From: Deltaproteobacteria bacterium
GTDB taxonomy: Bacteria; Myxococcota; B64-G9
Assembly (NCBI GenBank): GCA_019314375.1
Contig: JAFCZJ010000040.1
Location: forward strand, 1-64,000
DNA: 64,000 nucleotides
Direction of reading: 5' to 3'
The position numbers and the translations under genes were made by a program. Positions within the stretch are counted from its first letter, which is position 1. The number at the start of each line of letters is the position of its first letter. This document shows positions 1 to 64,000 of this stretch, one piece after another. The notes under the pieces were generated by a model. The model was not told the origin of the DNA and did no database searches. It saw only the letters and a program-made list of their open reading frames with translations.

Positions 1-50
1 GCGACCACCGAGAGAATGCCGACCTTCAAGGGAGTTAAAATCTTCTTCAC
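1..50 (-). CDS. MCE-family (MlaD-like) protein, N-terminus only
   Basis: The gene runs off the left edge of the window. Reading leftwards from position 50 a GTG start gives VKKILTPLKVGILSVVA, a short basic stretch followed by the start of a single membrane anchor. This is how MlaD/MCE substrate-binding proteins of lipid transporters begin. An AGG core lies about seven bases upstream of the GTG. It follows an MlaF-like ATPase on the same strand after 72 bases, the usual order in Mla-type operons. Only 16 residues are visible, so the assignment depends mostly on context. Confidence 0.55.
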   Translation of the reverse strand, partial: MKKILTPLKVGILSVV

Positions 51-122
51 GTGCGCACCTTAGTAGAATACGAGCGCCCCATTCCTACTATGCAGGCCAT
101 GGACTCGCAATGAAAAACCCAA

Positions 123-866
123 TCAACGATCAAACCAGGTGCTCAGAAATTCATTCACATAGGGGTGCTTGCTCTTGCGCAACTCGTCAGGCGAACCCTG
201 ATCCACCAACACGCCCTCAAAAAGCATGGCCACATGAGTCGCGACACGAAAACTGGACGCGATATCGTGGCTGATGACCACCGAGGTGATGCCCAGGCGT
301 TCCTGCGCACTCATGATCATTTCGTCCACGGCATTGGTGCTGATGGGGTCAAGACCCGTGGTGGGTTCGTCGTAGAGGAGGATCTTCGGATCCAGGACCA
401 CGGCTCGAGCCAAACCCACCCTTTTCCGCATGCCGCCGGAGAGCTCGGAAGGCATCAGGTGTTCGATGCCCGTCAAATCCACGATGGCCAATTTCTCGGC
501 CACGATCTTCTTGATCTCCGGATCCTTGAGCTCTTTGCGGTGCTCGCGCAGCGGGAAGGCCACATTCTCGCCTACGTTCATGGAGTCGAAAAGCGCCGAC
601 TGCTGAAATACCATGCCGAACTTGCCGCGCACCTGCACCATTTTCCGCTCACCGAAGCCGGTCACGTCCTCTCCGTCGACGATCACCTGACCCGAATCGG
701 GCTTCAAAAGGCCCAACATGTGCTTCATCAATACGCTCTTGCCAGAGCCCGAGCCGCCGATGATGACCGAGGTGGAGCCCCGGGGCACCTCCAGGTTCAC
801 GCCCTTCAGCACCTGATTTCCCCCGAAGGACTTATACAAGTCCTTGATCTGAATCATCGCATCCAA
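123..866 (-). CDS. mlaF: ABC transporter ATP-binding protein, MlaF-like
   Basis: This is the cytoplasmic ATPase of an Mla-type phospholipid or organic-solvent-resistance transporter, which moves lipids between the two membranes. Seen in the sequence: Walker A GGSGSGKS at residues 37-44, a Q-loop FQQS near 87-90, the signature LSGGMRKR near 142-149 and Walker B KILLYDEP near 161-168, followed by the D-loop and a switch His (ISHD). The basic signature LSGGMRKRVGLARA is typical of MlaF/Ttg2A. The listed frame opens with TTG. An in-frame ATG three codons later (MIQIKDLYKSF) is an equally good start. It lies six bases downstream of the Crp/Fnr gene and upstream of an MCE-like gene. A permease (MlaE) is not between them and would have to lie elsewhere. 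Confidence 0.88.
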   Translation of the reverse strand: MDAMIQIKDLYKSFGGNQVLKGVNLEVPRGSTSVIIGGSGSGKSVLMKHMLGLLKPDSGQVIVDGEDVTGFGERKMVQVRGKFGMVFQQSALFDSMNVGENVAFPLREHRKELKDPEIKKIVAEKLAIVDLTGIEHLMPSELSGGMRKRVGLARAVVLDPKILLYDEPTTGLDPISTNAVDEMIMSAQERLGITSVVISHDIASSFRVATHVAMLFEGVLVDQGSPDELRKSKHPYVNEFLSTWFDR

Positions 867-872
867 GGGATT

Positions 873-1556
873 TCAACCATGCTCGCGAAAAAAATGAGGC
901 CCAAGCACCACGCGCTTGCCGTCCATTTCCAAAAGACCGCGTTTTTGAAAATCTCCGAGGACTCTGGAGACCGTCTCCCGGGAGGTGTTGGCCATGGAAG
1001 CCAAGTCCTGCTGGGTCGGCCGCTTGCGGATCAGGGTGCCCTCTTCCACCTTTTCCCCATCTTTCTCCGCCAGATCCATCAGCAGCCGCGCCACCCGGCC
1101 GTAGACATCCAGCAGGGCCAGGTTGCCGATGATCTCGTCGGCCTTGCGCAAGCGGCGTGAAAGCTCGCCCAGCACGTTGATGGCCGTGGCTGGGCTCTCT
1201 TCCAAATGCGCGACAAAGTCCGATCGTTTCAAAATCACCAGCGTGGAAGCTTCGCAAGTAATGACGTTAGCCGAACGGGGCATGTCGTCCAAAAGCGACA
1301 TCTCGCCGAAGAAGTCTCCTTCCCCGAAAAAAGTCAGGGTGATCTCCTTGCCGTTTTCCCCGTAAAGCACGACCTTCACGCGACCCGAGGCGATGATGAA
1401 AAGAGCGTCCCCCGAATCATCCTGGCCAAAAATCAAGCTATCCTTGCCCACTTCCCTGACCTGAACCAAACTCGCCAGACGGCCCAAAGCCTGATCGTCA
1501 ATGTTGGCGAAGATGCTTACCTTCTTTAGCAATTCGCGAATCCGCGTCGAATCCAT
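873..1556 (-). CDS. Crp/Fnr-family transcriptional regulator
   Basis: A 227-residue cytoplasmic regulator. Residues about 15-120 form the cyclic-nucleotide-binding beta-roll (GEGDFFGEMSLLDDMPRSANV, matching the FGE-x(9)-RSA phosphate-binding region of CRP-type proteins). Residues about 160-220 form the winged helix, with RPTQQDLASMANTSRETVSRVL as the helix-turn-helix. No Cys cluster for an Fnr iron-sulfur centre is present, so it is more CRP-like than Fnr-like. The ATG has a GGGGAG site six bases upstream. It is co-directional with and six bases from the mlaF-like gene, so the two are probably co-transcribed. The effector is unknown. Confidence 0.88.
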   Translation of the reverse strand: MDSTRIRELLKKVSIFANIDDQALGRLASLVQVREVGKDSLIFGQDDSGDALFIIASGRVKVVLYGENGKEITLTFFGEGDFFGEMSLLDDMPRSANVITCEASTLVILKRSDFVAHLEESPATAINVLGELSRRLRKADEIIGNLALLDVYGRVARLLMDLAEKDGEKVEEGTLIRKRPTQQDLASMANTSRETVSRVLGDFQKRGLLEMDGKRVVLGPHFFREHG

Positions 1557-1686
1557 TGGGTCTCCCCGCTCCTCGAAGCCCGCATGGCCTCAGAGTCGGT
1601 CCAATCTACCGGCGGGATGCAAGGCATGTCAACCAACCCCACCAACCAAATCAGCCCTCCTGTCCGTACACAGACCCACCTTAAGG

Positions 1687-1716
1687 TTGACACACAAATA
1701 TGTGTCCCCGCATTAT
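1687..1716 (+). promoter_or_regulatory. Promoter and operator of the antitoxin gene
   Basis: TTGACA at 1687-1692 is a perfect -35 box. A CATTAT -10 follows after 18 bases. Between them lies an inverted repeat GACACA-N6-TGTGTC (1689-1706). This is the usual position for an autoregulatory operator bound by an antitoxin. Confidence 0.5.
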
Positions 1717-1735
1717 TTAGACAGAAGGAGGAGTC

Positions 1736-1960
1736 ATGAACATCACCCTCTCCGCGGACGAAGAAATCATCAAACGAGCCCAAAAGGCTGCCCGCAGGCA
1801 AGGCAAAAGCCTGAATCAAATGATCCGAGAGTATATGCGCACTCTTGCCATGCCTCAGGACGGCGCGGACTCAGCGGAAAAACTATTCGCATTAATGGAT
1901 GAAGGCGGCGGCACCTTGTCTGGAAAGCGCTGGACTCGTGATGAAGCCCACAAAAAATAG
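1736..1960 (+). CDS. VapB-type ribbon-helix-helix antitoxin
   Basis: A 74-residue protein that begins MNITLSADEEIIKRAQKAARRQGKSLNQMIREYMR, a ribbon-helix-helix DNA-binding fold of the kind seen in antitoxins paired with PIN toxins. The C-terminal half (about residues 45-74) would be the toxin-binding tail. An AGGAGGAG site lies five bases upstream of ATG. A PIN-domain reading frame starts inside its last codons, as in VapBC operons, but that toxin is broken. The antitoxin itself looks intact. Confidence 0.75.
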   Translation: MNITLSADEEIIKRAQKAARRQGKSLNQMIREYMRTLAMPQDGADSAEKLFALMDEGGGTLSGKRWTRDEAHKK

Positions 1961-2072
1961 GTTCTTCATCGACACCAACATTCTGGTTTACGCCAACGTT
2001 CTCCTGAAGCCTGAAGCACTGAACACAGCTGATGGCCCATACGCCTGCGGCATGCCAAGGATCGCTGGTTGA
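1941..2072 (+). pseudogene. Truncated PIN-domain (VapC-like) toxin remnant
   Basis: The ATG at 1941 overlaps the end of the antitoxin gene by 20 bases and is read in another frame. The product starts MKPTKNRFFIDTNILVYANV. FFIDTNILVYA is the first strand of a PIN ribonuclease with its first catalytic Asp. After about 24 residues homology stops and the frame ends at 43 residues, where a full PIN toxin would have 130-150. The other acidic residues of the active site are absent, so this cannot be an active nuclease. The thiC leader follows at once, so a deletion probably joined the two regions. Confidence 0.7.
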
Positions 2073-2118
2073 CAAGGCGTCCCCTGGAGGGCAATCTTTG
2101 CCGCCGAAGGAGCGTGAC

Positions 2119-3432
2119 ATGAACGAGACCCGAATCCATCAAGCCCGCAAGGGAATCCTCACCGACGAAATGCAGGCCGTGGCCAGACAGGAAAACCTCA
2201 GCCCGGAGTTCATCGCCGAAGGGCTGGCCAAGGGCCACATCGTCATCACCCGCAACAACAAGAGAACCGACATCGCGCCTTTGGGCATCGGCAAAGGCCT
2301 GTCGATCAAAATCAACGCCAACATCGGCACTTCGCGCGATCTGCTGGACATCGAAGGCGAGTTGGAAAAAGCCCGCGTGGCGGTAGAAGCCGGCGCTCAC
2401 ACGGTCATGGACCTGTCCACCGGCGGGGACTTACCCGCCATCCGCAAAGACGTCATGAAGGCCGCGCCCGTGCCCTTGGGCACCGTGCCCTTCTATGAGG
2501 CGGCCGCCAGGGCCTTGGACAAACACAGCTCTTTCTGTCTTTTGACCGAAGACGAACTTTTCGACGTCATCGAGGATCATCTGGCCTCTGGCGTGGATTT
2601 TTTGACAGTGCACTGCGGCGTGACCTTGGGCACCTTGGGCCGCATGGAAAAAGAAGGCCGCATCATGGACATGGTCAGTCGGGGCGGTGCCTTGACGGCC
2701 GCCTGGATGCGCTACAACGAAAAGGACAATCCCCTCTTCACCAGCTTTGATCGCCTGGTGGAATTGAGCGCCCGCTACGACGCCACCTTGTCTTTGGGCG
2801 ACGGCTTTCGCCCCGGGGCCACCGGCGACGCGACGGACCGCGCGCAGCTTCACGAGCTCATCACCCTGGGCGAGTTGCAGCAACATGCCCTGGAGCAGGG
2901 TGTACAGGTCATGGTCGAAGGACCGGGTCACGTGCCCTTGGACCAGGTGCAGGCCAACGTTCTTTTGCAAAAGCGACTCTGCCACGAGGCGCCGTTTTAC
3001 GTACTGGGACCCTTGGTCACCGACTTGGCCCCCGGTTACGATCACATCACCGGAGCCATCGGTGGTGCCGTAGCCGCTTGGGCCGGCGCGGATTTCCTCT
3101 GTTACGTCACCCCGGCCGAGCACCTGCGCCTGCCCGATGTCGACGACGTGCGTCAAGGCGTCATGGCCTCGCGTATCGCGGCTGTCGCCGGTGAATTGGC
3201 CCGGGGCATGCCCGGCACCCGCGAGCGGGAACACAAAATGTCAAAAGCCCGGCGGATGCAAGATTGGGATGCTCAGTATGAGCTCGCCATCGATCCCACG
3301 GTGGCCCGCGGACGCCGGGGAGAAGCGCCGCCAGCTGATGAGAGCGTCTGCTCCATGTGCGGTGAGTTCTGCGCCATCAAAGTGCAAAACGACGCCAAAG
3401 AAGCCAAAGCGGCCAAAACCGCCAAGACCTAA
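2119..3432 (+). CDS. thiC: Phosphomethylpyrimidine synthase, short form
   Basis: ThiC is a radical SAM enzyme that converts aminoimidazole ribotide to HMP-phosphate for thiamine synthesis. This 437-residue protein is the short form, without the N-terminal extension of enterobacterial ThiC. Conserved stretches include NANIGTSRD, TVMDLSTGGDLPAIR, GDGFRPGATGDATDRAQ and MVEGPGHVPLDQV. The C-terminal cluster motif reads CSMCGEFC. The ORF track starts 87 bases earlier. The ATG at 2119 is preferred because a GAAGGAG site lies just upstream. No THI-box riboswitch was recognised in the leader. The related 5-hydroxybenzimidazole synthase BzaF cannot be ruled out, but no cobalamin genes are near and thiD lies 8 kb away. 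Confidence 0.88.
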   Translation: MNETRIHQARKGILTDEMQAVARQENLSPEFIAEGLAKGHIVITRNNKRTDIAPLGIGKGLSIKINANIGTSRDLLDIEGELEKARVAVEAGAHTVMDLSTGGDLPAIRKDVMKAAPVPLGTVPFYEAAARALDKHSSFCLLTEDELFDVIEDHLASGVDFLTVHCGVTLGTLGRMEKEGRIMDMVSRGGALTAAWMRYNEKDNPLFTSFDRLVELSARYDATLSLGDGFRPGATGDATDRAQLHELITLGELQQHALEQGVQVMVEGPGHVPLDQVQANVLLQKRLCHEAPFYVLGPLVTDLAPGYDHITGAIGGAVAAWAGADFLCYVTPAEHLRLPDVDDVRQGVMASRIAAVAGELARGMPGTREREHKMSKARRMQDWDAQYELAIDPTVARGRRGEAPPADESVCSMCGEFCAIKVQNDAKEAKAAKTAKT

Positions 3433-3445
3433 ATCGCGCGGTTCA

Positions 3446-4837
3446 TTAATCCTTCTGCAAGAAGCCCTCTCCAGGGGCCGGCGAAAAAGCACCTGAAGCG
3501 CAGTCGCAAGAATCCAAGGTGTTGATCCGAATGCGGCCGAATCCACCCCCGCCGCCGCCACCGCCCACATAGGGCTGGGGCTCAAGCATACAGAGGTTGT
3601 GGTCATAGCTTTCGCCATCGCTGGCCTGGCTCGTGCCCGCGGCACCTGAGCCTCCTTCGCCGCCTTCGATGGCCTGGTACAAAGCACAACTAAGTCCATC
3701 CCTGCCCACGCCGCCGATGGCTGAATTCATGGAAGCCGTGGCGTCAGCCCCATCCCCACCGGAGGCGCCATGGTTGTTGCCACCGCCGCCGCCACCGCCA
3801 CCATTGGCCCAGATGGCACCCGAGACCACCACTTCCCGTGCCTCGAGGACAATTGCGCCACCCGAGCCGGCGCCGGCACCGCCGATGCAGACCTCGTCGT
3901 CAAGTCCCTGACCGCCCTGTCCGCCCGTTCCGTTGGCCAAAATCGTGCCGCTGATCGTGACCCGGTTAACAGCCGAAAGCTGCACACCACCGCCCGAGGC
4001 GCCGCCGGCCTGATCACCGCAACTGTTCTGACCAAACTGCCCGCCCACCAGGGGCTGCATATCCGCCGCACAGCCCGGCGCATCGCCGGAGGAGCCGCCG
4101 GCCGTGCCGCAGCTTCCACCCCGGCCGCCGTACCAAGTGCCCGCGCCCAGCGTCTGTACGCGAGCACCCGCGCCGCCCTCGTCTCCATGGCCGGACATAT
4201 CCAAGGTCCCCGAAATGCTGATGCTGTCGGCGGCCAGTACGGCCAATGCCGCCGAGCCCACCAGGCGCAAGGTTCCACCCACTTGCAATGAATCCACTCG
4301 ACAAACACAAACCGACACCGCCTCGATCAACTCGCAATCGCCCAAGGCGGAACCCGCGTTGCAATCCGTGTCCGTATCAAAGGTGCCCGAAGGCGAGGGG
4401 TTCAGTCCCGTATTTTCAATGCGCCCCAAAGAAGCCGCGTTGGATGGCCTGACCACGCAGCAATGATCGCCACAGCAACCCATATCACCACAATCTTCAG
4501 TGCATGAAGCCGTCACGCAGTCCAGGCCATCGCTTGTCGGGTAGGTGCCACCCTGACATTCGCAATAGGGATTGTTCTCGCCATCGACCCGACAACGCCC
4601 AAGACCCGAGCAGGTGATGTCCCGACAGGGGTCGTCCACATCCAACACACAACCCGTGCCCGCGCTGTCGACCCGAAAACCCTCCTCGCAATCGCAAAGT
4701 GCCGCCCCATCGGAAACGGTGCAAGTCCCATGACCCGAACAAGTAACATCCTCGCAAACATCCTCGCCCCCACCACCCGAGCAAGCAACCAGCAAAGCGA
4801 AGAGAGAAAGCCACAGGAATATCCGTATCATCAGCAT
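3446..4837 (-). CDS. Glycine-rich lipoprotein with EGF-like N-terminus
   Basis: A 463-residue predicted outer-surface lipoprotein. The chosen ATG at 4837 has GGAAGG seven bases upstream and gives a signal peptide ending in the lipobox LLVAC. Residues about 25-100 hold two EGF-like segments (CEDVTCSGHGTC and CRDITCSGLGRC). The rest is built from repeated beta-strand units such as ISISGTLDMSGHG and VVVSGAIWANGGGG with long poly-Gly runs, ending in GGGGFGRIRIN. Parallel beta-helix proteins of myxobacterial surfaces often look like this. The function is unknown. It converges on thiC, with 13 bases between the two stops. Confidence 0.72.
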   Translation of the reverse strand: MLMIRIFLWLSLFALLVACSGGGGEDVCEDVTCSGHGTCTVSDGAALCDCEEGFRVDSAGTGCVLDVDDPCRDITCSGLGRCRVDGENNPYCECQGGTYPTSDGLDCVTASCTEDCGDMGCCGDHCCVVRPSNAASLGRIENTGLNPSPSGTFDTDTDCNAGSALGDCELIEAVSVCVCRVDSLQVGGTLRLVGSAALAVLAADSISISGTLDMSGHGDEGGAGARVQTLGAGTWYGGRGGSCGTAGGSSGDAPGCAADMQPLVGGQFGQNSCGDQAGGASGGGVQLSAVNRVTISGTILANGTGGQGGQGLDDEVCIGGAGAGSGGAIVLEAREVVVSGAIWANGGGGGGGGNNHGASGGDGADATASMNSAIGGVGRDGLSCALYQAIEGGEGGSGAAGTSQASDGESYDHNLCMLEPQPYVGGGGGGGGFGRIRINTLDSCDCASGAFSPAPGEGFLQKD

Positions 4838-4909
4838 GGAACCCTTCCTTTCGATATCCCCATATTGAACGCCATGGGGACCCACCATGTCAATCTAGGC
4901 AAAAACACC

Positions 4910-4940
4910 TTGACAGAAAGACCAAGCTCTTGCTAAAAAT
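4910..4940 (+). promoter_or_regulatory. Candidate sigma70 promoter for the tRNA pair
   Basis: TTGACA at 4910-4915 is followed after 17-18 bases by CTAAAAAT, a weak match to TATAAT. It lies about 40 bases upstream of tRNA-Thr in an otherwise gene-free stretch. Confidence 0.4.
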
Positions 4941-4980
4941 CCTCCGCCTTTTCAAGATAACGCTCTTTGTAATCCGAAGT

Positions 4981-5053
4981 GCCGACGTGGCTCAGTTGGT
5001 AGAGCAGCTGATTCGTAATCAGCAGGTCAGCGGTTCGAATCCGCTCGTCGGCT
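4981..5053 (+). tRNA. tRNA-Thr (anticodon CGT)
   Basis: The cloverleaf was folded by eye. The acceptor GCCGACG pairs with CGTCGGC, the anticodon stem GCTGA/TCAGC encloses loop TTCGTAA with CGT at 5014-5016, and the T-arm contains GGTTCGAATCC. The CCA end is not encoded. It is followed 27 bases later by tRNA-Glu. Confidence 0.95.
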
Positions 5054-5080
5054 TTGATTGAGATGCTCCGTGAGATTTTT

Positions 5081-5152
5081 GGCCCCATCGTCTAGCGGTT
5101 AGGACACTGGCCTCTCACGCCAGGTACAGGGGTTCGAGTCCCCTTGGGGTCA
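5081..5152 (+). tRNA. tRNA-Glu (anticodon CTC)
   Basis: The acceptor GGCCCCA pairs with TGGGGTC with one G-U pair. The anticodon stem CTGGC/GCCAG encloses loop CTCTCAC, so the anticodon is CTC. The T-arm is AGGGG-TTCGAGT-CCCCT. The CCA end is not encoded. It is probably co-transcribed with tRNA-Thr. Confidence 0.95.
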
Positions 5153-5156
5153 TGCT

Positions 5157-5189
5157 GGACCGCCGGAATCTTCCGGCGGTCCTTTTTTT
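5157..5189 (+). terminator. Rho-independent terminator after the tRNAs
   Basis: GGACCGCCGGA and TCCGGCGGTCC form a perfect 11-bp stem with a short loop, followed by seven T residues. It ends the tRNA transcript, and mazG starts 20 bases further on. Confidence 0.92.
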
Positions 5190-5208
5190 ATGCCGGGAGA
5201 TCGAATTC

Positions 5209-6021
5209 ATGACCGAGGACAACAAAACCCAACACAGCCTGGAAGACCTGGTGGCCATCATGGCCCGACTGCGGGGGGATGACGGCTGTCCCTGGGACCG
5301 GGAACAGACCCTCTCCAGTCTGCAACCTTATCTGCTGGAAGAAGCCCACGAAGTGCTGCAAGCCATGGACTCAGGAGATTCGACGGCCCACCGCGAAGAG
5401 CTGGGGGACTTGCTCTTGCAGATCCTCTTCCAAAGCCAGATCGCGGAGGAAGAAGGCAGCTTCGATATGGCTGGGGTGGTGGACGGTCTGGCAAAAAAAC
5501 TCATCCGACGCCACCCCCACGTCTTCGCGGATGCGAAGGCCGAAACCGCCGAAGATGTGATCGAAACTTGGGAACGCATCAAGAAAGAAGAAAAACCCGC
5601 CGACAAGCGCTCCGTGCTGGATGGATTACCCAAAAGCCTGCCGGCCTTGCTGATGGCGCACAAGCTTGGACAGCGCGCCTCCCGGGTCGGCTTCGACTGG
5701 CCCGACCTTGCCGGCGTGGAGGCCAAGGTGAGAGAGGAATGGACCGAGCTTGAAGAAGCGCGGGCCTTGCCCGAAGGAAAAAAGCGCAAAGAAGAGCTGG
5801 CCTGGGAACTGGGCGACCTGATTTTTTCCCTGGCCAACCTGGCCCGACACTTGGACTTCGACGCTGAAAATTTGCTCCGCAAGGCCAATGAGCGCTTCGA
5901 AGCCCGCTTCCGCAAGGTGGAGATCTTTGCCCAGAGCAAAGGACTGGACATGAAAAAGGCGGATATCGACTCTTTAGAAGCACTCTGGCAGCAGGCCAAA
6001 CAAGAGCTGTCAAAGCCCTGA
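5209..6021 (+). CDS. mazG: Nucleoside triphosphate pyrophosphohydrolase
   Basis: MazG hydrolyses NTPs and dNTPs to monophosphates and pyrophosphate. It is a house-cleaning enzyme and can lower ppGpp. The 270-residue protein has two MazG domains. The first has CPWDREQT near residue 25, then EEAHEVLQA and the ELGDLLLQ metal site. The second has EEWTELEEAR and ELAWELGDLIFSLANLAR. The listed frame starts inside the tRNA. The ATG at 5209 is preferred because it follows the terminator and has GGGAGA eight bases upstream. Confidence 0.92.
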   Translation: MTEDNKTQHSLEDLVAIMARLRGDDGCPWDREQTLSSLQPYLLEEAHEVLQAMDSGDSTAHREELGDLLLQILFQSQIAEEEGSFDMAGVVDGLAKKLIRRHPHVFADAKAETAEDVIETWERIKKEEKPADKRSVLDGLPKSLPALLMAHKLGQRASRVGFDWPDLAGVEAKVREEWTELEEARALPEGKKRKEELAWELGDLIFSLANLARHLDFDAENLLRKANERFEARFRKVEIFAQSKGLDMKKADIDSLEALWQQAKQELSKP

Positions 6022-6052
6022 ACCAAAGCCCTTTTCCAGCACCTGCCGAAGC

Positions 6053-6290
6053 TTTCCCACAAATCGTGTGGAAAACCTGTGGAAAGCTCTGTGGGAACCC
6101 ACCTTGAGGCTCCAATAGGTGATCTTGACTTCGATTTGCACAATTCTTGTGCATGCATGTTTATCTTTGTTTATATGGGGTTATATTGTTTTTATCCACA
6201 TTCTCAAGCAAGTTACGGACTTAGAGCCCCAGACCCTTAACTCAGGCCAAGACAGCGATGAAAAGGCCCTCCAGAAGCTAGTTTTCCACA
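6053..6290. other. DnaA-box cluster with AT-rich segment (origin-like)
   Basis: The 436-bp gap between mazG and rpsT holds six DnaA-box-like 9-mers. These are TTTCCCACA at 6053, TGTGGAAAA (TTTTCCACA on the minus strand) at 6067, TGTGGAAAG at 6078, TGTGGGAAC at 6090, a perfect TTATCCACA at 6192 and TTTTCCACA at 6282. Between the two groups (about 6121-6200) lies an AT-rich stretch unusual for this GC-rich window, with a 7-bp inverted repeat TGCACAA-TTC-TTGTGCA at 6137-6153. This is the layout of a replication origin or a DnaA-titration site. dnaA itself is not in the window. Confidence 0.5.
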
Positions 6291-6393
6291 GGAAAGGCTC
6301 GCAGATCTTACGGCCACAAGCCCGCCCGACCTCGACATAAAGAGGCAGCCTGAGGGCATCCAATTCAAAGCCCATCCAAAGCCAGAAAAGGCC

Positions 6394-6422
6394 TTGACAT
6401 TTTCTCGAAGTAGCGATAATAC
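6394..6422 (+). promoter_or_regulatory. Sigma70-type promoter of rpsT
   Basis: TTGACA at 6394-6399 is a perfect -35 box. GATAAT (6415-6420, 15-bp spacing) or TAATAC (6417-6422, 17-bp spacing) serves as the -10. It lies about 40 bases upstream of the rpsT start. Confidence 0.65.
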
Positions 6423-6457
6423 AACCCGCTCAGTTGTTCTTAACAAGGAGATACGCA

Positions 6458-6730
6458 GTGGCCAATCATGCTTCGGCGATAAAAAGAAATCGGCAGAACA
6501 TCAAGCGCAAGACTCGCAACGCTGGCCAACGCAATCAAATGCGCGGCCAGATTCGCAAATTGCAAGAAATGGTCAAGACCAAAGACGAGGAAGGCTCCAG
6601 GAAAGAATTGCTGGCGGCCATCTCACAAGTCATGCGTGCGCGCAGCAAGAACGTGATTCACAAAAGCACGGCAGCGCGTAAGGTTTCCCGGCTCACCCGC
6701 CTGGTGAACCGCAGCTTCGCCAGCAAGTAG
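6458..6730 (+). CDS. rpsT: 30S ribosomal protein S20
   Basis: A 90-residue, strongly basic protein that binds 16S rRNA early in 30S assembly. It starts VANHASAIKRNRQN and carries the S20 features KRNRQNIKRKTRNA, the HKSTAARKVSRLTR loop and a C-terminal Lys. The GTG at 6458 is chosen because AAGGAG lies seven bases upstream and the N-terminus matches the family. The listed frame adds eight unsupported residues. It converges on holA with 17 bases between stops. Confidence 0.95.
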   Translation: MANHASAIKRNRQNIKRKTRNAGQRNQMRGQIRKLQEMVKTKDEEGSRKELLAAISQVMRARSKNVIHKSTAARKVSRLTRLVNRSFASK

Positions 6731-6747
6731 ATCCTGCGGCATCCCGA

Positions 6748-7794
6748 TCACGAATCTGTTTGGCCGCAAAGGGCAAACAGCAATCGTTCGCAGATCAATT
6801 CATCTGGAATACGACCGCCCTTTAGACCCTGATCAGCCTTGGCCAAAGACTCTATGGCCGCGGCCAAACGACCTGAACCAAAGCGCCGCGATTGTTGCGT
6901 GCACTTCTTGACCACGTAAGGGTGCAAGCCCAAAGCGGCCCGGATATCATCCGCGGAGCGCCCACGCCTGGCCAAGGCTTGCACCGTAGCCAGGTTGCGG
7001 AAGTGCCGGGTCAAGTGACCCAGGATGGGCAAGGGGGCCTCTCCATCCCGCAACATGCGCCTGAGCACGCCCAGGGCTCGAGTGAGATCACCTTCCGCGG
7101 CCGCGTCGGTCAGATCAAAAACCGACTCCGAGCGTGTGTCAGCCACCACCTCTCGCACGTCCTTGCTGTCGATTCGACCTTCGCCGCCCTTGAACAAAGC
7201 CAGCTTATCCACCGCCTGCATCAAGGCACCCAAATCTTCGCCCACGGCCTCCACCAATGCATAAAGCCCGTCTCGATCCGCCGAGCAACCCTGATCGCCC
7301 AACAGCTGCTCGGCCAATTTGGGCAAGTCCCGGGCCCTGGGCCGCGGACAGTCCACCACCTGTCCCCCACCCTTCTCCACCGCTTTTTGGAAAGCACGGG
7401 CCGCCTTGGATGCCTTGGCTTGCCTTGGACCGCGGCTTGAAGGCCCCGCGCCCCTGACGACCAAAACCAGGGTGGTGGTGGGCACGGGCTTTTTCAGATA
7501 AACCAACAATTTCTTCTGCTCTGCTGCTCGCAGAAGATGGGCCTCGCGCAGAATCACCAAGCGATGTCCGCCAAAAAGAGAAGCGGTGCGAGCGGCGGCC
7601 TCAATCTCGGTGGCCGAGGCCGTGCGCCCATCGAAGCGACTGTAACTGAAATCGTCCGATCCCTTGCCGGATAGAATCTTGGAGGACAGAATATCCAAGG
7701 CACGGTCGACCAGGGCACCTTCTTCTCCGGCAATCAAATACAAAGATGCGGGATTGCCCTTCTTCAGGCTTTGGGCCAGCTTGCGAGTATCCAT
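6748..7794 (-). CDS. holA: DNA polymerase III delta subunit
   Basis: The delta subunit opens the beta clamp in the clamp-loader complex. The 348-residue length is normal for HolA. The N-terminal AAA-like domain begins KKGNPASLYLIAGEEGALVDRALD, where the P-loop is degenerate as in the family. Later come SVFDLTDAAAEGDLTRALGVLRRML and HPYVVKKCTQQSRRF, typical of domains II and III. It lies 14 bases after lptE in the order leuS-lptE-holA, a common arrangement in Gram-negative bacteria. Confidence 0.92.
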   Translation of the reverse strand: MDTRKLAQSLKKGNPASLYLIAGEEGALVDRALDILSSKILSGKGSDDFSYSRFDGRTASATEIEAAARTASLFGGHRLVILREAHLLRAAEQKKLLVYLKKPVPTTTLVLVVRGAGPSSRGPRQAKASKAARAFQKAVEKGGGQVVDCPRPRARDLPKLAEQLLGDQGCSADRDGLYALVEAVGEDLGALMQAVDKLALFKGGEGRIDSKDVREVVADTRSESVFDLTDAAAEGDLTRALGVLRRMLRDGEAPLPILGHLTRHFRNLATVQALARRGRSADDIRAALGLHPYVVKKCTQQSRRFGSGRLAAAIESLAKADQGLKGGRIPDELICERLLFALCGQTDS

Positions 7795-7808
7795 TTAGCA
7801 CCGCATCC

Positions 7809-8318
7809 CTAGAAGTCCCTGCTGATCCGCTCAATGGCCGATTGCGCAACCCGCTCCAAAGCCTGCCGCAATGCCAAGTGCCGGTTGGCCAAGGTATTGC
7901 GCAAATCCGACGCCGACAAATAGCTGGCCCGTTCAGACAAGCTGAATGGCAAATTCCGACCATCTTTGAGCTTCAGTTCGAAGTCCACTTTAATCGTCAC
8001 CTCTTGCTCTCGGGCCCGAAACCGCCCAGCCGCCAAAGCCACAGCCCGTGGCCGGGCATCAACCTGGCGAATACGGGCTTTCAGCCGAGCCGCGCCGGAC
8101 ACCAGGCCAAGACCCCGACGACGGGCCTCTTCCCGAAGCAGGCCGGTCAGCTCCGCGCCGGCACCGGCCTCGGCCGACTGGTCCTCGGCCACCGGGATTG
8201 CAATCGACTGACTGCCGTCGGGCAAACGCCCTGCGCTCGTACGCAAACTGTAACCGCATGCTTCAAGGCACGTAAAGACCAGAAGCATTAAGATTGCGCT
8301 ACGCAGGATGATCATCAA
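7809..8318 (-). CDS. lptE: LPS-assembly lipoprotein LptE
   Basis: LptE is the lipoprotein that plugs the LptD barrel and helps insert lipopolysaccharide in the outer membrane. The 169-residue protein has a signal peptide with lipobox CLEAC, followed directly by GYSLR, as in LptE/RlpB. The middle carries beta strands, and the C-terminus (NRHLALRQALERVAQSAIERI) is helical as expected. Its ATG overlaps the leuS stop by four bases, so the two are translationally coupled. The family diverges strongly, so position between leuS and holA adds weight. Confidence 0.82.
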   Translation of the reverse strand: MMIILRSAILMLLVFTCLEACGYSLRTSAGRLPDGSQSIAIPVAEDQSAEAGAGAELTGLLREEARRRGLGLVSGAARLKARIRQVDARPRAVALAAGRFRAREQEVTIKVDFELKLKDGRNLPFSLSERASYLSASDLRNTLANRHLALRQALERVAQSAIERISRDF

Positions 8319-10933
8319 GTGACCACGAAGTTAACCAAGCGACCCGGCACCACGATGACCCGACGCTCCGTCTTGTCGGTGAGCCACTTCTCTATCCTCT
8401 CATCTGCGCGGGCGGCGGCCTCCATGTCTTCTTTGGATGCGTCACGGGCCACGTCGACCTGGGCCCTGAGCTTGCCGTTGACTTGCACGGCAATGCTGAT
8501 CACGTCTTCGATGGTGGCCGCTTCATCAAACTCGGGCCAGGACTGCAAACAAGCCAGACCGCCTTGGCCGACCAACCGCCAAACCTCTTCTGAAAAATGG
8601 GGCGCGAAAGGCACCATCATCAGGCAAAGACTGCGTCCGGCGAAGTTCAGCAAACGCAGGGCCTCGACAGCGGCCGGGTCAGAGGGTCGACCCGGCTCCA
8701 ACTTTTCCAAAACCCGGCTGGCGTTGAGCAACTCCATCATAGCGGCGATGGCCGTGTTGAACTGGATCTCGCTTTCGATGTCGCGAGTTACTTTTTGAAT
8801 GCAACGATGCACCTGGCGATGGAAGGCCACCAGATCCTTGCCCAAATGCTCTTCGTTCACCGGACCATCCAAATCCCCGATGACCTCAAAACGCGCCCGG
8901 TGGGTCACAAAAAAGCGCCACAGGCGGCGCAAGAAATTGTAACAACCAGTGACGCCTTCATCGCTCCATTCCACGTCTTTTTCGGGCGGTGCGGCAAAGA
9001 GACAGAACAAGCGCATGGTGTCGGCACCGTATGCCTCAAAAACCGCCTCCGGGCTCACGCCGTTAAGCTTGCTCTTGGACATCTTCTCCAAGCGGACCTG
9101 GGTGGCCTTGCCACAAAGGCCGCAAAGATACTCCTTGCCCTCGGCCTTCAAGTCCTCCACAGCCTGGTAACCATGCTCTTCGCAATAATAGCTGTCGCGC
9201 ACCACCATGCCCTGGGTCAAGAGCTTATCCACCGGCTCGTCGTTGCCCACCAGGCCCATGTCGCGCATGACCTTGTACCAAAACCGAAAATACATGAGGT
9301 GCATAACCGCGTGCTCTGGCCCGCCCACATAGAGGTCCACCGGCAACCACCTGTCCGCCAGATCCCGCCGGAAAGGTTCTTCGGTATTCTTCGGGTCCAG
9401 GTAGCGGCAGAAGTACCAAGTGGAGTCCACGAAGGTATCCATGGTGTCCGTGTCTCGCCTTGCCTTCCCGCCACAGCTCGGGCAAGTGGTCTCCACGAAG
9501 TCTTTCACCTTGGCCAAGGGCGGCTCGCCCGTGCCGGTCAGCTCGGCGTCAGGCGGCAAGAGTACGGGCAGGTCCTTTTCGGGCACCGGCACCACGCCGC
9601 ACTTTTCGCAATGGATCATGGGAATGGGTGTGCCCCAATATCGCTGCCGCGATACGCCCCAGTCCCTCAAATGATAGTTGACCGTGGGCCCGCCCTGCTT
9701 TGCTTCATTTGCCGCCTTGGCGATTGCGGTACGCGCTTCGGCCGAACTCAGACCGCTGTGCTCGCCGGATTCCGCCAGTCGACCGTCTTCGACGAAAGCA
9801 GTCTCCATCTTCTCCAACTTGAGTTCCTCGCCCTCTTCCGGCTGGATGACCACCCGAATGGGAATCTCATAGCGCTTGGCAAATTCGAAATCGCGCTGAT
9901 CGTGGGCCGGCACGCTCATGACCGCGCCCGTGCCGTATCCGGCCAGAACAAAATTGGCAATCCAGATGGGGATGCGCTCTTTCGTGAAGGGATTTTTGGC
10001 ATAGGCACCGGTCCACACGCCTTCCTTGTCCGTGCTCGCGTCGGTTCGCACGGCCTTGTCCACCAAGCCCATGCGCTCGACAAAAGACTCCACCGCCTCG
10101 CGCTGTGCATCCGTGGTCAGATGCTTGACCATCGGATGCTCGGGCGCAAGCACCATGTATGTCGCCCCATAAACCGTGTCGGAACGGGTGGTGAAAACCT
10201 GGATGGGCTCAACCGCCGCGGTCTCCACCGGAAAGACCAGCTCGCAGCCTTCGGAGCGGCCGATCCAGTTGCGTTGCATGGTCTTGATGCGCTCAGGCCA
10301 ATTGGGCAACTTGTCCAAGTCTTCCAACAACTCGTCAGCGTATTGGGTGATACGAAAGGCCCAGTCGGGCATTTCTTTTTGCAGCACGGTGGACTTGCAG
10401 CGCTCGCACTTGCCGTCCACCACCTGCTCGTTGGCCAACACGGTCATGCAGCCCGTGCACCAGTTGGACAAACTGCTTCGCCGGTAAACCAAATCCTTTT
10501 CGAACATCTTGATGAAAAACCACTGGTTCCACTTGTAATAACTCGTGTCGCAGGTGGCAAACTCACGGTCCCAATCATAACTCAATCCCAACATCTTCAT
10601 CTGGGCACGAACGCTTTCGATGTTGGCGCGGGTTCGCTTTTCCGGATGCACACCGTCCTTGATGGCCGCGTTCTCGGCAGGCAGGCCCAGGGCGTCCCAA
10701 CCCATGGGATGCAAAACCTCATGCCCGCGCATTTTGTAATAACGAGCCAGCACATCGCCGATGGAGTAAACCCGCACATGGCCCATATGCAGCTTGCCCG
10801 AGGGATAAGGAAACATCTCCAGGATGTAAAAAGGCGGCTTGTCCGAATCGTCCTTGGCCTTGAAGATGCCCTCTTTGTCCCAGACTTCTTGCCACTCAGC
10901 TTCGATCTTTTTGGGATGATACTTGTCGTCCAT
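8315..10933 (-). CDS. leuS: Leucyl-tRNA synthetase
   Basis: This enzyme charges tRNA-Leu with leucine. The 872-residue length is standard. The class I signature is PYPSGKLHMGHVRVY near residue 42-56 and the KMSKS loop is EKMSKSKLNG. A CP1 editing domain is present, with TTRSDTVYGATYMVLAPEH and GTGAVMSVPAHDQRD. Zinc-type Cys pairs occur at CTGC...CERC. The ATG has AAGGA ten bases upstream. It is followed by lptE and preceded 36 bases away by thiD, all on the minus strand. Confidence 0.97.
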   Translation of the reverse strand: MDDKYHPKKIEAEWQEVWDKEGIFKAKDDSDKPPFYILEMFPYPSGKLHMGHVRVYSIGDVLARYYKMRGHEVLHPMGWDALGLPAENAAIKDGVHPEKRTRANIESVRAQMKMLGLSYDWDREFATCDTSYYKWNQWFFIKMFEKDLVYRRSSLSNWCTGCMTVLANEQVVDGKCERCKSTVLQKEMPDWAFRITQYADELLEDLDKLPNWPERIKTMQRNWIGRSEGCELVFPVETAAVEPIQVFTTRSDTVYGATYMVLAPEHPMVKHLTTDAQREAVESFVERMGLVDKAVRTDASTDKEGVWTGAYAKNPFTKERIPIWIANFVLAGYGTGAVMSVPAHDQRDFEFAKRYEIPIRVVIQPEEGEELKLEKMETAFVEDGRLAESGEHSGLSSAEARTAIAKAANEAKQGGPTVNYHLRDWGVSRQRYWGTPIPMIHCEKCGVVPVPEKDLPVLLPPDAELTGTGEPPLAKVKDFVETTCPSCGGKARRDTDTMDTFVDSTWYFCRYLDPKNTEEPFRRDLADRWLPVDLYVGGPEHAVMHLMYFRFWYKVMRDMGLVGNDEPVDKLLTQGMVVRDSYYCEEHGYQAVEDLKAEGKEYLCGLCGKATQVRLEKMSKSKLNGVSPEAVFEAYGADTMRLFCLFAAPPEKDVEWSDEGVTGCYNFLRRLWRFFVTHRARFEVIGDLDGPVNEEHLGKDLVAFHRQVHRCIQKVTRDIESEIQFNTAIAAMMELLNASRVLEKLEPGRPSDPAAVEALRLLNFAGRSLCLMMVPFAPHFSEEVWRLVGQGGLACLQSWPEFDEAATIEDVISIAVQVNGKLRAQVDVARDASKEDMEAAARADERIEKWLTDKTERRVIVVPGRLVNFVVT

Positions 10934-10969
10934 GGTTGTCCATTCCTTTGTGCTTTCGGAAACAGGCTA

Positions 10970-11779
10970 TTAGCACGAGAAATCCACGTCCCGCAAGGGG
11001 TGCCCGTGGTCCAAGGGACCGTGGCCGGCCCCATAGCCCGGGGCGCTGAGGATGGCTTGACGTACGTATCGCAGGGCGCGCTCTACCGCCTCGTCCAGGG
11101 ATGAGCCTTGGGCCAGGCCGCAGGCGATGGCTGAGGCCGTGGTGCAGCCCGTGCCGTGGGTGTGACGGCTGTCGATGCGACTTGAAACGAAGCGCCTGAC
11201 ACCCTGCTTGTCACAGAGCACATCGACCAGTTGGGTGCCGACAAGATGGCCGCCTTTGAGGAGTACGGCTTGTGGGCCCATGGCCAGGAGTTCTCGGGCC
11301 GCGTCTTCCATTTCGTCTTCGGTGCCGATTTCCCGACCCAAGAGGGCCGAGGCCTCGGGCAGGTTGGGCGTGAGGAGACGCGCTTTGGGTAGGAGTTGCT
11401 CTTTGAGTACGGCAATCGCCGCGGGGTCCATCAGGGCCGCGCCGCCCTTGGCCACCATGACCGGGTCCAGAACAAGGGGCATGCTCGGAGCCAAGGATTC
11501 CAGAACACGAGCCACGGCCTCCATGATGCCCGCATTGGGCAACATGCCGGCCTTGATGCAGTCGGCGCCCAGATCTTCCAAGACCACTTCCATCTGCCGG
11601 GCCACGAAGTCCGGTGCCACATCCATGACCCCATGCACGCCCAAACTGTTTTGCGCGGTCAGTGCCGTGATGGCCGTGGCCGCAAAGCCGCCCAAAACCG
11701 TAATGGTCTTGATGTCCGCCTGCAGGCCCGCCCCACCGCCGGAATCCGATCCGGCCACAACCAAGACTCGACCCTTCAT
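10970..11779 (-). CDS. thiD: Hydroxymethylpyrimidine/phosphomethylpyrimidine kinase
   Basis: ThiD phosphorylates HMP and HMP-phosphate, the product of ThiC, to HMP-pyrophosphate for thiamine synthesis. The 269-residue protein starts MKGRVLVVAGSDSGGGAGLQADIKT, the ribokinase-fold start of ThiD. It carries LVLDPVMVAKGG and ends its active site with DSRHTHGTGCTTASAIA, containing the anion-hole GTGC. The start at 11779 has GGGAG about eight bases upstream. The longer frame adds 17 residues without support. thiC lies 8 kb away on the other strand. Confidence 0.93.
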   Translation of the reverse strand: MKGRVLVVAGSDSGGGAGLQADIKTITVLGGFAATAITALTAQNSLGVHGVMDVAPDFVARQMEVVLEDLGADCIKAGMLPNAGIMEAVARVLESLAPSMPLVLDPVMVAKGGAALMDPAAIAVLKEQLLPKARLLTPNLPEASALLGREIGTEDEMEDAARELLAMGPQAVLLKGGHLVGTQLVDVLCDKQGVRRFVSSRIDSRHTHGTGCTTASAIACGLAQGSSLDEAVERALRYVRQAILSAPGYGAGHGPLDHGHPLRDVDFSC

Positions 11780-11870
11780 CTTCTCTTCTCCCATCCAAAG
11801 CAAAGGGCACACGAAAAACGCCGCCGACATTTCATTTGTGTTTCCATCCTCTGCTCCCTACCATGATCAG

Positions 11871-13994
11871 ATGCTGCGGACCAGCCTGACCATCACCCTG
11901 AGCGCCGCGCTCGTCTTCGCGCTGCAACCCATGATGGGCAAAGTCCTTTTGCCCTGGTTCGGTGGCGGACCATCGATCTGGAGCGCCTGCCTGCTTTTTT
12001 TCCAAATCCTGCTTTTGGCCGGTTACGCCTATGCCCATGGATTGTCGACTTGGCTTTCCCCCCGGGCAGGCGCTCGACTGCATGTCTTTCTGCTAAGCCT
12101 GGCCTGCCTGCTGGGCATATTCCTGGGCATGCATTGGTCTTCACCCATCACCCCGAGCACGGCCTTCCGCCCCGAAGACAGTGCGTGGCCGGCCCTGCGC
12201 ATCCTCTTGGCCCTGACGGCAAGCGTAGGCCTGCCATTCTTTCTGCTCAGCGCCACCAGCCCCTTGTTGCAGACCTGGTTTCACCTCAGTCATCCCGAGC
12301 GCTCACCTTATCGACTTTACGCCCTGTCCAATCTGGGCTCTTTGGGGGCGCTCGTCGCCTATCCTTTCTTGCTGGAACCAAGCCTGGGGCTCCACGAACA
12401 GGCCTTGCTTTGGTCGGTCGGCTTTTTGATCTTTGCCGGCGGCATGGGGGTCTGCGCCTGGCCCTTCCTTCGTCGAAAACTCGCGGCGACGGCTCAGGTT
12501 GTCGAGAAGCCCTCAGATCCCGCACCCGGCAAAGCCTTGCGTCTTTTGTGGTTCGGCTTGGCCGCGACCGGCTCCATCTTGCTGCTGGCCACCACCAACC
12601 AAATCTGTCTCAACGTGGCGGTGGTGCCTTTCTTGTGGGTGCTGCCTTTGGCTCTCTACCTGCTCTCCCACATCCTCTGCTTCCACGATCCCCGCCTGGC
12701 GGCCCGAGGATTCTGGCTTCCCATCTTCGCCCTGAGTAGCCTGATGGTCTTGGCCTTGCTCTTCCACGGCGGCGAGAAAATCTGGCAAGTGGGTTCGGTG
12801 CGTTTTGAATTGGGTCTTGCCTGGCAGGTGCTCATTTACGGCACCAGCCTGCTCTCCGGCTGCATGCTGGTGCATGGTGAACTGGTGCGGCTCAAACCAC
12901 CGGCCAGCCGCTTGACGTCTTTTTATCTGTGGATGTCGGCTGGCGGTGCCGCCGGCGGGCTCTTCGTCAGCCTCATCGCGCCCATGGTTTTCGACGGTCT
13001 CTGGGAATTCCATCTGGGCCTGGCCGCCGTGGCCGCATTCTGCCTCTTGACCTCCTGGCAGGACAAAGAAAGCCCCCTGAACGGGCAATGGGCTTTGACA
13101 GCCAGGGCCGCGGCACTGAGCGCCCTGGCGGGCCTGATGCTGATTCTGGGCCTGCATCCATTGCACTTCATGCGCGAAGCGGTCTTCGCCGAACGCAACT
13201 TCTACGGTGTGCTGCGGGTTCTCAAAAAACACGAAGGTCTGCCCAAGTACTTCTCCCACGATCTTTACGATGGACAGATCCTCCATGGTTATCAGCTCCA
13301 GGATCCGAAACTGAAGTCGATCCCCACCTCTTATTTTAGCGACCAATCAGGTCTGGGCCTGCTGCTGGCCAAACATCCGGCCCGCCCCGCCCCCTTGCGA
13401 GTCGCGCTGATCGGCCTTGGAGTGGGTACCGCCGCGGCTTTGGCGAAACCCAAGGATCTGTTCCGATTTTACGAAATCAACCCGGCGGTCATCCGGCTGG
13501 CTGAAGGACAAGACGGGTACTTTTCCTTTCTGAAGGACAGCAAGGCGGAAATCCAGATAGTCGAAGGCGATGCCCGAGTACAATTGGAACGCGAGCGAGA
13601 AGCCGGCCTGAAGAATCGATTCGATTTGTTGGTCGTCGACGCCTTCCAGTCCGATGCCATCCCCGCCCACCTTCTGACCAAAGAAGCCATCTCGCTCTAC
13701 CTGAGCCAGCTCAAGGATGATGGCGCCTTGATGATGCACGTCACCAACCTGCACTTGGACCTGGAACCGGTGGTGGATCGCCTGGCCTCCGAGTTGAACC
13801 TGAGCGTGGCCGTCATCCGCCATCCAGGGGACGGATGGCTATCGCTCATGTCTCGCTGGATGCTCCTGACCCGAAACAAGGATATTCTCGCGACCGAGGC
13901 CATCGCCGCCCGAAGCGAGCTACCCCATAAATTACCAAGACATGCGCCCCTTTGGACCGACGATCACTCCAGTTTGCTGCCTATCCTGCAGTAA
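11871..13994 (+). CDS. Membrane-fused spermidine-synthase-like protein
   Basis: A 707-residue protein. Roughly residues 1-430 hold many hydrophobic segments, starting LTITLSAALVFALQPMMGKVLLPWFGG. The C-terminal part is a Rossmann methyltransferase-like domain of the spermidine-synthase type, with IGLGVGTAAAL near residue 513, the acidic loop YEINPAVI, and VDAFQSDAIPAHLLTKEA near 590. Such fused proteins are common in proteobacteria and are often annotated as polyamine aminopropyltransferases, but their substrates are mostly unknown. The listed 939-residue frame begins inside thiD on the opposite strand, so the first 232 residues are rejected. The ATG at 11871 has no good ribosome-binding site, so the start is uncertain. 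Confidence 0.8.
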   Translation: MLRTSLTITLSAALVFALQPMMGKVLLPWFGGGPSIWSACLLFFQILLLAGYAYAHGLSTWLSPRAGARLHVFLLSLACLLGIFLGMHWSSPITPSTAFRPEDSAWPALRILLALTASVGLPFFLLSATSPLLQTWFHLSHPERSPYRLYALSNLGSLGALVAYPFLLEPSLGLHEQALLWSVGFLIFAGGMGVCAWPFLRRKLAATAQVVEKPSDPAPGKALRLLWFGLAATGSILLLATTNQICLNVAVVPFLWVLPLALYLLSHILCFHDPRLAARGFWLPIFALSSLMVLALLFHGGEKIWQVGSVRFELGLAWQVLIYGTSLLSGCMLVHGELVRLKPPASRLTSFYLWMSAGGAAGGLFVSLIAPMVFDGLWEFHLGLAAVAAFCLLTSWQDKESPLNGQWALTARAAALSALAGLMLILGLHPLHFMREAVFAERNFYGVLRVLKKHEGLPKYFSHDLYDGQILHGYQLQDPKLKSIPTSYFSDQSGLGLLLAKHPARPAPLRVALIGLGVGTAAALAKPKDLFRFYEINPAVIRLAEGQDGYFSFLKDSKAEIQIVEGDARVQLEREREAGLKNRFDLLVVDAFQSDAIPAHLLTKEAISLYLSQLKDDGALMMHVTNLHLDLEPVVDRLASELNLSVAVIRHPGDGWLSLMSRWMLLTRNKDILATEAIAARSELPHKLPRHAPLWTDDHSSLLPILQ

Positions 13995-14001
13995 AACCTT
14001 G

Positions 14002-14061
14002 AGCACCACATTCCTTTGGAATGTATAGCAGCACGTCTAGCACCACATTCCTTTGGAATGT
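14002..14061. repeat. Duplicated palindromic 23-mer
   Basis: AGCACCACATTCCTTTGGAATGT occurs at 14002-14024 and again at 14039-14061. The core ACATTCC-TTT-GGAATGT is a perfect dyad, and in copy two it extends to CCACATTCC...GGAATGTGG. Related half-sites ACGTTCCA (14070) and TGGAACGT (14132) follow. There is no T-run after the stems, so operator sites fit better than terminators. Confidence 0.7.
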
Positions 14062-14334
14062 GGCACAAAACGTTCCACTCCTGGACCGTATGCTTTCGCT
14101 CTTGACCCATGTGGAAAAGTCACGCCTCCTCTGGAACGTCTAGTTACCAGATCTACGCAAACTTTTCTTAGCCCTGTTTTTGTTGTGTTTTTTGTCCTGG
14201 CTGGCTTATCGGCCAGATGACCGATGTGCCATCTTGTCTCGATTCTGAAGTCAAAATTCCTGGACGTTTGACCAATGTTCCTTTTTTTGCTTATTTCTCC
14301 ATGCGTTATGGAGGAATCAAAAATCGACACAACT

Positions 14335-14350
14335 TGGCACAGTGATTGCT
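14335..14350 (+). promoter_or_regulatory. Sigma54-type promoter of the protease gene
   Basis: TGGCACAGTGATTGCT matches the -24/-12 consensus TGGCAC-N5-TTGCW at every key position (GG at 14336-14337, GC at 14348-14349, exactly ten bases between). It lies 39 bases upstream of the protease ATG. The rest of the 394-bp gap (13995-14388) holds the palindromic half-site array and no gene. Confidence 0.72.
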
Positions 14351-14388
14351 CATACCAGGCCGACACAGCAATTACCCAGGAGAATCCC

Positions 14389-15678
14389 ATGCGCAATACA
14401 ATGAACACCCTGCTGATGACGGTTTTGATTCTTGGTCTCGCGGCCTGCTCCGGCGAACAAATGGATGCACAGGATGTAGGTCAGACCACCAGCCGCATCG
14501 TGGGGGGTTCTTCTTTCGACGGCCTGCCGGCCGTGGGTGCCTTGCTCTACAATGGCTCCCAGCATTGCACCGGCACCCTCATCGGGCCGAGGACGGTTCT
14601 GACCGCCGCCCACTGCGTCGACGGATTTTCCGCCTCACGCATGACCTTCATCACCGGACCCAATGTCTCCTACCCCGAGTCCAGAACCCAGGCCGTCAGC
14701 ATGACGGGCCATCCCAGCTACAACGCCTACAGCATCACCAACGATATCGGCTACGTCACCTTGGCCGAGCAACCGCCTGTTGCGCCCATGCCCGTTCTGA
14801 CCTACATGGATTCCTCCTTCCAGGGCACGGACCTCTTTTTCGTGGGCTACGGAGTGGACAACGGCTACAGCCAAACCGGCTCAGGCCTCAAAAGAGCCGT
14901 TTGGATGGGCGTCAGCCGCGTCGACGCCACCACCTTCCGATACGACGATCCCAACCGCAACACCTGCAACGGCGACTCGGGCGGCCCGGCTTTCTTCCAG
15001 GGTTCTGACGGAACCTACTTCGTGGCCGGCGTGACCAGTTACGGAGACCAGTACTGCACCGACTATGGCGTGGACACCCGCGTGGACGCCTACTTGGATT
15101 TCCTGCCCATCGTCAATAGCCAGCCGGATCCCGAGCCGGAACCGGATCCCGTGGATCCCTGTGGCGGCGAAACCTGGGAAGGTCGCTGCAACGGCGAAAC
15201 CGTGGTCTGGTGTGAAAACGAGAAGGTCTATCAACAAGACTGTTCAAGCGACGGCAAGGTCTGCGGTTGGGATGAAGGCCGCGGCTACTACGTCTGTCAG
15301 GTACCCGTTATCGAAGAACCCGAGCCCGTCGAAGAGCCTGAGCCCGTCGAAGAGCCTGAGCCGACCGACCCCTGCGAAGGAGAAACCTACGCGGGTCGCT
15401 GCAACGGCGACACGGTCGTCTGGTGCGAAAACGAAGAGATCATGAACCAGGATTGCGCCGAGCAGGACTTAGTCTGTGTCTACGACGTCGACAAATCCTA
15501 CTTCGCCTGTCGCGAACCGGAAGTCGTCGACCCCTGCAACGGCGAGACCTTCGACGGCCGCTGCGATAACGGCTCGGTCATCTGGTGTGAAAACGAAGAG
15601 GTCAAATCCCTCAACTGCCAAGCATCAGGCACCGACTGCGGCTACAACTCAAGCAAGGGCTACTACGACTGCATGTAA
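14389..15678 (+). CDS. Secreted S1-family serine protease lipoprotein with three Cys-rich repeats
   Basis: A 429-residue exported protease. The ATG at 14389 has AGGAG six bases upstream and starts a signal peptide with lipobox LGLAAC. The mature peptidase begins at RIVGGSS after a possible propeptide. The catalytic triad is His75 (TAAHC), Asp119 (NDIGYV) and Ser197 (GDSGGP). The residue six before Ser is Asn instead of the Asp that gives trypsin specificity, so cleavage after Lys or Arg should not be assumed. After residue about 245 come three copies of a roughly 48-residue Cys module (DPCxGETxxGRCxxxxVxWCENE), joined by acidic Pro linkers such as EEPEPVEEPEP. These look like surface-anchoring or binding modules. 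Confidence 0.85.
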   Translation: MRNTMNTLLMTVLILGLAACSGEQMDAQDVGQTTSRIVGGSSFDGLPAVGALLYNGSQHCTGTLIGPRTVLTAAHCVDGFSASRMTFITGPNVSYPESRTQAVSMTGHPSYNAYSITNDIGYVTLAEQPPVAPMPVLTYMDSSFQGTDLFFVGYGVDNGYSQTGSGLKRAVWMGVSRVDATTFRYDDPNRNTCNGDSGGPAFFQGSDGTYFVAGVTSYGDQYCTDYGVDTRVDAYLDFLPIVNSQPDPEPEPDPVDPCGGETWEGRCNGETVVWCENEKVYQQDCSSDGKVCGWDEGRGYYVCQVPVIEEPEPVEEPEPVEEPEPTDPCEGETYAGRCNGDTVVWCENEEIMNQDCAEQDLVCVYDVDKSYFACREPEVVDPCNGETFDGRCDNGSVIWCENEEVKSLNCQASGTDCGYNSSKGYYDCM

Positions 15679-15697
15679 TCCAAAGCTCATCCATCAG

Positions 15698-15730
15698 GGC
15701 CGGCCCTTCAAGGAGGGTCGGCCTTTTTTA
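15698..15730 (+). terminator. Rho-independent terminator of the protease gene
   Basis: GGCCGGCCC and GGGTCGGCC form a 9-bp stem with one G-U pair and an 8-base loop, followed by a run of T. It overlaps the stop of the convergent GH92 gene. Confidence 0.8.
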
Positions 15731-18013
15731 ATTGGACGCGGGCCAAGCTGAAGGCTCTGGCCCCAAGACCAGACGCAAGCTACCACCGGCCACGATTTCC
15801 TCGTGGCTGATCCAACTGCGCTCCAATGCATGATCGTTCAATTGCGCCGACTGAATGTAGGGATTATCCGGCCCCTGCCCCTCGACCTCGATGACAAAAG
15901 TTCCGCCCGAATAGAAGCTCGGGTGCAAATGCAAAACCACCCGATCAAACAAAGGGCTGGTCAGTTGATAGCGTCCATCCCCCGGTGCCAAGGGATACAA
16001 ACCGATGGCCGCCAACACATACCAGGCACTGGTGGCACCTGCGTCATCGTTGCCTGGCAAACCGTCGGGTTGGGCTGAAAAGTCCGTCTTCAAGATCTGG
16101 CGCACCAGGGCCTGGGTCTGATGCGCCCGACCCGCAAGGTTGTACAGAAAGGGAACATGAAAGCTGGGCTCGTTGGAAACATCGAAATAGCCCTCGGCAA
16201 AAAAGCGGTCCAGCTTCTCGACGAAGGCTTCCGGCCCGCCCATGGCCTCGATGAGACCCGGAACGTCATGAGGCACGAACCATGTGTAAATCCAACTATT
16301 GGCCTCACAAAAATCGTTACCCTCCGAGCTGTCGGCCGGGTCAAAGGGCTCCACCCAGTTTCCGGATCGATACCTTGGCCGCATGAAGCCCCTGTCCGGG
16401 TCCCAATGGTTCCTCCAATTGCCCGACCTGGCCTCCAGAGCCTGCGCATCTTGCTCTCGACCAAGAATCCGGGCGATCTGAGCGCTGGTCCAATCGTTGT
16501 AGGCGTATTCCAATGTCATGGAGACGCTTTGGCCTGGATCGCATTCCGAAGACACATAGCCCAAATCCCGATAATCGACCGGCGTACCCAGGTTGGCGTA
16601 CCCACAGAGCCCATCAGGGGCATCCTCCGGGTTGTCCTCCATAGAGGCCTTGTTCACCGCCGCCCAAAGTTTCTCCCCATCAGGCACACCAAAACCCTTG
16701 CTCAAAGCGTCTGCGATGATGGCCACGGCGTGGTTGCCGATCATCACGCGACTATAGCCCGTGGCGTGCCAAGTGCATTTGGGCAGCCAACCTCCCTGTT
16801 CATAAAGGTGCAGATAACTGGCCAGCACATGCTCCACCCGCTCGGGAGCCAAAAGCGTGGCCAGTGGATGGGCGGTGCGATAGGTATCCCAGGCGCACCA
16901 GTCGTCGGTGAAGAAACGAAAATCCTTCCCTGAAAAAACCTGTCCCTGGCCGTCCGCCCCGGAAAAAAACACGCCCCCGGCCTCGGTCAGGTCCGAGGGC
17001 TGGAACAGACTGCGATACAAGGCCGTGGCGAAGGATCGGCGCTCGGACTCACTGCCGCCTTCGATCTCCACCCGGCCGAGGAAACAGGCCCAGGCCGCCG
17101 CCGCCTGGCGCCGTATTTGCTCGAATGATCTGTCCGCCAACTCTTGATCATGATGAAGCTCGGCCTGCGTCTCATCCACAAAAGAGATGCCCACTCGCAC
17201 CAGGACTTGCCGGGTGCCGGGTTCGAATTCCACCCAAGCACCGATCTTGCTACCCGTGACCGAAGCCTGGCCCTCTTGCGCCACGCCCGTCGACGTCCAG
17301 GTTCCGAAAGAAGCAAAAGCCGGCTCAAAACTGGCGTGAAAATAGACACGACTTTGGCCGGTCCAATTGTCCGGCTCGCTCAGCAGAAGATCCAGCAACG
17401 GATGGACATTGTATTCCCCCATGCCCCGAATCAGGCCATCTTCGATTTGCAGCCATCCCCCGCGAGACTCACCCCGGCTGTGGCCCAGATCCAGAATCAC
17501 GCGGGCCGGCTCCTGGGCCGGATAGCCATAACGATGCATGCCTCCGTGTGCGCTGGCCGTGAGTTCGGCCCGCACCCCATAAGTCGACAGGCTCACCGCG
17601 TAGTATCCGGGTTCGGCGGCCTCGGACAAATGATTGTAATGGGAGGGTCGGCTGCTTGGGTCCAAGTTCAATTCGCCGGTGGTCGGCAAGAACAAAATAT
17701 GGCTGTATCCATTGCCTCCGCCGCCGGGGCCCTCCAGGTGGGTGTGGCTGAAGCCCTCGATGAAATCGCTTGCGTACTCATATGCGTCCACACTAAAAGC
17801 CTCGACCACCGTATCGGGACTGAGCTTGACCATGCCATGCGGCATGAGCGCGCCGGGGATGGCGTTGCCCGAACCCAAGGTACCGATGAAGGGATCCACG
17901 AATGCGGCCATGTCTTGACCAGGCCCACCGCACCAGGGAAGCAGGCTCCTGTCGTTGTCCTCGCAGGCCGACAGCAAGCACAATCCGACAATCACCCCTA
18001 GCCACTTCTTCAT
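15728..18013 (-). CDS. GH92 family alpha-mannosidase lipoprotein
   Basis: GH92 enzymes are calcium-dependent exo-alpha-mannosidases acting on mannose-containing glycans outside the cytoplasm. The 761-residue length fits the family. The signal peptide ends in lipobox LLSAC. Family stretches are VDPFIGTLGSGNAIPGALMP, GFSHTHLEGPGG, the central WDTYRTAHPL, and GNDDAGATSAWYVLAAIGLYP near the C-terminus. The ATG has GGGGAG eight bases upstream and lies 19 bases after lgt, so it is probably co-transcribed with the enzyme that lipidates it. The exact mannoside linkage is not predictable. Confidence 0.9.
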   Translation of the reverse strand: MKKWLGVIVGLCLLSACEDNDRSLLPWCGGPGQDMAAFVDPFIGTLGSGNAIPGALMPHGMVKLSPDTVVEAFSVDAYEYASDFIEGFSHTHLEGPGGGGNGYSHILFLPTTGELNLDPSSRPSHYNHLSEAAEPGYYAVSLSTYGVRAELTASAHGGMHRYGYPAQEPARVILDLGHSRGESRGGWLQIEDGLIRGMGEYNVHPLLDLLLSEPDNWTGQSRVYFHASFEPAFASFGTWTSTGVAQEGQASVTGSKIGAWVEFEPGTRQVLVRVGISFVDETQAELHHDQELADRSFEQIRRQAAAAWACFLGRVEIEGGSESERRSFATALYRSLFQPSDLTEAGGVFFSGADGQGQVFSGKDFRFFTDDWCAWDTYRTAHPLATLLAPERVEHVLASYLHLYEQGGWLPKCTWHATGYSRVMIGNHAVAIIADALSKGFGVPDGEKLWAAVNKASMEDNPEDAPDGLCGYANLGTPVDYRDLGYVSSECDPGQSVSMTLEYAYNDWTSAQIARILGREQDAQALEARSGNWRNHWDPDRGFMRPRYRSGNWVEPFDPADSSEGNDFCEANSWIYTWFVPHDVPGLIEAMGGPEAFVEKLDRFFAEGYFDVSNEPSFHVPFLYNLAGRAHQTQALVRQILKTDFSAQPDGLPGNDDAGATSAWYVLAAIGLYPLAPGDGRYQLTSPLFDRVVLHLHPSFYSGGTFVIEVEGQGPDNPYIQSAQLNDHALERSWISHEEIVAGGSLRLVLGPEPSAWPASN

Positions 18014-18032
18014 GAATTTTCTCCCCTCGGAT

Positions 18033-18902
18033 CTACTTGGTCTTCTTTTTCTTGCTGGTTTTCTTTGCCGCGGCCAAGGCCTCGGCCACGGCTTCGTCGG
18101 TACGCGGACCTGACTTCAGCGACCAGATGACCAATCCCACCCCCAAGGCGAAAAAGGGTATGGACAAAAACTGCCCCATGGTCAAAGCCGAGTCCGTCGA
18201 AAGGGTCTGATGGGCCTTGAAAAACTCGACAAAAAATCGTTGCAGAAAATAGGTGGAGAAAAAGACCCCGGCCAGCAACCAACGGGGGCGTTTTTCCCGA
18301 CCCGCCAAGCGGTCGACCAAAACCAAAAGACCCAAAACGGCAAGCCCGATGGCCACCTCGTATAGCTGTGAAGGGTGCCGGGCCACCAGGGGTTGGTCCA
18401 CGCGAGGAAAACAAACAGCCCAGGAGACATCGGCTGGACGACCCAGGATCTCCGAGTTGAAGAAGTTGCCCACCCGAACCAGGGTGGCCCCCACGGCGGC
18501 TGAAAAACTGATCCGATCAAACATCTCCCCCATGGGCACTTTGCGGCGCCTGGCGTAGAGGATCAGCGCCAGACAGAGACCGATGGTGGCACCGTGGGAG
18601 GAAAGCCCGCTCAAGCCCCCACGCACATCGATGAGATACAGGGGGTGGGTCAGAATCCGATCGAACTCATAGAAGAAACGATGACCGAACCAGGCACCAA
18701 GCACGATGCCGCCCATGGCCCAATACAAAAAATCAGCCGCGAGCTGAGCGCCTCGCCCCGAGCGCTTGAACTGCCAGTGCAAAAAGACCCAGCCGAGAAT
18801 AAAAACCAGCAAAAAACTAAGTCCATAGTAACGGATGGCGATCGGCCCCCAAATGTGCGCCAAAATCGGATCCACGTCCCAGACAAAACAGTTGGCTTCC
18901 AT
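18033..18902 (-). CDS. lgt: Prolipoprotein diacylglyceryl transferase
   Basis: Lgt attaches diacylglycerol to the lipobox Cys of prolipoproteins in the inner membrane. The 289-residue protein has multiple membrane helices, the family start IAIRYYGLSFLLVF, the signature RGGLSSHGATIGL, VRVGNFFNSEILGRPAD and HPSQLYE. It ends in a Lys-rich tail (KKTSKKKKTK). AAGGAGG lies ten bases upstream of the ATG. The many lipoprotein genes in the window are its likely substrates. Confidence 0.95.
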   Translation of the reverse strand: MEANCFVWDVDPILAHIWGPIAIRYYGLSFLLVFILGWVFLHWQFKRSGRGAQLAADFLYWAMGGIVLGAWFGHRFFYEFDRILTHPLYLIDVRGGLSGLSSHGATIGLCLALILYARRRKVPMGEMFDRISFSAAVGATLVRVGNFFNSEILGRPADVSWAVCFPRVDQPLVARHPSQLYEVAIGLAVLGLLVLVDRLAGREKRPRWLLAGVFFSTYFLQRFFVEFFKAHQTLSTDSALTMGQFLSIPFFALGVGLVIWSLKSGPRTDEAVAEALAAAKKTSKKKKTK

Positions 18903-19055
18903 GAAAAACCTACCTCCTTAACTCTCACCGTTCACTATCACCCCTTGCCGCCCATGTTGAGAAAAATCATGACCTGAGAGGAATCGTCGACCTTGCCCGA
19001 GGGTTATCCGAAGGCCTATGATGGGTAGTGTTCAAGGAAGGAGACCGAAATAGAC

Positions 19056-20129
19056 ATGCCCCACCTTCAAACCAGAGCATGGAGTATACCTGCTTTCTTT
19101 GGATTCTTTTTCCTCATGGCTGGGGCCTGTCAGGAGCAGATTCCCAAACCAACTCGCCCCCTGCTGGAAGCGGCGGAAGCCGGCGACCTGGCCCAGGTAC
19201 AAGCCCACATTCACCACAAAAGCAATTTGGAAGCCGAAAACCAATTCCGGATCAACGCCCTCCACAAAGCGGTGATCGGTGGTCACCCGAAGGTCGTCCG
19301 GGCCCTGATCGACGCTGGAGCAAAAATCGAAGCACGGGATATCAGCGGATACACGCCCCTGCTCCGTGCTCTGTACCTGGGCAAAAAAGACCTGGCGTGG
19401 CTGCTGCTGGAACGAGGCGCCGTTCCAAGCCAAACCAATAACTACGGTGAGCAAGCCCTGCACCTGGCCGCCAAGCAGGGCTACACCGCCATGTGCATCA
19501 AGCTGCTGAGCCGACCCGACACGAAAGTGAACATCCAAAGCCTGGCTGGATGGACGCCCCTGCACTTGGCCGTAAACAAAGGCCGGGCAGAAACGGTCAA
19601 GGCGCTGCTGGACAAACAAGCCAATCCCAACCTGGCCACGAGCAACGGGACCGTGCCCATGCATCGGGCGGTGGCAAGCTACGGCCCCATCGCCCGTTTG
19701 CTGCTCGACCACGGTGCCGAAGTAAATCGATACGACGCCCGGGGTCAAGGGGTCTTGTACTGGGCCGCGGGCCAAGACGATGTCGAGTTGCTTCGCAGGC
19801 TCTTGGAAAAAGGCGCGGATCCCAAAGCCCAAACCATCGTGGGCGATCAGCCCTTGCACCGGGCGGCCGTTTACGGTCTGGCGGCGATCATGCGCGTTCT
19901 GATCGAAAAAGGCGCGGACATCCACGCTGCCAACAAAAAGGGAGAGCAGGCCCTCCACCTGGCTTACAAGGGTGCCCACGAAGAGGCCGCCAGGCTCCTG
20001 TTGGGTTTGGGCGCCGATCCCAAGACCCGAACCAAAGCAGGCCAAACCCCGCTGGACCTTGCCTACCGTTCAGGCCATGGGGATCGCTTCCAAGGCTTGC
20101 CGGAACGCGTCAAGCCAATCAAGCCTTGA
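19056..20129 (+). CDS. Ankyrin-repeat lipoprotein
   Basis: A 357-residue exported protein. The signal peptide ends in lipobox LMAGAC. From residue about 32 to the end runs a chain of about nine ankyrin repeats, recognisable from recurring ALHKAVIGGHPKVVRALIDAGA, TPLHLAVNKGRAETVKALLDKQA and ALHLAYKGAHEEAARLLLGLGA. Ankyrin chains bind partner proteins and the partner here is unknown. An AAGGAG site lies about 13 bases upstream of the ATG, slightly far. It converges on the kinase gene with 15 bases between. Confidence 0.85.
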   Translation: MPHLQTRAWSIPAFFGFFFLMAGACQEQIPKPTRPLLEAAEAGDLAQVQAHIHHKSNLEAENQFRINALHKAVIGGHPKVVRALIDAGAKIEARDISGYTPLLRALYLGKKDLAWLLLERGAVPSQTNNYGEQALHLAAKQGYTAMCIKLLSRPDTKVNIQSLAGWTPLHLAVNKGRAETVKALLDKQANPNLATSNGTVPMHRAVASYGPIARLLLDHGAEVNRYDARGQGVLYWAAGQDDVELLRRLLEKGADPKAQTIVGDQPLHRAAVYGLAAIMRVLIEKGADIHAANKKGEQALHLAYKGAHEEAARLLLGLGADPKTRTKAGQTPLDLAYRSGHGDRFQGLPERVKPIKP

Positions 20130-20144
20130 GGGCTTTGTCCGCCC

Positions 20145-21941
20145 TCACTTCAATTTGGAATAGAGCCGATTGATGGCCCGATTGGCCTGCTCTAGCCTTC
20201 CATCCACGACCTCGGTCAAAATGAGCTTGACCTGTGCCTCATGGGCCTGGGGTTTGCCGCTGCGCTCAATGGCCGACCGCAGTCGCCTGAGCTTTCGATC
20301 AATGAAATCCCCGTCGATGCGCTGAGCCTGAAGCGCTCTCCCGTAACCCTGAGCTGCGGACAGAGCCGCCCTTTCGTCCTGCGCTTTGAAGGCCTTGGCC
20401 CAGGCCCGTGCCTGGGCATCACAAGCCAGGCAGTCACCGGGTCGGACACCACGCTTGGAGGCTTGCTTCCGCAGGGTTCGCCATCGGTCTCGCCAGGCTT
20501 GTCGCACGGCCCGGCTCCAGCCCTTGGCGGCATTCGTCACCTTGGCCACCTTGGTCACCTTGGTGACGCGGGGTCGTCGCTTCTTCTTCCTGTTCTTCTG
20601 AATCTTCCTGACAGGTCTGGGCTTGGCCTCGGGCTCCTCTGCCAGCAAGCGATCCACCTCGGCCCAAGAATCGGGGACAGGCACCTGTACGGGCTCCGAT
20701 ACGGATTTCGGTACGGGTTTCGGTGCGGGCTCCACTGCTGCAGGCTGGGCCAAAATCGGCCTCATCTCTCCGGGCGGCTCCGCATCCTGACTCAGCCATA
20801 CCCATAATGTGCCCAAGGAAACCAAAATCACCAAGGCCAGACCGATCCCCAAGCCAAGCCGTCGCGACTTGGGTGGGGCCAGATCATCCAATGACATGGT
20901 GCCGGTCCTGCGAGCCGAGCCCCCCTCCAAAGCACCCTTAAGGGCCACCATTGCCAGGGGGTCTTCGTCCAGCGACTCTGCAGCCTCGGTGGATGGCAGG
21001 GCCGACCTCTTTTCGACAGGCTGAAGGACCCGCTCAACTTCAGCCGCTAAGGTGCCTGGCGGATCGCTGCCGGCCAGCACCAGGCCCAAGGCATCCAAAG
21101 CCGCCACCAGGGCATCGGCGCTGGCAAAACGAGCCTGTGGTTCTGGCCGCAGCAAGCGAGACAACAGGTCCTCCGTGGCCTGGTTCACCTCGGGGTTGAG
21201 CCCTCGGGCCGAACGCCACACCGGACGAGCCGCCGCCCGCATGAGTTCGAAGTCGGAGGGGCCCTGCAAATAGCGTTGCCCCGTAAGCAATTCGAAAAGC
21301 ACCAGGCCCAACGCGTAAAGGTCAGAAGTCGGACCCAAGACATCGCCCTTGGCCTGTTCCGGAGACAAGTACTCCAGCTTGCCCTTGATCTGCCCCTGAC
21401 GGGTTTGCAACTCATCGGTCAGGCCCTTGGCGATGCCAAAGTCGCCCAACTTCACGTCACCCTGAGCGGACAGAAGAATGTTGTGCGGGTTCACGTCCCG
21501 ATGCACGATGGACAAGGCCCCACCCTGCTCGTCCTTTCGGCTGTGCAAATAGGCAAGGCCGCGACCCACCTCCCGCACGATCCAAACAGCCAGCCACGGG
21601 GGAAGCCGCCGCCCGTCGACCTGCAAGCGCTTCAACAGACGGGCCAAATCGCATCCGTTCACATACTCAATGCACATGAACAGCACCCCATCCACCTCCC
21701 CCAGTTCGTAAACTTGAACCAGGTTGCCGTGGTTGAGGTCCGCCATGATGCGGCTCTCTCGAAGGAACATTTTCCGAAATCGCCGGGTGCGGTTGAGTTC
21801 AGGCAGAATCTTTTTGATGGCCACGGTCTTGGAAAAGTCATAGGGGCCGGTCAGCTCCGCGCGGTAGAGCTCAGCCATACCCCCCACGGCCAGCCGCTCA
21901 ATCAGCTTAAAGCGCCCGAAGCGCTGCGCCTCGACCTTCAC
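20145..21941 (-). CDS. Transmembrane Hanks-type Ser/Thr protein kinase
   Basis: A 598-residue kinase that starts at a GTG overlapping the stop of the activator gene by four bases (GTGA), so the listed 695-residue frame is too long. Kinase domain at residues about 7-285: glycine loop LAVGGMAELY, VAIKK Lys, catalytic loop HRDVNPHN, DFGIAK, and SPEQ in place of APE. A single membrane helix (LGLGIGLALVILVSLGTLWVWL) follows near residue 405, so the C-terminal 170 residues lie outside the cytoplasm. These contain Pro/Glu-rich and Lys/Arg-rich segments and a helical tail. Coupling to an FHA-sigma54 activator suggests that protein as a substrate. Confidence 0.88.
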   Translation of the reverse strand: MKVEAQRFGRFKLIERLAVGGMAELYRAELTGPYDFSKTVAIKKILPELNRTRRFRKMFLRESRIMADLNHGNLVQVYELGEVDGVLFMCIEYVNGCDLARLLKRLQVDGRRLPPWLAVWIVREVGRGLAYLHSRKDEQGGALSIVHRDVNPHNILLSAQGDVKLGDFGIAKGLTDELQTRQGQIKGKLEYLSPEQAKGDVLGPTSDLYALGLVLFELLTGQRYLQGPSDFELMRAAARPVWRSARGLNPEVNQATEDLLSRLLRPEPQARFASADALVAALDALGLVLAGSDPPGTLAAEVERVLQPVEKRSALPSTEAAESLDEDPLAMVALKGALEGGSARRTGTMSLDDLAPPKSRRLGLGIGLALVILVSLGTLWVWLSQDAEPPGEMRPILAQPAAVEPAPKPVPKSVSEPVQVPVPDSWAEVDRLLAEEPEAKPRPVRKIQKNRKKKRRPRVTKVTKVAKVTNAAKGWSRAVRQAWRDRWRTLRKQASKRGVRPGDCLACDAQARAWAKAFKAQDERAALSAAQGYGRALQAQRIDGDFIDRKLRRLRSAIERSGKPQAHEAQVKLILTEVVDGRLEQANRAINRLYSKLK

Positions 21942-23311
21942 TTGCCCAACCCATGTTTGCTCATCAAGCGATAAAAGGACTGCCGGGGCACGCCGGCCGC
22001 GTCGGCGGCCTTGGCCACCACGCCCCCGGCAGCGTCCAGCGCAGCGGAGAGATAAGCCCGCTCGAATCCTTCCACCACCCGACGCCGGGCGTCGTTGAAA
22101 GGCATGCCCAGTACATCGGCATCCATGCCGAATCCCTGAGCATCCCCTTCCGGCAAAGCCGCCTCCGGCCTGTCCGGAAACAAAAGCAAACGCTCGACCA
22201 CGTTGCGAAGTTCGCGCACGTTGCCCGGCCAATCGTGGTTAAAAAACAAAGCCAGGACTTGATCGTGGATCACGGCCTGCGGGTCCTTGTCCGGGCTGAG
22301 CCCTTGCACCATGGCCCGAGCCAATAGACCCAAATCTTCACGACGCTCACGCAGAGGCGGCATGCGCACTCGCAGCACGGAAATCCGGTAAAACAAGTCC
22401 CTGCGGAATCGTCCGGTCGCCACGTCACTGGCCAAGTCGCGGTTGGTGGCGGCCAGGACACGCACATTCACTGGCCTGTACCGATTCTCGCCCAAGCGCT
22501 TGACCTCGCGCTTTTCCAGCACCCGCAACAAGGTCAGTTGCAGCCCCGGTTCCAACTCCCCAATCTCGTCTAAAAAAACCGTACCGCCCTCGGCCGCCTC
22601 AAAAACGCCGATTCGCTCGCTTTCGGCGCCCGTGAAGGCTCCCTTCGCATGGCCGAAAAGCTCGCTCTCGATGATGGACGCCTTCATGGCACCGCAGTCG
22701 ACCACGATGAAGGGTTTGTCCCGACGGGCGGAAACCATGTGCACCGCCTCGGCCGCCAGGTCCTTGCCTGTGCCGGATTCACCCTCCAAAAGCAGGCTGG
22801 ATTCGGTGGGTGCCGCCCGCTCCAGAATGGCGAAAACCTGGCGCATGGCCAAAGAGCGCCCCAGCAATTTCCCAAAGGCTGTGCGATCACTCAAGGGAAA
22901 CTCTTCGTGTTCGTCGGAAAGCTTAAGCTTGAGCCGGCTCGTGCCCACCTGGATCTCATCGCCCCCTTCCAGCCTGGCCGCCAATACGCGTACCCGCCCC
23001 ACCAAGGTGCCGTTCTTGGATGACAGGTCCCGCAGCACGAAGCCTTCGCCCTCGGGCACCAGTTCAAAATGCCGCCTGGACACGGCCTGGTCCGTCAAGA
23101 TCATGTCGCAGTCATCACCGGCTCCCACCACCACGCCGTGTGGGGGCAGGGCCAAACTGAGCCCCTTGTCGGGCCCCTTGGCCGGGTCACCACCCGAGTG
23201 ACGGTGCTGGCTAAGTTCGAATCCCCTCGCATCCCATTCTCCCTCAGCGGCAAGACCAAAGCCCGTCGGCACGCAAAGCGCAGGTCTGGGTAAATTCCGC
23301 ACAAGATCCAT
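21938..23311 (-). CDS. FHA-domain sigma54-dependent transcriptional activator
   Basis: A 457-residue enhancer-binding protein. The N-terminal FHA domain (residues about 50-135) contains GVVVGAGDDCDMIL, SRRHFEL and LSSKNGT, the phosphothreonine-binding pattern. The AAA+ domain follows with Walker A GESGTGKD at 177-184, the sigma54-contacting GAFTGA at 224-229, and GGTVFLDEIGEL as Walker B. The Fis-type helix-turn-helix is at the C-terminus (VVAKAADAAGVPRQSFYRLM). There is no receiver domain, so phosphopeptide binding through FHA is the likely input. The ATG at 23311 overlaps the upstream lipoprotein gene by 68 bases with only a weak GGAG. A GTG at 23272 is an alternative start. Confidence 0.88.
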   Translation of the reverse strand: MDLVRNLPRPALCVPTGFGLAAEGEWDARGFELSQHRHSGGDPAKGPDKGLSLALPPHGVVVGAGDDCDMILTDQAVSRRHFELVPEGEGFVLRDLSSKNGTLVGRVRVLAARLEGGDEIQVGTSRLKLKLSDEHEEFPLSDRTAFGKLLGRSLAMRQVFAILERAAPTESSLLLEGESGTGKDLAAEAVHMVSARRDKPFIVVDCGAMKASIIESELFGHAKGAFTGAESERIGVFEAAEGGTVFLDEIGELEPGLQLTLLRVLEKREVKRLGENRYRPVNVRVLAATNRDLASDVATGRFRRDLFYRISVLRVRMPPLRERREDLGLLARAMVQGLSPDKDPQAVIHDQVLALFFNHDWPGNVRELRNVVERLLLFPDRPEAALPEGDAQGFGMDADVLGMPFNDARRRVVEGFERAYLSAALDAAGGVVAKAADAAGVPRQSFYRLMSKHGLGK

Positions 23312-24551
23312 AGGCCGCGCAGGACTCCAAACAAGCGCCCAGGCCCGGCTGACAACCCCAGTCCGGCACACAAATTTGACCCGCCACGGGGCAAGTCCCC
23401 AGGCATGCGTCAGGAACACAAAGCCCTGGGCCGAAGTCGCACACAAATGTCCCAAAACCGCGACAGTCGCTTTGGCGCAAGCAGGGCCATGCGTCCATTA
23501 TCACGCAAGCGCCGCCGACCTCCACTGCACCGGAGCGATAGGCTTCGCAGGTGCCCGTGTCTTCACCCGCCACCACCCCAAAAAGGCTGCGTTGCCCCAA
23601 GCAGGAGCCGGACGCATTGGAGCAATCCGCAGGTTCCAACAGACCGCTTAGCGTGTCACAACGCAAGTCCACCCGGTGGCTGGTCGGCTCCAGGGCAGAA
23701 CATTCAACGACCGGCTGGCAAGCACCAAACTCCAAGATGGCCAAGTTCAGGTTTGCCGAGAAGCCGGCCTGGCCTTCCTCATCCACCAAAACCTGTCCAT
23801 CAAGATCCAAAACACCTTGATCAAGTTGCAAGTGCAAGGCCATGGATGCACCGGACGCGGGCCAACAACCGGCGGGATGAAAGACCCACATTTGGGCTCC
23901 ATCAGGACAGCCGTCCCGCACGATCCATGAACCAGCTAGCTCGCCCACGCCATCCAGGCTCACATGGGCTCGCCCCTCCATGCTGTCAGAATCCAGGGGC
24001 TTGGAGGCAAAAAAAGCCAAGGCAGCCAGACTGGATCCGGAAGGCGCGCCGCCCGGGCTCACGGCCGTCACGAACGGAGCCAAAGCGCTTCGGCTCAGGT
24101 CGAAAGGTATATTCAGGCGATCATGCCCAACAAAAAGTGGCTGGGCTTCGATGCCGCCATACGCCACCACCCGACCCTCCCCATCCAAACCGCGAAGGCG
24201 TACCGAAAGCGGCCGCTCCGGTGCCTGACCGGGTTCGATGCGAATCCAGGGCAAATCCGAACGTCCGGCCACGTCCATGGTCAGCAATATCTCAAGCTCA
24301 CCATCTCCGTCTGCGTCCAAAAGTTCCGCGCCATCCACCGTATGACTCGCATCGAAGCCCCCTTCCCCATCCAGCAAGAGTTGAATCTCGCTCAAACGGG
24401 CAGCCACCTGTCTTTCCGTATTCCAGGCAGCGTCCGGGCTTGGCACCACCACAATCCCCTCAAGATCACCGCATCCGGCAAAGCATGAAGAGAAGGCCAG
24501 CAGGCAGCCCAAACCCATTCGCATCCAGAATTTCATGGCCAAAAGCATCAT
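23244..24551 (-). CDS. Lipoprotein with Cys-rich C-terminus, function unknown
   Basis: A 435-residue exported protein with lipobox CFAGC. The body (about 25-270) is predicted beta-rich and contains AELLDADGDGELEILLTMD, which resembles a calcium-binding Asp loop. The last 130 residues carry about 20 Cys in short-spaced pairs (for example CQPGLGACLESCAAYGSC), the type of disulfide-rich tail found on myxobacterial surface proteins. Its ATG overlaps the stop of the upstream gene by four bases, and it overlaps the activator gene, so the four genes form one tight operon. I do not recognise the family. Confidence 0.7.
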   Translation of the reverse strand: MMLLAMKFWMRMGLGCLLAFSSCFAGCGDLEGIVVVPSPDAAWNTERQVAARLSEIQLLLDGEGGFDASHTVDGAELLDADGDGELEILLTMDVAGRSDLPWIRIEPGQAPERPLSVRLRGLDGEGRVVAYGGIEAQPLFVGHDRLNIPFDLSRSALAPFVTAVSPGGAPSGSSLAALAFFASKPLDSDSMEGRAHVSLDGVGELAGSWIVRDGCPDGAQMWVFHPAGCWPASGASMALHLQLDQGVLDLDGQVLVDEEGQAGFSANLNLAILEFGACQPVVECSALEPTSHRVDLRCDTLSGLLEPADCSNASGSCLGQRSLFGVVAGEDTGTCEAYRSGAVEVGGACVIMDAWPCLRQSDCRGFGTFVCDFGPGLCVPDACLGTCPVAGQICVPDWGCQPGLGACLESCAAYGSCAEFTQTCALRADGLWSCR

Positions 24552-25177
24552 GGCAGGCGAAGGTGAAAATCCGCCGGGTCTCCAGCGCCAGATGTCAGGG
24601 TGGCGGCCAGCACCGCCCCAGTGATCAAGGCCGCGCCGGCACCTACCGCCGTCCAGACCTCCCAGCGCTTATACCAAGAGGGAGCCGGCGGCGGCGCTGG
24701 ATACGTTCGCTGCAGCAGAAGGTTCAAGGAAGTCACCCATGCGCCCAGATCGCCGGGACCCGCCTCCACCAACTCAACGCTGATCGTGTGGGCCTCCATG
24801 TCAACCCAGCGCAGTTTCACGGCGTGGCGTTTGCCCAAACTGGCCACACGCACCGTCAAGGCGGCCGGCACACCGAGCTTTGCGCCCAGGGCGAAAAGGT
24901 TGGCGTCCTGCTCCAGGCAAGCCCACCACTGGTCCTTTTTCCCGCAGCGGGCTTGCACTGCCTTGTTCACCTCAGCCCCTAAGACGACTTTGAGATGCAG
25001 ATCCTTGGCCAGACGAGAGGCGAAGTCCTGCCTGAGCCGCTCGCATGTACTCGCCTCGCCTCCGACACAGCCGAAGGGCAGGAGGACCAAATGCTCAGGC
25101 TGTGCGGCGCGAGCCGTCCCGAAACACAGGATGACAAGCAGTCCCAAAAGACCAAGAAGGCGAGGGAGAGCGAACAT
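24548..25177 (-). CDS. Exported protein with C-terminal membrane segment, first gene of kinase operon
   Basis: A 209-residue protein. Residues 1-24 form a signal peptide ending ARA. Residues about 28-140 (LVLLPFGCVGGEASTCERLRQDFASRLAKDL, then WWACLEQDANLFALGAKLGVPAALTVRV) have the strand-helix layout of TolB N-terminal-like or FlgO-like domains, which other lipoproteins in this window also seem to use. A hydrophobic helix lies at about 172-195 (VWTAVGAGAALITGAVLAATL). The function is unknown. It opens the operon that also encodes a lipoprotein, an FHA-sigma54 activator and a kinase, so it may be a sensor or accessory envelope component. Confidence 0.65.
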   Translation of the reverse strand: MFALPRLLGLLGLLVILCFGTARAAQPEHLVLLPFGCVGGEASTCERLRQDFASRLAKDLHLKVVLGAEVNKAVQARCGKKDQWWACLEQDANLFALGAKLGVPAALTVRVASLGKRHAVKLRWVDMEAHTISVELVEAGPGDLGAWVTSLNLLLQRTYPAPPPAPSWYKRWEVWTAVGAGAALITGAVLAATLTSGAGDPADFHLRLP

Positions 25178-25200
25178 GGCCCCATGCTAGATTCGCCAGA

Positions 25201-25336
25201 AACACTTGTCAACAAAGGCATGTCATTGTCACACAGAGGTGACAAGTGTTCGGCATCAACACAATCGCAAGCCCTTGTAAATAATGGGCTTCAATTGTTC
25301 TCACTCAGAAGACTATTTGTCGCGAACCTGTGACAA
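25201..25336. promoter_or_regulatory. TTGTCAC/GTGACAA operator group in the divergent control region
   Basis: The gap between the kinase operon and the Gln/Arg-rich gene contains a perfect inverted repeat AACACTTGTCA (25201-25211) / TGACAAGTGTT (25240-25250). Nested in it is TTGTCAC (25226-25232) / GTGACAA (25239-25245). A further single GTGACAA lies at 25330-25336. The same 7-mer recurs at 35899-35945. The sites lie 60-200 bases upstream of a possible sigma54 promoter at 25399. Confidence 0.6.
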
Positions 25337-25398
25337 ATCCAAGCCATCCCATAAGGCAAATCTCAATATTTCATAAAGTTAGTGAGTCGCCGGCCACC

Positions 25399-25414
25399 TG
25401 GCACGTTCCTTCCA
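25399..25414 (+). promoter_or_regulatory. Imperfect sigma54-type promoter
   Basis: TGGCACGTTCCTTCCA has a perfect -24 element, but the -12 element reads TTCC where TTGC is expected. It lies 61 bases upstream of the ATG at 25475. The missing G of the -12 GC makes this tentative. Confidence 0.35.
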
Positions 25415-25474
25415 TATACAGGAAGACCTATGGAACACACACCACAGTCCAAAAGGACGAAAAAAGGAGAAATC

Positions 25475-26338
25475 ATGTTGAAAGAGACCTTCATAGGCTT
25501 AGGACTCGGATTATTGCTCATGGTGCCCTCTGCTCAGGCGGACAATGGAAGTGGGTCGGGTTCGGGCGACGGTGATCAGCTGAACACCCAGGAACAAACC
25601 CAAAGCCAGGTCAGGGAACAAACGCGCACCCAGACCCGCGAACAAACGCGCACCCAGGCCCGCAACCAAAACCGTGATCAATCCTGCCAGGACGACGATT
25701 CAGGAGCGACCGACGACGCGTCAGCAGGCGACGACACCGTTCTCAAATCCGGTGGAACAGACGAGAGCTGGGAACAATCCGCGGATGCCCAGGGTGATCA
25801 TGCCCAGGTCCAGGCCCAGAACCAGTACCGCTACCAGTACCGGTGGCAACATCGTCACCGCAACGGCCAGGGCGAAGGCGGCGGTCAGGGCGAAGGCGGC
25901 GGCCAGGGCGAAGGCGGCGGCCAGGGCGAAGGTAGCGGCCAGGGCGAAGGTAGCGGCCAGGGCGAAGGTAGCGGCGATTGCCAGGGAAGTTGCCAAGACG
26001 GAGACTCGGGCTCGGCGGGAGACTCTGGTGACAACGCAGACTCTGGTGACAACGTGGACCCGGGCGACGACACCGTGGTGTTCCGCTCAAGCTTGGACGA
26101 CGTCGATGGCCAGGGCTCGGGAGACCAGACTCAGGCCCGAAAGCAGACCCGCAACCAAATCCGCAACCAGATGCGGCTGCAACTCCGCGAGCAGCAGAAT
26201 GCCGGCAGCGTGGTCCTCAAATCCAACATCGACGGTATGGATTCGGGCAGCATGCTTCGCAGCCGCCTCCAGAAAATGCAAAACATCCGCAGCATGAACC
26301 GACTCAACACTGGCTCCGGTCAGGGCGCAAACCATTAA
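25475..26338 (+). CDS. Exported Gln/Arg-rich repeat protein
   Basis: A 287-residue protein of low complexity. The ATG at 25475 has AAGGAG nearby, and residues 1-22 form a signal peptide ending AQA. Three regions can be seen. The first is a Gln/Arg/Thr repeat near residues 37-70 (QVREQTRTQTREQTRTQ). The second is an acidic segment. The third is six tandem copies of GQGEG(G/S) near residues 131-166. A second Gln/Arg segment (RKQTRNQIRNQMRLQLREQQ) follows near 235-255. The motif D(D/N)TVVFRSSLDDVDGQGS, echoed in DTVLKSGGTDESW and SVVLKSNIDGMDSGS, occurs three times. Such sequences suggest a disordered or matrix-forming secreted protein, but the function is unknown. The beta-barrel gene follows after 19 bases. 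Confidence 0.7.
   Translation: MLKETFIGLGLGLLLMVPSAQADNGSGSGSGDGDQLNTQEQTQSQVREQTRTQTREQTRTQARNQNRDQSCQDDDSGATDDASAGDDTVLKSGGTDESWEQSADAQGDHAQVQAQNQYRYQYRWQHRHRNGQGEGGGQGEGGGQGEGGGQGEGSGQGEGSGQGEGSGDCQGSCQDGDSGSAGDSGDNADSGDNVDPGDDTVVFRSSLDDVDGQGSGDQTQARKQTRNQIRNQMRLQLREQQNAGSVVLKSNIDGMDSGSMLRSRLQKMQNIRSMNRLNTGSGQGANH
25865..25972 (+). repeat. Six 18-bp tandem repeats inside a coding region
   Basis: The unit GGCCAGGGCGAAGGCGGC is repeated six times in frame and encodes GQGEGG three times, then GQGEGS three times. The copies are nearly identical at DNA level, so copy number may vary between strains. Confidence 0.9.
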
Positions 26339-26357
26339 TCAGTAAGGAGCAGACACC

Positions 26358-28058
26358 ATGGTCCGCGGACGTCCAGCGTCAATCCAGCACGACGAGCCCA
26401 AGCCCAGGGCGCTGGACGTCTCGACCACCCCTCTCGCAAGCTCCCCCATCATCTGGATCCTGATCATCGCCTCCCTCATCCTGGTCGACCTCGGAAAAAG
26501 TCACGCACGCAGCCTGGCCTTGATCAGTCCCCCATCCCAGAACCATGCCCGAGCCCGCCAGGTCAGGCGGCTGCATGCTCAACTGAGCAGGCAACTCCAG
26601 GCTCGCGGCATCGAGGTGGTGGGCGAACGAGTCTTTTCCTCTACCGCACGGGGCTTGGGTCTCAATTCAAAAACAGCCCTGCACAAAGATCGTTTGCCTG
26701 AAATCTGCGATGCCTTGCGCATCGATGGTGTGCTGATCGTGGGCCTGGCCCGACGCGGGCGCATGATGCGCCTGTCGGCTTTCCTTTTCGATGCCACCGG
26801 CCGACTGACCCTGAAACGACAGAAGCACCAACGCCGAGCCAAAGCGACGCGACGTTGGCTGCGGCAATTGGCGCGGACCGTGGATCGCCGCCTCAGCCCG
26901 GCCCGCCCCCCCCTGGAAGAAGTCGCAGAACCCCTGCCCGAAAGCATGCCCATCGTGCCCATGGGCTTGCATGCCAAGGCCGCCAAACCCCAAGCCTCAG
27001 CGAAGGAATCTGACTGGGACTGGCAACCGGCCGTCGAGGTTGGGGTCGAGAGTCTTGGCACGAGCAACCTCTATGCCGACTCATCACAACAGATGGACCT
27101 GGCGGTGCACCCCTGGTTGGATCTTGGCCTGGACCTGGCCAGCAACTGGGCGATGGGCTACCGAGCCGAGCTGCGAACCTGGCTACGCAAAGAAGACCTG
27201 CTTCAGCACGCTCACCGCATCTATGCGGCCAAGGGCTATGGATGGGGAATACAAGGTCAACACAGCCTGGTCTTGCTGGCCAACATGGAGACCAGCCTGA
27301 ACCGCGAGACCTACCAAAACCTGGACTTCATCCGCACTGCTTTCCAGGCGGCATTGGACTTCCAGGCCCTGGAATGGCTGAGCCTGCAAGCCACGGGCCG
27401 CCTGGGTGGTCGCATTTTCCTTCACGACAAACAATCCAACTCACTTGATACCGACCTTCGAGCAGGCTTGGGTCTTCGCCTACCGGCCGGCTGGCGGGTG
27501 GGGATCTCGGCCCAGGCCGATGCGCGCTTGTACACCCAGTCTTCAGCACCGGCGGGAGAAGCCAACGACTTACAGGTCGGCGGCGACTTGCGCCTCTCCG
27601 GCCCCTTGTGGAGTGAGGCCAGGATGACGGCCAAAGCGGGCTACCGCCTGGCCATCGGCGACAGCCACCAGGTACAACGCATCCTGGCCGAAGCTCAAAT
27701 CCGGGCATTGGGCGATACCTTTTTGAGCTCTGGCCCTCGGGCCAGCCTTCGGGTCCTGCAGAAGCTCGGCAAGCACAACCAGGTGTCCGTAAGTTTACGC
27801 TACCAAGAAAACGACTACGCCGGCTGGCCGGCCTTAGACGAGCAGGGCCAGGATCTGGGCCTGATGCGGAAAGATCGACGCTTGGGGCCCAGCATCGCTT
27901 TTGGACACGGATGGTGGCCCGAGCAGCAAGGCGGGGGCCTTTTACAATTTGAATACAGTCTGCGGGTGGAATATGGTTTTACGCGCCAGTGGTCCAACGG
28001 TCCATGGACCGACACGGCCATTCACATGCTGGGCCTGCAATTCCAAGGCGCTTGGTAG
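26358..28058 (+). CDS. Predicted outer-membrane beta-barrel protein with TolB-N-like N-domain
   Basis: A 566-residue protein. A long N-terminal region (30 residues) precedes a hydrophobic segment IIWILIIASLILVDLG that is a signal sequence or anchor. Residues about 50-180 (SLALISPPSQNHARARQVRRLHAQL, ICDALRIDGVLIVGLA) resemble a TolB-N-like fold. From about 225 to the end are alternating amphipathic strands rich in Trp, Tyr and Leu, ending FQGAW. A terminal aromatic residue is typical of outer-membrane barrels. AAGGAG lies ten bases upstream of the ATG. It is co-transcribed with the Gln/Arg-rich protein, so it may help export or anchor it (inference). Confidence 0.65.
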   Translation: MVRGRPASIQHDEPKPRALDVSTTPLASSPIIWILIIASLILVDLGKSHARSLALISPPSQNHARARQVRRLHAQLSRQLQARGIEVVGERVFSSTARGLGLNSKTALHKDRLPEICDALRIDGVLIVGLARRGRMMRLSAFLFDATGRLTLKRQKHQRRAKATRRWLRQLARTVDRRLSPARPPLEEVAEPLPESMPIVPMGLHAKAAKPQASAKESDWDWQPAVEVGVESLGTSNLYADSSQQMDLAVHPWLDLGLDLASNWAMGYRAELRTWLRKEDLLQHAHRIYAAKGYGWGIQGQHSLVLLANMETSLNRETYQNLDFIRTAFQAALDFQALEWLSLQATGRLGGRIFLHDKQSNSLDTDLRAGLGLRLPAGWRVGISAQADARLYTQSSAPAGEANDLQVGGDLRLSGPLWSEARMTAKAGYRLAIGDSHQVQRILAEAQIRALGDTFLSSGPRASLRVLQKLGKHNQVSVSLRYQENDYAGWPALDEQGQDLGLMRKDRRLGPSIAFGHGWWPEQQGGGLLQFEYSLRVEYGFTRQWSNGPWTDTAIHMLGLQFQGAW

Positions 28059-28065
28059 TGAGGCA

Positions 28066-28767
28066 TCACCCCAAATCGAATCGCTCCCAAAGTGCATCGA
28101 AAGCCTGAAGGTGGGAAGACACGAGGACCGGGTCGTCGCTGACAATGAAACTTTCCTGATTGTGTTGGGCGGCCGAGCGGGTCCAGTTGAAAGATCCGGT
28201 GAGCATGAGCCGTGCATCGAAAACCGCAAACTTGTGGTGCATGTGGAAAGGGGAACCGTCCATGCGCACCTCAATGCCGGCCTTTCTGAACTGCCCCACA
28301 TCCGAACCCAAATCATGAGATTTCTCATCGTCGGTGATCACGCGAACGCGGACGCCTCGTTTGTGGGCGGCCAAGACCTCGGTACTTAACTCATCGTTGG
28401 TGATGGTAAATACGCAGATCTCCAAGCGCTTGCGACAGTTCTGCAGCAAGCCCCGCAGTCTGCCCACAGCCCGTGAGTCGGGCAAGAAGTAAGCTTCCGC
28501 CTGACCTTCCTTGCCTGAATCGAGCTTTCGATCAGACATAAGCAGCTTGATCAAATCCTCAAGCCAACCCAAAAGCCGTTCATCGCGGCCATCGAAAAGC
28601 CGTTCAGAGGCAAGCGCAAAAGCCCGATTGACCCAGAACAATCTATCCTGCTCATCCAAATGATGTTCATCCAGCCAATCATGGACCACGCTGCGTTCAG
28701 CCCGACTGAGCCGATCGTCGTCCAGGGTCTGCCTTAAGAAACCTTCGAATTCGTCCCGTTCGCCCAT
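28066..28767 (-). CDS. Single-HKD phospholipase D-like protein
   Basis: A 233-residue protein with one PLD motif, HHKFAVFDARLMLTGSFNWTRSA near residues 180-200, containing H-x-K-x4-D followed by the GS(F/A)NWT block. Single-motif members act as dimers and include nucleases (Nuc, PLD6 type) and lipid hydrolases. Residues 1-90 form an acidic helical N-terminus of unknown role. No signal peptide is visible. The chosen ATG at 28767 has AGAGG six bases upstream and lies ten bases after the transporter stop. The listed longer frame runs into the transporter gene and is rejected. Whether it cleaves DNA, RNA or lipid cannot be told. Confidence 0.78.
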   Translation of the reverse strand: MGERDEFEGFLRQTLDDDRLSRAERSVVHDWLDEHHLDEQDRLFWVNRAFALASERLFDGRDERLLGWLEDLIKLLMSDRKLDSGKEGQAEAYFLPDSRAVGRLRGLLQNCRKRLEICVFTITNDELSTEVLAAHKRGVRVRVITDDEKSHDLGSDVGQFRKAGIEVRMDGSPFHMHHKFAVFDARLMLTGSFNWTRSAAQHNQESFIVSDDPVLVSSHLQAFDALWERFDLG

Positions 28768-28777
28768 GTCGCCTCTA

Positions 28778-30127
28778 TCAAGCCCGGGGTTTGATCTTCC
28801 AGGTGAAGGCCAAAAGAATGATGGACATGCCGGCGGCAGCCAGGATGGCCCAGAGCACTGCGTTCCAGGCGGCCTCTTTTCCCTGGCTTGCCCCGATGGA
28901 GTCAGCCATCCAGCCGAAGCCCTTGGCCTGAGCACTACGCCCAAGGTAACCAAAAAGCCCCACGAAACCTGCCGCGGTGCCCACGGCCTTCTTGCTGGTT
29001 AGATCCAAGGCGCTGACCCCTAGCAACATCACCGGCGGATACACAAAAAAGCCCACCACCGCCAAGAGGGTCATGTCCAACCAAAGCCGACCGGCCGGAT
29101 TGATCATGATGCCAGCGAAGGCGGCTATGATGGGGATCATACACAAGAGGCTCACCATACCGCGGCGTCCACCCATGCGATCCGACAGCCAACCCATGAG
29201 CAAAGTCGACGGGATGCCGCCGAACTCAAGCACCAGCACCGCCAAACCACCGCTGCCCAGGCTGGCGTCCTTGACCTCGCGCAAATACATGGGGCCCCAA
29301 TCCAGCATGCTGTAGCGCACCACATAAACAAAAAAGTTGGCCAGGGCCACCAGCCAAAGGGTCTTGTTCTTCAGAATGTTATCGACAAAGAGAGCGCGGG
29401 TGCTGAGTTCCTGCTCGTGGTCTTTCCGCTCGCCTTCATACAGAAGGTAGTCGTCCTTGTATTGCTCCACAGGCGGCAAGCCCACGGATTGGGGCGTGTC
29501 ACGGAGGCGCCAAAACAAATAGACGGCACCGATGACGGCCAGCACGCCAGGCACGTAAAAAGCATAACGCCAGTCCCAATTGCCCGCGGCCCAGGCCGCC
29601 AACACGCCCGCGATGCCGCCACCCACATTGTGGGCGACGTTCCAAACAGCAAAAATGCTGCCGCGTTCGCGCACCGAATACCAATGCCCGATGGATCGAC
29701 CGCATGGAGGCCAGCCCATGCCCTGGATGAAGCCGTTGAGGGTCCACAGGATCAGGTGCAAGGAATAGTCGGCGACGGAGCCAAAGGCAAAATTGCAGAC
29801 CGCCGTCATCAACAAGCCCGTGGCCATGAAGACGCGCGGGTTGGCCCGGTCGCTCAAGGAACCCATCAGAAACTTACCCAGACCGTATGCGATGGCGGTC
29901 AAGGCCAGGATGTTGCCCACCTGATCGTGGCTGTAGCCTAAGGCATGCTCCATGTCGGCCGAGACCGGGGAGAGATTGTTGCGAACCAAATAAAAGGTGG
30001 CGTAACCGAGAAAGGTGCTCTCGAGTATGGCCCAACGCAAACGCGGGTATTTTTTCTTTACCTGGTCTTCAGGCAAGGGCTCGATGTGGGGAGCCGGAGC
30101 AAAACTGGATTTGAGACGGCCGAGCAT
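28778..30127 (-). CDS. OPA-family (GlpT-like) organophosphate:phosphate antiporter
   Basis: A 449-residue major facilitator with about 12 membrane helices. OPA-family features are YLVRNNLSP in helix 1 with the substrate-binding Arg, GLGKFLMGSLSDRANPRVFM between helices 2 and 3, and GMGWPPCGRSIGHWYS...RERGSIFAVWNVAHNVGGG, the family signature. These antiporters take up glycerol-3-phosphate or hexose phosphates in exchange for phosphate. The gene lies four bases after a HAD-phosphatase lipoprotein gene, which suggests phosphorylated small molecules are handled at the envelope. The exact substrate is not predictable. Confidence 0.85.
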   Translation of the reverse strand: MLGRLKSSFAPAPHIEPLPEDQVKKKYPRLRWAILESTFLGYATFYLVRNNLSPVSADMEHALGYSHDQVGNILALTAIAYGLGKFLMGSLSDRANPRVFMATGLLMTAVCNFAFGSVADYSLHLILWTLNGFIQGMGWPPCGRSIGHWYSVRERGSIFAVWNVAHNVGGGIAGVLAAWAAGNWDWRYAFYVPGVLAVIGAVYLFWRLRDTPQSVGLPPVEQYKDDYLLYEGERKDHEQELSTRALFVDNILKNKTLWLVALANFFVYVVRYSMLDWGPMYLREVKDASLGSGGLAVLVLEFGGIPSTLLMGWLSDRMGGRRGMVSLLCMIPIIAAFAGIMINPAGRLWLDMTLLAVVGFFVYPPVMLLGVSALDLTSKKAVGTAAGFVGLFGYLGRSAQAKGFGWMADSIGASQGKEAAWNAVLWAILAAAGMSIILLAFTWKIKPRA

Positions 30128-30131
30128 CAGA

Positions 30132-31064
30132 TTATTTTACGTCGCGGGTCTTGTTGATACGGATGCCGAACTGCTTCGATGAGAGAGATGGAAAATCCGG
30201 TCGCGGCACGTCGCGAATGCGCACGACAAGCCAACCTTCTCGTTTTGCGTAATCGAAAATGCTCTCTGTCTGATCTTCCGCCACGTGTTCGTCCGGGTTG
30301 ACGATCAAACGCAAGTCGCTGGCGAATTCGATCATCTCTTTGTCGCCCCGACTGTTGCCGCCCACCAGCAAGGGTCGGGTCTGGATGAAAGTCTCGATGG
30401 CTTCTTTTTTGCCGTGGTCCTGCGGTATGGGCTGCACGAAGGTGTCGGTCACAAGGCCACCGCGAATCACAGCGCGGATGCCCACGACCCGATAAATGGG
30501 GATGCCCAATTGCTTGGAGAGGAACTGCTGGTACATGGCCTCCGGCGAAGCGGTCACGACCCAGGCCTCGAAACCCTGTGCCTTCAGGTTGACGAAGAGA
30601 TCCTGCATGGGCTTGTACATCTTGTCGGCGTACATCTCATTGAAACAGCGCTCGCCTTGATCCCGCTGCCACTGAAGTTCTTTTCCCGCGAAATAGCGAA
30701 CCCGGCCCTGGACGTAAGGGATGGACACGTTGACCATCTTGCCCATCTCCGCCAGGAGCGCAGGTTTGCGCTCGGGATGCGCCGCCGCATATCGATACAG
30801 GCATTCGTCGGCCATGTAATGAGGCGTTTGGCCAAAGACCGTGCCGTCCCCATCGAAAACCGCCACTTTGCGACCAGGTGTGTCCTTGTGCCGCTCAAAA
30901 AAGGCCTGGAGCTTGGCGTTGGTCTCGGCATCGAAGCCTGCGATGGGCACATAGACGGCCGGCACCGAAACCTTGGCTGGACTGCTGATACAGGGCTGGG
31001 ACGTGGCGCAAGCCTGCAAGCTCAAAAAGCAAGCTCCAGCGAACATCCAAGTGGCGAAACGCAT
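30132..31064 (-). CDS. HAD-superfamily phosphatase lipoprotein
   Basis: A 310-residue exported phosphatase. The ATG at 31064 has GAGGAGG six bases upstream. The signal peptide ends in lipobox LQAC. HAD motif I is VFDGDGTVFG near residue 69, motif II lies in WVVTASPEAM near 165 (Thr/Ser after hydrophobics), a conserved Lys is in GKKEAIETF, and motif III/IV is LLVGGNSRGDKEMIEF. This pattern is that of the phosphoserine/phosphocholine phosphatase branch. The lipid anchor places it outside the cytoplasm. It is first in an operon with the OPA antiporter and the PLD-like gene. The listed 716-residue frame is mostly antisense. Confidence 0.82.
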   Translation of the reverse strand: MRFATWMFAGACFLSLQACATSQPCISSPAKVSVPAVYVPIAGFDAETNAKLQAFFERHKDTPGRKVAVFDGDGTVFGQTPHYMADECLYRYAAAHPERKPALLAEMGKMVNVSIPYVQGRVRYFAGKELQWQRDQGERCFNEMYADKMYKPMQDLFVNLKAQGFEAWVVTASPEAMYQQFLSKQLGIPIYRVVGIRAVIRGGLVTDTFVQPIPQDHGKKEAIETFIQTRPLLVGGNSRGDKEMIEFASDLRLIVNPDEHVAEDQTESIFDYAKREGWLVVRIRDVPRPDFPSLSSKQFGIRINKTRDVK

Positions 31065-31199
31065 GAATACCTCCTCTGGTTGGGCACCCAGGTTTACCAC
31101 AGCCCCGCCCCAGGTCCAGCCAAATCCCCCCAGACGGCGTTGCGTTTCCATACGCGCCATGCCAAGCTTTGGCCTTGCAAATCCACGAGGAGGCCTGAA

Positions 31200-32405
31200 A
31201 TGATCCGCTGCAAACATACTGCACTCTTCTTGACGCTCGTTTTGATTCTTGGTGCCAGCCTTACCGCCTGCAGCAAGTGGCACGAAAAGTACGGCATCCG
31301 CAAAGCGAATGAACTCAACGATCCGGCCACGGCACCCAAGTTGGTTCGCGCATTTGAGCGAGGAGACTGCAACGACGTCTATATGGCCAGCTACCATCTG
31401 CACAGCCTGGGTGCCAAACCCGCCGAGGCCTTGGACAGCCTGGTCAAACAGCTCAACGGCCCCTGCGGGTCGAGTATGCTTTACTACATCCCCATGGTTC
31501 TGGGCCGCCTGGGGGCCCCTGCCCTGCCGGCTTTGAAGGCCGCCATCCAGCACGCCAAGCCGGAAAAACGCCTCTTGGCCATCAGCGGCCTGGGCGAGAT
31601 GCGAGACCAGGCAGCAGAAGCCAGTCGCCTCCTGGCCGAAAAAATCCTCTCCAAGGATCAGCTGGACCTGGACTGGAGCGTGCCCGGCGCAGCCCTGGAT
31701 GCCCTGGGGAAGCTGGGCCCGGCGGGCCGTCAAGGAGAGCAAGCCGTCCTCTCCATGCTTTTGGATGAAAGCTGGCGGAATCAAGCCCTCGACTGCCTGG
31801 TAAAAATCGGCGATCCATCGCCGCGGGCCCTGGAAACCCTGAAAGTCTTGTCGCAAAACGCCGATAACGACAAATTCCGCGAGAAGGCCGTCAAGGCCTA
31901 CAAAAAACTCCACATCAAGGCCTTGGCCCAGGGCAGCCAGGTTGCCGTGGCCGGCGTAAACGACATGCCGGCCGCCAAAAAAATGGACAAGCCGGTGAGC
32001 GCCAAGAACGTCATCGTGGCCGTCTTCGACATCCAGGACAAATCCAAAGCCACGACGGAAGAAGAACTGGACCAACTTACGCTTTTTCTGAGCAACCAGA
32101 TGACCCGCGCCGCCGGCTACAAGGTGGTTCCCCATGCGCAACTGCAACAGCGCCTCCGCCAGGAGAAAAAGGGAAGTTTCAAAAAATGCTACGATGAAGG
32201 CTGCCAAATCGAGCTGGGCAGGGCCTTGTCGGCCCAAAAATCCCTCTCCACCCAACTCATCAAAGTGGGCAAGCAATGCCAACTTGCCGCCACTCTTTTC
32301 GATTTGAAAAACGAGACCACCGACAAGGCAGCTTCCGTGAAGACCGACTGCAGTGCGGACAAGCTCTTAGAGGCTGTCGAGGAACTGGCCAAGCAGTTCA
32401 ATTGA
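31200..32405 (+). CDS. HEAT-like lipoprotein with TolB-N-like C-terminal domain
   Basis: A 401-residue protein. The ATG at 31200 has GAGGAGG six to seven bases upstream. The lipobox is LTAC. Residues about 35-230 are helical pairs with HEAT-like periodicity (GRLGAPALPALKAAIQHAKPEKRLLAISGLGEM). From about 260 comes a separate domain, VIVAVFDIQDKS...LTLFLSNQMTRAAGYKVVPHAQLQQRLRQEKKG, then CQIELGRALSAQKSLSTQLIKVG. This domain recurs in the 38897-39796 lipoprotein. The strand-helix pattern and (Q/E)IELGRAL(S/A)AQK motif suggest a TolB-N/FlgO-like fold. The function is unknown. It is divergent from the HAD phosphatase gene. Confidence 0.75.
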   Translation: MIRCKHTALFLTLVLILGASLTACSKWHEKYGIRKANELNDPATAPKLVRAFERGDCNDVYMASYHLHSLGAKPAEALDSLVKQLNGPCGSSMLYYIPMVLGRLGAPALPALKAAIQHAKPEKRLLAISGLGEMRDQAAEASRLLAEKILSKDQLDLDWSVPGAALDALGKLGPAGRQGEQAVLSMLLDESWRNQALDCLVKIGDPSPRALETLKVLSQNADNDKFREKAVKAYKKLHIKALAQGSQVAVAGVNDMPAAKKMDKPVSAKNVIVAVFDIQDKSKATTEEELDQLTLFLSNQMTRAAGYKVVPHAQLQQRLRQEKKGSFKKCYDEGCQIELGRALSAQKSLSTQLIKVGKQCQLAATLFDLKNETTDKAASVKTDCSADKLLEAVEELAKQFN

Positions 32406-32529
32406 TCCGCCTCATTTGTGCCTATCGCGCACGACTGTGACATGCCCGCCATGGTCCGGGCCGATGACGGCCTTTCCTCAAAGCTCAAGAATGCAGAAAC
32501 TTCCAAGACTCCCCGAGGACAAGAATGCC

Positions 32530-32545
32530 TGGCACAGTCCTTGCT
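32530..32545 (+). promoter_or_regulatory. Sigma54-type promoter of the Cys-rich lipoprotein array
   Basis: TGGCACAGTCCTTGCT is a full match to the -24/-12 consensus (GG-N10-GC). It lies about 98 bases upstream of the first lipoprotein ATG. A single TGTGACA half-site lies at 32436-32442, about 94 bases further upstream, where an activator would bind. Confidence 0.72.
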
Positions 32546-32627
32546 GTCCAATGACCAACAGATTTTGAAACTTGCCCGAAAGGCCTGATTTGTGGCAAAA
32601 CTCGTTTATTCAACCAAGGAGAAAACC

Positions 32628-33179
32628 ATGAAAACCATCCTCGGCATGTCTTTGTTGGCAATCTTTTCCCTCGGCCTGATGGTCGCCTGTGGCGGCTCTT
32701 CGGGCCCCTCCTGCGAAGACGTCTGCAACAAGATGGTCGAATGCGAGCAGGATGACAACGTGACCGAATGCTTGAACCAATGCGCCATCTTCAAAGACGC
32801 CCTGCGGAGCGAGGTCTATGCCGAACTGGGCGACTGTTTCATGGAAAACACCTGCGAAACGCTCAACGCAGAAGAAAATGGGGACATGTGTTTCGAGCAA
32901 GCCATGACCCTGGGCTCCACCACGGCCGGCGAGGCTCTGGTGGATGACCTGTGCGTCAAGTACGTTGAATGCGACGAGACGGAAACACTGACCCAGGAAG
33001 ACTGCGTCAGCCAAATGACAGCCGGAGGAGGAGAAGACGCCCTGGCAGCCATCGGCATGTTCAAAGACTCGGTGCTCGACTGCTTCGTCGGCTGCGTCAA
33101 CGATCTGACCTGTGCGGAAACGATGGACGACAACAACATGGACGCTTGCTCGCAAGACTGTGGTCTCCTCTTGGACTGA
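32628..33179 (+). CDS. Cys-rich lipoprotein, paralogue 1 (B-type module)
   Basis: A 183-residue lipoprotein with lipobox LMVAC followed by a Gly/Ser linker. The mature part is one module of about 155 residues with 15 or more Cys at fixed spacing: CEDVCNKMVEC near the start, CFMENTCETLNAEE, CVKYVEC, FKDSVLDCFVGCVNDLTC and a final CSQDCGLLLD. The protein is acidic. The module is closely related to the second half of the next gene. AAGGAG lies seven bases upstream of the ATG. It is first in a four-gene co-directional array behind a sigma54 promoter. No known family is recognised. Confidence 0.82.
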   Translation: MKTILGMSLLAIFSLGLMVACGGSSGPSCEDVCNKMVECEQDDNVTECLNQCAIFKDALRSEVYAELGDCFMENTCETLNAEENGDMCFEQAMTLGSTTAGEALVDDLCVKYVECDETETLTQEDCVSQMTAGGGEDALAAIGMFKDSVLDCFVGCVNDLTCAETMDDNNMDACSQDCGLLLD

Positions 33180-33199
33180 TGTCTGCGAAAGGAATCGAC

Positions 33200-34231
33200 A
33201 TGAAACGTTTCTTTATCCTGTCTCTCTTGGCTTTGTTTTCCCTTGGCCTGGCTGTCGCCTGCGGCGGTGGTTCGTCCGGACCGTCCTGCGAGGATGTCTG
33301 CACCAAGGTTAGCGAATGCGATTCCACCGAGGATTACAACGAATGCCTCAGCATGTGTGACATGTTCAAAGAAGTCATGCGGGACGAAGCCTATCAGGCC
33401 CTGGGCGATTGCACCATGGAACAAACCTGCGCCTTCATGGAAGAAAACGGCGATTATTGCTTCGAAGCGGCCATGGCGGAAGGCTCACTGACCGCCGCCC
33501 GTTCACTCATCGAGCGGATATGCACCACAATGGCCGCATGCGACACGACGGGCAACTACACCCAGCAACAATGCGTCGATGATATGACCAGCGGAGAAAA
33601 CGACGACCTTGACTCCGCCATGAGCATATTCAAAGACTCGGTCTTGGATTGCGTCGCCGACTGCGTTGAAAACGAGAGCTGCACAGACTTGGCCGAAGGC
33701 TCCGCCCAAGACTGCATGACAACTTGCGGCTTGGTCGTTTTCAGCAGCGATTTCTCGGGCCCCACCTGCGAGGACGTCTGCAACAAGATGGTCGAATGCG
33801 GGCTGGATACCGACATGACTGAATGCCTGAGCGGATGCGCCCCCTTCGAAGACTCCCTGCGGCCTGAGGTCTTTACCGAACTGGGTGACTGCTTCATGGA
33901 AAACACCTGCGAAACGCTCAACGCAGATGAAGACGGGGACATGTGTTTCAGACAAGCCATGACCCAAGGCTCCACCACGGCCGGCGCGGCTCTGGTGGAT
34001 GACCTGTGCGTCAAATACGTTGAATGCGACGATTCGGGAACACTGACCCAGGAAGACTGCGTCAGCCAGTTTACAGCCGAACAAGAAGGCGCCATAGCCC
34101 AGATCGGCATGTTCAAAGACTCGGTGCTCGACTGCTTCGTCGACTGCATCAACGGTCTGACCTGTGCGGAAGCGGCGGATGACAACAGCATGGACGCTTG
34201 CTCGCAAGACTGCGGTCTCTTCATAGACTGA
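33200..34231 (+). CDS. Cys-rich lipoprotein, paralogue 2 (A+B double module)
   Basis: A 343-residue lipoprotein, about twice as long as its neighbours. Lipobox LAVAC. Residues about 28-180 form an A-type module (CEDVCTKVSECDSTEDYNEC, CTMEQTCAFMEENG, TGNYTQQQCVDDM) nearly identical to paralogue 3. After the joint SSDFSGPTCEDVC, residues 183-343 form a B-type module nearly identical to paralogue 1, including the end CSQDCGLFID. It therefore looks like a fusion of an A gene and a B gene that lost the second signal peptide. The ATG at 33200 has AAAGGA six bases upstream. A coupled ATG at 33179 (MSAKGID) is an alternative. Confidence 0.82.
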   Translation: MKRFFILSLLALFSLGLAVACGGGSSGPSCEDVCTKVSECDSTEDYNECLSMCDMFKEVMRDEAYQALGDCTMEQTCAFMEENGDYCFEAAMAEGSLTAARSLIERICTTMAACDTTGNYTQQQCVDDMTSGENDDLDSAMSIFKDSVLDCVADCVENESCTDLAEGSAQDCMTTCGLVVFSSDFSGPTCEDVCNKMVECGLDTDMTECLSGCAPFEDSLRPEVFTELGDCFMENTCETLNADEDGDMCFRQAMTQGSTTAGAALVDDLCVKYVECDDSGTLTQEDCVSQFTAEQEGAIAQIGMFKDSVLDCFVDCINGLTCAEAADDNSMDACSQDCGLFID

Positions 34232-34251
34232 TGCAGACGAAAGGAATCGAC

Positions 34252-34818
34252 ATGAAACGTTTCTTCATCCTATCCCTCATGGCTTTGTTTTCCCTTGGTT
34301 TGACTGTCGCCTGCGGCGGCGGTTCGTCAGGCCCCTCCTGCGAGGATGTCTGCAGCAAGGTGAGCGAATGCGATCCCGCCGAGGATTACAACGAATGCCT
34401 CAGCATGTGTGACATGTTCAAAGACGTCCTGCGAGACGACGTCTATGAGACCCTGGGCGACTGCACCATGGAACAAACCTGCGCCTTCATGGAAGAAAAC
34501 GGCGATTTCTGCTTCGAGGCGGCCATGGCCGAAGGGTCACTGCCCGCCGCCCGTTCACTCATCGAGCGCATGTGCGTGGCAATCGCCGCATGCGACACAA
34601 CGGGCAACTACACGCAACAACAATGCGTCGATGAAATGACCGGGGTGGGCGAAGGCTCCGACGACCTGTACTACAGCATGAGCATGTTTAAAGACTCGGT
34701 CTTGGATTGCGTCGCCGACTGCATTGAGAATGAAAGCTGCGACGACCTGGCCAATGGCTCTGCGGAAGACTGCATGACAAATTGCGGCTTGGGCTTCGAG
34801 TCAAGCGACGACATCTAG
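34252..34818 (+). CDS. Cys-rich lipoprotein, paralogue 3 (A-type module)
   Basis: A 188-residue lipoprotein with lipobox LTVAC and a single A-type module: CEDVCSKVSECDPAEDYNEC, CTMEQTCAFMEENGDFC, CDTTGNYTQQQC and FKDSVLDCVADCIENESC. Its leader (GAAAGGAATCGAC before ATGAAACGTTTCTT) is almost identical to that of paralogue 2, which shows a recent duplication of the whole unit including its ribosome-binding site. The function is unknown. A structural surface or matrix role is possible. Confidence 0.82.
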   Translation: MKRFFILSLMALFSLGLTVACGGGSSGPSCEDVCSKVSECDPAEDYNECLSMCDMFKDVLRDDVYETLGDCTMEQTCAFMEENGDFCFEAAMAEGSLPAARSLIERMCVAIAACDTTGNYTQQQCVDEMTGVGEGSDDLYYSMSMFKDSVLDCVADCIENESCDDLANGSAEDCMTNCGLGFESSDDI

Positions 34819-34845
34819 CCCAACCTGCTTAGAAGGAGAACAGAC

Positions 34846-35427
34846 ATGAAGACAATCATCAGCCTGTCTTTGATTGCCCTTCTTTCCCTGAGCCTGGCGG
34901 TCGCCTGTAGCAGCGGGTCCTCCGGCCCCTCTTGCGAAGACGTCTGCAACAAAATGGTCGAATGCGACCCCTTGGAGAACTACACCGAATGCATCGGTAG
35001 TTGCGGCGAATTCGAAGACGTCATGCGGGACGGCGTCTACGAGGCCCTGGGCAACTGCTACATGGACAACACCTGCGTGTTCCTTGAAGCCAATGGCGAA
35101 TACTGTCTTGAGGCGGCCATAGCCCAAGGCTCCCTGCCCGCGTCCCTGTCGCTCATCGAGCAAATATGCACCAAGTTCGTCTCTTGCGACACCGGTGCCT
35201 ACACGCAGCAACAATGCATCGATGACATGACCGGTGCCGACGAAGGCATCGACATGTACCACTACATGAGCATGTTTTCCGATTCGGTCCTGAACTGCGT
35301 TGGCACTTGCGTCGATGGAGAAGACTGCGGCGCTCTGGCGGACGATGGCCCGCTGATCTGCTTTGAAGAATGCGGCCTCGGCTTCATCGAAGGCAGCGAC
35401 GACGAAACAGACAACCCAGGGCAGTAA
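34846..35427 (+). CDS. Cys-rich lipoprotein, paralogue 4 (divergent module)
   Basis: A 193-residue lipoprotein with lipobox LAVAC and one module: CEDVCNKMVECDPLENYTEC, CYMDNTCVFLEANGEYC, CDTGAYTQQQCIDDM, CVGTCVDGEDCGAL. Its start resembles the B-type and its middle the A-type, but it is the most divergent of the four and ends in a short acidic tail without a Cys. AAGGAG lies seven bases upstream of the ATG. It is the last gene of the array, and no clear terminator follows. Confidence 0.8.
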   Translation: MKTIISLSLIALLSLSLAVACSSGSSGPSCEDVCNKMVECDPLENYTECIGSCGEFEDVMRDGVYEALGNCYMDNTCVFLEANGEYCLEAAIAQGSLPASLSLIEQICTKFVSCDTGAYTQQQCIDDMTGADEGIDMYHYMSMFSDSVLNCVGTCVDGEDCGALADDGPLICFEECGLGFIEGSDDETDNPGQ

Positions 35428-35445
35428 GCCCCTCCTGACTCGACC

Positions 35446-35724
35446 TCAAGCCGCCGTCAGATCCCGCCGAGGTCGGCCCTTCTCGTAATTGCATTCACAG
35501 ACCAGCCGACCCTTCTCCGACCAAAAGCACCAGCGCCCCACCCTCATGCCAAAAACATAGTCGCCCTCGGAACGCCTACGGCCCAATTCGTCGTATATTG
35601 TCCAACGACCGTGCATGTGACCGTCAACCAGAACGCCCTGCTGCCATGGCCTGCCATCGCCATAACGCAAAGCCTGGCGCCCCTGCTTCATACGACTCAA
35701 ATGCCTCGCATTGACCATCGCCAT
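35446..35724 (-). CDS. Small MORN/YwqK-like repeat protein
   Basis: A 92-residue protein with tandem repeats of about 23 residues: QALRYGDGRPWQQGVLVDGHMHGRWTIYDELGRRRSEGDYVFGMRVGRWCFWSEKGRLVCECNYEKG. The G-x-x-x-G-x-W-x-x-(Y/W) pattern is that of MORN-like repeats found in YwqK-type proteins. No signal peptide is seen. GAGGAG lies six bases upstream of the ATG. It converges on the Cys-rich array and diverges from the barrel gene at 36087. The function is unknown. Confidence 0.6.
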   Translation of the reverse strand: MAMVNARHLSRMKQGRQALRYGDGRPWQQGVLVDGHMHGRWTIYDELGRRRSEGDYVFGMRVGRWCFWSEKGRLVCECNYEKGRPRRDLTAA

Positions 35725-35898
35725 CGCATGCTCCTCTTCAGAGAGGTTCGGCTCTCCTTATAAGCAAAACACATGCCTGCTGGTCGCCAAGCAGCTTGAT
35801 GAACAAAACTTCAACAAAATTCATCAACTATAAAATGGACGACGCAAGCCCAATTCCAAAAAGCATCAAATTTTCATGACAGGGCTATGCGAAAATCC

Positions 35899-35945
35899 GT
35901 GACAAGTACCGACCCCATCCGGCCCACTGTGACAACATTGTCACA
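35899..35945. promoter_or_regulatory. TGTGACAA dyad upstream of a sigma54 promoter
   Basis: GTGACAA occurs at 35899-35905, and a near-perfect dyad TGTGACAA-CA-TTGTCACA at 35928-35945. The dyad centre is about 95 bases upstream of the sigma54 promoter at 36032, a normal enhancer distance. The arms match the repeats at 25226-25245. It is two bases too wide for a CRP site (TGTGA-N8-TCACA). The rest of the 362-bp gap holds no gene. Confidence 0.65.
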
Positions 35946-36031
35946 AAGCCTGGCTTCGCCTGCCTCAGTGGCCGAGTCCGGTTGATCCACAAGACACTGT
36001 AATTCCCGAACAAAACGCCTGTGCGAACCGA

Positions 36032-36047
36032 TGGCATGCTCCTTGCT
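36032..36047 (+). promoter_or_regulatory. Sigma54-type promoter
   Basis: TGGCATGCTCCTTGCT has GG (36033-36034), exactly ten bases, then GC (36045-36046). It differs from the consensus only at one -24 base. It lies 40 bases upstream of the barrel protein ATG and about 95 bases downstream of the TGTGACAA dyad. Confidence 0.68.
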
Positions 36048-36086
36048 GTTCTGATGAGCAGATGAGCATTCAATCAGGAGGTAAGC

Positions 36087-36713
36087 ATGACGACGTCACT
36101 TCGTAACTTGGGTCTTTTTGTTTGCTTGAGTCTTTTGGCCATGCCCGCAACGGTCCACGCCGACAATTCAGAGGCGACGACCGAGGTGGCCGCCAAACGC
36201 GGCATGCCCAACTTTTACCTGGCACACAACCTGACCTTCGCACCCAGCCCCTTGGCGCTTCACAACGACGGCTACGGGGAATGCGGCCAGCGTCTGGGCG
36301 ATGCCGTCGGCATGGAGCTCAACTTCGACTATCGCATCTGGTACTTTTTTCTGGGCAGCCACATCGCCATCTCCGGCGATATTTGGACCATGCGCGAATA
36401 CGCCCTGCGGGTCGGCGGCATGCTGCCTTTGGGCGAACGCTTCTCTTTGGTCGGGGCCGCCTGGCTGGGCACGTCCCATATCGAGACGACCTCTCTTGAC
36501 TGGGACAGCGATTATGCCTACGACACAGATAGAGAGGAAGCGGGGCTTTTGCTGGGTGCCTCCATCGGCGCGCGCTTCATGGTGGCCCGCTGGTTTGGTC
36601 TGACAGCCGACCTGAGTCTGTCTACCGCAATCTGGACAGACAACGACTCCAGCGACCCCGAGCTCCAGATCAACCGCCTTCAAGCCCACACCGGCGTGCT
36701 CTTCGCTTGGTAA
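36087..36713 (+). CDS. Small outer-membrane beta-barrel protein
   Basis: A 208-residue protein with a signal peptide ending VHA. The mature part alternates hydrophobic and polar residues in about eight strands (MELNFDYRIWYFFLGSHIAIS, LLLGASIGARFMVARWFGLTADLSL) and ends GVLFAW with a terminal aromatic, typical of eight-stranded OmpA/OmpX-like barrels. AGGAGG lies six bases upstream of the ATG. Control by sigma54 and a TGTGACAA enhancer is indicated by upstream sites. The function is unknown. Confidence 0.7.
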   Translation: MTTSLRNLGLFVCLSLLAMPATVHADNSEATTEVAAKRGMPNFYLAHNLTFAPSPLALHNDGYGECGQRLGDAVGMELNFDYRIWYFFLGSHIAISGDIWTMREYALRVGGMLPLGERFSLVGAAWLGTSHIETTSLDWDSDYAYDTDREEAGLLLGASIGARFMVARWFGLTADLSLSTAIWTDNDSSDPELQINRLQAHTGVLFAW

Positions 36714-36759
36714 GAACCCCCCTCTGTTCATATGAACCGGTCGAGGCTATACTCGACCC

Positions 36760-37920
36760 ATGCGGTACATCCTCCTTTCGGCCCTCATCCTGACTCTCTG
36801 CGGGTTTTCGATCGCCTGTGAGAAGGAAGCACCCTCGGGACCTGGTGCCATGGAGCCCATCCGACCCAGGGGCCGGGTCCACGACAAAAACGCCCTGGCT
36901 CAGGTTCAACTGCCCTCCTGGCCTCCCTTGGGCAGCGCCGGCGTGGATCTGGCCAAGCTGCCTCGATCTTATCGCAGGGGCATGGCGCTTCTGGCCGCTG
37001 ATCCGGACAACCTGGCCATGGCCGAGGCGGCGCAACATCACGCCCTGGCGCTGCTCAAAATTCCCGCGGACCGCTCCCTGGGGCATGTGCTGCATGGCCG
37101 GCTCCAACTCGTCTTGGGCCGCAAGCCGGACGGACAGATCTTGGACGGCAACCTGGCGATTGCAGTGCAGGACTTCCGCTCAGCCCTGGAGACAGATCCA
37201 AAATGTTACGAGGCCATCTTCTATCAGGCCGATCTTGCTCTCAAAGCCAAGCACATGGCCAAATACGACGCCCTGGTCAAAATGGCCCGTGCCCTTCGGC
37301 CCGACTCGCCGGAAACCCGCTGGCTTGCCTTGCGACAAAAATCACGCCTCATCTCGTGGACCGACTGGCTCCAGGAAGCCGAAACCCTCCTCGCGGATGC
37401 CCAGCACCCGGATTTACTACGACAAACTTACAGCCTGGTGGCCCAGAACTACCGACTGCGCGACAACACGTCCAAAGCCTTGGCCATTCACCAGGCCATG
37501 GTGGACCGCCTGCCCGAGGATCCAAGGGCCATCACCCTTTTCATCGAGTGCTTACTTACTGAGCGCATGCCAGGCCAGGCATTGAAATTGACAGAGCCGC
37601 TCGAGCGACTCAGACCCGGACCGACCACAGTCCGACTCAAAGCCAAAATTTTGTGCAACGTGGGCAACCAATTGCTGGGCAGCAAAGCCAATCCGAAAGA
37701 AGTCGAGGCCTGGTATCGCAGGGCCATCAAGCTGGAACCAGAGCAGGCCGAGGCCTGGCTGGGGCTTGCCCTGGCCTTACACATGAAGGCCAAAGAGAGC
37801 GAATCGGAACAAGACCAAGCCCGGGCCTTCCAGGCTGCCAGCAAAGCCAAGCAGCTGGATCCCGGCAACCGTCAAGCACGCTTGATATACGAAGAACTCT
37901 TCTACGCTCGGCACCAATAA
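36760..37920 (+). CDS. TPR lipoprotein
   Basis: A 386-residue protein with lipobox FSIAC. From about residue 70 to the end run helical pairs with tetratricopeptide spacing, for example GNLAIAVQDFRSALETDPKCYEAIFYQADLALKAK and VEAWYRRAIKLEPEQAEAWLGLALALHMKAKE. TPR chains mediate protein binding. GAGG lies 11 bases upstream of the ATG. It is separated by 46 bases from the barrel gene and may be part of the same transcript. The partner is unknown. Confidence 0.8.
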   Translation: MRYILLSALILTLCGFSIACEKEAPSGPGAMEPIRPRGRVHDKNALAQVQLPSWPPLGSAGVDLAKLPRSYRRGMALLAADPDNLAMAEAAQHHALALLKIPADRSLGHVLHGRLQLVLGRKPDGQILDGNLAIAVQDFRSALETDPKCYEAIFYQADLALKAKHMAKYDALVKMARALRPDSPETRWLALRQKSRLISWTDWLQEAETLLADAQHPDLLRQTYSLVAQNYRLRDNTSKALAIHQAMVDRLPEDPRAITLFIECLLTERMPGQALKLTEPLERLRPGPTTVRLKAKILCNVGNQLLGSKANPKEVEAWYRRAIKLEPEQAEAWLGLALALHMKAKESESEQDQARAFQAASKAKQLDPGNRQARLIYEELFYARHQ

Positions 37921-37935
37921 AACCAGACGGTCCAT

Positions 37936-38895
37936 TCAAAGCAAAGCACGAACCACGGGCAAGATGCTGCCGGAAAAACTTACAGGCGTCCCCTCGAAGT
38001 CATCGAACATGTAGTTAAGCTTCTCGAAGAAATGCGGTCTGGCCGAATAGTCCAATTCCGCCGGTACGGGACCGAACTCCTCGATGGACAGGAAAGCATC
38101 CAAACTTTTCGGGCCGCCGGTCAGAATGCCGAGGGGCATGATGCCAAAACGAAAGGCCCAATCGAAATACTTAAAAAGGCTGGCTTGGGATGGATAGGCT
38201 CGGATCAAGTCCCACTTGCTCGCCAGCTCCTGTGAAGTCAACTGGATACGCATCCGCTGCCCTCGGTACAGGGGATGAAAGCGCATGGCCAGCGCATAAG
38301 TGTATTCATAGGCAGGCACATGAAAGAAGGGAATGGAAACACCGCTTTCCTCTTCCAAATCCCGCAAGGCCAGATAGGTAAAAAAGTGACAGAGATCGTG
38401 TTCGGGCTGTCCGCCCTGCCAGGCCAAGGTCAGCACGAAATCGGGTTTGAGATCCCGGACGACTTTGCTCACGGCCCGCCGCATGTCTTCAAACAGGGCA
38501 CCCTCGCTCTCCCAAGTCCCCTGCCCCGAATGCAACCTGCTCATGGCTCGATAGATGGCCACCTCTGAAAAATCCAAGTTTCGAACTCGCTGGGGAGCGA
38601 CGCCCAAAAGACCTGCCGCCTCCATGCCCTCCGCCTTGCGCAGCTCGCCGTAAGCCAAAGGTTCAAGCTCAGAATCAAAGTAACGCCCGTCTGAGTTGGT
38701 CAGCCAGGCAATCCCCAACTCGCCGCCAATCCGCTGCAACAAACCTGACTGCGTGACCTCGTCATCGTGGTGGGCCAGGACGCAAAGCGGTCTCTTGAAA
38801 TTCGCCTTAGCAAGGAAAGCCCGTCCATTCTCTAACCCTCGTCGATGATTGCGCGCAAACATGCCCAGCCCTCCGAATAATTCCGATCGCAGCAT
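37936..38895 (-). CDS. PIG-L/LmbE-family deacetylase
   Basis: A 319-residue protein of the zinc-dependent N-acetylglucosaminyl deacetylase fold. The first metal motif is LCVLAHHDDEVTQSG near residue 38 (A-H-x-D-D-E) and the second His lies in GGQPEHDLCHFF near 155. Further family blocks are AWLTNSDGRYFD and LRKAEGMEAAGLLGV. No signal peptide is seen, so it is probably cytoplasmic. The ATG at 38895 is two bases after the upstream lipoprotein stop (TGATATG), so the genes are coupled. Family members deacetylate GlcNAc conjugates in thiol, antibiotic or glycolipid synthesis. The substrate here is unknown. Confidence 0.82.
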   Translation of the reverse strand: MLRSELFGGLGMFARNHRRGLENGRAFLAKANFKRPLCVLAHHDDEVTQSGLLQRIGGELGIAWLTNSDGRYFDSELEPLAYGELRKAEGMEAAGLLGVAPQRVRNLDFSEVAIYRAMSRLHSGQGTWESEGALFEDMRRAVSKVVRDLKPDFVLTLAWQGGQPEHDLCHFFTYLALRDLEEESGVSIPFFHVPAYEYTYALAMRFHPLYRGQRMRIQLTSQELASKWDLIRAYPSQASLFKYFDWAFRFGIMPLGILTGGPKSLDAFLSIEEFGPVPAELDYSARPHFFEKLNYMFDDFEGTPVSFSGSILPVVRALL

Positions 38896-38896
38896 A

Positions 38897-39796
38897 TCAA
38901 CGAAGCTTGTCCACCAGTGCCCGGCTGAGCCCATCCAACCCGGCCGGCAAGGCGTCCAGGCCGCAGGCTGTGTCCACCGTCACCGCGCCTTCGCTTGCCA
39001 CTTTTGTCAAATCATAAACGGTGCCAACCAGCTTGCATGCGGAACCTGCCTGAATCAGTTGTACCCTCAACATTTTCTGAGCAGCAAGGGCTCGACCCAG
39101 CTCGATCTGGGACTCCGATTCCACAGCCTGACTGAAGCTCTCCCTCTGCTTTTCCGCAATGGCGGCCTTGAGTCTGGCCTGCGGCGTCACATTAAAACGA
39201 CCCGTCTCGGTCAACTTGGCCGACAAGTACTCGGTGAGTTGCTCGACATCGGTGGTCCGCAGCATGCCCTCAGGTGTCCGCAACTCGAAAACGACGATGA
39301 CGATGCGATGTTCACCCGTCACCTCGGGGCTGGGCCGCAACCTGGACAAAGCCTCGCGAAGCTGGCTGCCCAAAGTTTCCAAAGCCTCTTGATGATCCGC
39401 GATGATTCCGCCCAAAACCTTGCAGCCGGCAGGCAATCGCTTGCCCTCGCCAACTTTTGTACCTACTGGACAAGCCCTGACCTCGGCCCTCAGCGTGAGC
39501 TGGGTGTCCGCCGGCCGACGGTGAACAACAGCCACATAGCGCCTGAACAAAGTGGCGTCCTGACCGTTTACGTAACCATAGAGATAGTTGATGTCCACCC
39601 ATCGGGTCTTCAGCACACCGGAAGGCTCATCCATGTCCGCCGTCTCTTGCCCCAAAGCGGAAAGCTCCCGCTCCAGAACCTCAAGCGCCAAAAATGCCGG
39701 CCCATCAAAGCGCACGGGCTTCTGCGCATGCACGCAGCCAACGGCCAAAACCGCCACCAAGCCCCAGCAAGCAAAACAAACCAACAAATTTCGCAT
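38897..39796 (-). CDS. Lipoprotein with TolB-N-like C-terminal domain
   Basis: A 299-residue protein with lipobox LAVGC. The ATG at 39796 has GGGAG just upstream. The second half (HRIVIVVFELRTPEGMLRTTDVEQLTEYLSAKLTETGRFNVTPQARLKAAI...SQIELGRALAAQKMLRVQLIQAGSACKLVGTVYDL) aligns along its length with the last 150 residues of the HEAT-like lipoprotein at 31200-32405, so the two share a domain. The family is not recognised by name. The folding pattern suggests a TolB-N or FlgO-like domain. The gene pairs with the PIG-L deacetylase gene. Confidence 0.75.
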   Translation of the reverse strand: MRNLLVCFACWGLVAVLAVGCVHAQKPVRFDGPAFLALEVLERELSALGQETADMDEPSGVLKTRWVDINYLYGYVNGQDATLFRRYVAVVHRRPADTQLTLRAEVRACPVGTKVGEGKRLPAGCKVLGGIIADHQEALETLGSQLREALSRLRPSPEVTGEHRIVIVVFELRTPEGMLRTTDVEQLTEYLSAKLTETGRFNVTPQARLKAAIAEKQRESFSQAVESESQIELGRALAAQKMLRVQLIQAGSACKLVGTVYDLTKVASEGAVTVDTACGLDALPAGLDGLSRALVDKLR

Positions 39797-39850
39797 CTCG
39801 TCTCCCATCAATAAGTACAAACTCAGCCCTTAGTGCTGCATGATTTCCCA

Positions 39851-39950
39851 GAGCCGAGTTGAAAATTCATGATGAGGACGATAGACAGTGAAGCAGGCCA
39901 AGTCAAACTTGATGCCGCCGGGCCGCATGGCGCGTCAGTCATGGACATCC
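39851..39950 (+). pseudogene. 5' remnant of a duplicate of the 43426 gene
   Basis: The stretch GAGCCGAGTTGAAAATTCATG and the following 70 bases match 43336-43428 with few differences (GGACGATAGACAGTGAAGCAGGCCAAGTCAA is shared exactly in all but the flanks). The frame from 39872 reads MRTIDSEAGQVKL, parallel to MFGTIDSEAGQVNL at 43354. Homology ends near 39950 and no continuation of that gene follows. The kinase gene starts instead. Confidence 0.75.
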
Positions 39951-40062
39951 GTACTCCCGGCAGTCATGCATATGAATTCAGGGAAATCGCTCGATTTTCA
40001 GCTACCAGCCAGAATTGAAAATAGATCTATCAAAACCGGAAAATGCTCAATAGGATCTCACC

Positions 40063-41973
40063 GTGACTAGAAACCAGAAATTATTTGGTGGTTACATTCT
40101 CGAAGAGCGCATCACCCGGGGTGGCATGGCCGAAGTCTATTTGGCCACACGGCAAGGCCCGGAAGGCTTTAATAAACAGGTGGCCATCAAGCGCATCCTG
40201 GACCACCTCACCGACCAGGCCGACTTCCGTACGATGTTCTTGGACGAAGGCCGCCTGGTGGCCCAACTAAGTCACCCCAACATCGTCCAAATCTTCGACA
40301 TGGGTGAAGTCGATGACCGTCTGTTCTTGGCCATGGAATTCATTGACGGCCTGAACCTGGCCCAAGTGCTCAAAATCTGCCGAAGCAAAGGCGTTCGCCT
40401 GCCCGTTCGCTTGGCCTGCCATATCGCGAAGGAAGCTGCCCTGGGCCTGGACTACGCCCACAACTTCAAAGACAAAAACGACGAAGCCCTTAATATCATC
40501 CACCGGGATATCAGCCCACAGAACATCATGCTAACCCATGACGGCGTAGTAAAAATCGTCGACTTCGGTATCGCCAAGGCCGCCACGAACCTGTATCGAA
40601 CCCAAACGGTCTCCATCAAGGGCAAGCTGCGATATATGTCACCGGAACAAATCGAGACCAAGATCAAGCTGGATCGCCGTACGGATGTATACTCTACCGG
40701 AGTCGTCCTGTTCGAAATGCTGACCATGCAAGCGCCCCACCAGGCGACGAGCGACCTGGAGTTGATGACCAAAATCGTTCGCAAGCCCGCGCCCGATCCC
40801 AGAGAATTCGTGAGCGACCTGTCGGCGAACTTGGCCCGAATCGTCAATCACTCCCTGGAACGTAATCGCAAAAATCGCTTTCCCGACTGCCGCCAACTCC
40901 AGGTTGCACTTCTGGAGCACATCCGGAAAAACTCCGCCCCAGTGGACAACTACGATCTAAGTGAATTCCTCAACGAATTGACCGGTCATGGACACTCCCC
41001 CGCCGAAAAAAACAAACATTCGACAGCCAGTGCAATTATGCCCGATTCCCTGGATTACATTGGGAAGGGTTCGACCGCTCCGAAATTGAGACGCAACGAC
41101 CCAGCAGGGGGGGGCGGATCTAAAACGATATGGATTGGCCTGACGATTTGCTTATCAATCGCAAGCTTGTTGGTGTTGTGGCTTCTTGCAGAAGGGGGAC
41201 CGGGCACGGCAAAACCCACCAAGCAATCCACTTTTCAAGAACTGAATTTCGATAGAGCAACAATTGACAAGAAGCGGGCTGAGGCATCCTTCTTCTCGCA
41301 CTGGAATCGTGGTCGCCGATTTGCAAAAGATCCGGCCATGATCTACGAGGCGCTCAAAGAAATGGAAAAGGCAGCCGAATTGGACGGGAGCTTTGAACTG
41401 GACGAAAAGACCAGGAAAAATCTCCAAGCTCGGCTCGCCGAAATCCGGGCAGGTGTAATTGATCTAGAAAGGCAGAATCATGAGGCGCTGAAAAGGGCAG
41501 ACCAAGCAGAAATCGACCAGAAGAAACAACATCAAAATGACTTGAGAATTCTGAAAAAACGGGAACAAGAGAGGAAGGAACTCATCACGAGTGTCATGAC
41601 GAGATCGACGGAATACTGGGAGAAAAAGGCGGAAGCAGCCAAACGAAGACCAAGTACGGAACAACAGGGTTATACAAACCCAGTCATCATGAACTACGTT
41701 AACGCAGGTGTCAGATCGCTCACCGAGGGCCGCCCCAAAAAGGCCATCACCATGTTCAGAAGTGCTCTGGCATTTAGCCCGAAGACCATTGAAATCTACT
41801 TCCTATTGGCGGAAGCTTACAACCTCGACAACAACGGACCCTTGGCATATGAGTACTATCGCCTATTCATAGAAGAATGCCCCAAATGTACTGGCGCTGC
41901 ATCCGTAAAGTTAATGCTCCGGGAAGACTTCGAGAATTGGCACATCTTGGTTCAGGACCGGTGGACGCCCTGA
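40063..41973 (+). CDS. Transmembrane Hanks-type Ser/Thr protein kinase with coiled coil
   Basis: A 636-residue kinase starting at a GTG with AGGA about seven bases upstream. Kinase domain at residues 8-290: glycine loop ITRGGMAEVY, VAIKR Lys, HRDISPQN catalytic loop, DFGIAKA and YMSPEQ. A membrane helix (TIWIGLTICLSIASLLVLWLL) follows near 352-372. The external part is a charged coiled coil (about 430-530, rich in Lys/Glu/Arg) and a TPR-like end (GRPKKAITMFRSALAFSPKTIEIYFLLAEAYNLDN). It sits exactly between two remnants of a duplicated gene, so it appears to have been placed there secondarily. The region after the kinase domain is less GC-rich than its neighbours. Confidence 0.85.
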   Translation: MTRNQKLFGGYILEERITRGGMAEVYLATRQGPEGFNKQVAIKRILDHLTDQADFRTMFLDEGRLVAQLSHPNIVQIFDMGEVDDRLFLAMEFIDGLNLAQVLKICRSKGVRLPVRLACHIAKEAALGLDYAHNFKDKNDEALNIIHRDISPQNIMLTHDGVVKIVDFGIAKAATNLYRTQTVSIKGKLRYMSPEQIETKIKLDRRTDVYSTGVVLFEMLTMQAPHQATSDLELMTKIVRKPAPDPREFVSDLSANLARIVNHSLERNRKNRFPDCRQLQVALLEHIRKNSAPVDNYDLSEFLNELTGHGHSPAEKNKHSTASAIMPDSLDYIGKGSTAPKLRRNDPAGGGGSKTIWIGLTICLSIASLLVLWLLAEGGPGTAKPTKQSTFQELNFDRATIDKKRAEASFFSHWNRGRRFAKDPAMIYEALKEMEKAAELDGSFELDEKTRKNLQARLAEIRAGVIDLERQNHEALKRADQAEIDQKKQHQNDLRILKKREQERKELITSVMTRSTEYWEKKAEAAKRRPSTEQQGYTNPVIMNYVNAGVRSLTEGRPKKAITMFRSALAFSPKTIEIYFLLAEAYNLDNNGPLAYEYYRLFIEECPKCTGAASVKLMLREDFENWHILVQDRWTP

Positions 41974-42100
41974 CCGCCACAGGCACTTTTTCTCCATGAG
42001 CATCGACAAGGTCAGCGGCGAGACTCGCGACGTGGCGACCGGCCACGAGATCCCGGCTGACGAAGAATCGGGGGACTGGGACGAGGAGCCCATGGGGTAA
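41972..42100 (+). pseudogene. 3' remnant of a duplicate of the 43426 gene
   Basis: Read from 41972 the DNA encodes DRHRHFFSMSIDKVSGETRDV, then ATGHE and an acidic end before TAA. This aligns in frame with DGHGHFFSMTIDKVSGEIRNV...AGHE, the last 45 codons of the gene ending at 44304. It overlaps the kinase stop by two bases. Together with the 39851-39950 remnant it brackets the kinase gene. Confidence 0.8.
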
Positions 42101-42117
42101 GCAAGGATATTTAACGC

Positions 42118-43305
42118 CTATAGCGTCATGAACCAATTGATACAAAGCTCATTAATTTTCGCACTGTAGTGACTGCAATGAAGCGCATCGGGAAAGCTCT
42201 CGTGGACGCAGTGATGCGCATCATCGGCGTCGAGGAGTTGGCAAAAACCGGCGAAGGGCACGCCGTCCACCACATCGTTTTCGCAGCGCTTGTCCAGATC
42301 ATCCGCCCAAAAACCGCCTTCGGTGATCAGCTTCCAATGAGGCACGGCAAAATCCCCCGCCGTCACACCATCGGAAAAAACGAAGTCCCCATTCTCCTCG
42401 ACGACGATGGAGTCGAAGGACACGCAGTCGCCCTCGGCGCAATCTCCTGCGTAAGGGATATGAACATGCGCGGGATCGCAGGCGCACTGACCTTGCGGAC
42501 TGTCCTGGCAGGCATGGCCCGGCACCGGCTGGACCACCGTATACGCATGGACGATGCGCCGATGCCGACCTGCACATGACGGGCCCGTACCCTCGCCGAC
42601 AAAACGATCCTGCCTGCCGATATTTACCACCCCATCGCTCATGCAGACCGCGGTCTTCCGACTGCCCAACCAAAGGGCATCCTGTTCGTAGCGGGCCGCC
42701 ACCACCGGATAGCGGGTAGCGCCCATGCTGCATCCCCCCATCAATAGGTTCTCACCGTTCCAAACAGCCAGATCACCCCCAGGACGCAGGCTCTGAAAAA
42801 GCGAATCCATCACCGCTTCGTCACGCTCCGGTGCCCCCAGCGAGCCGGGCAGGATCTCTCCTGGATATATGGGTTGAACGCAGGCGGTGACGAAACCGGG
42901 CTGCGCGGCCAAAATTTCGTCTGACATCTCGGCGAAGCCCTCCAGGTCACAATGCACCGCGGCCCAGAACAAAAAAAGATCGTCACAGGGCCGCTCCGGC
43001 GAGCAGACATCAGCGCGATAGCGAATGCGAAGCTGACAGGCACCGCATAGGGGATCATCAGCATGGGCACCCTCGCAACGCAGATTGAAGGCCTTGCATT
43101 CTTCGAGATAGATCGCCGCCGTATCCACCACACGCGCCGCTTGATCTGCCCCGGGGCCCGCGTCGTCACCGGCGTCCAATCCAGCATCCACCGAATCACC
43201 AGCATCCAGGCCGGCGTCTGTTGTCGGTCCGTCGCCATCCGAACAGGCCACGGGCACCCAGACCGCGAAAAGCAACCCGGACAGGATCAATACTCCACGC
43301 CACAT
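42118..43305 (-). CDS. Lipoprotein with alpha/beta-hydrolase-like motif
   Basis: A 395-residue lipoprotein. The ATG at 43305 has GAGG about seven bases upstream, and the preceding TTG in the track is not needed. Lipobox PVAC is followed by a linker of repeated DAG (TDAGLDAGDSVDAGLDAGDDAG), typical of myxobacterial surface lipoproteins. The mature domain has about 16 Cys, suggesting disulfides. GGCSMGATRYP near residue 190 resembles the nucleophile elbow G-x-S-x-G. A late HxxH pattern (DADDAHHCVHESFPD) could supply a catalytic His. An esterase or peptidase role is possible but unproven. Confidence 0.65.
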   Translation of the reverse strand: MWRGVLILSGLLFAVWVPVACSDGDGPTTDAGLDAGDSVDAGLDAGDDAGPGADQAARVVDTAAIYLEECKAFNLRCEGAHADDPLCGACQLRIRYRADVCSPERPCDDLFLFWAAVHCDLEGFAEMSDEILAAQPGFVTACVQPIYPGEILPGSLGAPERDEAVMDSLFQSLRPGGDLAVWNGENLLMGGCSMGATRYPVVAARYEQDALWLGSRKTAVCMSDGVVNIGRQDRFVGEGTGPSCAGRHRRIVHAYTVVQPVPGHACQDSPQGQCACDPAHVHIPYAGDCAEGDCVSFDSIVVEENGDFVFSDGVTAGDFAVPHWKLITEGGFWADDLDKRCENDVVDGVPFAGFCQLLDADDAHHCVHESFPDALHCSHYSAKINELCINWFMTL

Positions 43306-43425
43306 CAAAACACCTCACTCTGCCAATCTTTCCCCGAGCCAAGTTGAAAATTCATGTTCGGGACGATAGACAGTGAAGCAGGCCAAGTCAACCTGAAGCC
43401 GACGGGCCGCGGCAGGGGGCTCTCC

Positions 43426-44304
43426 ATGGACCCAATTTCAGCAGAAGACAAAGACTTCCTGCACGAGAATTTCAAGCGATTCGGCACAGCCTGGGATGGG
43501 GGCCTGACGGATTTACAGAAACAGTATTTCATCCGAATAGAAAAAACCGAAGAGGCCTTCGAATTAAACCTTCGCCATCGGTCCAGGGCGGCGGTCTCTT
43601 ATGTGGTGACCGTGGATCGGGAAACCGGCGGCATGTCCAATACCGGGGAGCAACTTCCCGAGGCCAGGGCCTTGAATGCAGAAGAGCTGGACAAAGCGGA
43701 CGAAGTACTGCGCGCATCCAAGAGTTTGTGGCTGCTTGAACCCGACAACCAAAAAGTAATTCGCCTGAACCTTCGAGATGGAATCGAGGCCTTGGCCCAA
43801 GACCCCCGGCTGGCAAGTCACTTCTACAACGGCCGGGAGCAACTCTTGCCCTGCAAGGTGGAAAGTCGGATGCTCGACGGGATCGCCGTCTTGTATTTCG
43901 TCAACCCGGAATGGGGTGGGGAGTTGTTCTGTGTGGCGATCGAGCTGAACGACGAGCGAATTGTGGACGTTGCATACGTGGACCTGCCGCCCCCGAAATT
44001 CAAACTTCTGGGCCCAAAGGAAAGAACCTTTTTCGACAAGTCCCTGCGGAAGCACGGAGACTTCGGTGTCTACGGAAATTTAAAATCGGGTTTTCCGAAG
44101 CTGGTACGAGACTTCGATGTATGCATCGACGAAGACGAAAAAGACTACCACCTCGAAGCCAGCCCCAAAGACGGCCACGGGCATTTTTTCTCCATGACCA
44201 TCGACAAGGTCAGCGGCGAGATTCGCAACGTGATGGCCGGCCACGAGGACTCCCTCGATTACGATGATGAACCGGCGGATTTCGACGAAGAGCCCCCAGA
44301 GTGA
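43426..44304 (+). CDS. Acidic protein of unknown function with internal duplication
   Basis: A 292-residue cytoplasmic-looking protein without a signal peptide. Two related halves can be seen. The first starts ISAEDKDFLHENFKRFGTAWDGG and contains VVTVDRETGGMSN. The second starts LLGPKERTFFDKSLRKHGDFGVYG and contains SMTIDKVSGEIRNV, so the unit F-x-x-x-(I/V)D-(R/K)-x-(T/S)G occurs twice, rather like PepSY-type repeats. The tail is strongly acidic. The ATG at 43426 has AGGGGG six bases upstream. ATG 43354 (MFGTIDSEAG) is an alternative supported by a duplicated copy. A broken paralogue flanks the kinase gene 3.5 kb upstream. Confidence 0.6.
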   Translation: MDPISAEDKDFLHENFKRFGTAWDGGLTDLQKQYFIRIEKTEEAFELNLRHRSRAAVSYVVTVDRETGGMSNTGEQLPEARALNAEELDKADEVLRASKSLWLLEPDNQKVIRLNLRDGIEALAQDPRLASHFYNGREQLLPCKVESRMLDGIAVLYFVNPEWGGELFCVAIELNDERIVDVAYVDLPPPKFKLLGPKERTFFDKSLRKHGDFGVYGNLKSGFPKLVRDFDVCIDEDEKDYHLEASPKDGHGHFFSMTIDKVSGEIRNVMAGHEDSLDYDDEPADFDEEPPE

Positions 44305-44360
44305 GCAGGGACTCGACACCTGAGCTTGTTGGCGCACCTTCACCGGAAAATGAGGTAGAC

Positions 44361-47348
44361 ATGGCCGGCGACAAACGCAAACCCACCCTCTGGATCTTTC
44401 TCGCCTTCATCATCTTGGCCGCGGCCATAGCTGCCTTCTTCTTCATCAAATGCGACAAGCCGCCCCCGAAAATCCGCGCCGGTTTCGACTATTTTGAGGC
44501 CAAGGCCGGCGAGCTGGGCAAAGACAGAAGCCGCGTATTGGCCTTTGTGCACGATGACGTTTTGACCCTGCCCTATCGAGGACAGGTCAAAGGTCCCCTT
44601 GGCGCTCTCTGGGATACTGCTGGCTCGCCCGAAGAAAAACTGGCCCTGGCCGAAGCCCTGCTCGCCCATTGCGAAGATGACGACGTGGAGATCCAAGACG
44701 TGATCGGCAAGTCACCCAAGCTTGCCGACTCGCCTGATGCCAAGCGACTTTACAAAATCCGCATCAGCCACCGCCTCTTCCTGCCTCAAGGCGCAACCGC
44801 AAAAGACACCTTGGTCTTCGACGGTCCAATCCGAGATCTGGTCGGCGAGCATCAATCCATCGGGGTGCCCAAAATCGGCACGACCCGCCTGCAGATCCGT
44901 GGGGCTCAGCCAAAAACCATTGATCTGTCCTGCATCGGCGGCATCGGCGAGGCCCTGGTTTTCGAGGTCGAAGGGCCGGGTCGCGCCAAACCCCAGATCG
45001 TGCTCCGCGAACTCTGGCGAGCCGACAATCAGGCGGGTGCGCGCCTTCCCTTGAAAGGGGATCTCCACGAATTTGTCGTGCTGCCCAGCCGCATCAGCCC
45101 CTGGGTGCGGAAAAAAGAAGAACTCACGTTAAAAGCTGCTGGCGTGGAGAAGTCCGATGCGGGCAAACAGTACCTCGGACTCTTAGACTACTGCCTTGAT
45201 GCAGATGAGCGGCTGGCCAAACTGGAGGCCGGACTCGACGTTCGGGCCAGCTTCAAGACCCCGCGCATTCTCTTTTTGTCCAAGCACAACCTGCCCAAGG
45301 CCTTCGGCGGCCCCATGTATAGCTTCGATCTGCGCCTCAACCGGGCGGACTTCATCGGAGCCAAGGAAGTTCAGGCATACCAGGCCACCGAAATTCGCGC
45401 CTTCCACGAAGCGGGCCTGGAACAAGCCTTCATGGAGCGCTGGACCGGCAAGCCAACCACCTCGGCCTTCGACATTTTCGGCCGCCTTCGGGATGATTTT
45501 CCCAACCATCCTCAACGCCGCATCAAGCTCATCTCAGACGCGCTACACCACATGCGACAGGCAGGCGGTCCGGAGGCTTTGGCCACCTTCCAAACCCAGA
45601 GCGGAAGCAAACCCGTCATCCGGGTCAAGCGAGGAGAAAAGAAGGCTTTCCATATCAGCGGCCCGGCCTTGGACGCAGACATGCTCAAGACCCTGACCGA
45701 GCACGGCATGCCCCTGCCCGAACAGGATGAAAAACTCGAAGGCGAAGTCGACGACCCGGCGAAAGCAGCCATCCTGATCGAAAACGGCTTATTGGCGGCA
45801 CAGGGTTCCCAGGCCACGGCCTTTAACTTCTTGCTGGAGACGAAGGTCGATTTGGCGAGTGCAGATGCCATCTTTGCGCCGGGCAGCATCTTGCGCATCC
45901 ACAACAAGGCCACCGGCGGCGACGCCTGGATACGCTTCACCCAGACCCACGGAGATCTGACCTTCGACTTCCGCGTCTGGAACTCCAGCATCTCCATTCC
46001 CGGCTCCCTGCGGCTGACAACCAAGGCACGGACAGAATCAAAAACAATAGGCAAGTATTGGTTTGACAAGAATCTCACCTATGACGACAAGGTGAAACTC
46101 ATCATCCCCGGGCCCACCTATCGCAGCCTAAAAGAGGGCAACCCTGGTGACTACATCATGTCCGACAAAGGAAAAGAAAGCGCAAGAACCTTACAGTTCG
46201 TCAAAGCTGACATCCTGTCTATTCCGGTTAACGGTCAAGCTGAAGACTTTCCAGTCTTGGAATGCAAACGAGACGACAACTCGGTCATCATCCTCGACGA
46301 TCCAAACTTACCCATCATCAACATCGACCGAACGCAGTACATCTCCACATCGATCAAGGGTCGCCTGACCGACAAAAAGGGCGTGGGCATCGGCGGAGCG
46401 CAAATCGCCATGAAGGGAAAAGGCGTCACCGTATCCACCTGGCTCGACGGCTCCTTCACGCTTCCGCCTGCCCCCGAACACATCTACGGGCCGGTCAAGG
46501 TCCGGGTGAACAAGGATGGCGAGCTCTGGGGTGAGGTGGACGTAGACCTGTCCGCGCCGGGACGCGAGACCGTGCAAATCCAGATTCCGCGAAAACGCAT
46601 GGAGGTGGTCTGGATCACGCCCGAGGGTGCCGGGCTGGAAAAACTTAAAATCTCAGCCGAGGCCACGCGCCACATCAAGCGCCACCTGGCCTCCGGCCTC
46701 TACGCGGCCGTTCCTGAGCGCATGCTGCGAATGGGCGGGCAAGAAACTTTAGCCTACTTCGCCTTTGACTCAAAAGACGGCCACGTCATCGCCGTCTCCG
46801 AAGACGGCCTGCACAGCAGCGGAGCGGATCTGAAAGAGGCATTCAATAATGTCGCCAACTTCGCCAAAGAGAAATATGACGAGTTCAACAAGGGGGTAGA
46901 AGGTCACCTGAAAGATGCCGCCAAAGATGGCCTGGACAAGCTCATCAACAAGACAGGCATTGACGAAGAAGTGGCCCGGGCCCTGGCCTCCATCGCCGCG
47001 GACTTAATTGACAGCAAAGGCGAGATGGGCATGATCTCAACCCTGCATGGCTTTCGGGGATCCTTGACGGCCATGTATGGCTACAGCCGTCACCGCATCG
47101 GCCAGGATGACAAAGGCGATCACAAACTGGCCATCCTCAACACCCTGAGAGAAATGGACGCCTGGGCCCACGGTACCGACATGTTCTCCGGGGCCGAAGA
47201 CTCTACGGGTGGTCACATCGCAGGCAAGCTGGAGTCCGCCTTGAACGATCGCATCAATGGCATTTCGGGCCCGGCGGCCCGAGCTTGCTTCAAGATGGGC
47301 TATCTTTCGGCGGTCATGCACCTGAATTTGGAATTCGGAAAGCCTTAA
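44361..47348 (+). CDS. Large membrane-anchored protein of unknown function
   Basis: A 995-residue protein. An N-terminal basic stretch and helix (LWIFLAFIILAAAIAAFFFI, residues 9-28) anchor it with the bulk outside the cytoplasm. Residues about 655-740 (TSIKGRLTDKKGVGIGGAQIAMKGKGVTVSTWLDGSFTLPPAP) form a carboxypeptidase-regulatory-like beta sandwich. The last 200 residues are helical with an amphipathic segment (LKEAFNNVANFAKEKYDEFNKGVEGHLKDAAKDGLDKLI), perhaps membrane-active. The start at 44361 has GAGG upstream. A GTG at 44301 overlaps the previous stop and is an alternative. I do not recognise the family. The C-terminus may be an effector-like domain, but that is speculation. Confidence 0.6.
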   Translation: MAGDKRKPTLWIFLAFIILAAAIAAFFFIKCDKPPPKIRAGFDYFEAKAGELGKDRSRVLAFVHDDVLTLPYRGQVKGPLGALWDTAGSPEEKLALAEALLAHCEDDDVEIQDVIGKSPKLADSPDAKRLYKIRISHRLFLPQGATAKDTLVFDGPIRDLVGEHQSIGVPKIGTTRLQIRGAQPKTIDLSCIGGIGEALVFEVEGPGRAKPQIVLRELWRADNQAGARLPLKGDLHEFVVLPSRISPWVRKKEELTLKAAGVEKSDAGKQYLGLLDYCLDADERLAKLEAGLDVRASFKTPRILFLSKHNLPKAFGGPMYSFDLRLNRADFIGAKEVQAYQATEIRAFHEAGLEQAFMERWTGKPTTSAFDIFGRLRDDFPNHPQRRIKLISDALHHMRQAGGPEALATFQTQSGSKPVIRVKRGEKKAFHISGPALDADMLKTLTEHGMPLPEQDEKLEGEVDDPAKAAILIENGLLAAQGSQATAFNFLLETKVDLASADAIFAPGSILRIHNKATGGDAWIRFTQTHGDLTFDFRVWNSSISIPGSLRLTTKARTESKTIGKYWFDKNLTYDDKVKLIIPGPTYRSLKEGNPGDYIMSDKGKESARTLQFVKADILSIPVNGQAEDFPVLECKRDDNSVIILDDPNLPIINIDRTQYISTSIKGRLTDKKGVGIGGAQIAMKGKGVTVSTWLDGSFTLPPAPEHIYGPVKVRVNKDGELWGEVDVDLSAPGRETVQIQIPRKRMEVVWITPEGAGLEKLKISAEATRHIKRHLASGLYAAVPERMLRMGGQETLAYFAFDSKDGHVIAVSEDGLHSSGADLKEAFNNVANFAKEKYDEFNKGVEGHLKDAAKDGLDKLINKTGIDEEVARALASIAADLIDSKGEMGMISTLHGFRGSLTAMYGYSRHRIGQDDKGDHKLAILNTLREMDAWAHGTDMFSGAEDSTGGHIAGKLESALNDRINGISGPAARACFKMGYLSAVMHLNLEFGKP

Positions 47349-47367
47349 GTGTCCGATTTCCGGACAC
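47349..47367. other. Perfect short hairpin between genes
   Basis: GTGTCCG-ATTTC-CGGACAC forms a 7-bp stem directly after the stop at 47348. No T-run follows, so it is either a factor-assisted terminator or an operator. Confidence 0.45.
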
Positions 47368-47485
47368 GGCCCTCCATGACTCCAGATCGGCCTGCTGACA
47401 CTAAAGCCTGAGAATTCAGCGAGATAGACAACAACACCGCCCGACACAAGCCAACTGGCACGATGCCTGCTAGTATAAATCACCC

Positions 47486-49342
47486 ATGAGAACCCAATCC
47501 ACCAAACCCGACTTGCACCAGGCACTCAAAACCCACTTTGGCTTCGAGGCCTTCAGGCGGGGTCAGGAAGAAATCGTCCAGGCCATGCTCGATGGCAAGG
47601 ACTGCATCGCCGTACTCCCCACCGGCGCGGGCAAATCGCTCGGCTTTCAGCTGCCGGCCGTCATGGGGAAGGGATTCTGCCTGGTGATCTCGCCGCTGAT
47701 TTCCCTGATGCAAGACCAGGTGGACGCGCTGACCGAACGCGGTTTGCCGGCCACCTACATCAATTCCACCCTCGATACAGCCGAGCTCAATCGGCGTTTC
47801 GACGGGCTGTGGGCCGGTCGCTACAAATTGGTCTACATCGCCCCGGAGCGTTTCAAAAGCGAGCGATTCTGGCGTCTACTTGAACGCTTCCCGCCCGAAC
47901 AGGTGGCGGTGGACGAGGCCCATTGCATCAGCTCATGGGGACATGACTTCCGGCCCGACTATCTGGAAATTGGCCCAGCCCTTGCTCGATTGGGCCACCC
48001 CCAAGTAATCGCCCTTACCGCCACGGCCACCGCCCAGGTACGCGACGACATCATCGAGCAGCTCGAGCTGGGCGCGCCCCCACGATCCGAGCCCAAAGTG
48101 CTGGTGTCCGGTTTCTTGCGCCCCGAATTGACCCTGGCGGTCAAGCGCACCGCCAACCACGTCATCAAGCTCAAACGAGTGAGCCACATCTTCAAGGAGC
48201 ACGGCACCGGGATCGTTTACTGCGCCACCCGCAAGATGGTCGACCGCGTGACCGGCCTGATGAAACAAGTGGGCATTTCCTGCGTGGCCTACCACGCAGG
48301 CATGGACGACGAGGCCCGAAAAACGGCCCAGGAGCGATTCATGAACGGCCAGGTGCCTGTCGCGGTGGCCACCAACGCTTTCGGCATGGGCATCGACCGA
48401 TCCGACCTGCGAGCGGTCGTGCACTGGGACCTGCCCGGATCCTTGGAGGCGTATTATCAAGAGGCCGGGCGCGCCGGCCGGGACGGAAAGCCGGCCCATT
48501 GCGAAATCCTGTTCAACTTTGCCGATGTGAGGACCCAAGAGTACTTCCTGAAAGGTTCCAACAATCAAAATGAACGGGCCAAGCTCAAGGCGCTCTTGCG
48601 TTACATCGACGGTCGCACTTGTCGCCACGCGGCCATCCTGCGCTATTTCGGCGATCCGGACCATCGCAAACTAACCGACTGCGCCGCCTGCGACAACTGT
48701 ATGCGCCGGGCAGGCAAAGACGACACCGATCGACGTGCGCCAAACGAAGAAGAGTGGCTACAAATCCAAAAGACCCTCTCCTGCGCCGCGCGCATGAAGG
48801 GCATGTGGGGACGAGCCAAGCTAATCCAGGTACTCGCCGGTTCCAAAGAGAAAACCCTGCTATCAACCGGCCTGCAGGAGCTATCCACCTACGGGCTACT
48901 ACAAGACATGGGCAAAACCCGCATCCGAGCACTAACAGATGCCTTAGAAGACGCTCGCTGCTTAGAAACCGTCGGCGACGACTTTCCCAAAATCCGCATC
49001 ACCGCCCAAGGCCAACAAGTCATGCGCCGAGAGATCGAAATCAAACTGGCCCTGGCCGACCCCAAACCCAAAAAGCCCAAACCAAACAAGATCAACCAAT
49101 ACTCAGACGCCCCCACTGATCCCCTACTCTACAACGCCCTGCGCGCATTACGCACCGAACTGGCCAGCCAAAACCAAATCCCAGCCTTCCGAATCTTCTC
49201 CAACAAGACCCTCAACCACCTGGCTGAAGACGCCCCAAACTCCGAAGAAGAACTCCTGGAAGTCAACGGCATCGGCCCAGCCAAAGCCCAACAATTCGGC
49301 GAAGCCATCCTAAAAATGATCGCCTCGGCAAAAAGCCCCTGA
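47486..49342 (+). CDS. recQ: ATP-dependent DNA helicase RecQ
   Basis: RecQ is a 3'-5' helicase for recombination and fork repair. The 618-residue protein contains motif I LPTGAGKS near residue 49, motif II VDEAHCISSWGHDFRP, the motif III SAT-equivalent ALTATAT, and motif VI QEAGRAGRDGK. The RecQ zinc site is CRHAAILRYF...CAACDNC, followed by a winged-helix RQC region. A C-terminal HRDC domain begins LYNALRALRTELASQNQIPAF. The start MRTQSTKPDLH has no strong ribosome-binding site. A GG-N10-GC sequence (47456-47471) lies just upstream but is too close to the ATG to be convincing. Confidence 0.95.
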   Translation: MRTQSTKPDLHQALKTHFGFEAFRRGQEEIVQAMLDGKDCIAVLPTGAGKSLGFQLPAVMGKGFCLVISPLISLMQDQVDALTERGLPATYINSTLDTAELNRRFDGLWAGRYKLVYIAPERFKSERFWRLLERFPPEQVAVDEAHCISSWGHDFRPDYLEIGPALARLGHPQVIALTATATAQVRDDIIEQLELGAPPRSEPKVLVSGFLRPELTLAVKRTANHVIKLKRVSHIFKEHGTGIVYCATRKMVDRVTGLMKQVGISCVAYHAGMDDEARKTAQERFMNGQVPVAVATNAFGMGIDRSDLRAVVHWDLPGSLEAYYQEAGRAGRDGKPAHCEILFNFADVRTQEYFLKGSNNQNERAKLKALLRYIDGRTCRHAAILRYFGDPDHRKLTDCAACDNCMRRAGKDDTDRRAPNEEEWLQIQKTLSCAARMKGMWGRAKLIQVLAGSKEKTLLSTGLQELSTYGLLQDMGKTRIRALTDALEDARCLETVGDDFPKIRITAQGQQVMRREIEIKLALADPKPKKPKPNKINQYSDAPTDPLLYNALRALRTELASQNQIPAFRIFSNKTLNHLAEDAPNSEEELLEVNGIGPAKAQQFGEAILKMIASAKSP

Positions 49343-49364
49343 CTGTTCCGAAAAAACCATTGAA

Positions 49365-49394
49365 TTGAATTTTTGGAACGAATTGATGTATCAT
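49365..49394 (+). promoter_or_regulatory. Candidate sigma70 promoter
   Basis: TTGAAT at 49365 and TATCAT at 49389 are separated by 18 bases, about 20 bases upstream of the small gene at 49414. Confidence 0.45.
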
Positions 49395-49413
49395 TAGAAA
49401 CAGGAGGGAAGCG

Positions 49414-49668
49414 ATGGCCTACGAAAAAATCAAGGAAGAGCAGGCCAGATTCAAAGAGGCTCTGCCCGATCTCTTGGAAAAAATCGGAGATCGATGGGTT
49501 ATTTTCAAGGATGGCGAAGTCAAAGCAGACTTCAACACCGAAGATGAGGCCATACGGGAGGCTTCCGGGCAGTATGACTTCGAAGACACCTACCTGATCA
49601 TCCAGGTTACTCCGATCGAGGCCACCCCTTTGACTGCGGCAGTTATGTTTGGCGGTTGCATTGCGTAA
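49414..49668 (+). CDS. Small DUF5678-like protein
   Basis: An 84-residue protein with the core RWVIFKDGEVKADFNTEDEAIREASGQY, which resembles DUF5678-type proteins (W-V-x-F-x-D-G-x-V). Such genes often precede a retropepsin-like aspartyl protease gene, and one follows here with a TAATG overlap. An AGGAGGGAAGCG site precedes the ATG. The function is unknown. The partner gene is broken, so the pair may be decaying. Confidence 0.6.
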   Translation: MAYEKIKEEQARFKEALPDLLEKIGDRWVIFKDGEVKADFNTEDEAIREASGQYDFEDTYLIIQVTPIEATPLTAAVMFGGCIA

Positions 49669-50090
49669 TGGCCAGCTTCAAGCATACCGGCAGAGTTAAT
49701 CCTGTCCCAGATGGACTCGTAAGCGTTGGGCCCATTGTAAAGGTGACTCTTCTGCCTCACCCGGCAGACGTTGACAAAATGCTGGCCGAGGGAGTCACTC
49801 CAAAGGGTGCCATCGCCAACATGATGGTGGACACTGGGGCAACGCGAACTCTTATCGATGATAGTATCGCACAAGACCTCGGGCTCAAGCCTCTTCGATT
49901 GACCCCCATCATTTGAGTCTCGCAGAAGGTCCAACAAGAAGAAATAGTAACCATCCCCTCAGCCTGTGTCTGTTTTGTGCCCGAATTTGCTCCCGTACAG
50001 CTGTATTTCGCCTTGTGGTGCCTGCTGAGTATGAATTGGAACAAATTGGGCAACCCGCGAAAAGCAAAGCCCCGCAATTGCTTGCGGGGC
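49668..50090 (+). pseudogene. Retropepsin-like aspartyl protease, interrupted by a stop
   Basis: The reading frame starts at the ATG overlapping the upstream TAA and encodes IANMMVDTGATRTLIDDSIAQDLGLKP, with the DTGA active-site motif of retropepsins and the following hydrophobic helix start. After LTPII the frame hits TGA at 49914. In the same frame it would continue VSQKVQQEEIVTIP, which fits the IIGVSQ continuation usual in this family if TGA were GGA. Downstream the similarity fades before tRNA-Leu. The 82-residue product lacks the second half of the domain, so it is probably inactive. Confidence 0.6.
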
Positions 50091-50093
50091 TTT
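50058..50093 (-). terminator. Terminator after tRNA-Leu
   Basis: On the minus strand AAAGCCCCGCAA and TTGCGGGGCTTT form a 12-bp stem with a GCAA loop, followed by GCTTTT. It lies seven bases after the tRNA 3' end. Confidence 0.85.
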
Positions 50094-50099
50094 ACGAAG

Positions 50100-50183
50100 T
50101 GCCGGTGCCCGGACTCGAACCGGGACGGAGTCGCCTCCACTGGATTTTGAATCCAGCGCGTATACCAATTTCACCACACCGGC
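50100..50183 (-). tRNA. tRNA-Leu (anticodon CAA)
   Basis: The acceptor GCCGGTG pairs with CACCGGC. The anticodon stem CTGGA/TCCAG encloses TTCAAAA, so the anticodon is CAA. A long variable arm (TGGAGGCGACTCC) marks a class II tRNA. The T-arm contains GGTTCGAGTCC. The CCA end is not encoded. Confidence 0.95.
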
Positions 50184-50249
50184 ATCTGCCAAAGAACTTC
50201 GATCCTTTGTTGGGACCGGCAGCTTATGTAGCGCAAAAGTTTGAGGGCG

Positions 50250-50816
50250 TCAAGCCTCGGATTCGACAAAGGACCAGGCGCAACCGGGCAGGGTATCCTG
50301 GCCCAATTTCTTGAAATCCGCCCCGTTCAGCTTCTCGATCCGAATCGCCGGGTTGAAGGTATGAACGAAGCCCTCCAGATAGGCCAACCGCACCGTCCGA
50401 CAAGCCGCCTCCGGATCCGCGCCTGCTTGAGCCCAGGGACAGACCTGCACTGAAAAACGCACCTGGTCATCGGCCAACTCAAAATGCTTGTGCTCGATGG
50501 CCAACATCCAGCTGGAATGCTTCAGCGCCAAAGCCAGGCCCATCAGGTTCCGCTCCGAAAGCTCCAGAGCCTCGACCAGCTTCAGGGCCTCGACAGCACC
50601 CAGGTCCCGCTGCACCTTGATCTGTAAATCTTCGGCCACGTCCGCACCGAGTTGATCAACGATCCGCCGATGATACAGACCATCCACCTGGTTGACCGCC
50701 TCGACATGGGACAAAAGGACCTTCAGAAGCTGGTTGGGTGGATGCTGCAAAAGCATCTGCATGTCCAGCTTGCGCGCCAAGCTGGGTCCCCGAGCTTTGT
50801 CGTCCGAAATCGCCAT
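50250..50816 (-). CDS. Conserved-looking protein, possibly DUF6125-like
   Basis: A 188-residue protein without a signal peptide or membrane segment. The start at 50816 has AGAGAGG upstream, and the listed longer frame adds 25 unsupported residues. It is mostly helical at first (LLQHPPNQLLKVLLSHVEAVNQVDGLYHRRIVDQLGADVAEDLQ). Beta strands follow near SSWMLAIEHKHFELADDQVRFSVQVCPWAQAGADPEAACRTVRLAYLEGF. The two Cys and following Gly-Phe region recall DUF6125-type proteins, but this is a weak memory-based link. Function unknown. It diverges from the SCP2 gene. Confidence 0.5.
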   Translation of the reverse strand: MAISDDKARGPSLARKLDMQMLLQHPPNQLLKVLLSHVEAVNQVDGLYHRRIVDQLGADVAEDLQIKVQRDLGAVEALKLVEALELSERNLMGLALALKHSSWMLAIEHKHFELADDQVRFSVQVCPWAQAGADPEAACRTVRLAYLEGFVHTFNPAIRIEKLNGADFKKLGQDTLPGCAWSFVESEA

Positions 50817-50980
50817 ACCAAGCCTCTCTCTTCTTACTCCGTCCCCAATACTATTGGCAGCCCGACCTGCTGTAAAGTCCCGCGAAAACACATGGTTTCC
50901 CCTTCTATTTCAGAGACATGACGCGCCTTGACAGTGATAAAAGCCCATGCTACCGTTCGAAAATCATAAACAGATTATAT

Positions 50981-50998
50981 TGATTGAGTAGTCAATCA
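50981..50998. promoter_or_regulatory. FadR(TetR)-like operator
   Basis: TGATTGA-GTAG-TCAATCA is a dyad with 7-bp arms. It has the same layout as the TetR-family FadR operator known from Bacillus (TGAATGANTANTCATTCA). It lies about 45 bases upstream of the SCP2 gene, a plausible place to control a lipid-related gene. The rest of the gap shows a TTGACA at about 50929. Confidence 0.45.
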
Positions 50999-51043
50999 CC
51001 ATCGACCGAAAAGCAGATCAACATTTTCAAGGAGGATATGGAC

Positions 51044-51370
51044 ATGACCCCGAAAGATATCTTCACCAAAAATCTCCCCGAGGCACTCACGAAAAAAGGC
51101 GACGACGTGACCAAGGTCAACGCCATCTATCAGTTCGACATCACCGGCGACAACGGCGGCAAGTGGTGGGTGGACGCCACCAAGAGCGGTGGCGACGTGG
51201 GCGAAGGGGACAACGAAGGCGCCAAGTGCACCATCACCATGATCGACACCGATTTCGTGGACATGGTCACCGGCAAGCTCAATGGCCAGATGGCCTTCAT
51301 GACCGGCAAGCTCAAGGTCAAAGGCGACATGAGCCTGGCCATGAAACTCGGCTCCATTTTGGGTATGTAA
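51044..51370 (+). CDS. SCP2 sterol-binding-domain protein
   Basis: A 108-residue single-domain protein of the SCP2 fold, which binds lipids or fatty acyl chains in a hydrophobic tunnel. Recognisable are AIYQFDITGDNGGKWWVDA, the GxGDNEGAKCTITMIDTDFVDMVTGKLN strand-helix and the end MTGKLKVKGDMSLAMKLGSIL. The ATG at 51044 is chosen because AGGAGG lies eight bases upstream. The ATG at 51038 is too close to that site. A FadR-like dyad lies upstream and a terminator follows, so it is a single-gene unit. It is probably cytoplasmic. Confidence 0.88.
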   Translation: MTPKDIFTKNLPEALTKKGDDVTKVNAIYQFDITGDNGGKWWVDATKSGGDVGEGDNEGAKCTITMIDTDFVDMVTGKLNGQMAFMTGKLKVKGDMSLAMKLGSILGM

Positions 51371-51396
51371 GGGACTTGTTTGTTTGTGCCTCGAAG

Positions 51397-51423
51397 GCCG
51401 TCCCTCTTAGGGGCGGCTTTTTT
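51397..51423 (+). terminator. Rho-independent terminator of the SCP2 gene
   Basis: GCCGTCCCT and AGGGGCGGC form a 9-bp stem with one G-U pair and a CTT loop, followed by six T residues. It overlaps the 3' end of the convergent gene. Confidence 0.8.
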
Positions 51424-52774
51424 GTTTGGTCCTGCTCGTCGCCCTAATGCGATCTTTGCGGGCCCGGTACAAAGACCATTCGGCCACGCAGGCCCCTGAT
51501 CCCTCGCCGGCCTTCCCCTCGGTCTCCACCCGCATTTGAATCCGCTTGATGGCCCGTGGGCCTTCGAAAAAAATCAACAACTGATTTCCCTTGTTGCGCC
51601 CCGGCAGTTTGTACTCGCCCCAAGCCATCACCCCCCAGGGAGGACGATATTTGCCGTCCAGCTCCAGAGTCATGGGCTGTTTGCGACCGTTTAATCGAAG
51701 ATGGATGCGCTTGATGGCCTGGCTGTCCTCGCCACAATTCGGCACCAACCTGAGCGCCCGAACCGCCACCGCCTGGCCAAAGCTGGCCTGCAACCAGGCC
51801 TTGTCACCGGCCGCCGCCCCCGGACGCCAGCCTGTATCGAGCTTGCCGTCGGAGGCCTTATTCGCGCCGTGCTCGGGCGCAGCCGCTCCCGCAACCAGCT
51901 TGCCCGGCTGCAAAAGTTCAAGAAAATCCAGATACTCATCCCGGCTCTCGGCGTAGCGACCGTCTTGCGCTTCGTAGATGCGTTCGCGGATGCCGATGAT
52001 CACCCAGACCGGCCGACCGTGGGCATCGATCATTTCCAATCGTTTGGGGTTTTCCCTGACCCAGATCTGAGGCCAATCGACACCCGGCGGCCCCATCTTG
52101 AAACCAGACACCTCGCCACCCAGGTCCACCAAGCGCACCGGTTTTCGGCCCGCCTCATCCTCGGGATGCATCTCCCAATAGCGGGAAGCGAAGATCGGCT
52201 CAAGTTTATCCTGCCTCACCTGGAAGAGATGGATCCAGTGCACGGCCTCGTCAGGATTGTCCTCCATCACGTCCAGCAAGAAGGCGGGCCTGTCTCCCAA
52301 GCGGAATCCGTCCCAACGATGCAGCGAGGAGGCCGGGGAAGGCAAGGAGCGCCAGAGAAAACGAAAGCTGCCCTGACCCAAATTGCGAAAAGCGGAAACA
52401 CCCAAACCCGAATCCGAGCGTTCAACCACCAGAGCATCATCCAGGCCATCTCCATCGATGTCGAAGGGCTGCTCCCTCACCACCTCACGGCCACTCCGCC
52501 GGAATTGGATGAAAGCCTCCGAACCATAAAAACCATCGTGCTTGCGCTTGGTCGGCGACAACGAAGCGGGCAGCTTGACGGCGGGTGCCTTGGGCTCTGC
52601 TTGGGGTTTGGCCTTGCCCTGGAGCACCCCGGGAACCAACAACATACCCAACAACACTGCGCAATACGCCGCAGCATAAGAGGCCCTAGAAAAAAGGGCC
52701 TCTAACACTGCGCAATACGCCGCAGCATAAGAGGCCCTAGAAAAAAGGGCCTCTAAGATCAGAACAAAGCGCAT
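51407..52774 (-). CDS. Exported protein with discoidin-like C-terminus and duplicated signal region
   Basis: A 455-residue protein. The ATG at 52774 lies one base after the acyl-CoA ligase stop (TGAAATG) with GGAGG nine bases upstream. The N-terminal hydrophobic region is unusually long because LEALFSRASYAAAYCAV occurs twice in tandem before LLGMLLVPGVLQGKA. Residues about 95-130 contain DIDGDGLDDALVVE, a calcium-binding FG-GAP-like loop. The C-terminal part (GANKASDGKLDTGWRPG...AWLQASFGQAVAVRALRLVPN) matches the F5/8-type (discoidin, NADase-like) carbohydrate-binding pattern. It probably acts at the cell envelope. The binding target is unknown. Confidence 0.7.
   Translation of the reverse strand: MRFVLILEALFSRASYAAAYCAVLEALFSRASYAAAYCAVLLGMLLVPGVLQGKAKPQAEPKAPAVKLPASLSPTKRKHDGFYGSEAFIQFRRSGREVVREQPFDIDGDGLDDALVVERSDSGLGVSAFRNLGQGSFRFLWRSLPSPASSLHRWDGFRLGDRPAFLLDVMEDNPDEAVHWIHLFQVRQDKLEPIFASRYWEMHPEDEAGRKPVRLVDLGGEVSGFKMGPPGVDWPQIWVRENPKRLEMIDAHGRPVWVIIGIRERIYEAQDGRYAESRDEYLDFLELLQPGKLVAGAAAPEHGANKASDGKLDTGWRPGAAAGDKAWLQASFGQAVAVRALRLVPNCGEDSQAIKRIHLRLNGRKQPMTLELDGKYRPPWGVMAWGEYKLPGRNKGNQLLIFFEGPRAIKRIQMRVETEGKAGEGSGACVAEWSLYRARKDRIRATSRTKQKSRP
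52655..52756. repeat. 51-bp tandem duplication with a hairpin in each unit
   Basis: A 51-bp unit (52655-52705 and 52706-52756) occurs twice without change. Each unit contains AGAGGCCC...GGGCCTCT with an A/T-rich loop, a strong hairpin. Being 17 codons, the duplication keeps the frame of the minus-strand gene. Confidence 0.92.
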
Positions 52775-52775
52775 T

Positions 52776-54620
52776 TCAGGCGTCCTCCAGGCAGATGGCC
52801 TCATGGCGATCGCTCGGCTCTTCGTACATGGCCTCGATGAGATCTCGGTAGCGCACCACCAGTTCCTGGCGCCGCAATTTCAAAGTGGGCGTAATCTCCC
52901 CGGCGTCCATGGAAAAGGGGGCCGGCAGAATGGCGAAATTGCGCACCGTTTCCCAGGCGTTGAGCCGCCGGTTGCAGGCATCCACCTCAGTCTGCAAAAG
53001 CTGCCGCACTTGTGGGTTACAGAGCAACTCCCCGATACGATCAAAGGGCAAGCCCTGTTTCTCAGCGAAATGCTGTACTTGCTCGGGATCCAGCACAACC
53101 AATGCAGTCAGGTAACGACGCCCATCGCCGCAAACCATAGCCTGGGCGATATATGGGCTGGTCCTGAGCAGGCTCTCGATTTGTAGAGGCGCCACATTCT
53201 TGCCGGTGGAGGTCACGATCAAATCCTTCTTTCGCCCCGTGACCCGCAGGTAGCCCTCCTCATCGATCTCACCCAAGTCGCCCGTATGCAACCAGCCCTC
53301 GGCGTCGAGAACCGCCTCGGTTTCTTCAGGCATGCCGAAATAACCGGCCATGACGTTGCGCCCTCGGATGAGAATTTCTCCATCGGCGGCGATGCGCTCT
53401 TCCACCCCGGGAATGGGCGGCCCGACCGTACCCAACTTGATTCGCTCCGGTCGGTTGACGTTGGCTGCGCCCACGTTCTCGGTCAAGCCATAGCCCTCGA
53501 CAACCGAAAGGCCCAGGCTCTGAAAGAACTCACCGATTTCCACCGACAGAGCCGCCCCGCCCGAAATCAAAAATTTGATACGCCCGCCCAGTTTTTCTTT
53601 CAAGCCCCGCTCCAAGACAAGACGATTGGCCAACCAATGCTCGGCCCCCAAGCGCAAACCCAGCGGCCCGTGCCAATGGCGTTTTCGGGCCACCGTCGAA
53701 CTCACGCCGCGCGCCCAACCCACCATTCGCCGGAGGACGAAGTTACGCCCTTCAATTTCCTGCAAGAATGAGGTGTGCAGTTGTTCCAAGATCGCCGGCA
53801 CCACGGTCACAAAGGTTGGCCTCACCTCCAAAAGCTCTCGCTCCAGCGCTTCCAGCCCCGATGAAAAAGCGTTCGCGTAACCGGCCGTAATGCCTGCCAA
53901 GACCATGATACGAGCCAGGATATGGGACAAAGGCAGACAAAGAAGGTGCAAATCTGAAGCCTGGATATGCTCCTTCATGGACAAGGCCAAGGCCTCCACC
54001 TCAAAGACCAGGTTGTCGTGGGTCAGCATAACGCCTTTGGGTTGCCCGGTGGTGCCCGAAGTGTAGACCAAGCTGGCCAGAGAATCCGGGCCGACGGATC
54101 GAGCCCTCGCGGCCAAGCCATCGGGGAATTCGGCCAACTGGGAACGCCCCGCCGCCCGCAGATCGTCCCAACGCATCTCGCTGGGACCGCGGGTGGGACC
54201 GCGCATGACGATGACATGATGCATCTCGTGGTAGCAATTGGCACAGCGGACCTTGGCCAGCTGGGACTCGTTCTCCACCAACATGACCACCGTCTTGCTG
54301 TCGGCAAGAATATGCTGAATCTGCTCACCCAGGGCATTGGCGTGCAGAGGCACGGTACAGCAGCCAGCCTTGAGGATGGCCAAGTCGGCCAGCACCCATT
54401 CGTACCTGGAGCGGGACAACAGCCCCACCCGAGCCCCCAAAGGCAGCCCCAAAGACAAAAGCCCGGCGGCAATCTCGTCGGTGGCGCGCTGCACCTCGGC
54501 CCAGCTCAGGGTTTCCCAGGAACCGCCCACGTTGTGCATCAGGGCCGCATCATCCGGGCTATGGCTAGCCCGCAAGCGCAGCAGTTCGATCAAAGTCTTG
54601 CCCTTTATTCCGCTGGCCAT
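52776..54620 (-). CDS. Long-chain fatty acid--CoA ligase (AMP-forming)
   Basis: A 614-residue ANL-superfamily enzyme that activates fatty acids to acyl-CoA through an acyl-AMP. The P-loop is YTSGTTGQPKGVMLTH near residue 185. Motif A4/A5 is SGGAALSVEIGEFF...GYGLTENVGAANVN. The C-terminal hinge is HTGDLGEIDEEGYLRVTGRKKDLIV, and the catalytic Lys is in GKNVAP. It is of the FadD15/long-chain type with no signal peptide. The start at 54620 has GGGAGG four to five bases upstream. The longer listed frame adds 44 residues without support. The discoidin-like gene follows, coupled. Confidence 0.92.
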   Translation of the reverse strand: MASGIKGKTLIELLRLRASHSPDDAALMHNVGGSWETLSWAEVQRATDEIAAGLLSLGLPLGARVGLLSRSRYEWVLADLAILKAGCCTVPLHANALGEQIQHILADSKTVVMLVENESQLAKVRCANCYHEMHHVIVMRGPTRGPSEMRWDDLRAAGRSQLAEFPDGLAARARSVGPDSLASLVYTSGTTGQPKGVMLTHDNLVFEVEALALSMKEHIQASDLHLLCLPLSHILARIMVLAGITAGYANAFSSGLEALERELLEVRPTFVTVVPAILEQLHTSFLQEIEGRNFVLRRMVGWARGVSSTVARKRHWHGPLGLRLGAEHWLANRLVLERGLKEKLGGRIKFLISGGAALSVEIGEFFQSLGLSVVEGYGLTENVGAANVNRPERIKLGTVGPPIPGVEERIAADGEILIRGRNVMAGYFGMPEETEAVLDAEGWLHTGDLGEIDEEGYLRVTGRKKDLIVTSTGKNVAPLQIESLLRTSPYIAQAMVCGDGRRYLTALVVLDPEQVQHFAEKQGLPFDRIGELLCNPQVRQLLQTEVDACNRRLNAWETVRNFAILPAPFSMDAGEITPTLKLRRQELVVRYRDLIEAMYEEPSDRHEAICLEDA

Positions 54621-54798
54621 CAAACCTCCCGCCCCCGCAATCGCCGCCTCTAGCTTAGCCTTGCCCGCGGCCGGTTTCAAATTCAGGGAAATGCCGACGC
54701 CCATCCAGGCTTCGGGTGCCAAGCAGACTTCTGAAATCAGGATCATAGCCAACTTTGGGATGATGGCTGTACTTACTTGTAGGAAAAAGAGATCTGCG

Positions 54799-54826
54799 TT
54801 GACAGCCTCGGCACCTCTGGTCTAAT
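54799..54826 (+). promoter_or_regulatory. Sigma70-type promoter of the second kinase operon
   Basis: TTGACA at 54799-54804, 16 bases, then TCTAAT at 54821-54826 (five of six). The start of transcription would fall about ten bases upstream of the ATG at 54843, leaving a very short leader. Confidence 0.6.
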
Positions 54827-54842
54827 AGTGAGAGCTTGAACC

Positions 54843-56810
54843 ATGACAGGCTCGACATGGTGGGCCTTGGCCGGAGTCAGTTTGAAACCAAACGCGATCC
54901 AGCTCGAACGCTATGAAGTCCTCGAAGAAGTCGGGCGAGGCGGCATGGCGGTCGTCTACCGGGGCCACGATCGCAAACTGGACCGGGAAGTGGCCATCAA
55001 GGTGCTACACGCCCACCTGGCCTCGGAGGCGGAGAGCCAGCAACGCTTCCGCCTGGAGGCCAAGGCGGTAGCCCGATTAAAGCACCCCAACATCATCGAG
55101 ATCTATGACTTTTCGGACACAGACGAGGGACCCAGTTACATCGTCACCGAGTTCATCCATGGCTCTACGCTAAGAGCCTTCGTGCAACAACACGAAGCCT
55201 TCTTTCCCGAAGTGGCCGTGCTCATCACCATTTTCATCTGTGAAGCCATCGGCCACGCCCACAGCGAGCAAATCATTCATCGGGATCTCAAGCCCGAGAA
55301 TATTATGATCGATCAATCGGGCCAGCTGAAACTGATGGACTTCGGCATCGCCAAGGTCATTGACCAGCAACAACAGATGACCCTGACAGGCACCATCCTG
55401 GGTTCACCCACCCACATGGCGCCCGAACTCCTGGAAGGCAAGGCGTTAAGCTTCCGTTCCGATCTGTTTTCGGTGGGCACCATCCTGTACTGGTTGGCCA
55501 CGGGCCAGTTGCCCTTCAGCGGCAACAACCCCCACCAGGTGTTGAGACGGATACTGGAAGGCAGTTACCCGGATCCCCAGATGGTCAATCCTGAGCTGGG
55601 GATAAATCTCTGCCGCATCATCAAAAAGGCCCTGGCAAAAGACCCCGAGGAGCGCTTCGCCTCCGCCGCGGCCATGCAAACCGCCCTCAGGGCCGAGGTG
55701 GCCGAGTTGGGCCTGGATGACGTGGGTGCCGAACTCAAGACTTGTTTCGAGGATCCGCCCGGCTACATCAAGGCCATCAAACAACGCGTGGTGCGGCATT
55801 TGGAAACCAGGACCGAGAAACTCCTGGTGGCCAAGAAACACCGCCAGTGCTTGGAAGACCTGGATAGACTCTTGGCCTTAGACCCGCAACATGCCAGAGC
55901 CCACGAAATTCTCTCTCGGCTGCAGCGCCGCAGCCGGTGGCGTCACATCAGCGGGCTGGCGGGCTTGGGTGCCGGCGGACTGGCCCTGTTGGCAGGGATC
56001 TTTTGGTTCTTTTGGTTCTTGTGGCCCTTGATGGCACCCCTCGATTCCACCCCGGACGCAGGTCTGAATTCGGTCGCTCAAGACGCAGGCGTGGTCCCGC
56101 CGGAGGACGCGGGTTCCAAGCCATCAGCCGCCGACTCAAATACAACCGGATCCGTCGATAAAACCGACGGCTCAGACGCGGGACAAGACGCTGGACAAAA
56201 TGGAGATGCTACCCTGCCCAAGCGCCGAGGGGATCGACGTCGCTTCTTGTTCCGCGGCGACCGACGCAGCCCACGACTCCAGCTCCCAAAAACTCTCCCG
56301 CATCAGGTGGTCATCAAGGTGGATCCCTACTTCGATCAGCTGCGCATCGGTGACAAACTGGTGGCGCAGCGCGATCGGCAAAATGCATACGGTCAACAAT
56401 ACAAGGGCAAACTGAAGGCCGGCAAATATCGTGTGATGATCGAAAACCAAGCCTGCCAAACCGACGAATTTGAGCTGGTGGTGCCCTCCAAGCCACCATC
56501 GGATAAGCCCCTGGAGTTTCGACGCAAGCTCCGCTTTCGACCTGCCCGACTGGTCATCGAAAGCCAGTTTTCGGACTCTTCGGTCTGGGTTAACGGCATT
56601 TTCAAGGGCTCCGCTCAGGCATCCAAGGCCAAACCCATCGTCATCCCCATTGAAGGAGCCACTGGACGACTCAAGGTCAAATTGCGCTTGAGCCACCCAA
56701 AAGAAGGCGAGCACCAAGCCCAGATCAACGTGCTGGCTGGCCGCCAAAAAGTGTACAGGGTGTCCCAGGGCGATTTCCGCCCCAAGACGACCAGCGGGGG
56801 ATCACCATGA
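54843..56810 (+). CDS. Transmembrane Hanks-type Ser/Thr protein kinase with PEGA-like exterior
   Basis: A 655-residue kinase. Kinase domain at residues 24-290: VGRGGMAVVYRG glycine loop, VAIKVL Lys, HRDLKPEN, DFGIAK and MAPELL. All catalytic residues are present. A membrane helix (GLGAGGLALLAGIFWFFWFLWPL) lies near 375-397. Next comes a linker rich in DAG repeats (TPDAGLNSVAQDAGVVPPEDAG), then a beta-rich exterior (VVIKVDPYFDQLRIGDKLVAQR, VIESQFSDSSVWVNGIFKGSAQ) like PEGA domains. Its stop overlaps the next ATG by four bases. It heads an operon with an FHA-sigma54 activator. Confidence 0.9.
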   Translation: MTGSTWWALAGVSLKPNAIQLERYEVLEEVGRGGMAVVYRGHDRKLDREVAIKVLHAHLASEAESQQRFRLEAKAVARLKHPNIIEIYDFSDTDEGPSYIVTEFIHGSTLRAFVQQHEAFFPEVAVLITIFICEAIGHAHSEQIIHRDLKPENIMIDQSGQLKLMDFGIAKVIDQQQQMTLTGTILGSPTHMAPELLEGKALSFRSDLFSVGTILYWLATGQLPFSGNNPHQVLRRILEGSYPDPQMVNPELGINLCRIIKKALAKDPEERFASAAAMQTALRAEVAELGLDDVGAELKTCFEDPPGYIKAIKQRVVRHLETRTEKLLVAKKHRQCLEDLDRLLALDPQHARAHEILSRLQRRSRWRHISGLAGLGAGGLALLAGIFWFFWFLWPLMAPLDSTPDAGLNSVAQDAGVVPPEDAGSKPSAADSNTTGSVDKTDGSDAGQDAGQNGDATLPKRRGDRRRFLFRGDRRSPRLQLPKTLPHQVVIKVDPYFDQLRIGDKLVAQRDRQNAYGQQYKGKLKAGKYRVMIENQACQTDEFELVVPSKPPSDKPLEFRRKLRFRPARLVIESQFSDSSVWVNGIFKGSAQASKAKPIVIPIEGATGRLKVKLRLSHPKEGEHQAQINVLAGRQKVYRVSQGDFRPKTTSGGSP

Positions 56811-57735
56811 TTCGCCTGCTGCTGATCTTGATCATCGCGGGTCTGCTTTTGCCTGCACAGGCCTTTGCGGATTCCGTGGCCGAACGTTTCGCCGCGGCCA
56901 AGCTGGAGTTCGAATACAAAAACTTCGACAAGGCCATCGAAAAACTGGGGCCCTTGCTCAACCCCACGGCCCAACTCAGCGCCGAGGCCGACATCGTGGC
57001 CGCCCGGGAAATGCTGAGCCTGGCCCACTTCTATCTTGGCCATGAAAAACTGGCGCGCATCGAGTTCATCGAGCTTCTGTATCTCCGCCCCAAGCACGAG
57101 TTGGACGCCTTTTTGGTGCCGCCTCCAGCGGTGAAGTTTTTTTCAGCCATCCGCAACGAGCCCGCCATGAAAGAAAAACTCGAACGCATCGAACGAGAAC
57201 GACAGGAAGCAGCAGAGCAAGAGAGGGAAAAAAACCGCCCCCCGAGCGTGGTGCGGCGCATCTATCTGGAACGCAGCAACGACACCCACCTGCGCTTCCT
57301 GGCCTTCATGCCTTTTGGGCTGGGACAATTTCAAAACGGCCATGAAGTGAAGGCCTACACCATCCTGGCGGCCCAGAGCATGGCCTTGATCGGTTATACG
57401 GCCAGCGTATCGCTCCTGGTGGCCCTGCGTGACAAGGACAACAAATTTCCTGCGGGACAACTTGATTTGGCCAAGGGGGCCTATGCCACCCAGTTTATCA
57501 CCGGCGGGATCTTCGCTGCCCTGTGGGTCTATAGCTTATCACCGGCGGGATCTTCGCTGCCCTGTGGGTCTATAGCGCCATCGACGCCAACATCTATTAC
57601 AGCCCCGAAGTGGTTCATCCTTTCAAGCGCGTGCGAGAAGAAGTGGAGCTCCCCAAGGCGACGAGCGAACCCAGCATCACCCCGGTGGTTCTGCCCGGTG
57701 GTGCCGGGTTGCGCTTCACCTTGGGATTTGACTAA
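56807..57735 (+). pseudogene. Exported TPR/membrane protein, frameshifted by a 41-bp duplication
   Basis: The product starts with a signal peptide ending QAFA, a TPR-like helical region (LEFEYKNFDKAIEKLGPLL), a charged helix, and FMPFGLGQFQNGHEVKAYTILAAQ leading into membrane segments, like DUF5683-type proteins. At 57495-57576 a 41-bp stretch is repeated in tandem. Removing one copy restores a continuous frame ...FAALWVYSAIDANIYYSPEVV...GGAGLRFTLGFD ending at TAA 57733-57735, followed by a ribosome-binding site and the activator gene. With the duplication, the frame shifts and reads through into the activator ORF. The listed 915-residue fusion is therefore an artefact of mutation or assembly. 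Confidence 0.82.
57495..57576. repeat. Perfect 41-bp tandem duplication
   Basis: TTATCACCGGCGGGATCTTC and the next 21 bases occur at 57495-57535 and again at 57536-57576 without any difference. As 41 is not a multiple of three, it changes the reading frame. Confidence 0.95.
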
Positions 57736-57760
57736 TCGATTGTTTTTGGAGGACATAGAA

Positions 57761-59554
57761 ATGCCAACACTGCAGTTTATCGCCAAAGACGCCAAACGCC
57801 CCACCCGCGTCAACCTCTTCAAGCGCATCACCACCTTAGGGGCGGCCCCCGAATGCGACGTGTCCATCCAGGGACAAGATTTGGCCGAGACCCACGCCAA
57901 CATCCACTTCGACGGCAAAGAATTCACCATCTCCAGCATGGACAAGAACACGGCCGTGCTGGTCAATACCAAGAAAATCAAGAATCACAGCCTGGCCCAC
58001 AAGGACAAAATCCGCCTGGGCAACGCTGAGCTGACTTTCTCGATTTACGATGAACCCATGGGCGAAGACGACGACCTGGAATCGGCCCGCATGGAGGCCT
58101 ACCAAAAAATGGTCGAGTTCTCCTCCCGCCTGGCAAGCCGCGCCAGCTTGACGGATCTCTTGGCCGCCCTGCTCGACAGCGTCATCGAGCTCACCCGCGC
58201 CGACAAGGGCATGCTCATCTTGCTGGAAGGCAACAGCCTGCAGGTCAAAGCCGCCCGGAACCTGAAGCGAGAGCATATCGAAGACGCGGTCCGGCAAGTC
58301 TCCGACAGCATCGTGGCCAAGGTGGTGCAAAGCAAACAAGCGCTGATCGTTTCCGATGCACTCAACGACGAGGACTTCAAAAACTCGGCCTCGGTGGTCA
58401 ATCTGAAGCTCTGCTCGGTCATGGCCGCACCCCTGATGGAGAAGGGCAGCCTCTTCGGCATCCTCTACGTCGGCAATGACAACGTGGTCAACCTCTTCGA
58501 GGACAGCTCTTTGGAAGTGCTGAAGGTCTTCGCCTCGCAGGCATCCTTGTTGGTCCAAAACGCTCTGCTGGTCGACGAGTTGCGCTTGGACAACCGAGAA
58601 CTGAACGAACGCCTGGAGCGCATGCGCTTCGGCGACATCATCGGGGCCTGCGCGCCCATGAAAGAAATCTACGCCAAAATCGAAAAAGTGGCACCGACCG
58701 ACATCTCCGTACTCATCTCAGGCGAGACCGGCACCGGCAAAGAACTGGTGGCCCGGCGTATCCACGAGCTGAGCCCACGGGCGAAAGGCCCTTTCGTCAC
58801 CATCAACTGTGGTGCCATCCCGGAAAACCTCCTGGAAAGCGAACTCTTCGGCCACGTCAAGGGGGCCTTCACCGGCGCGGTGGCCACCCGGCAGGGTCGG
58901 TTCCAGGCAGCCCACGGCGGCACCCTGTTCCTCGATGAAATCGGCGAGTTGCCATTAAGCCTGCAGGTCAAACTTTTGAGGGCCTTGCAGGAACACACGG
59001 TGACCAAGGTGGGTGATACCAAAGTCGAGACGGTGGACATCCGTGTGGTCAGCGCCACCAACCGAACCCTTGAAATTGAGATCAAGGAAAACCGATTCCG
59101 AGAGGATCTCTATTACCGGATCAACGTGGTCAACCTGCATCTGCCCCCACTTAGAGAGAGAGACGAAGACGTCTTGGCCATCGCCAAATACCTGCTGGCC
59201 AAATTCACAGAGGAGTTTGGTTCCAAGGCCAAGGGATTTACACCCTCGGCCGCCATGGGCATGCGCAAGTTCGGCTGGCCCGGCAACATCCGAGAATTGG
59301 AAAACAAACTCAAGAAAGCCGTGGTTCTGGCGGACAAGACCCACATCACGGCCGAAGATCTGGACATCCGACCGGAGGACTTCGAGCCGGTGATGTCTTT
59401 GGCTCTGGCCAAGGACGAATTTCAGCGTCGGTACATCAATCAGGTCCTTGCTCGCAACGACTCCAATCGGACCAAAACAGCCAGGGACCTGGGCGTGGAC
59501 CCACGGACCATCTTCAGGCATCTGGAAAAAGAGGCCGAATTGAATGAGGCCTGA
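57761..59554 (+). CDS. FHA-GAF sigma54-dependent transcriptional activator
   Basis: A 597-residue enhancer-binding protein. The ATG at 57761 has GGAGG about eight bases upstream. The FHA domain (residues 1-100) contains TTLGAAPECDVSI, ETHANIHFDG and TAVLVNTKKI. A GAF domain follows (about 120-270, ASLTDLLAALLDSVIELTRADKGMLILLEG). The AAA+ domain has Walker A GETGTGKE, GAFTGA and GGTLFLDEIGEL, and ends GWPGNIRELENKL. The C-terminal Fis helix-turn-helix is RTKTARDLGVDPRTIFRHL. No receiver domain is present. The ORF track fuses it to the preceding gene, which is explained by the 41-bp duplication. The coupled kinase is a candidate input. Confidence 0.9.
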   Translation: MPTLQFIAKDAKRPTRVNLFKRITTLGAAPECDVSIQGQDLAETHANIHFDGKEFTISSMDKNTAVLVNTKKIKNHSLAHKDKIRLGNAELTFSIYDEPMGEDDDLESARMEAYQKMVEFSSRLASRASLTDLLAALLDSVIELTRADKGMLILLEGNSLQVKAARNLKREHIEDAVRQVSDSIVAKVVQSKQALIVSDALNDEDFKNSASVVNLKLCSVMAAPLMEKGSLFGILYVGNDNVVNLFEDSSLEVLKVFASQASLLVQNALLVDELRLDNRELNERLERMRFGDIIGACAPMKEIYAKIEKVAPTDISVLISGETGTGKELVARRIHELSPRAKGPFVTINCGAIPENLLESELFGHVKGAFTGAVATRQGRFQAAHGGTLFLDEIGELPLSLQVKLLRALQEHTVTKVGDTKVETVDIRVVSATNRTLEIEIKENRFREDLYYRINVVNLHLPPLRERDEDVLAIAKYLLAKFTEEFGSKAKGFTPSAAMGMRKFGWPGNIRELENKLKKAVVLADKTHITAEDLDIRPEDFEPVMSLALAKDEFQRRYINQVLARNDSNRTKTARDLGVDPRTIFRHLEKEAELNEA

Positions 59555-59611
59555 AAGCATGGCAGCCATGTCAGGGTCCCCGAGATGGAGCCTGGCCTTA
59601 CCGGGATAGCG

Positions 59612-60166
59612 ATGAAGGTATTAGGGCTAAAAATTCAAACACTTACACACCTGCGCGTCAGACCGGCACTCTTCTTGCTTCTTCTACTTGCCGTGGCCTC
59701 AGCCCTCGGTCTTGCGGGCTGCGTGCTGGGGCCCATTGAAGCCGCGGAGGAAGAGCCCATGTACCCGCCTCGCATCATTTTGGAAAAACTCTACCCCCCC
59801 ATGGAGGGCATCATCACGGTGCGCCGGGAAGACTGCGAGCGGATCACCTTCAAAGCCGATTCCGTGTTCGACCGCAACAAAGACGACGTCTTGTACGTTT
59901 GGTGGGTCTTGGATTGGGAAGGGGGCGATATCTCCACCGAGGCCGAAAAAGAAGCCTTCATCGGTAAAATGGGCGATGAGATCCGATCCGGCCCACAGCT
60001 GGATAACACCCTGAACCTGAGCAATCAAACCGATACCTTCTTTGATCAGCATCACAGCATGACCCTGTTTGTTCGGGATCGCATCCTGCAAGACGAAGAA
60101 GGTCAGATGGACAGCTATCAGTGGACTTTTGAAGTGGTGCCTGGCGGCACCTACTGCGACGAGTAA
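59612..60166 (+). CDS. Small lipoprotein of the second kinase operon
   Basis: A 184-residue lipoprotein. A basic N-terminus and long hydrophobic stretch lead to lipobox LGLAGC. The mature part is acidic (EEEPMYPPRI, then beta-like segments ITVRREDCERITFKADSVFDRNKDDVLYVWWVLDW) and ends near EVVPGGTYCDE. The WWVLDW region followed by an Ig-like pattern suggests a beta sandwich. The start at 59612 is preferred over 59585, but neither has a strong ribosome-binding site. It lies 57 bases after the activator stop. The function is unknown. Confidence 0.65.
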   Translation: MKVLGLKIQTLTHLRVRPALFLLLLLAVASALGLAGCVLGPIEAAEEEPMYPPRIILEKLYPPMEGIITVRREDCERITFKADSVFDRNKDDVLYVWWVLDWEGGDISTEAEKEAFIGKMGDEIRSGPQLDNTLNLSNQTDTFFDQHHSMTLFVRDRILQDEEGQMDSYQWTFEVVPGGTYCDE

Positions 60167-60196
60167 CCTTGGGGCAGGAGAGCAGGAACCGAGACG

Positions 60197-61849
60197 ATGA
60201 AACGCGAAGAAAAATGCCTGAAGATGATCTGGAGCTTGGCCCTGGCGGTCATGCTTCTGCTTCCTTCGGGCTGTATGATGGTCGGAGATTCCGGGCCATA
60301 CTGCTTTGACAGCCTGGACTGTCCGGCTGGATGGATCTGCGACACAGACAGCCATCAATGCGTATCCGGCGATACACCCGATTCGGTCATCGACTTGGAA
60401 TTGCAACCAGGGGCCGAATCCAGTGGCGCGACCACCCAGATCCCAGGCATCGACTTAGACGACCCCAGGGTCGACCACGAACAACTAAGCCTGGAACTGA
60501 CGCCCGGTCTGGCATTGACCGGCCATGTGGGTTCGCCCATGGGCGTGCCGGGCTCCCTGGTGGCCAAACGGACGGCCGAATTCGGCGCTCGCTCTTTGAG
60601 CTGGAACATCACCGTGGACTCGGCAGGCTATTTTGAAGCAGCCGTCAGTCAGGGTGATTTCGAGATGCTCTTTCGGCCCACCAACCGCGAAGATTTTCCA
60701 CAGCTCAGACTGTTGGGGCTAAACTTTGCCGACGGAGATCCGACGGATTCACTGGAGTTGACCTACCCAACCTACCCCACTGCTGAAACCCTGGATGAAC
60801 AAGAGCACATCCTCTTAGTCAAAGTGCAGGTTCTGCAAAGCGAAAACACGCCCCACCCCATATCCGGCATCCAGGTGGAAGGCACCACCGACAGCGGCCT
60901 CAGGACCAATGTGGCCATCCCCGACGCCCAGGGTATTGCCCACCTGCGCCTGCCGGTGGAGTTGCGTAGCGACCTGGGCGATAAAATCATCTACCCTCGA
61001 TCTCTGAGCATCACCTTGGGCCCGGCGGCCACGGGCAGCCACCTGCCGGTGGTCACCACGGAGACCCAAGATCTGGTCTCAGCCGACTTGGGCACCCTCT
61101 ATATGGGCGACCTGCCCGACTCTCGGGCTGTTTCCGGTGTCGTCACGGACTCGCAAGGCCACGCCGTGCCTGATTGTCATTTGCGATTCATGGCGGCCTT
61201 GGGCTACGGCAGTTTCAGCCACATCATCGCCAGCGACGGCCAGGGTGCCTTCACCACCACCTTGCCAGAGGGCCAATACCAGCTCACGGCCATCCCTGGC
61301 AACCTGCGCCCGGAGGCCATCATGACCACCGAGCTTTCCATCGAGGGTGACACCAGCGGCGTGGCCGTGATGCTCGAAGCGCGCTACACATTGAGCGGCA
61401 CCGTCTTTGACGCGCATGGACAGACCGCATCCGAAGTGAACGTAGTGGCCGACCGGGTGGGCGACTGGACCGGAGCCAACGACGGCATCCTGCGCTCCTA
61501 TGAAACCATCAGCGATGGCGACGGCCATTTCGAGCTGGCGGTGGATCCAGGCAGTTACTTATTTAGCCTGCTTCCCCCGACGGCAAGCGGTCTGCCGCGC
61601 AAGCCGGCCGAAAGTCTTTTCGTCTACGACAACGAGGCATTGGACCCGATCCGCACGACCCTCCGCGAGCCGGCGGTGCTGCAAGGTCACGTCTTCAGCC
61701 GCAGTGGCGCGCCCCAATGCGGCGTCAGCATCAAAATCTTTCGCTCGAACGAAGACTCAGCCACCCTGGTGGGCCAGGGTGTCTCCGCCGCCAGCAGCCC
61801 GGATGGCTGCACGGGCGCATACGCCATCGTGATCCCGGCCACGAATTGA
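60197..61849 (+). CDS. Lipoprotein with carboxypeptidase-regulatory-like repeats
   Basis: A 550-residue lipoprotein with lipobox LPSGC. A small Cys-rich segment follows (CFDSLDCPAGWICDTDSHQC, an EGF-like or Dickkopf-like spacing common in myxobacterial lipoproteins). From about residue 310 at least three repeats match carboxypeptidase-regulatory beta sandwiches: VSGVVTDSQGHAVPDCHLRF, LSGTVFDAHGQTASEVNVVA and LQGHVFSRSGAPQCGVSIKI. These repeats are usually structural or binding domains outside the cell. GGCAGGAG lies a short distance upstream. It is transcribed with the kinase operon. Confidence 0.78.
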   Translation: MKREEKCLKMIWSLALAVMLLLPSGCMMVGDSGPYCFDSLDCPAGWICDTDSHQCVSGDTPDSVIDLELQPGAESSGATTQIPGIDLDDPRVDHEQLSLELTPGLALTGHVGSPMGVPGSLVAKRTAEFGARSLSWNITVDSAGYFEAAVSQGDFEMLFRPTNREDFPQLRLLGLNFADGDPTDSLELTYPTYPTAETLDEQEHILLVKVQVLQSENTPHPISGIQVEGTTDSGLRTNVAIPDAQGIAHLRLPVELRSDLGDKIIYPRSLSITLGPAATGSHLPVVTTETQDLVSADLGTLYMGDLPDSRAVSGVVTDSQGHAVPDCHLRFMAALGYGSFSHIIASDGQGAFTTTLPEGQYQLTAIPGNLRPEAIMTTELSIEGDTSGVAVMLEARYTLSGTVFDAHGQTASEVNVVADRVGDWTGANDGILRSYETISDGDGHFELAVDPGSYLFSLLPPTASGLPRKPAESLFVYDNEALDPIRTTLREPAVLQGHVFSRSGAPQCGVSIKIFRSNEDSATLVGQGVSAASSPDGCTGAYAIVIPATN

Positions 61850-61870
61850 CCCAGGCCACCACCGCCCGGT

Positions 61871-62800
61871 ATGATGGCGAACGGAAAAGCCATGGGCGAC
61901 AAAAAAATCAACAGAGAACACACCCAGACCATCGAACTGAGCGCGGTGCGACCAGAAGAATTGGCGAACAGTGACCGCAAGGCCTTTCTGACCATCATCC
62001 GCGGTGCCGATGCCGATCTGGGACGAAGCCTGGTTGTCGAGGACGAAGTCACCATCGGCCGTGATCCCGACTGCGATCTCCCCTTGCATGATCACGGCAT
62101 CAGCTGGGCCCATGCCCGGATCCGGTCCTTGGACAGCGAACGATTCCGCGTTGAGGATCTGGGGTCCACCAACGGCACGCGAGTCAACGGCCACGTCGTG
62201 GGCTCGGGCAGGGAGCTCAAAAATGGCGACCGCATCTTCACCTCCAAAACCGTTTTGCGCTTCAGCCTGGCGGATGAGATGGAGTTTGGCTTTCAGCAAC
62301 AAGTCGCACAGCTGGTCAGCACCGATCCCTTGACGGGCTTAGAGGCCAAACGCGTATTCGACGACGCCATGGATCGAGCCGTGGAAACAGCCGGCATATC
62401 AAAAATCAGCCTGGCGGTGCTCATGATGGACATGGACGGCCTGAAGGCCGTCAATGATAGCCATGGCCACCTTTTCGGGGCTCACTGCATCCAATGCGTG
62501 GGCAAAATCATCGGCGAACAAGTCCGCTCCCCGGGTCGCTCCTGCCGATTCGGCGGAGACGAATTCACGGCCATGTTGCCCGGTGTCAGCCAAAAGACAG
62601 CGATCCTGGTCGCCGAGGGCATCCGCAAGGCCGTCGACGAAGCCGACATGCGCAAAGACGGCATCTCCATGCACCCAACCATCTCCATCGGCGTGGCGGT
62701 TTTTCCCAGGGATGCGGAGAACGTGCTGGATCTGGTAGCGGCAGCCGATCAAGCCCTATACAGGGCCAAGGCCAAAGGCAAAAATCAGGTTTCTCTGTGA
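61871..62800 (+). CDS. FHA-GGDEF diguanylate cyclase
   Basis: A 309-residue cytoplasmic protein that joins an N-terminal FHA domain (residues about 40-135; VTIGRDPDCDLPL, GISWAHARI, LGSTNGTRVNG) to a GGDEF domain (about 150-309). The active-site motif is intact, RFGGDEF, with DPLTGLEAKR and MMDMDGLKAVNDSHGH upstream, so c-di-GMP synthesis is likely. No RxxD inhibitory site precedes GGDEF (the position reads RSPG). FHA binding to a phosphothreonine, perhaps on the operon kinase, could control it. The exact start is uncertain: ATG 61871 or 61892. Confidence 0.9.
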   Translation: MMANGKAMGDKKINREHTQTIELSAVRPEELANSDRKAFLTIIRGADADLGRSLVVEDEVTIGRDPDCDLPLHDHGISWAHARIRSLDSERFRVEDLGSTNGTRVNGHVVGSGRELKNGDRIFTSKTVLRFSLADEMEFGFQQQVAQLVSTDPLTGLEAKRVFDDAMDRAVETAGISKISLAVLMMDMDGLKAVNDSHGHLFGAHCIQCVGKIIGEQVRSPGRSCRFGGDEFTAMLPGVSQKTAILVAEGIRKAVDEADMRKDGISMHPTISIGVAVFPRDAENVLDLVAAADQALYRAKAKGKNQVSL

Positions 62801-62846
62801 GCCTTCCAGGCTCATGACCAACACTTAACCGCTTTGTGCGCCGGGA

Positions 62847-64000
62847 TCAATCCGACTGTTTGTCTGGTTCGGGCAGCGCCGAGGGAGGATTCGGGGCCGG
62901 CGGGGCGATTTCGACCACGCCCGCCTTGGCTGCTTTGGCAATCCGCTCGGCCCAGGCTTGGCCGTCTTCTTTTTCAGTGGGCCAGAGCGATTCGTCTCCG
63001 GTGCCCAAGCGTAGTTCGAGGGCCGCCCAGCGGACCAAGGGCATGGGTCCGTAAACCGCCGAGTTCAATTTATCGAAGCGCTTCGTGGCCAGTTGGATCT
63101 GGGAGTGCTTCTCGGCGATCAGCACCTTCAGGGTTCGGGCCAGATAAGCGCCCTCGGCCTTCTGGTCCAGCAAGAAGATCAAGGCCTGGCCGCCAGCGAG
63201 CCCCAGGTCCCTTTCCCGAAGGACTCGTTCACGCTCGGCCTGTTGGCGCAAGGCCTCGCCGAGCTTTTTCTCCAGACCTTCGGTCTCTTCTTCCCTCAAG
63301 TCCAACAAAGGCCGGTCGTCGAGGATGAGTTCGTCCCGCCCCAAACTCAATTCGGGCCCAGGCTTCAAGGGCTTTTCGGCGTCGATGTCCACCGGGTCCA
63401 GTCTACGAGGCGGCATGGGTCGATGGCCGCTGTTTCCGCCGCTCCGATTGAGGATCTCCTGACTGCCCACACAAGCGTCTGCAGCATGAGGACGGGTACC
63501 CCAAAAAGCGGCCCCACCCACGACTAGGCTCAGAACACCCGCGGTCAGCGCGGCTTTGCCTGCCCGCTTCGTGTCCCGAATCCGCCAGACAGCGCCCAAG
63601 ACCAGGAGGCCCGCGGCCAACAAAGCCGGGACCATCAGGCCAGACATCTCGGCGATGCCCTGGGACAAAAGACGAATCTTCTCCCCCGGGGCCACCGCGG
63701 CCAGGGCGGAAAAGACAGTGTTGAACTCCATGGCCCGCCAGGCCAGACCCGCGCCGAAGATCAAAGCCGCAAGAGCGGCCATCAGACCCAAACCCGCAAA
63801 AGACGCCTTGGGCGCAAGGGCCTCATCGCGACCGGCCCGCATGCTCAGACCACAGGCCACGGCAGACAAGAGGCCTGAAAACGCTAGGGCGAAGCCGCCG
63901 GCCAACTGCAACATGATGTTTCCAGCCACACTCATCGCAAGGCTCATGGCCTTTTCAGATGGGTCCGCCCAAGCCGCGGAACTCAGGCCTTGTGCACGAC
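62847..64000 (-). CDS. MotA/TolQ/ExbB-like membrane protein, 5' end beyond the window
   Basis: At least 384 residues are visible. The listed ATG at 63947 is internal, because the frame stays open to the window edge and reads LSSAAWADPSEKAMSLAMSVAGN, which looks like a signal-peptide end. Three or four membrane helices follow (LAGGFALAFSGLLSAVACGL, LMAALAALIFGAGLAWRAME, MVPALLAAGLLVLGAVW), an arrangement like MotA/TolQ/ExbB. The C-terminal half (about 190-366) is charged and contains RDELILDDRPLLDLREEE and QALIFLLDQKAEGAYLARTLKVLIAEKH, similar to the periplasmic part of ExbD/TolR. It may fuse channel and peptidoglycan-binding roles, but this is tentative. Confidence 0.55.
   Translation of the reverse strand, partial: RAQGLSSAAWADPSEKAMSLAMSVAGNIMLQLAGGFALAFSGLLSAVACGLSMRAGRDEALAPKASFAGLGLMAALAALIFGAGLAWRAMEFNTVFSALAAVAPGEKIRLLSQGIAEMSGLMVPALLAAGLLVLGAVWRIRDTKRAGKAALTAGVLSLVVGGAAFWGTRPHAADACVGSQEILNRSGGNSGHRPMPPRRLDPVDIDAEKPLKPGPELSLGRDELILDDRPLLDLREEETEGLEKKLGEALRQQAERERVLRERDLGLAGGQALIFLLDQKAEGAYLARTLKVLIAEKHSQIQLATKRFDKLNSAVYGPMPLVRWAALELRLGTGDESLWPTEKEDGQAWAERIAKAAKAGVVEIAPPAPNPPSALPEPDKQSD

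Follow-up and report, generated by a model that had tools for sequence, protein, structure and literature searches.

The locus described here lies in a 64,000-nucleotide window of a Deltaproteobacteria bacterium belonging to the Myxococcota (contig JAFCZJ010000040.1, positions 1 to 64,000) and carries a run of cysteine-rich lipoprotein genes, one of which appears to join two modules in a single protein. This raises the question of which protein family these genes represent, how the joined member arose and what their products may do at the cell surface.

Gene array and origin of the fused member

Between positions 32628 and 35427, four co-directional genes encode five copies of one module of about 155 residues (Table 1). 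This arrangement had been proposed from the sequence alone and is confirmed by gene calls and module comparison. The cysteines occupy fixed positions, as had also been noted, while their estimated number of about 15 per module is corrected to exactly 16 in all five copies, not counting the lipobox Cys. The genes are separated by gaps of 20, 20 and 27 bp, and the next gene after the array (35446-35724) is found on the opposite strand. Immediately upstream, a HEAT-repeat lipoprotein is encoded (31203-32405). Since the array sits 32 kb into a contig of 95 kb and its copies differ by 13-15% at the nucleotide level, it is neither the product of an assembly edge nor a collapsed repeat.

Table 1 Features of the lipoprotein gene array (positions refer to the window).
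Feature	Position	Strand	Description
Predicted sigma-54 (-24/-12) promoter	32530-32545	+	TGGCACAGTCCTTGCT; 12/12 consensus positions; ends 82 bp before gene 1 ATG
Gene 1	32628-33179	+	183 aa; lipoprotein, leader and module B (32703-33176); lipobox LMVA/C by eye
Gene 2	33200-34231	+	343 aa; lipoprotein, leader, module A (33278-33757) and leaderless module B (33758-34228)
Gene 3	34252-34818	+	188 aa; lipoprotein, leader and module A (34330-34815)
Gene 4	34846-35427	+	193 aa; lipoprotein, leader and older, divergent module C (34924-35424)
Duplicated unit, copy 1	32700-33745	+	gene 1 module B, stop, gap, gene 2 leader and module A; from repeat spacing and alignment
Duplicated unit, copy 2	33755-34800	+	gene 2 module B, stop, gap, gene 3 leader and module A; from repeat spacing and alignment
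Junction (approximate)	33746-33757	+	module A tail in frame into module B linker; from unit alignment

The two halves of gene 2 match its neighbors as previously recognized: module A is 80% identical to that of gene 3 at the amino acid level (85% of nucleotides) and module B is 77% identical to that of gene 1 (87% of nucleotides). A and B modules share about 43-47% amino acid identity, and module C is 55-59% identical to A and 46-47% to B. The starts of the direct repeats are spaced 1052-1055 bp apart, and alignment of the two units of ~1,050 bp shows an even similarity (about 85-88%) beginning near 32700/33755 and fading near 33740/34800, which places one end of the unit in the B linker and the other in the A tail. 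Judged by this spacing and alignment, the gene 2 fusion was made when a unit of ~1,050 bp, running from module B through its stop, the gap and the next leader to module A, was duplicated once in tandem. This upholds the tandem duplication suggested earlier and refines its unit to a B-A gene pair. Because the unit is such a pair, the order B, A+B, A results in one step. The leaders of genes 2 and 3, described as almost identical in the sequence-only reading, do agree at 69 of 78 nucleotides (88%) but are not special, since they lie within the duplicated unit, the rest of which is about equally similar (B 86%, A 85%); their likeness thus needs no separate explanation.

The duplication had been taken as recent and as a sign of selection for diversity, neither of which is borne out. 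Synonymous divergence (NG86) amounts to 0.36 for the A pair and 0.18 for the B pair, so the duplication is not very recent. This twofold gap is unexpected from one event and may reflect gene conversion or noise. Omega is 0.35 for the A pair (95% interval 0.20-0.58), which by this substitution measure is under purifying selection, and 0.77 for the B pair (0.45-1.53), not distinguishable from 1; neither pair shows an excess of amino acid change. The Cys are kept at 16 of 16 positions in both pairs despite residue differences of 20-23%, the chance of no change at Cys being P = 0.023 (A) and 0.012 (B). A neutral duplication, whose surplus copies would evolve under relaxed selection and bring neither a new function nor an advantage of dosage, would agree with the B-pair interval and with the fact that most relatives carry just 1-2 copies. 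We consider it rather unlikely, however, as every Cys and reading frame is preserved across the five modules, with no decay at 13-15% nucleotide divergence, and the A pair is constrained.

Internal repeat and predicted cysteine pairing and fold

The module itself is an internal duplication of a half of ~70 residues. N- and C-terminal halves align with an HHalign score of 40.6, compared with at most 15.8 in a control in which all non-Cys columns were shuffled. A four-fold repeat test gave clear matches for repeats 1 and 3 (E 4e-8) and repeats 2 and 4 (E 2e-5) but not for 1 and 2 or 3 and 4, and by this comparison the module is a two-fold repeat only, its hairpins otherwise sharing Cys spacing. 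Each half contains two C-x5-C-x(8-11)-C hairpins, at positions 34/40/49, 71/77/87, 108/114/125 and 157/163/174. Additional Cys bracket hairpin 1 (30 and 53) and, in the clade that includes the array proteins, hairpin 4 (153 and 178). A second clade has Cys 95 and 145 and is without 153 and 178. The two arrangements are mutually exclusive, each being found in 15 of 30 sequences with a truncated end as the sole exception, and both members of each pair have changed together. Since the split coincides with one tree branch (98/99 support), with one clade on each side, this perfect correlation represents one event and not many. Joint losses are seen of Cys 34 with 49 in homologue L069 and of 30 with 53 in L025, and these single cases independently support the predicted disulfides 34-49 and 30-53.

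AlphaFold2, run on gene 3 with 8 sequences, predicted an all-helical structure of ~11 helices (mean pLDDT 81, mostly 86-94 over the module). The model of the gene 2 fusion has the same helix order in both modules; its pTM of 0.46 means that their relative placement is not interpreted. An evenly balanced proposition is that the module constitutes a new all-helical domain with four hairpins and eight disulfides, built by stepwise duplication from a single half to a two-half module to a two-module protein, in which one disulfide was relocated whole between 95-145 and 153-178, in either direction.

The first hairpin invites comparison with mitochondrial proteins. Its cysteines, C30-x3-C34-x14-C49-x3-C53, form a twin CX3C motif with a separation inside the 11-16 residues that characterize small Tim proteins, and the nested pairing backed by the co-losses, inner 34-49 and outer 30-53, is the same C1-C4/C2-C3 pairing as in oxidised Tim9 and Tim10 (PMC3759932). 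Small Tim (twin CX3C) and CHCH/Cmc1 (twin CX9C) proteins are helical hairpins with nested disulfides, an arrangement that we infer for repeat 1 of the array module, and weak TIM9 and Cmc1 matches were obtained. The lipoproteins could then act like small Tim chaperones, escorting hydrophobic outer-membrane clients. This is very unlikely: the TIM9 match has E = 0.033, the Cmc1 match is under the cut-off, the predicted module has no PDB fold match and is twice the size of a small Tim, and the module domains are very acidic, not hydrophobic. Unlike these mitochondrial proteins, the array module is a bacterial lipoprotein domain with four hairpins and 16 Cys. Membership in the small Tim family (zf-Tim10_DDP) was rejected on the lack of a Pfam match or of a PDB fold match at E <= 0.001, together with the E-value above and a length of ~155 residues with ~11 helices. 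Cmc1/CHCH membership was rejected on a Pfam Cmc1 score of 14.7 bits, below the cut-off of 22, and a spacing of CX3C/CX5C instead of twin CX9C.

An uncatalogued family in Myxococcota

Searches of Pfam, NCBIfam and PHROGs returned sub-threshold matches only, in agreement with the earlier statement that the module could not be placed in a known family. A sequence search of the PDB found nothing significant, TIM9 included, and no match was detected for the predicted module in the PDB by fold (Foldseek, E <= 0.001) or in a viral fold library, nor for the module in plasmids and phages by tblastn. Scanning contigs of genomes with one protein as query likewise gave no match, whereas an alignment query identified two relatives, which are MAGs labelled Deltaproteobacteria and Myxococcales. 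The profile search that had been suggested did uncover homologues, all the same uncatalogued. In high-GC relatives, where gene-finder ORFs were poor (wrong strand), homologue coordinates were taken from profile searches.

Of nine genomes from the same taxonomic family, eight carry two-half modules, which also occur, with good scores, in two further families. Copy number within that first family ranges from 1 to 6 modules per genome, and the match to a known single-copy family that had been named as refuting evidence did not occur. With the N-half profile, matches were found in 39 of 195 Myxococcota genomes. In other families of the phylum, these include short single-half lipoproteins of ~90-100 aa (e.g. 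L136, L137, L138), which share the lipobox and the pattern C-x3-C-x5-C...C-x3-C followed by C-x5-C...C (per-genome profile E about 1e-11 to 1e-3) but differ from the array proteins in having one half only, in one copy per gene and with no fusion. A degenerate single-half lipoprotein in which hairpin 1 has no outer Cys pair (L134, L135) occurs in several genomes of one genus, 9-13 Mb in size. The array proteins show the features that define the family: ten invariant Cys (lipobox included) in a deep alignment, the N/C half duplication and the usual 16 module Cys. On these searches and alignments, the module belongs to a real, phylum-wide domain family that is uncatalogued in the databases searched.

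In the tree, the array A and C modules group together with B apart, and the tandem pair of another genome, G007, groups by itself, so tandem duplication occurred independently in two genera. The source genome also encodes, elsewhere, a paralogue of the Cys 95/145 type, clade II (L065, G000:C370:20552-21109), for which G005 and G007 contain probable orthologues. Gene neighborhoods of homologues are not conserved among relatives, and context therefore gives no clue to function.

Duplication-driven diversification could also point to variable self-recognition or predation proteins in the manner of TraA, a myxobacterial surface receptor which, according to PMC3325183 and PMC3820747, is likewise a Cys-rich surface protein from the same phylum. 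Polymorphic surface receptors are used by related bacteria as described in PMC3820747 and PMC6372800. The variable copy number, the independent tandem pair in G007 and the relaxed omega of the B pair are compatible with this role, which we nevertheless regard as unlikely because the duplicate pairs show no excess of amino acid change. The array proteins also appear to lack a TraA-like architecture. A SitA-type lipoprotein toxin, in which a toxin domain follows the lipoprotein leader and an immunity gene accompanies it, was considered separately and rejected: no toxin domain was found in Pfam and, beyond the leader, each gene consists of the module once or twice.

Predicted sigma-54 control and a proposed surface role

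The site upstream of gene 1 matches TGGCAC-N5-TTGCT exactly and also fits the regulon pattern TGGCACRN4TTGCW, its distance from the start codon being suitable for such a promoter. Genome-wide, TGGCAYRN4TTGCW occurs at 46 sites compared with 0 for a reversed-pattern control, and nearly all of 30 sampled sites have an ORF start within ~100 bp downstream. Between 32300 and 36100, a sigma-70-like site was not detected. It is strongly supported by these patterns and by the short intergenic gaps given above that the four genes form one operon transcribed from a single predicted sigma-54 promoter, in line with the earlier proposal. A point against the proposal is that, among 11 homologues examined, only one has a sigma-54 site upstream (L026, 11/12 match, 60 bp upstream) and the other ten have none. 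At least 8 of the 30 sampled sites lead to lipoprotein-like ORFs, several of them Cys-rich.

Additional sites were noted nearby and elsewhere. A second exact site (14335-14350) closely precedes the gene for a trypsin-like lipoprotein that contains 23 Cys (14389-15678). Directly after the array, a sigma-54-like site with one mismatch to the strict consensus (36032-36047) is followed 39 bp later by a predicted outer-membrane beta-barrel gene (36087-36713). In the same genome, sigma-54 sites precede other Cys-rich lipoproteins with 9-54 Cys (L095, L101, L103, L107, L118).

All four leaders, export-type signal peptides of the kind handled by Sec and type II signal peptidase, end in VA/C at residue 21 and by inspection contain the lipobox [LVI][ASTVI][GAS]C, as had been assumed in calling the proteins lipoproteins. 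The array module has a pI of 4.05, and homologous modules are all acidic (pI 4.1-5.2). In one homologue (L025, 3951-7115, in G001), the module stands at the N terminus of a protein of 1,054 aa and has lost Cys 30, 53 and 77; the long C-terminal part gives weak EGF-like matches and contains EGF-like stretches as well as WAVG repeats reminiscent of a propeller. This combination of module and EGF-like stretches is a typical surface architecture and fits a surface role.

We consider it reasonably probable that the cluster as a whole encodes a disulfide-rich lipoprotein family whose fused member was made by the B-A duplication, which is expressed as a sigma-54 operon and which serves as acidic, disulfide-locked binding or adhesion units at the surface, the last function being inferred. 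The proteins would be exported and lipidated at Cys21, their module Cys would be oxidised in the periplasm, and they would be retained at the outer membrane, probably on its outward face. There, these helical domains, small, acidic (pI about 4) and locked by disulfides, may bind a surface partner, a matrix polymer or metal ions or, alternatively, may serve the surface as structural or adhesive elements, with the gene 2 fusion providing a longer form with two heads. Expression would be tied to an envelope or lifestyle program under sigma-54. Such control fits the published link between sigma-54 and the bacterial exterior, lipoproteins included (PMC3162934); in the excerpt of that account, -24/-12 promoters likewise stand before exported lipoproteins and envelope genes, and the present module family does not appear.

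The interest of the locus lies in a new protein family, the biological surprise being modest until a function or structure comes. The fused gene 2 exemplifies how a multi-module surface protein can arise through one recombination step, and the family offers a clear duplication ladder together with a testable disulfide swap that, if true, would be a natural disulfide relocation with the remaining bonds fixed. The genome-wide list of sigma-54 sites suggests a program of disulfide-rich or Cys-rich lipoproteins in this lineage, and the module defines an extracellular domain that is widespread, though uncatalogued, in a phylum known for social and predatory bacteria.
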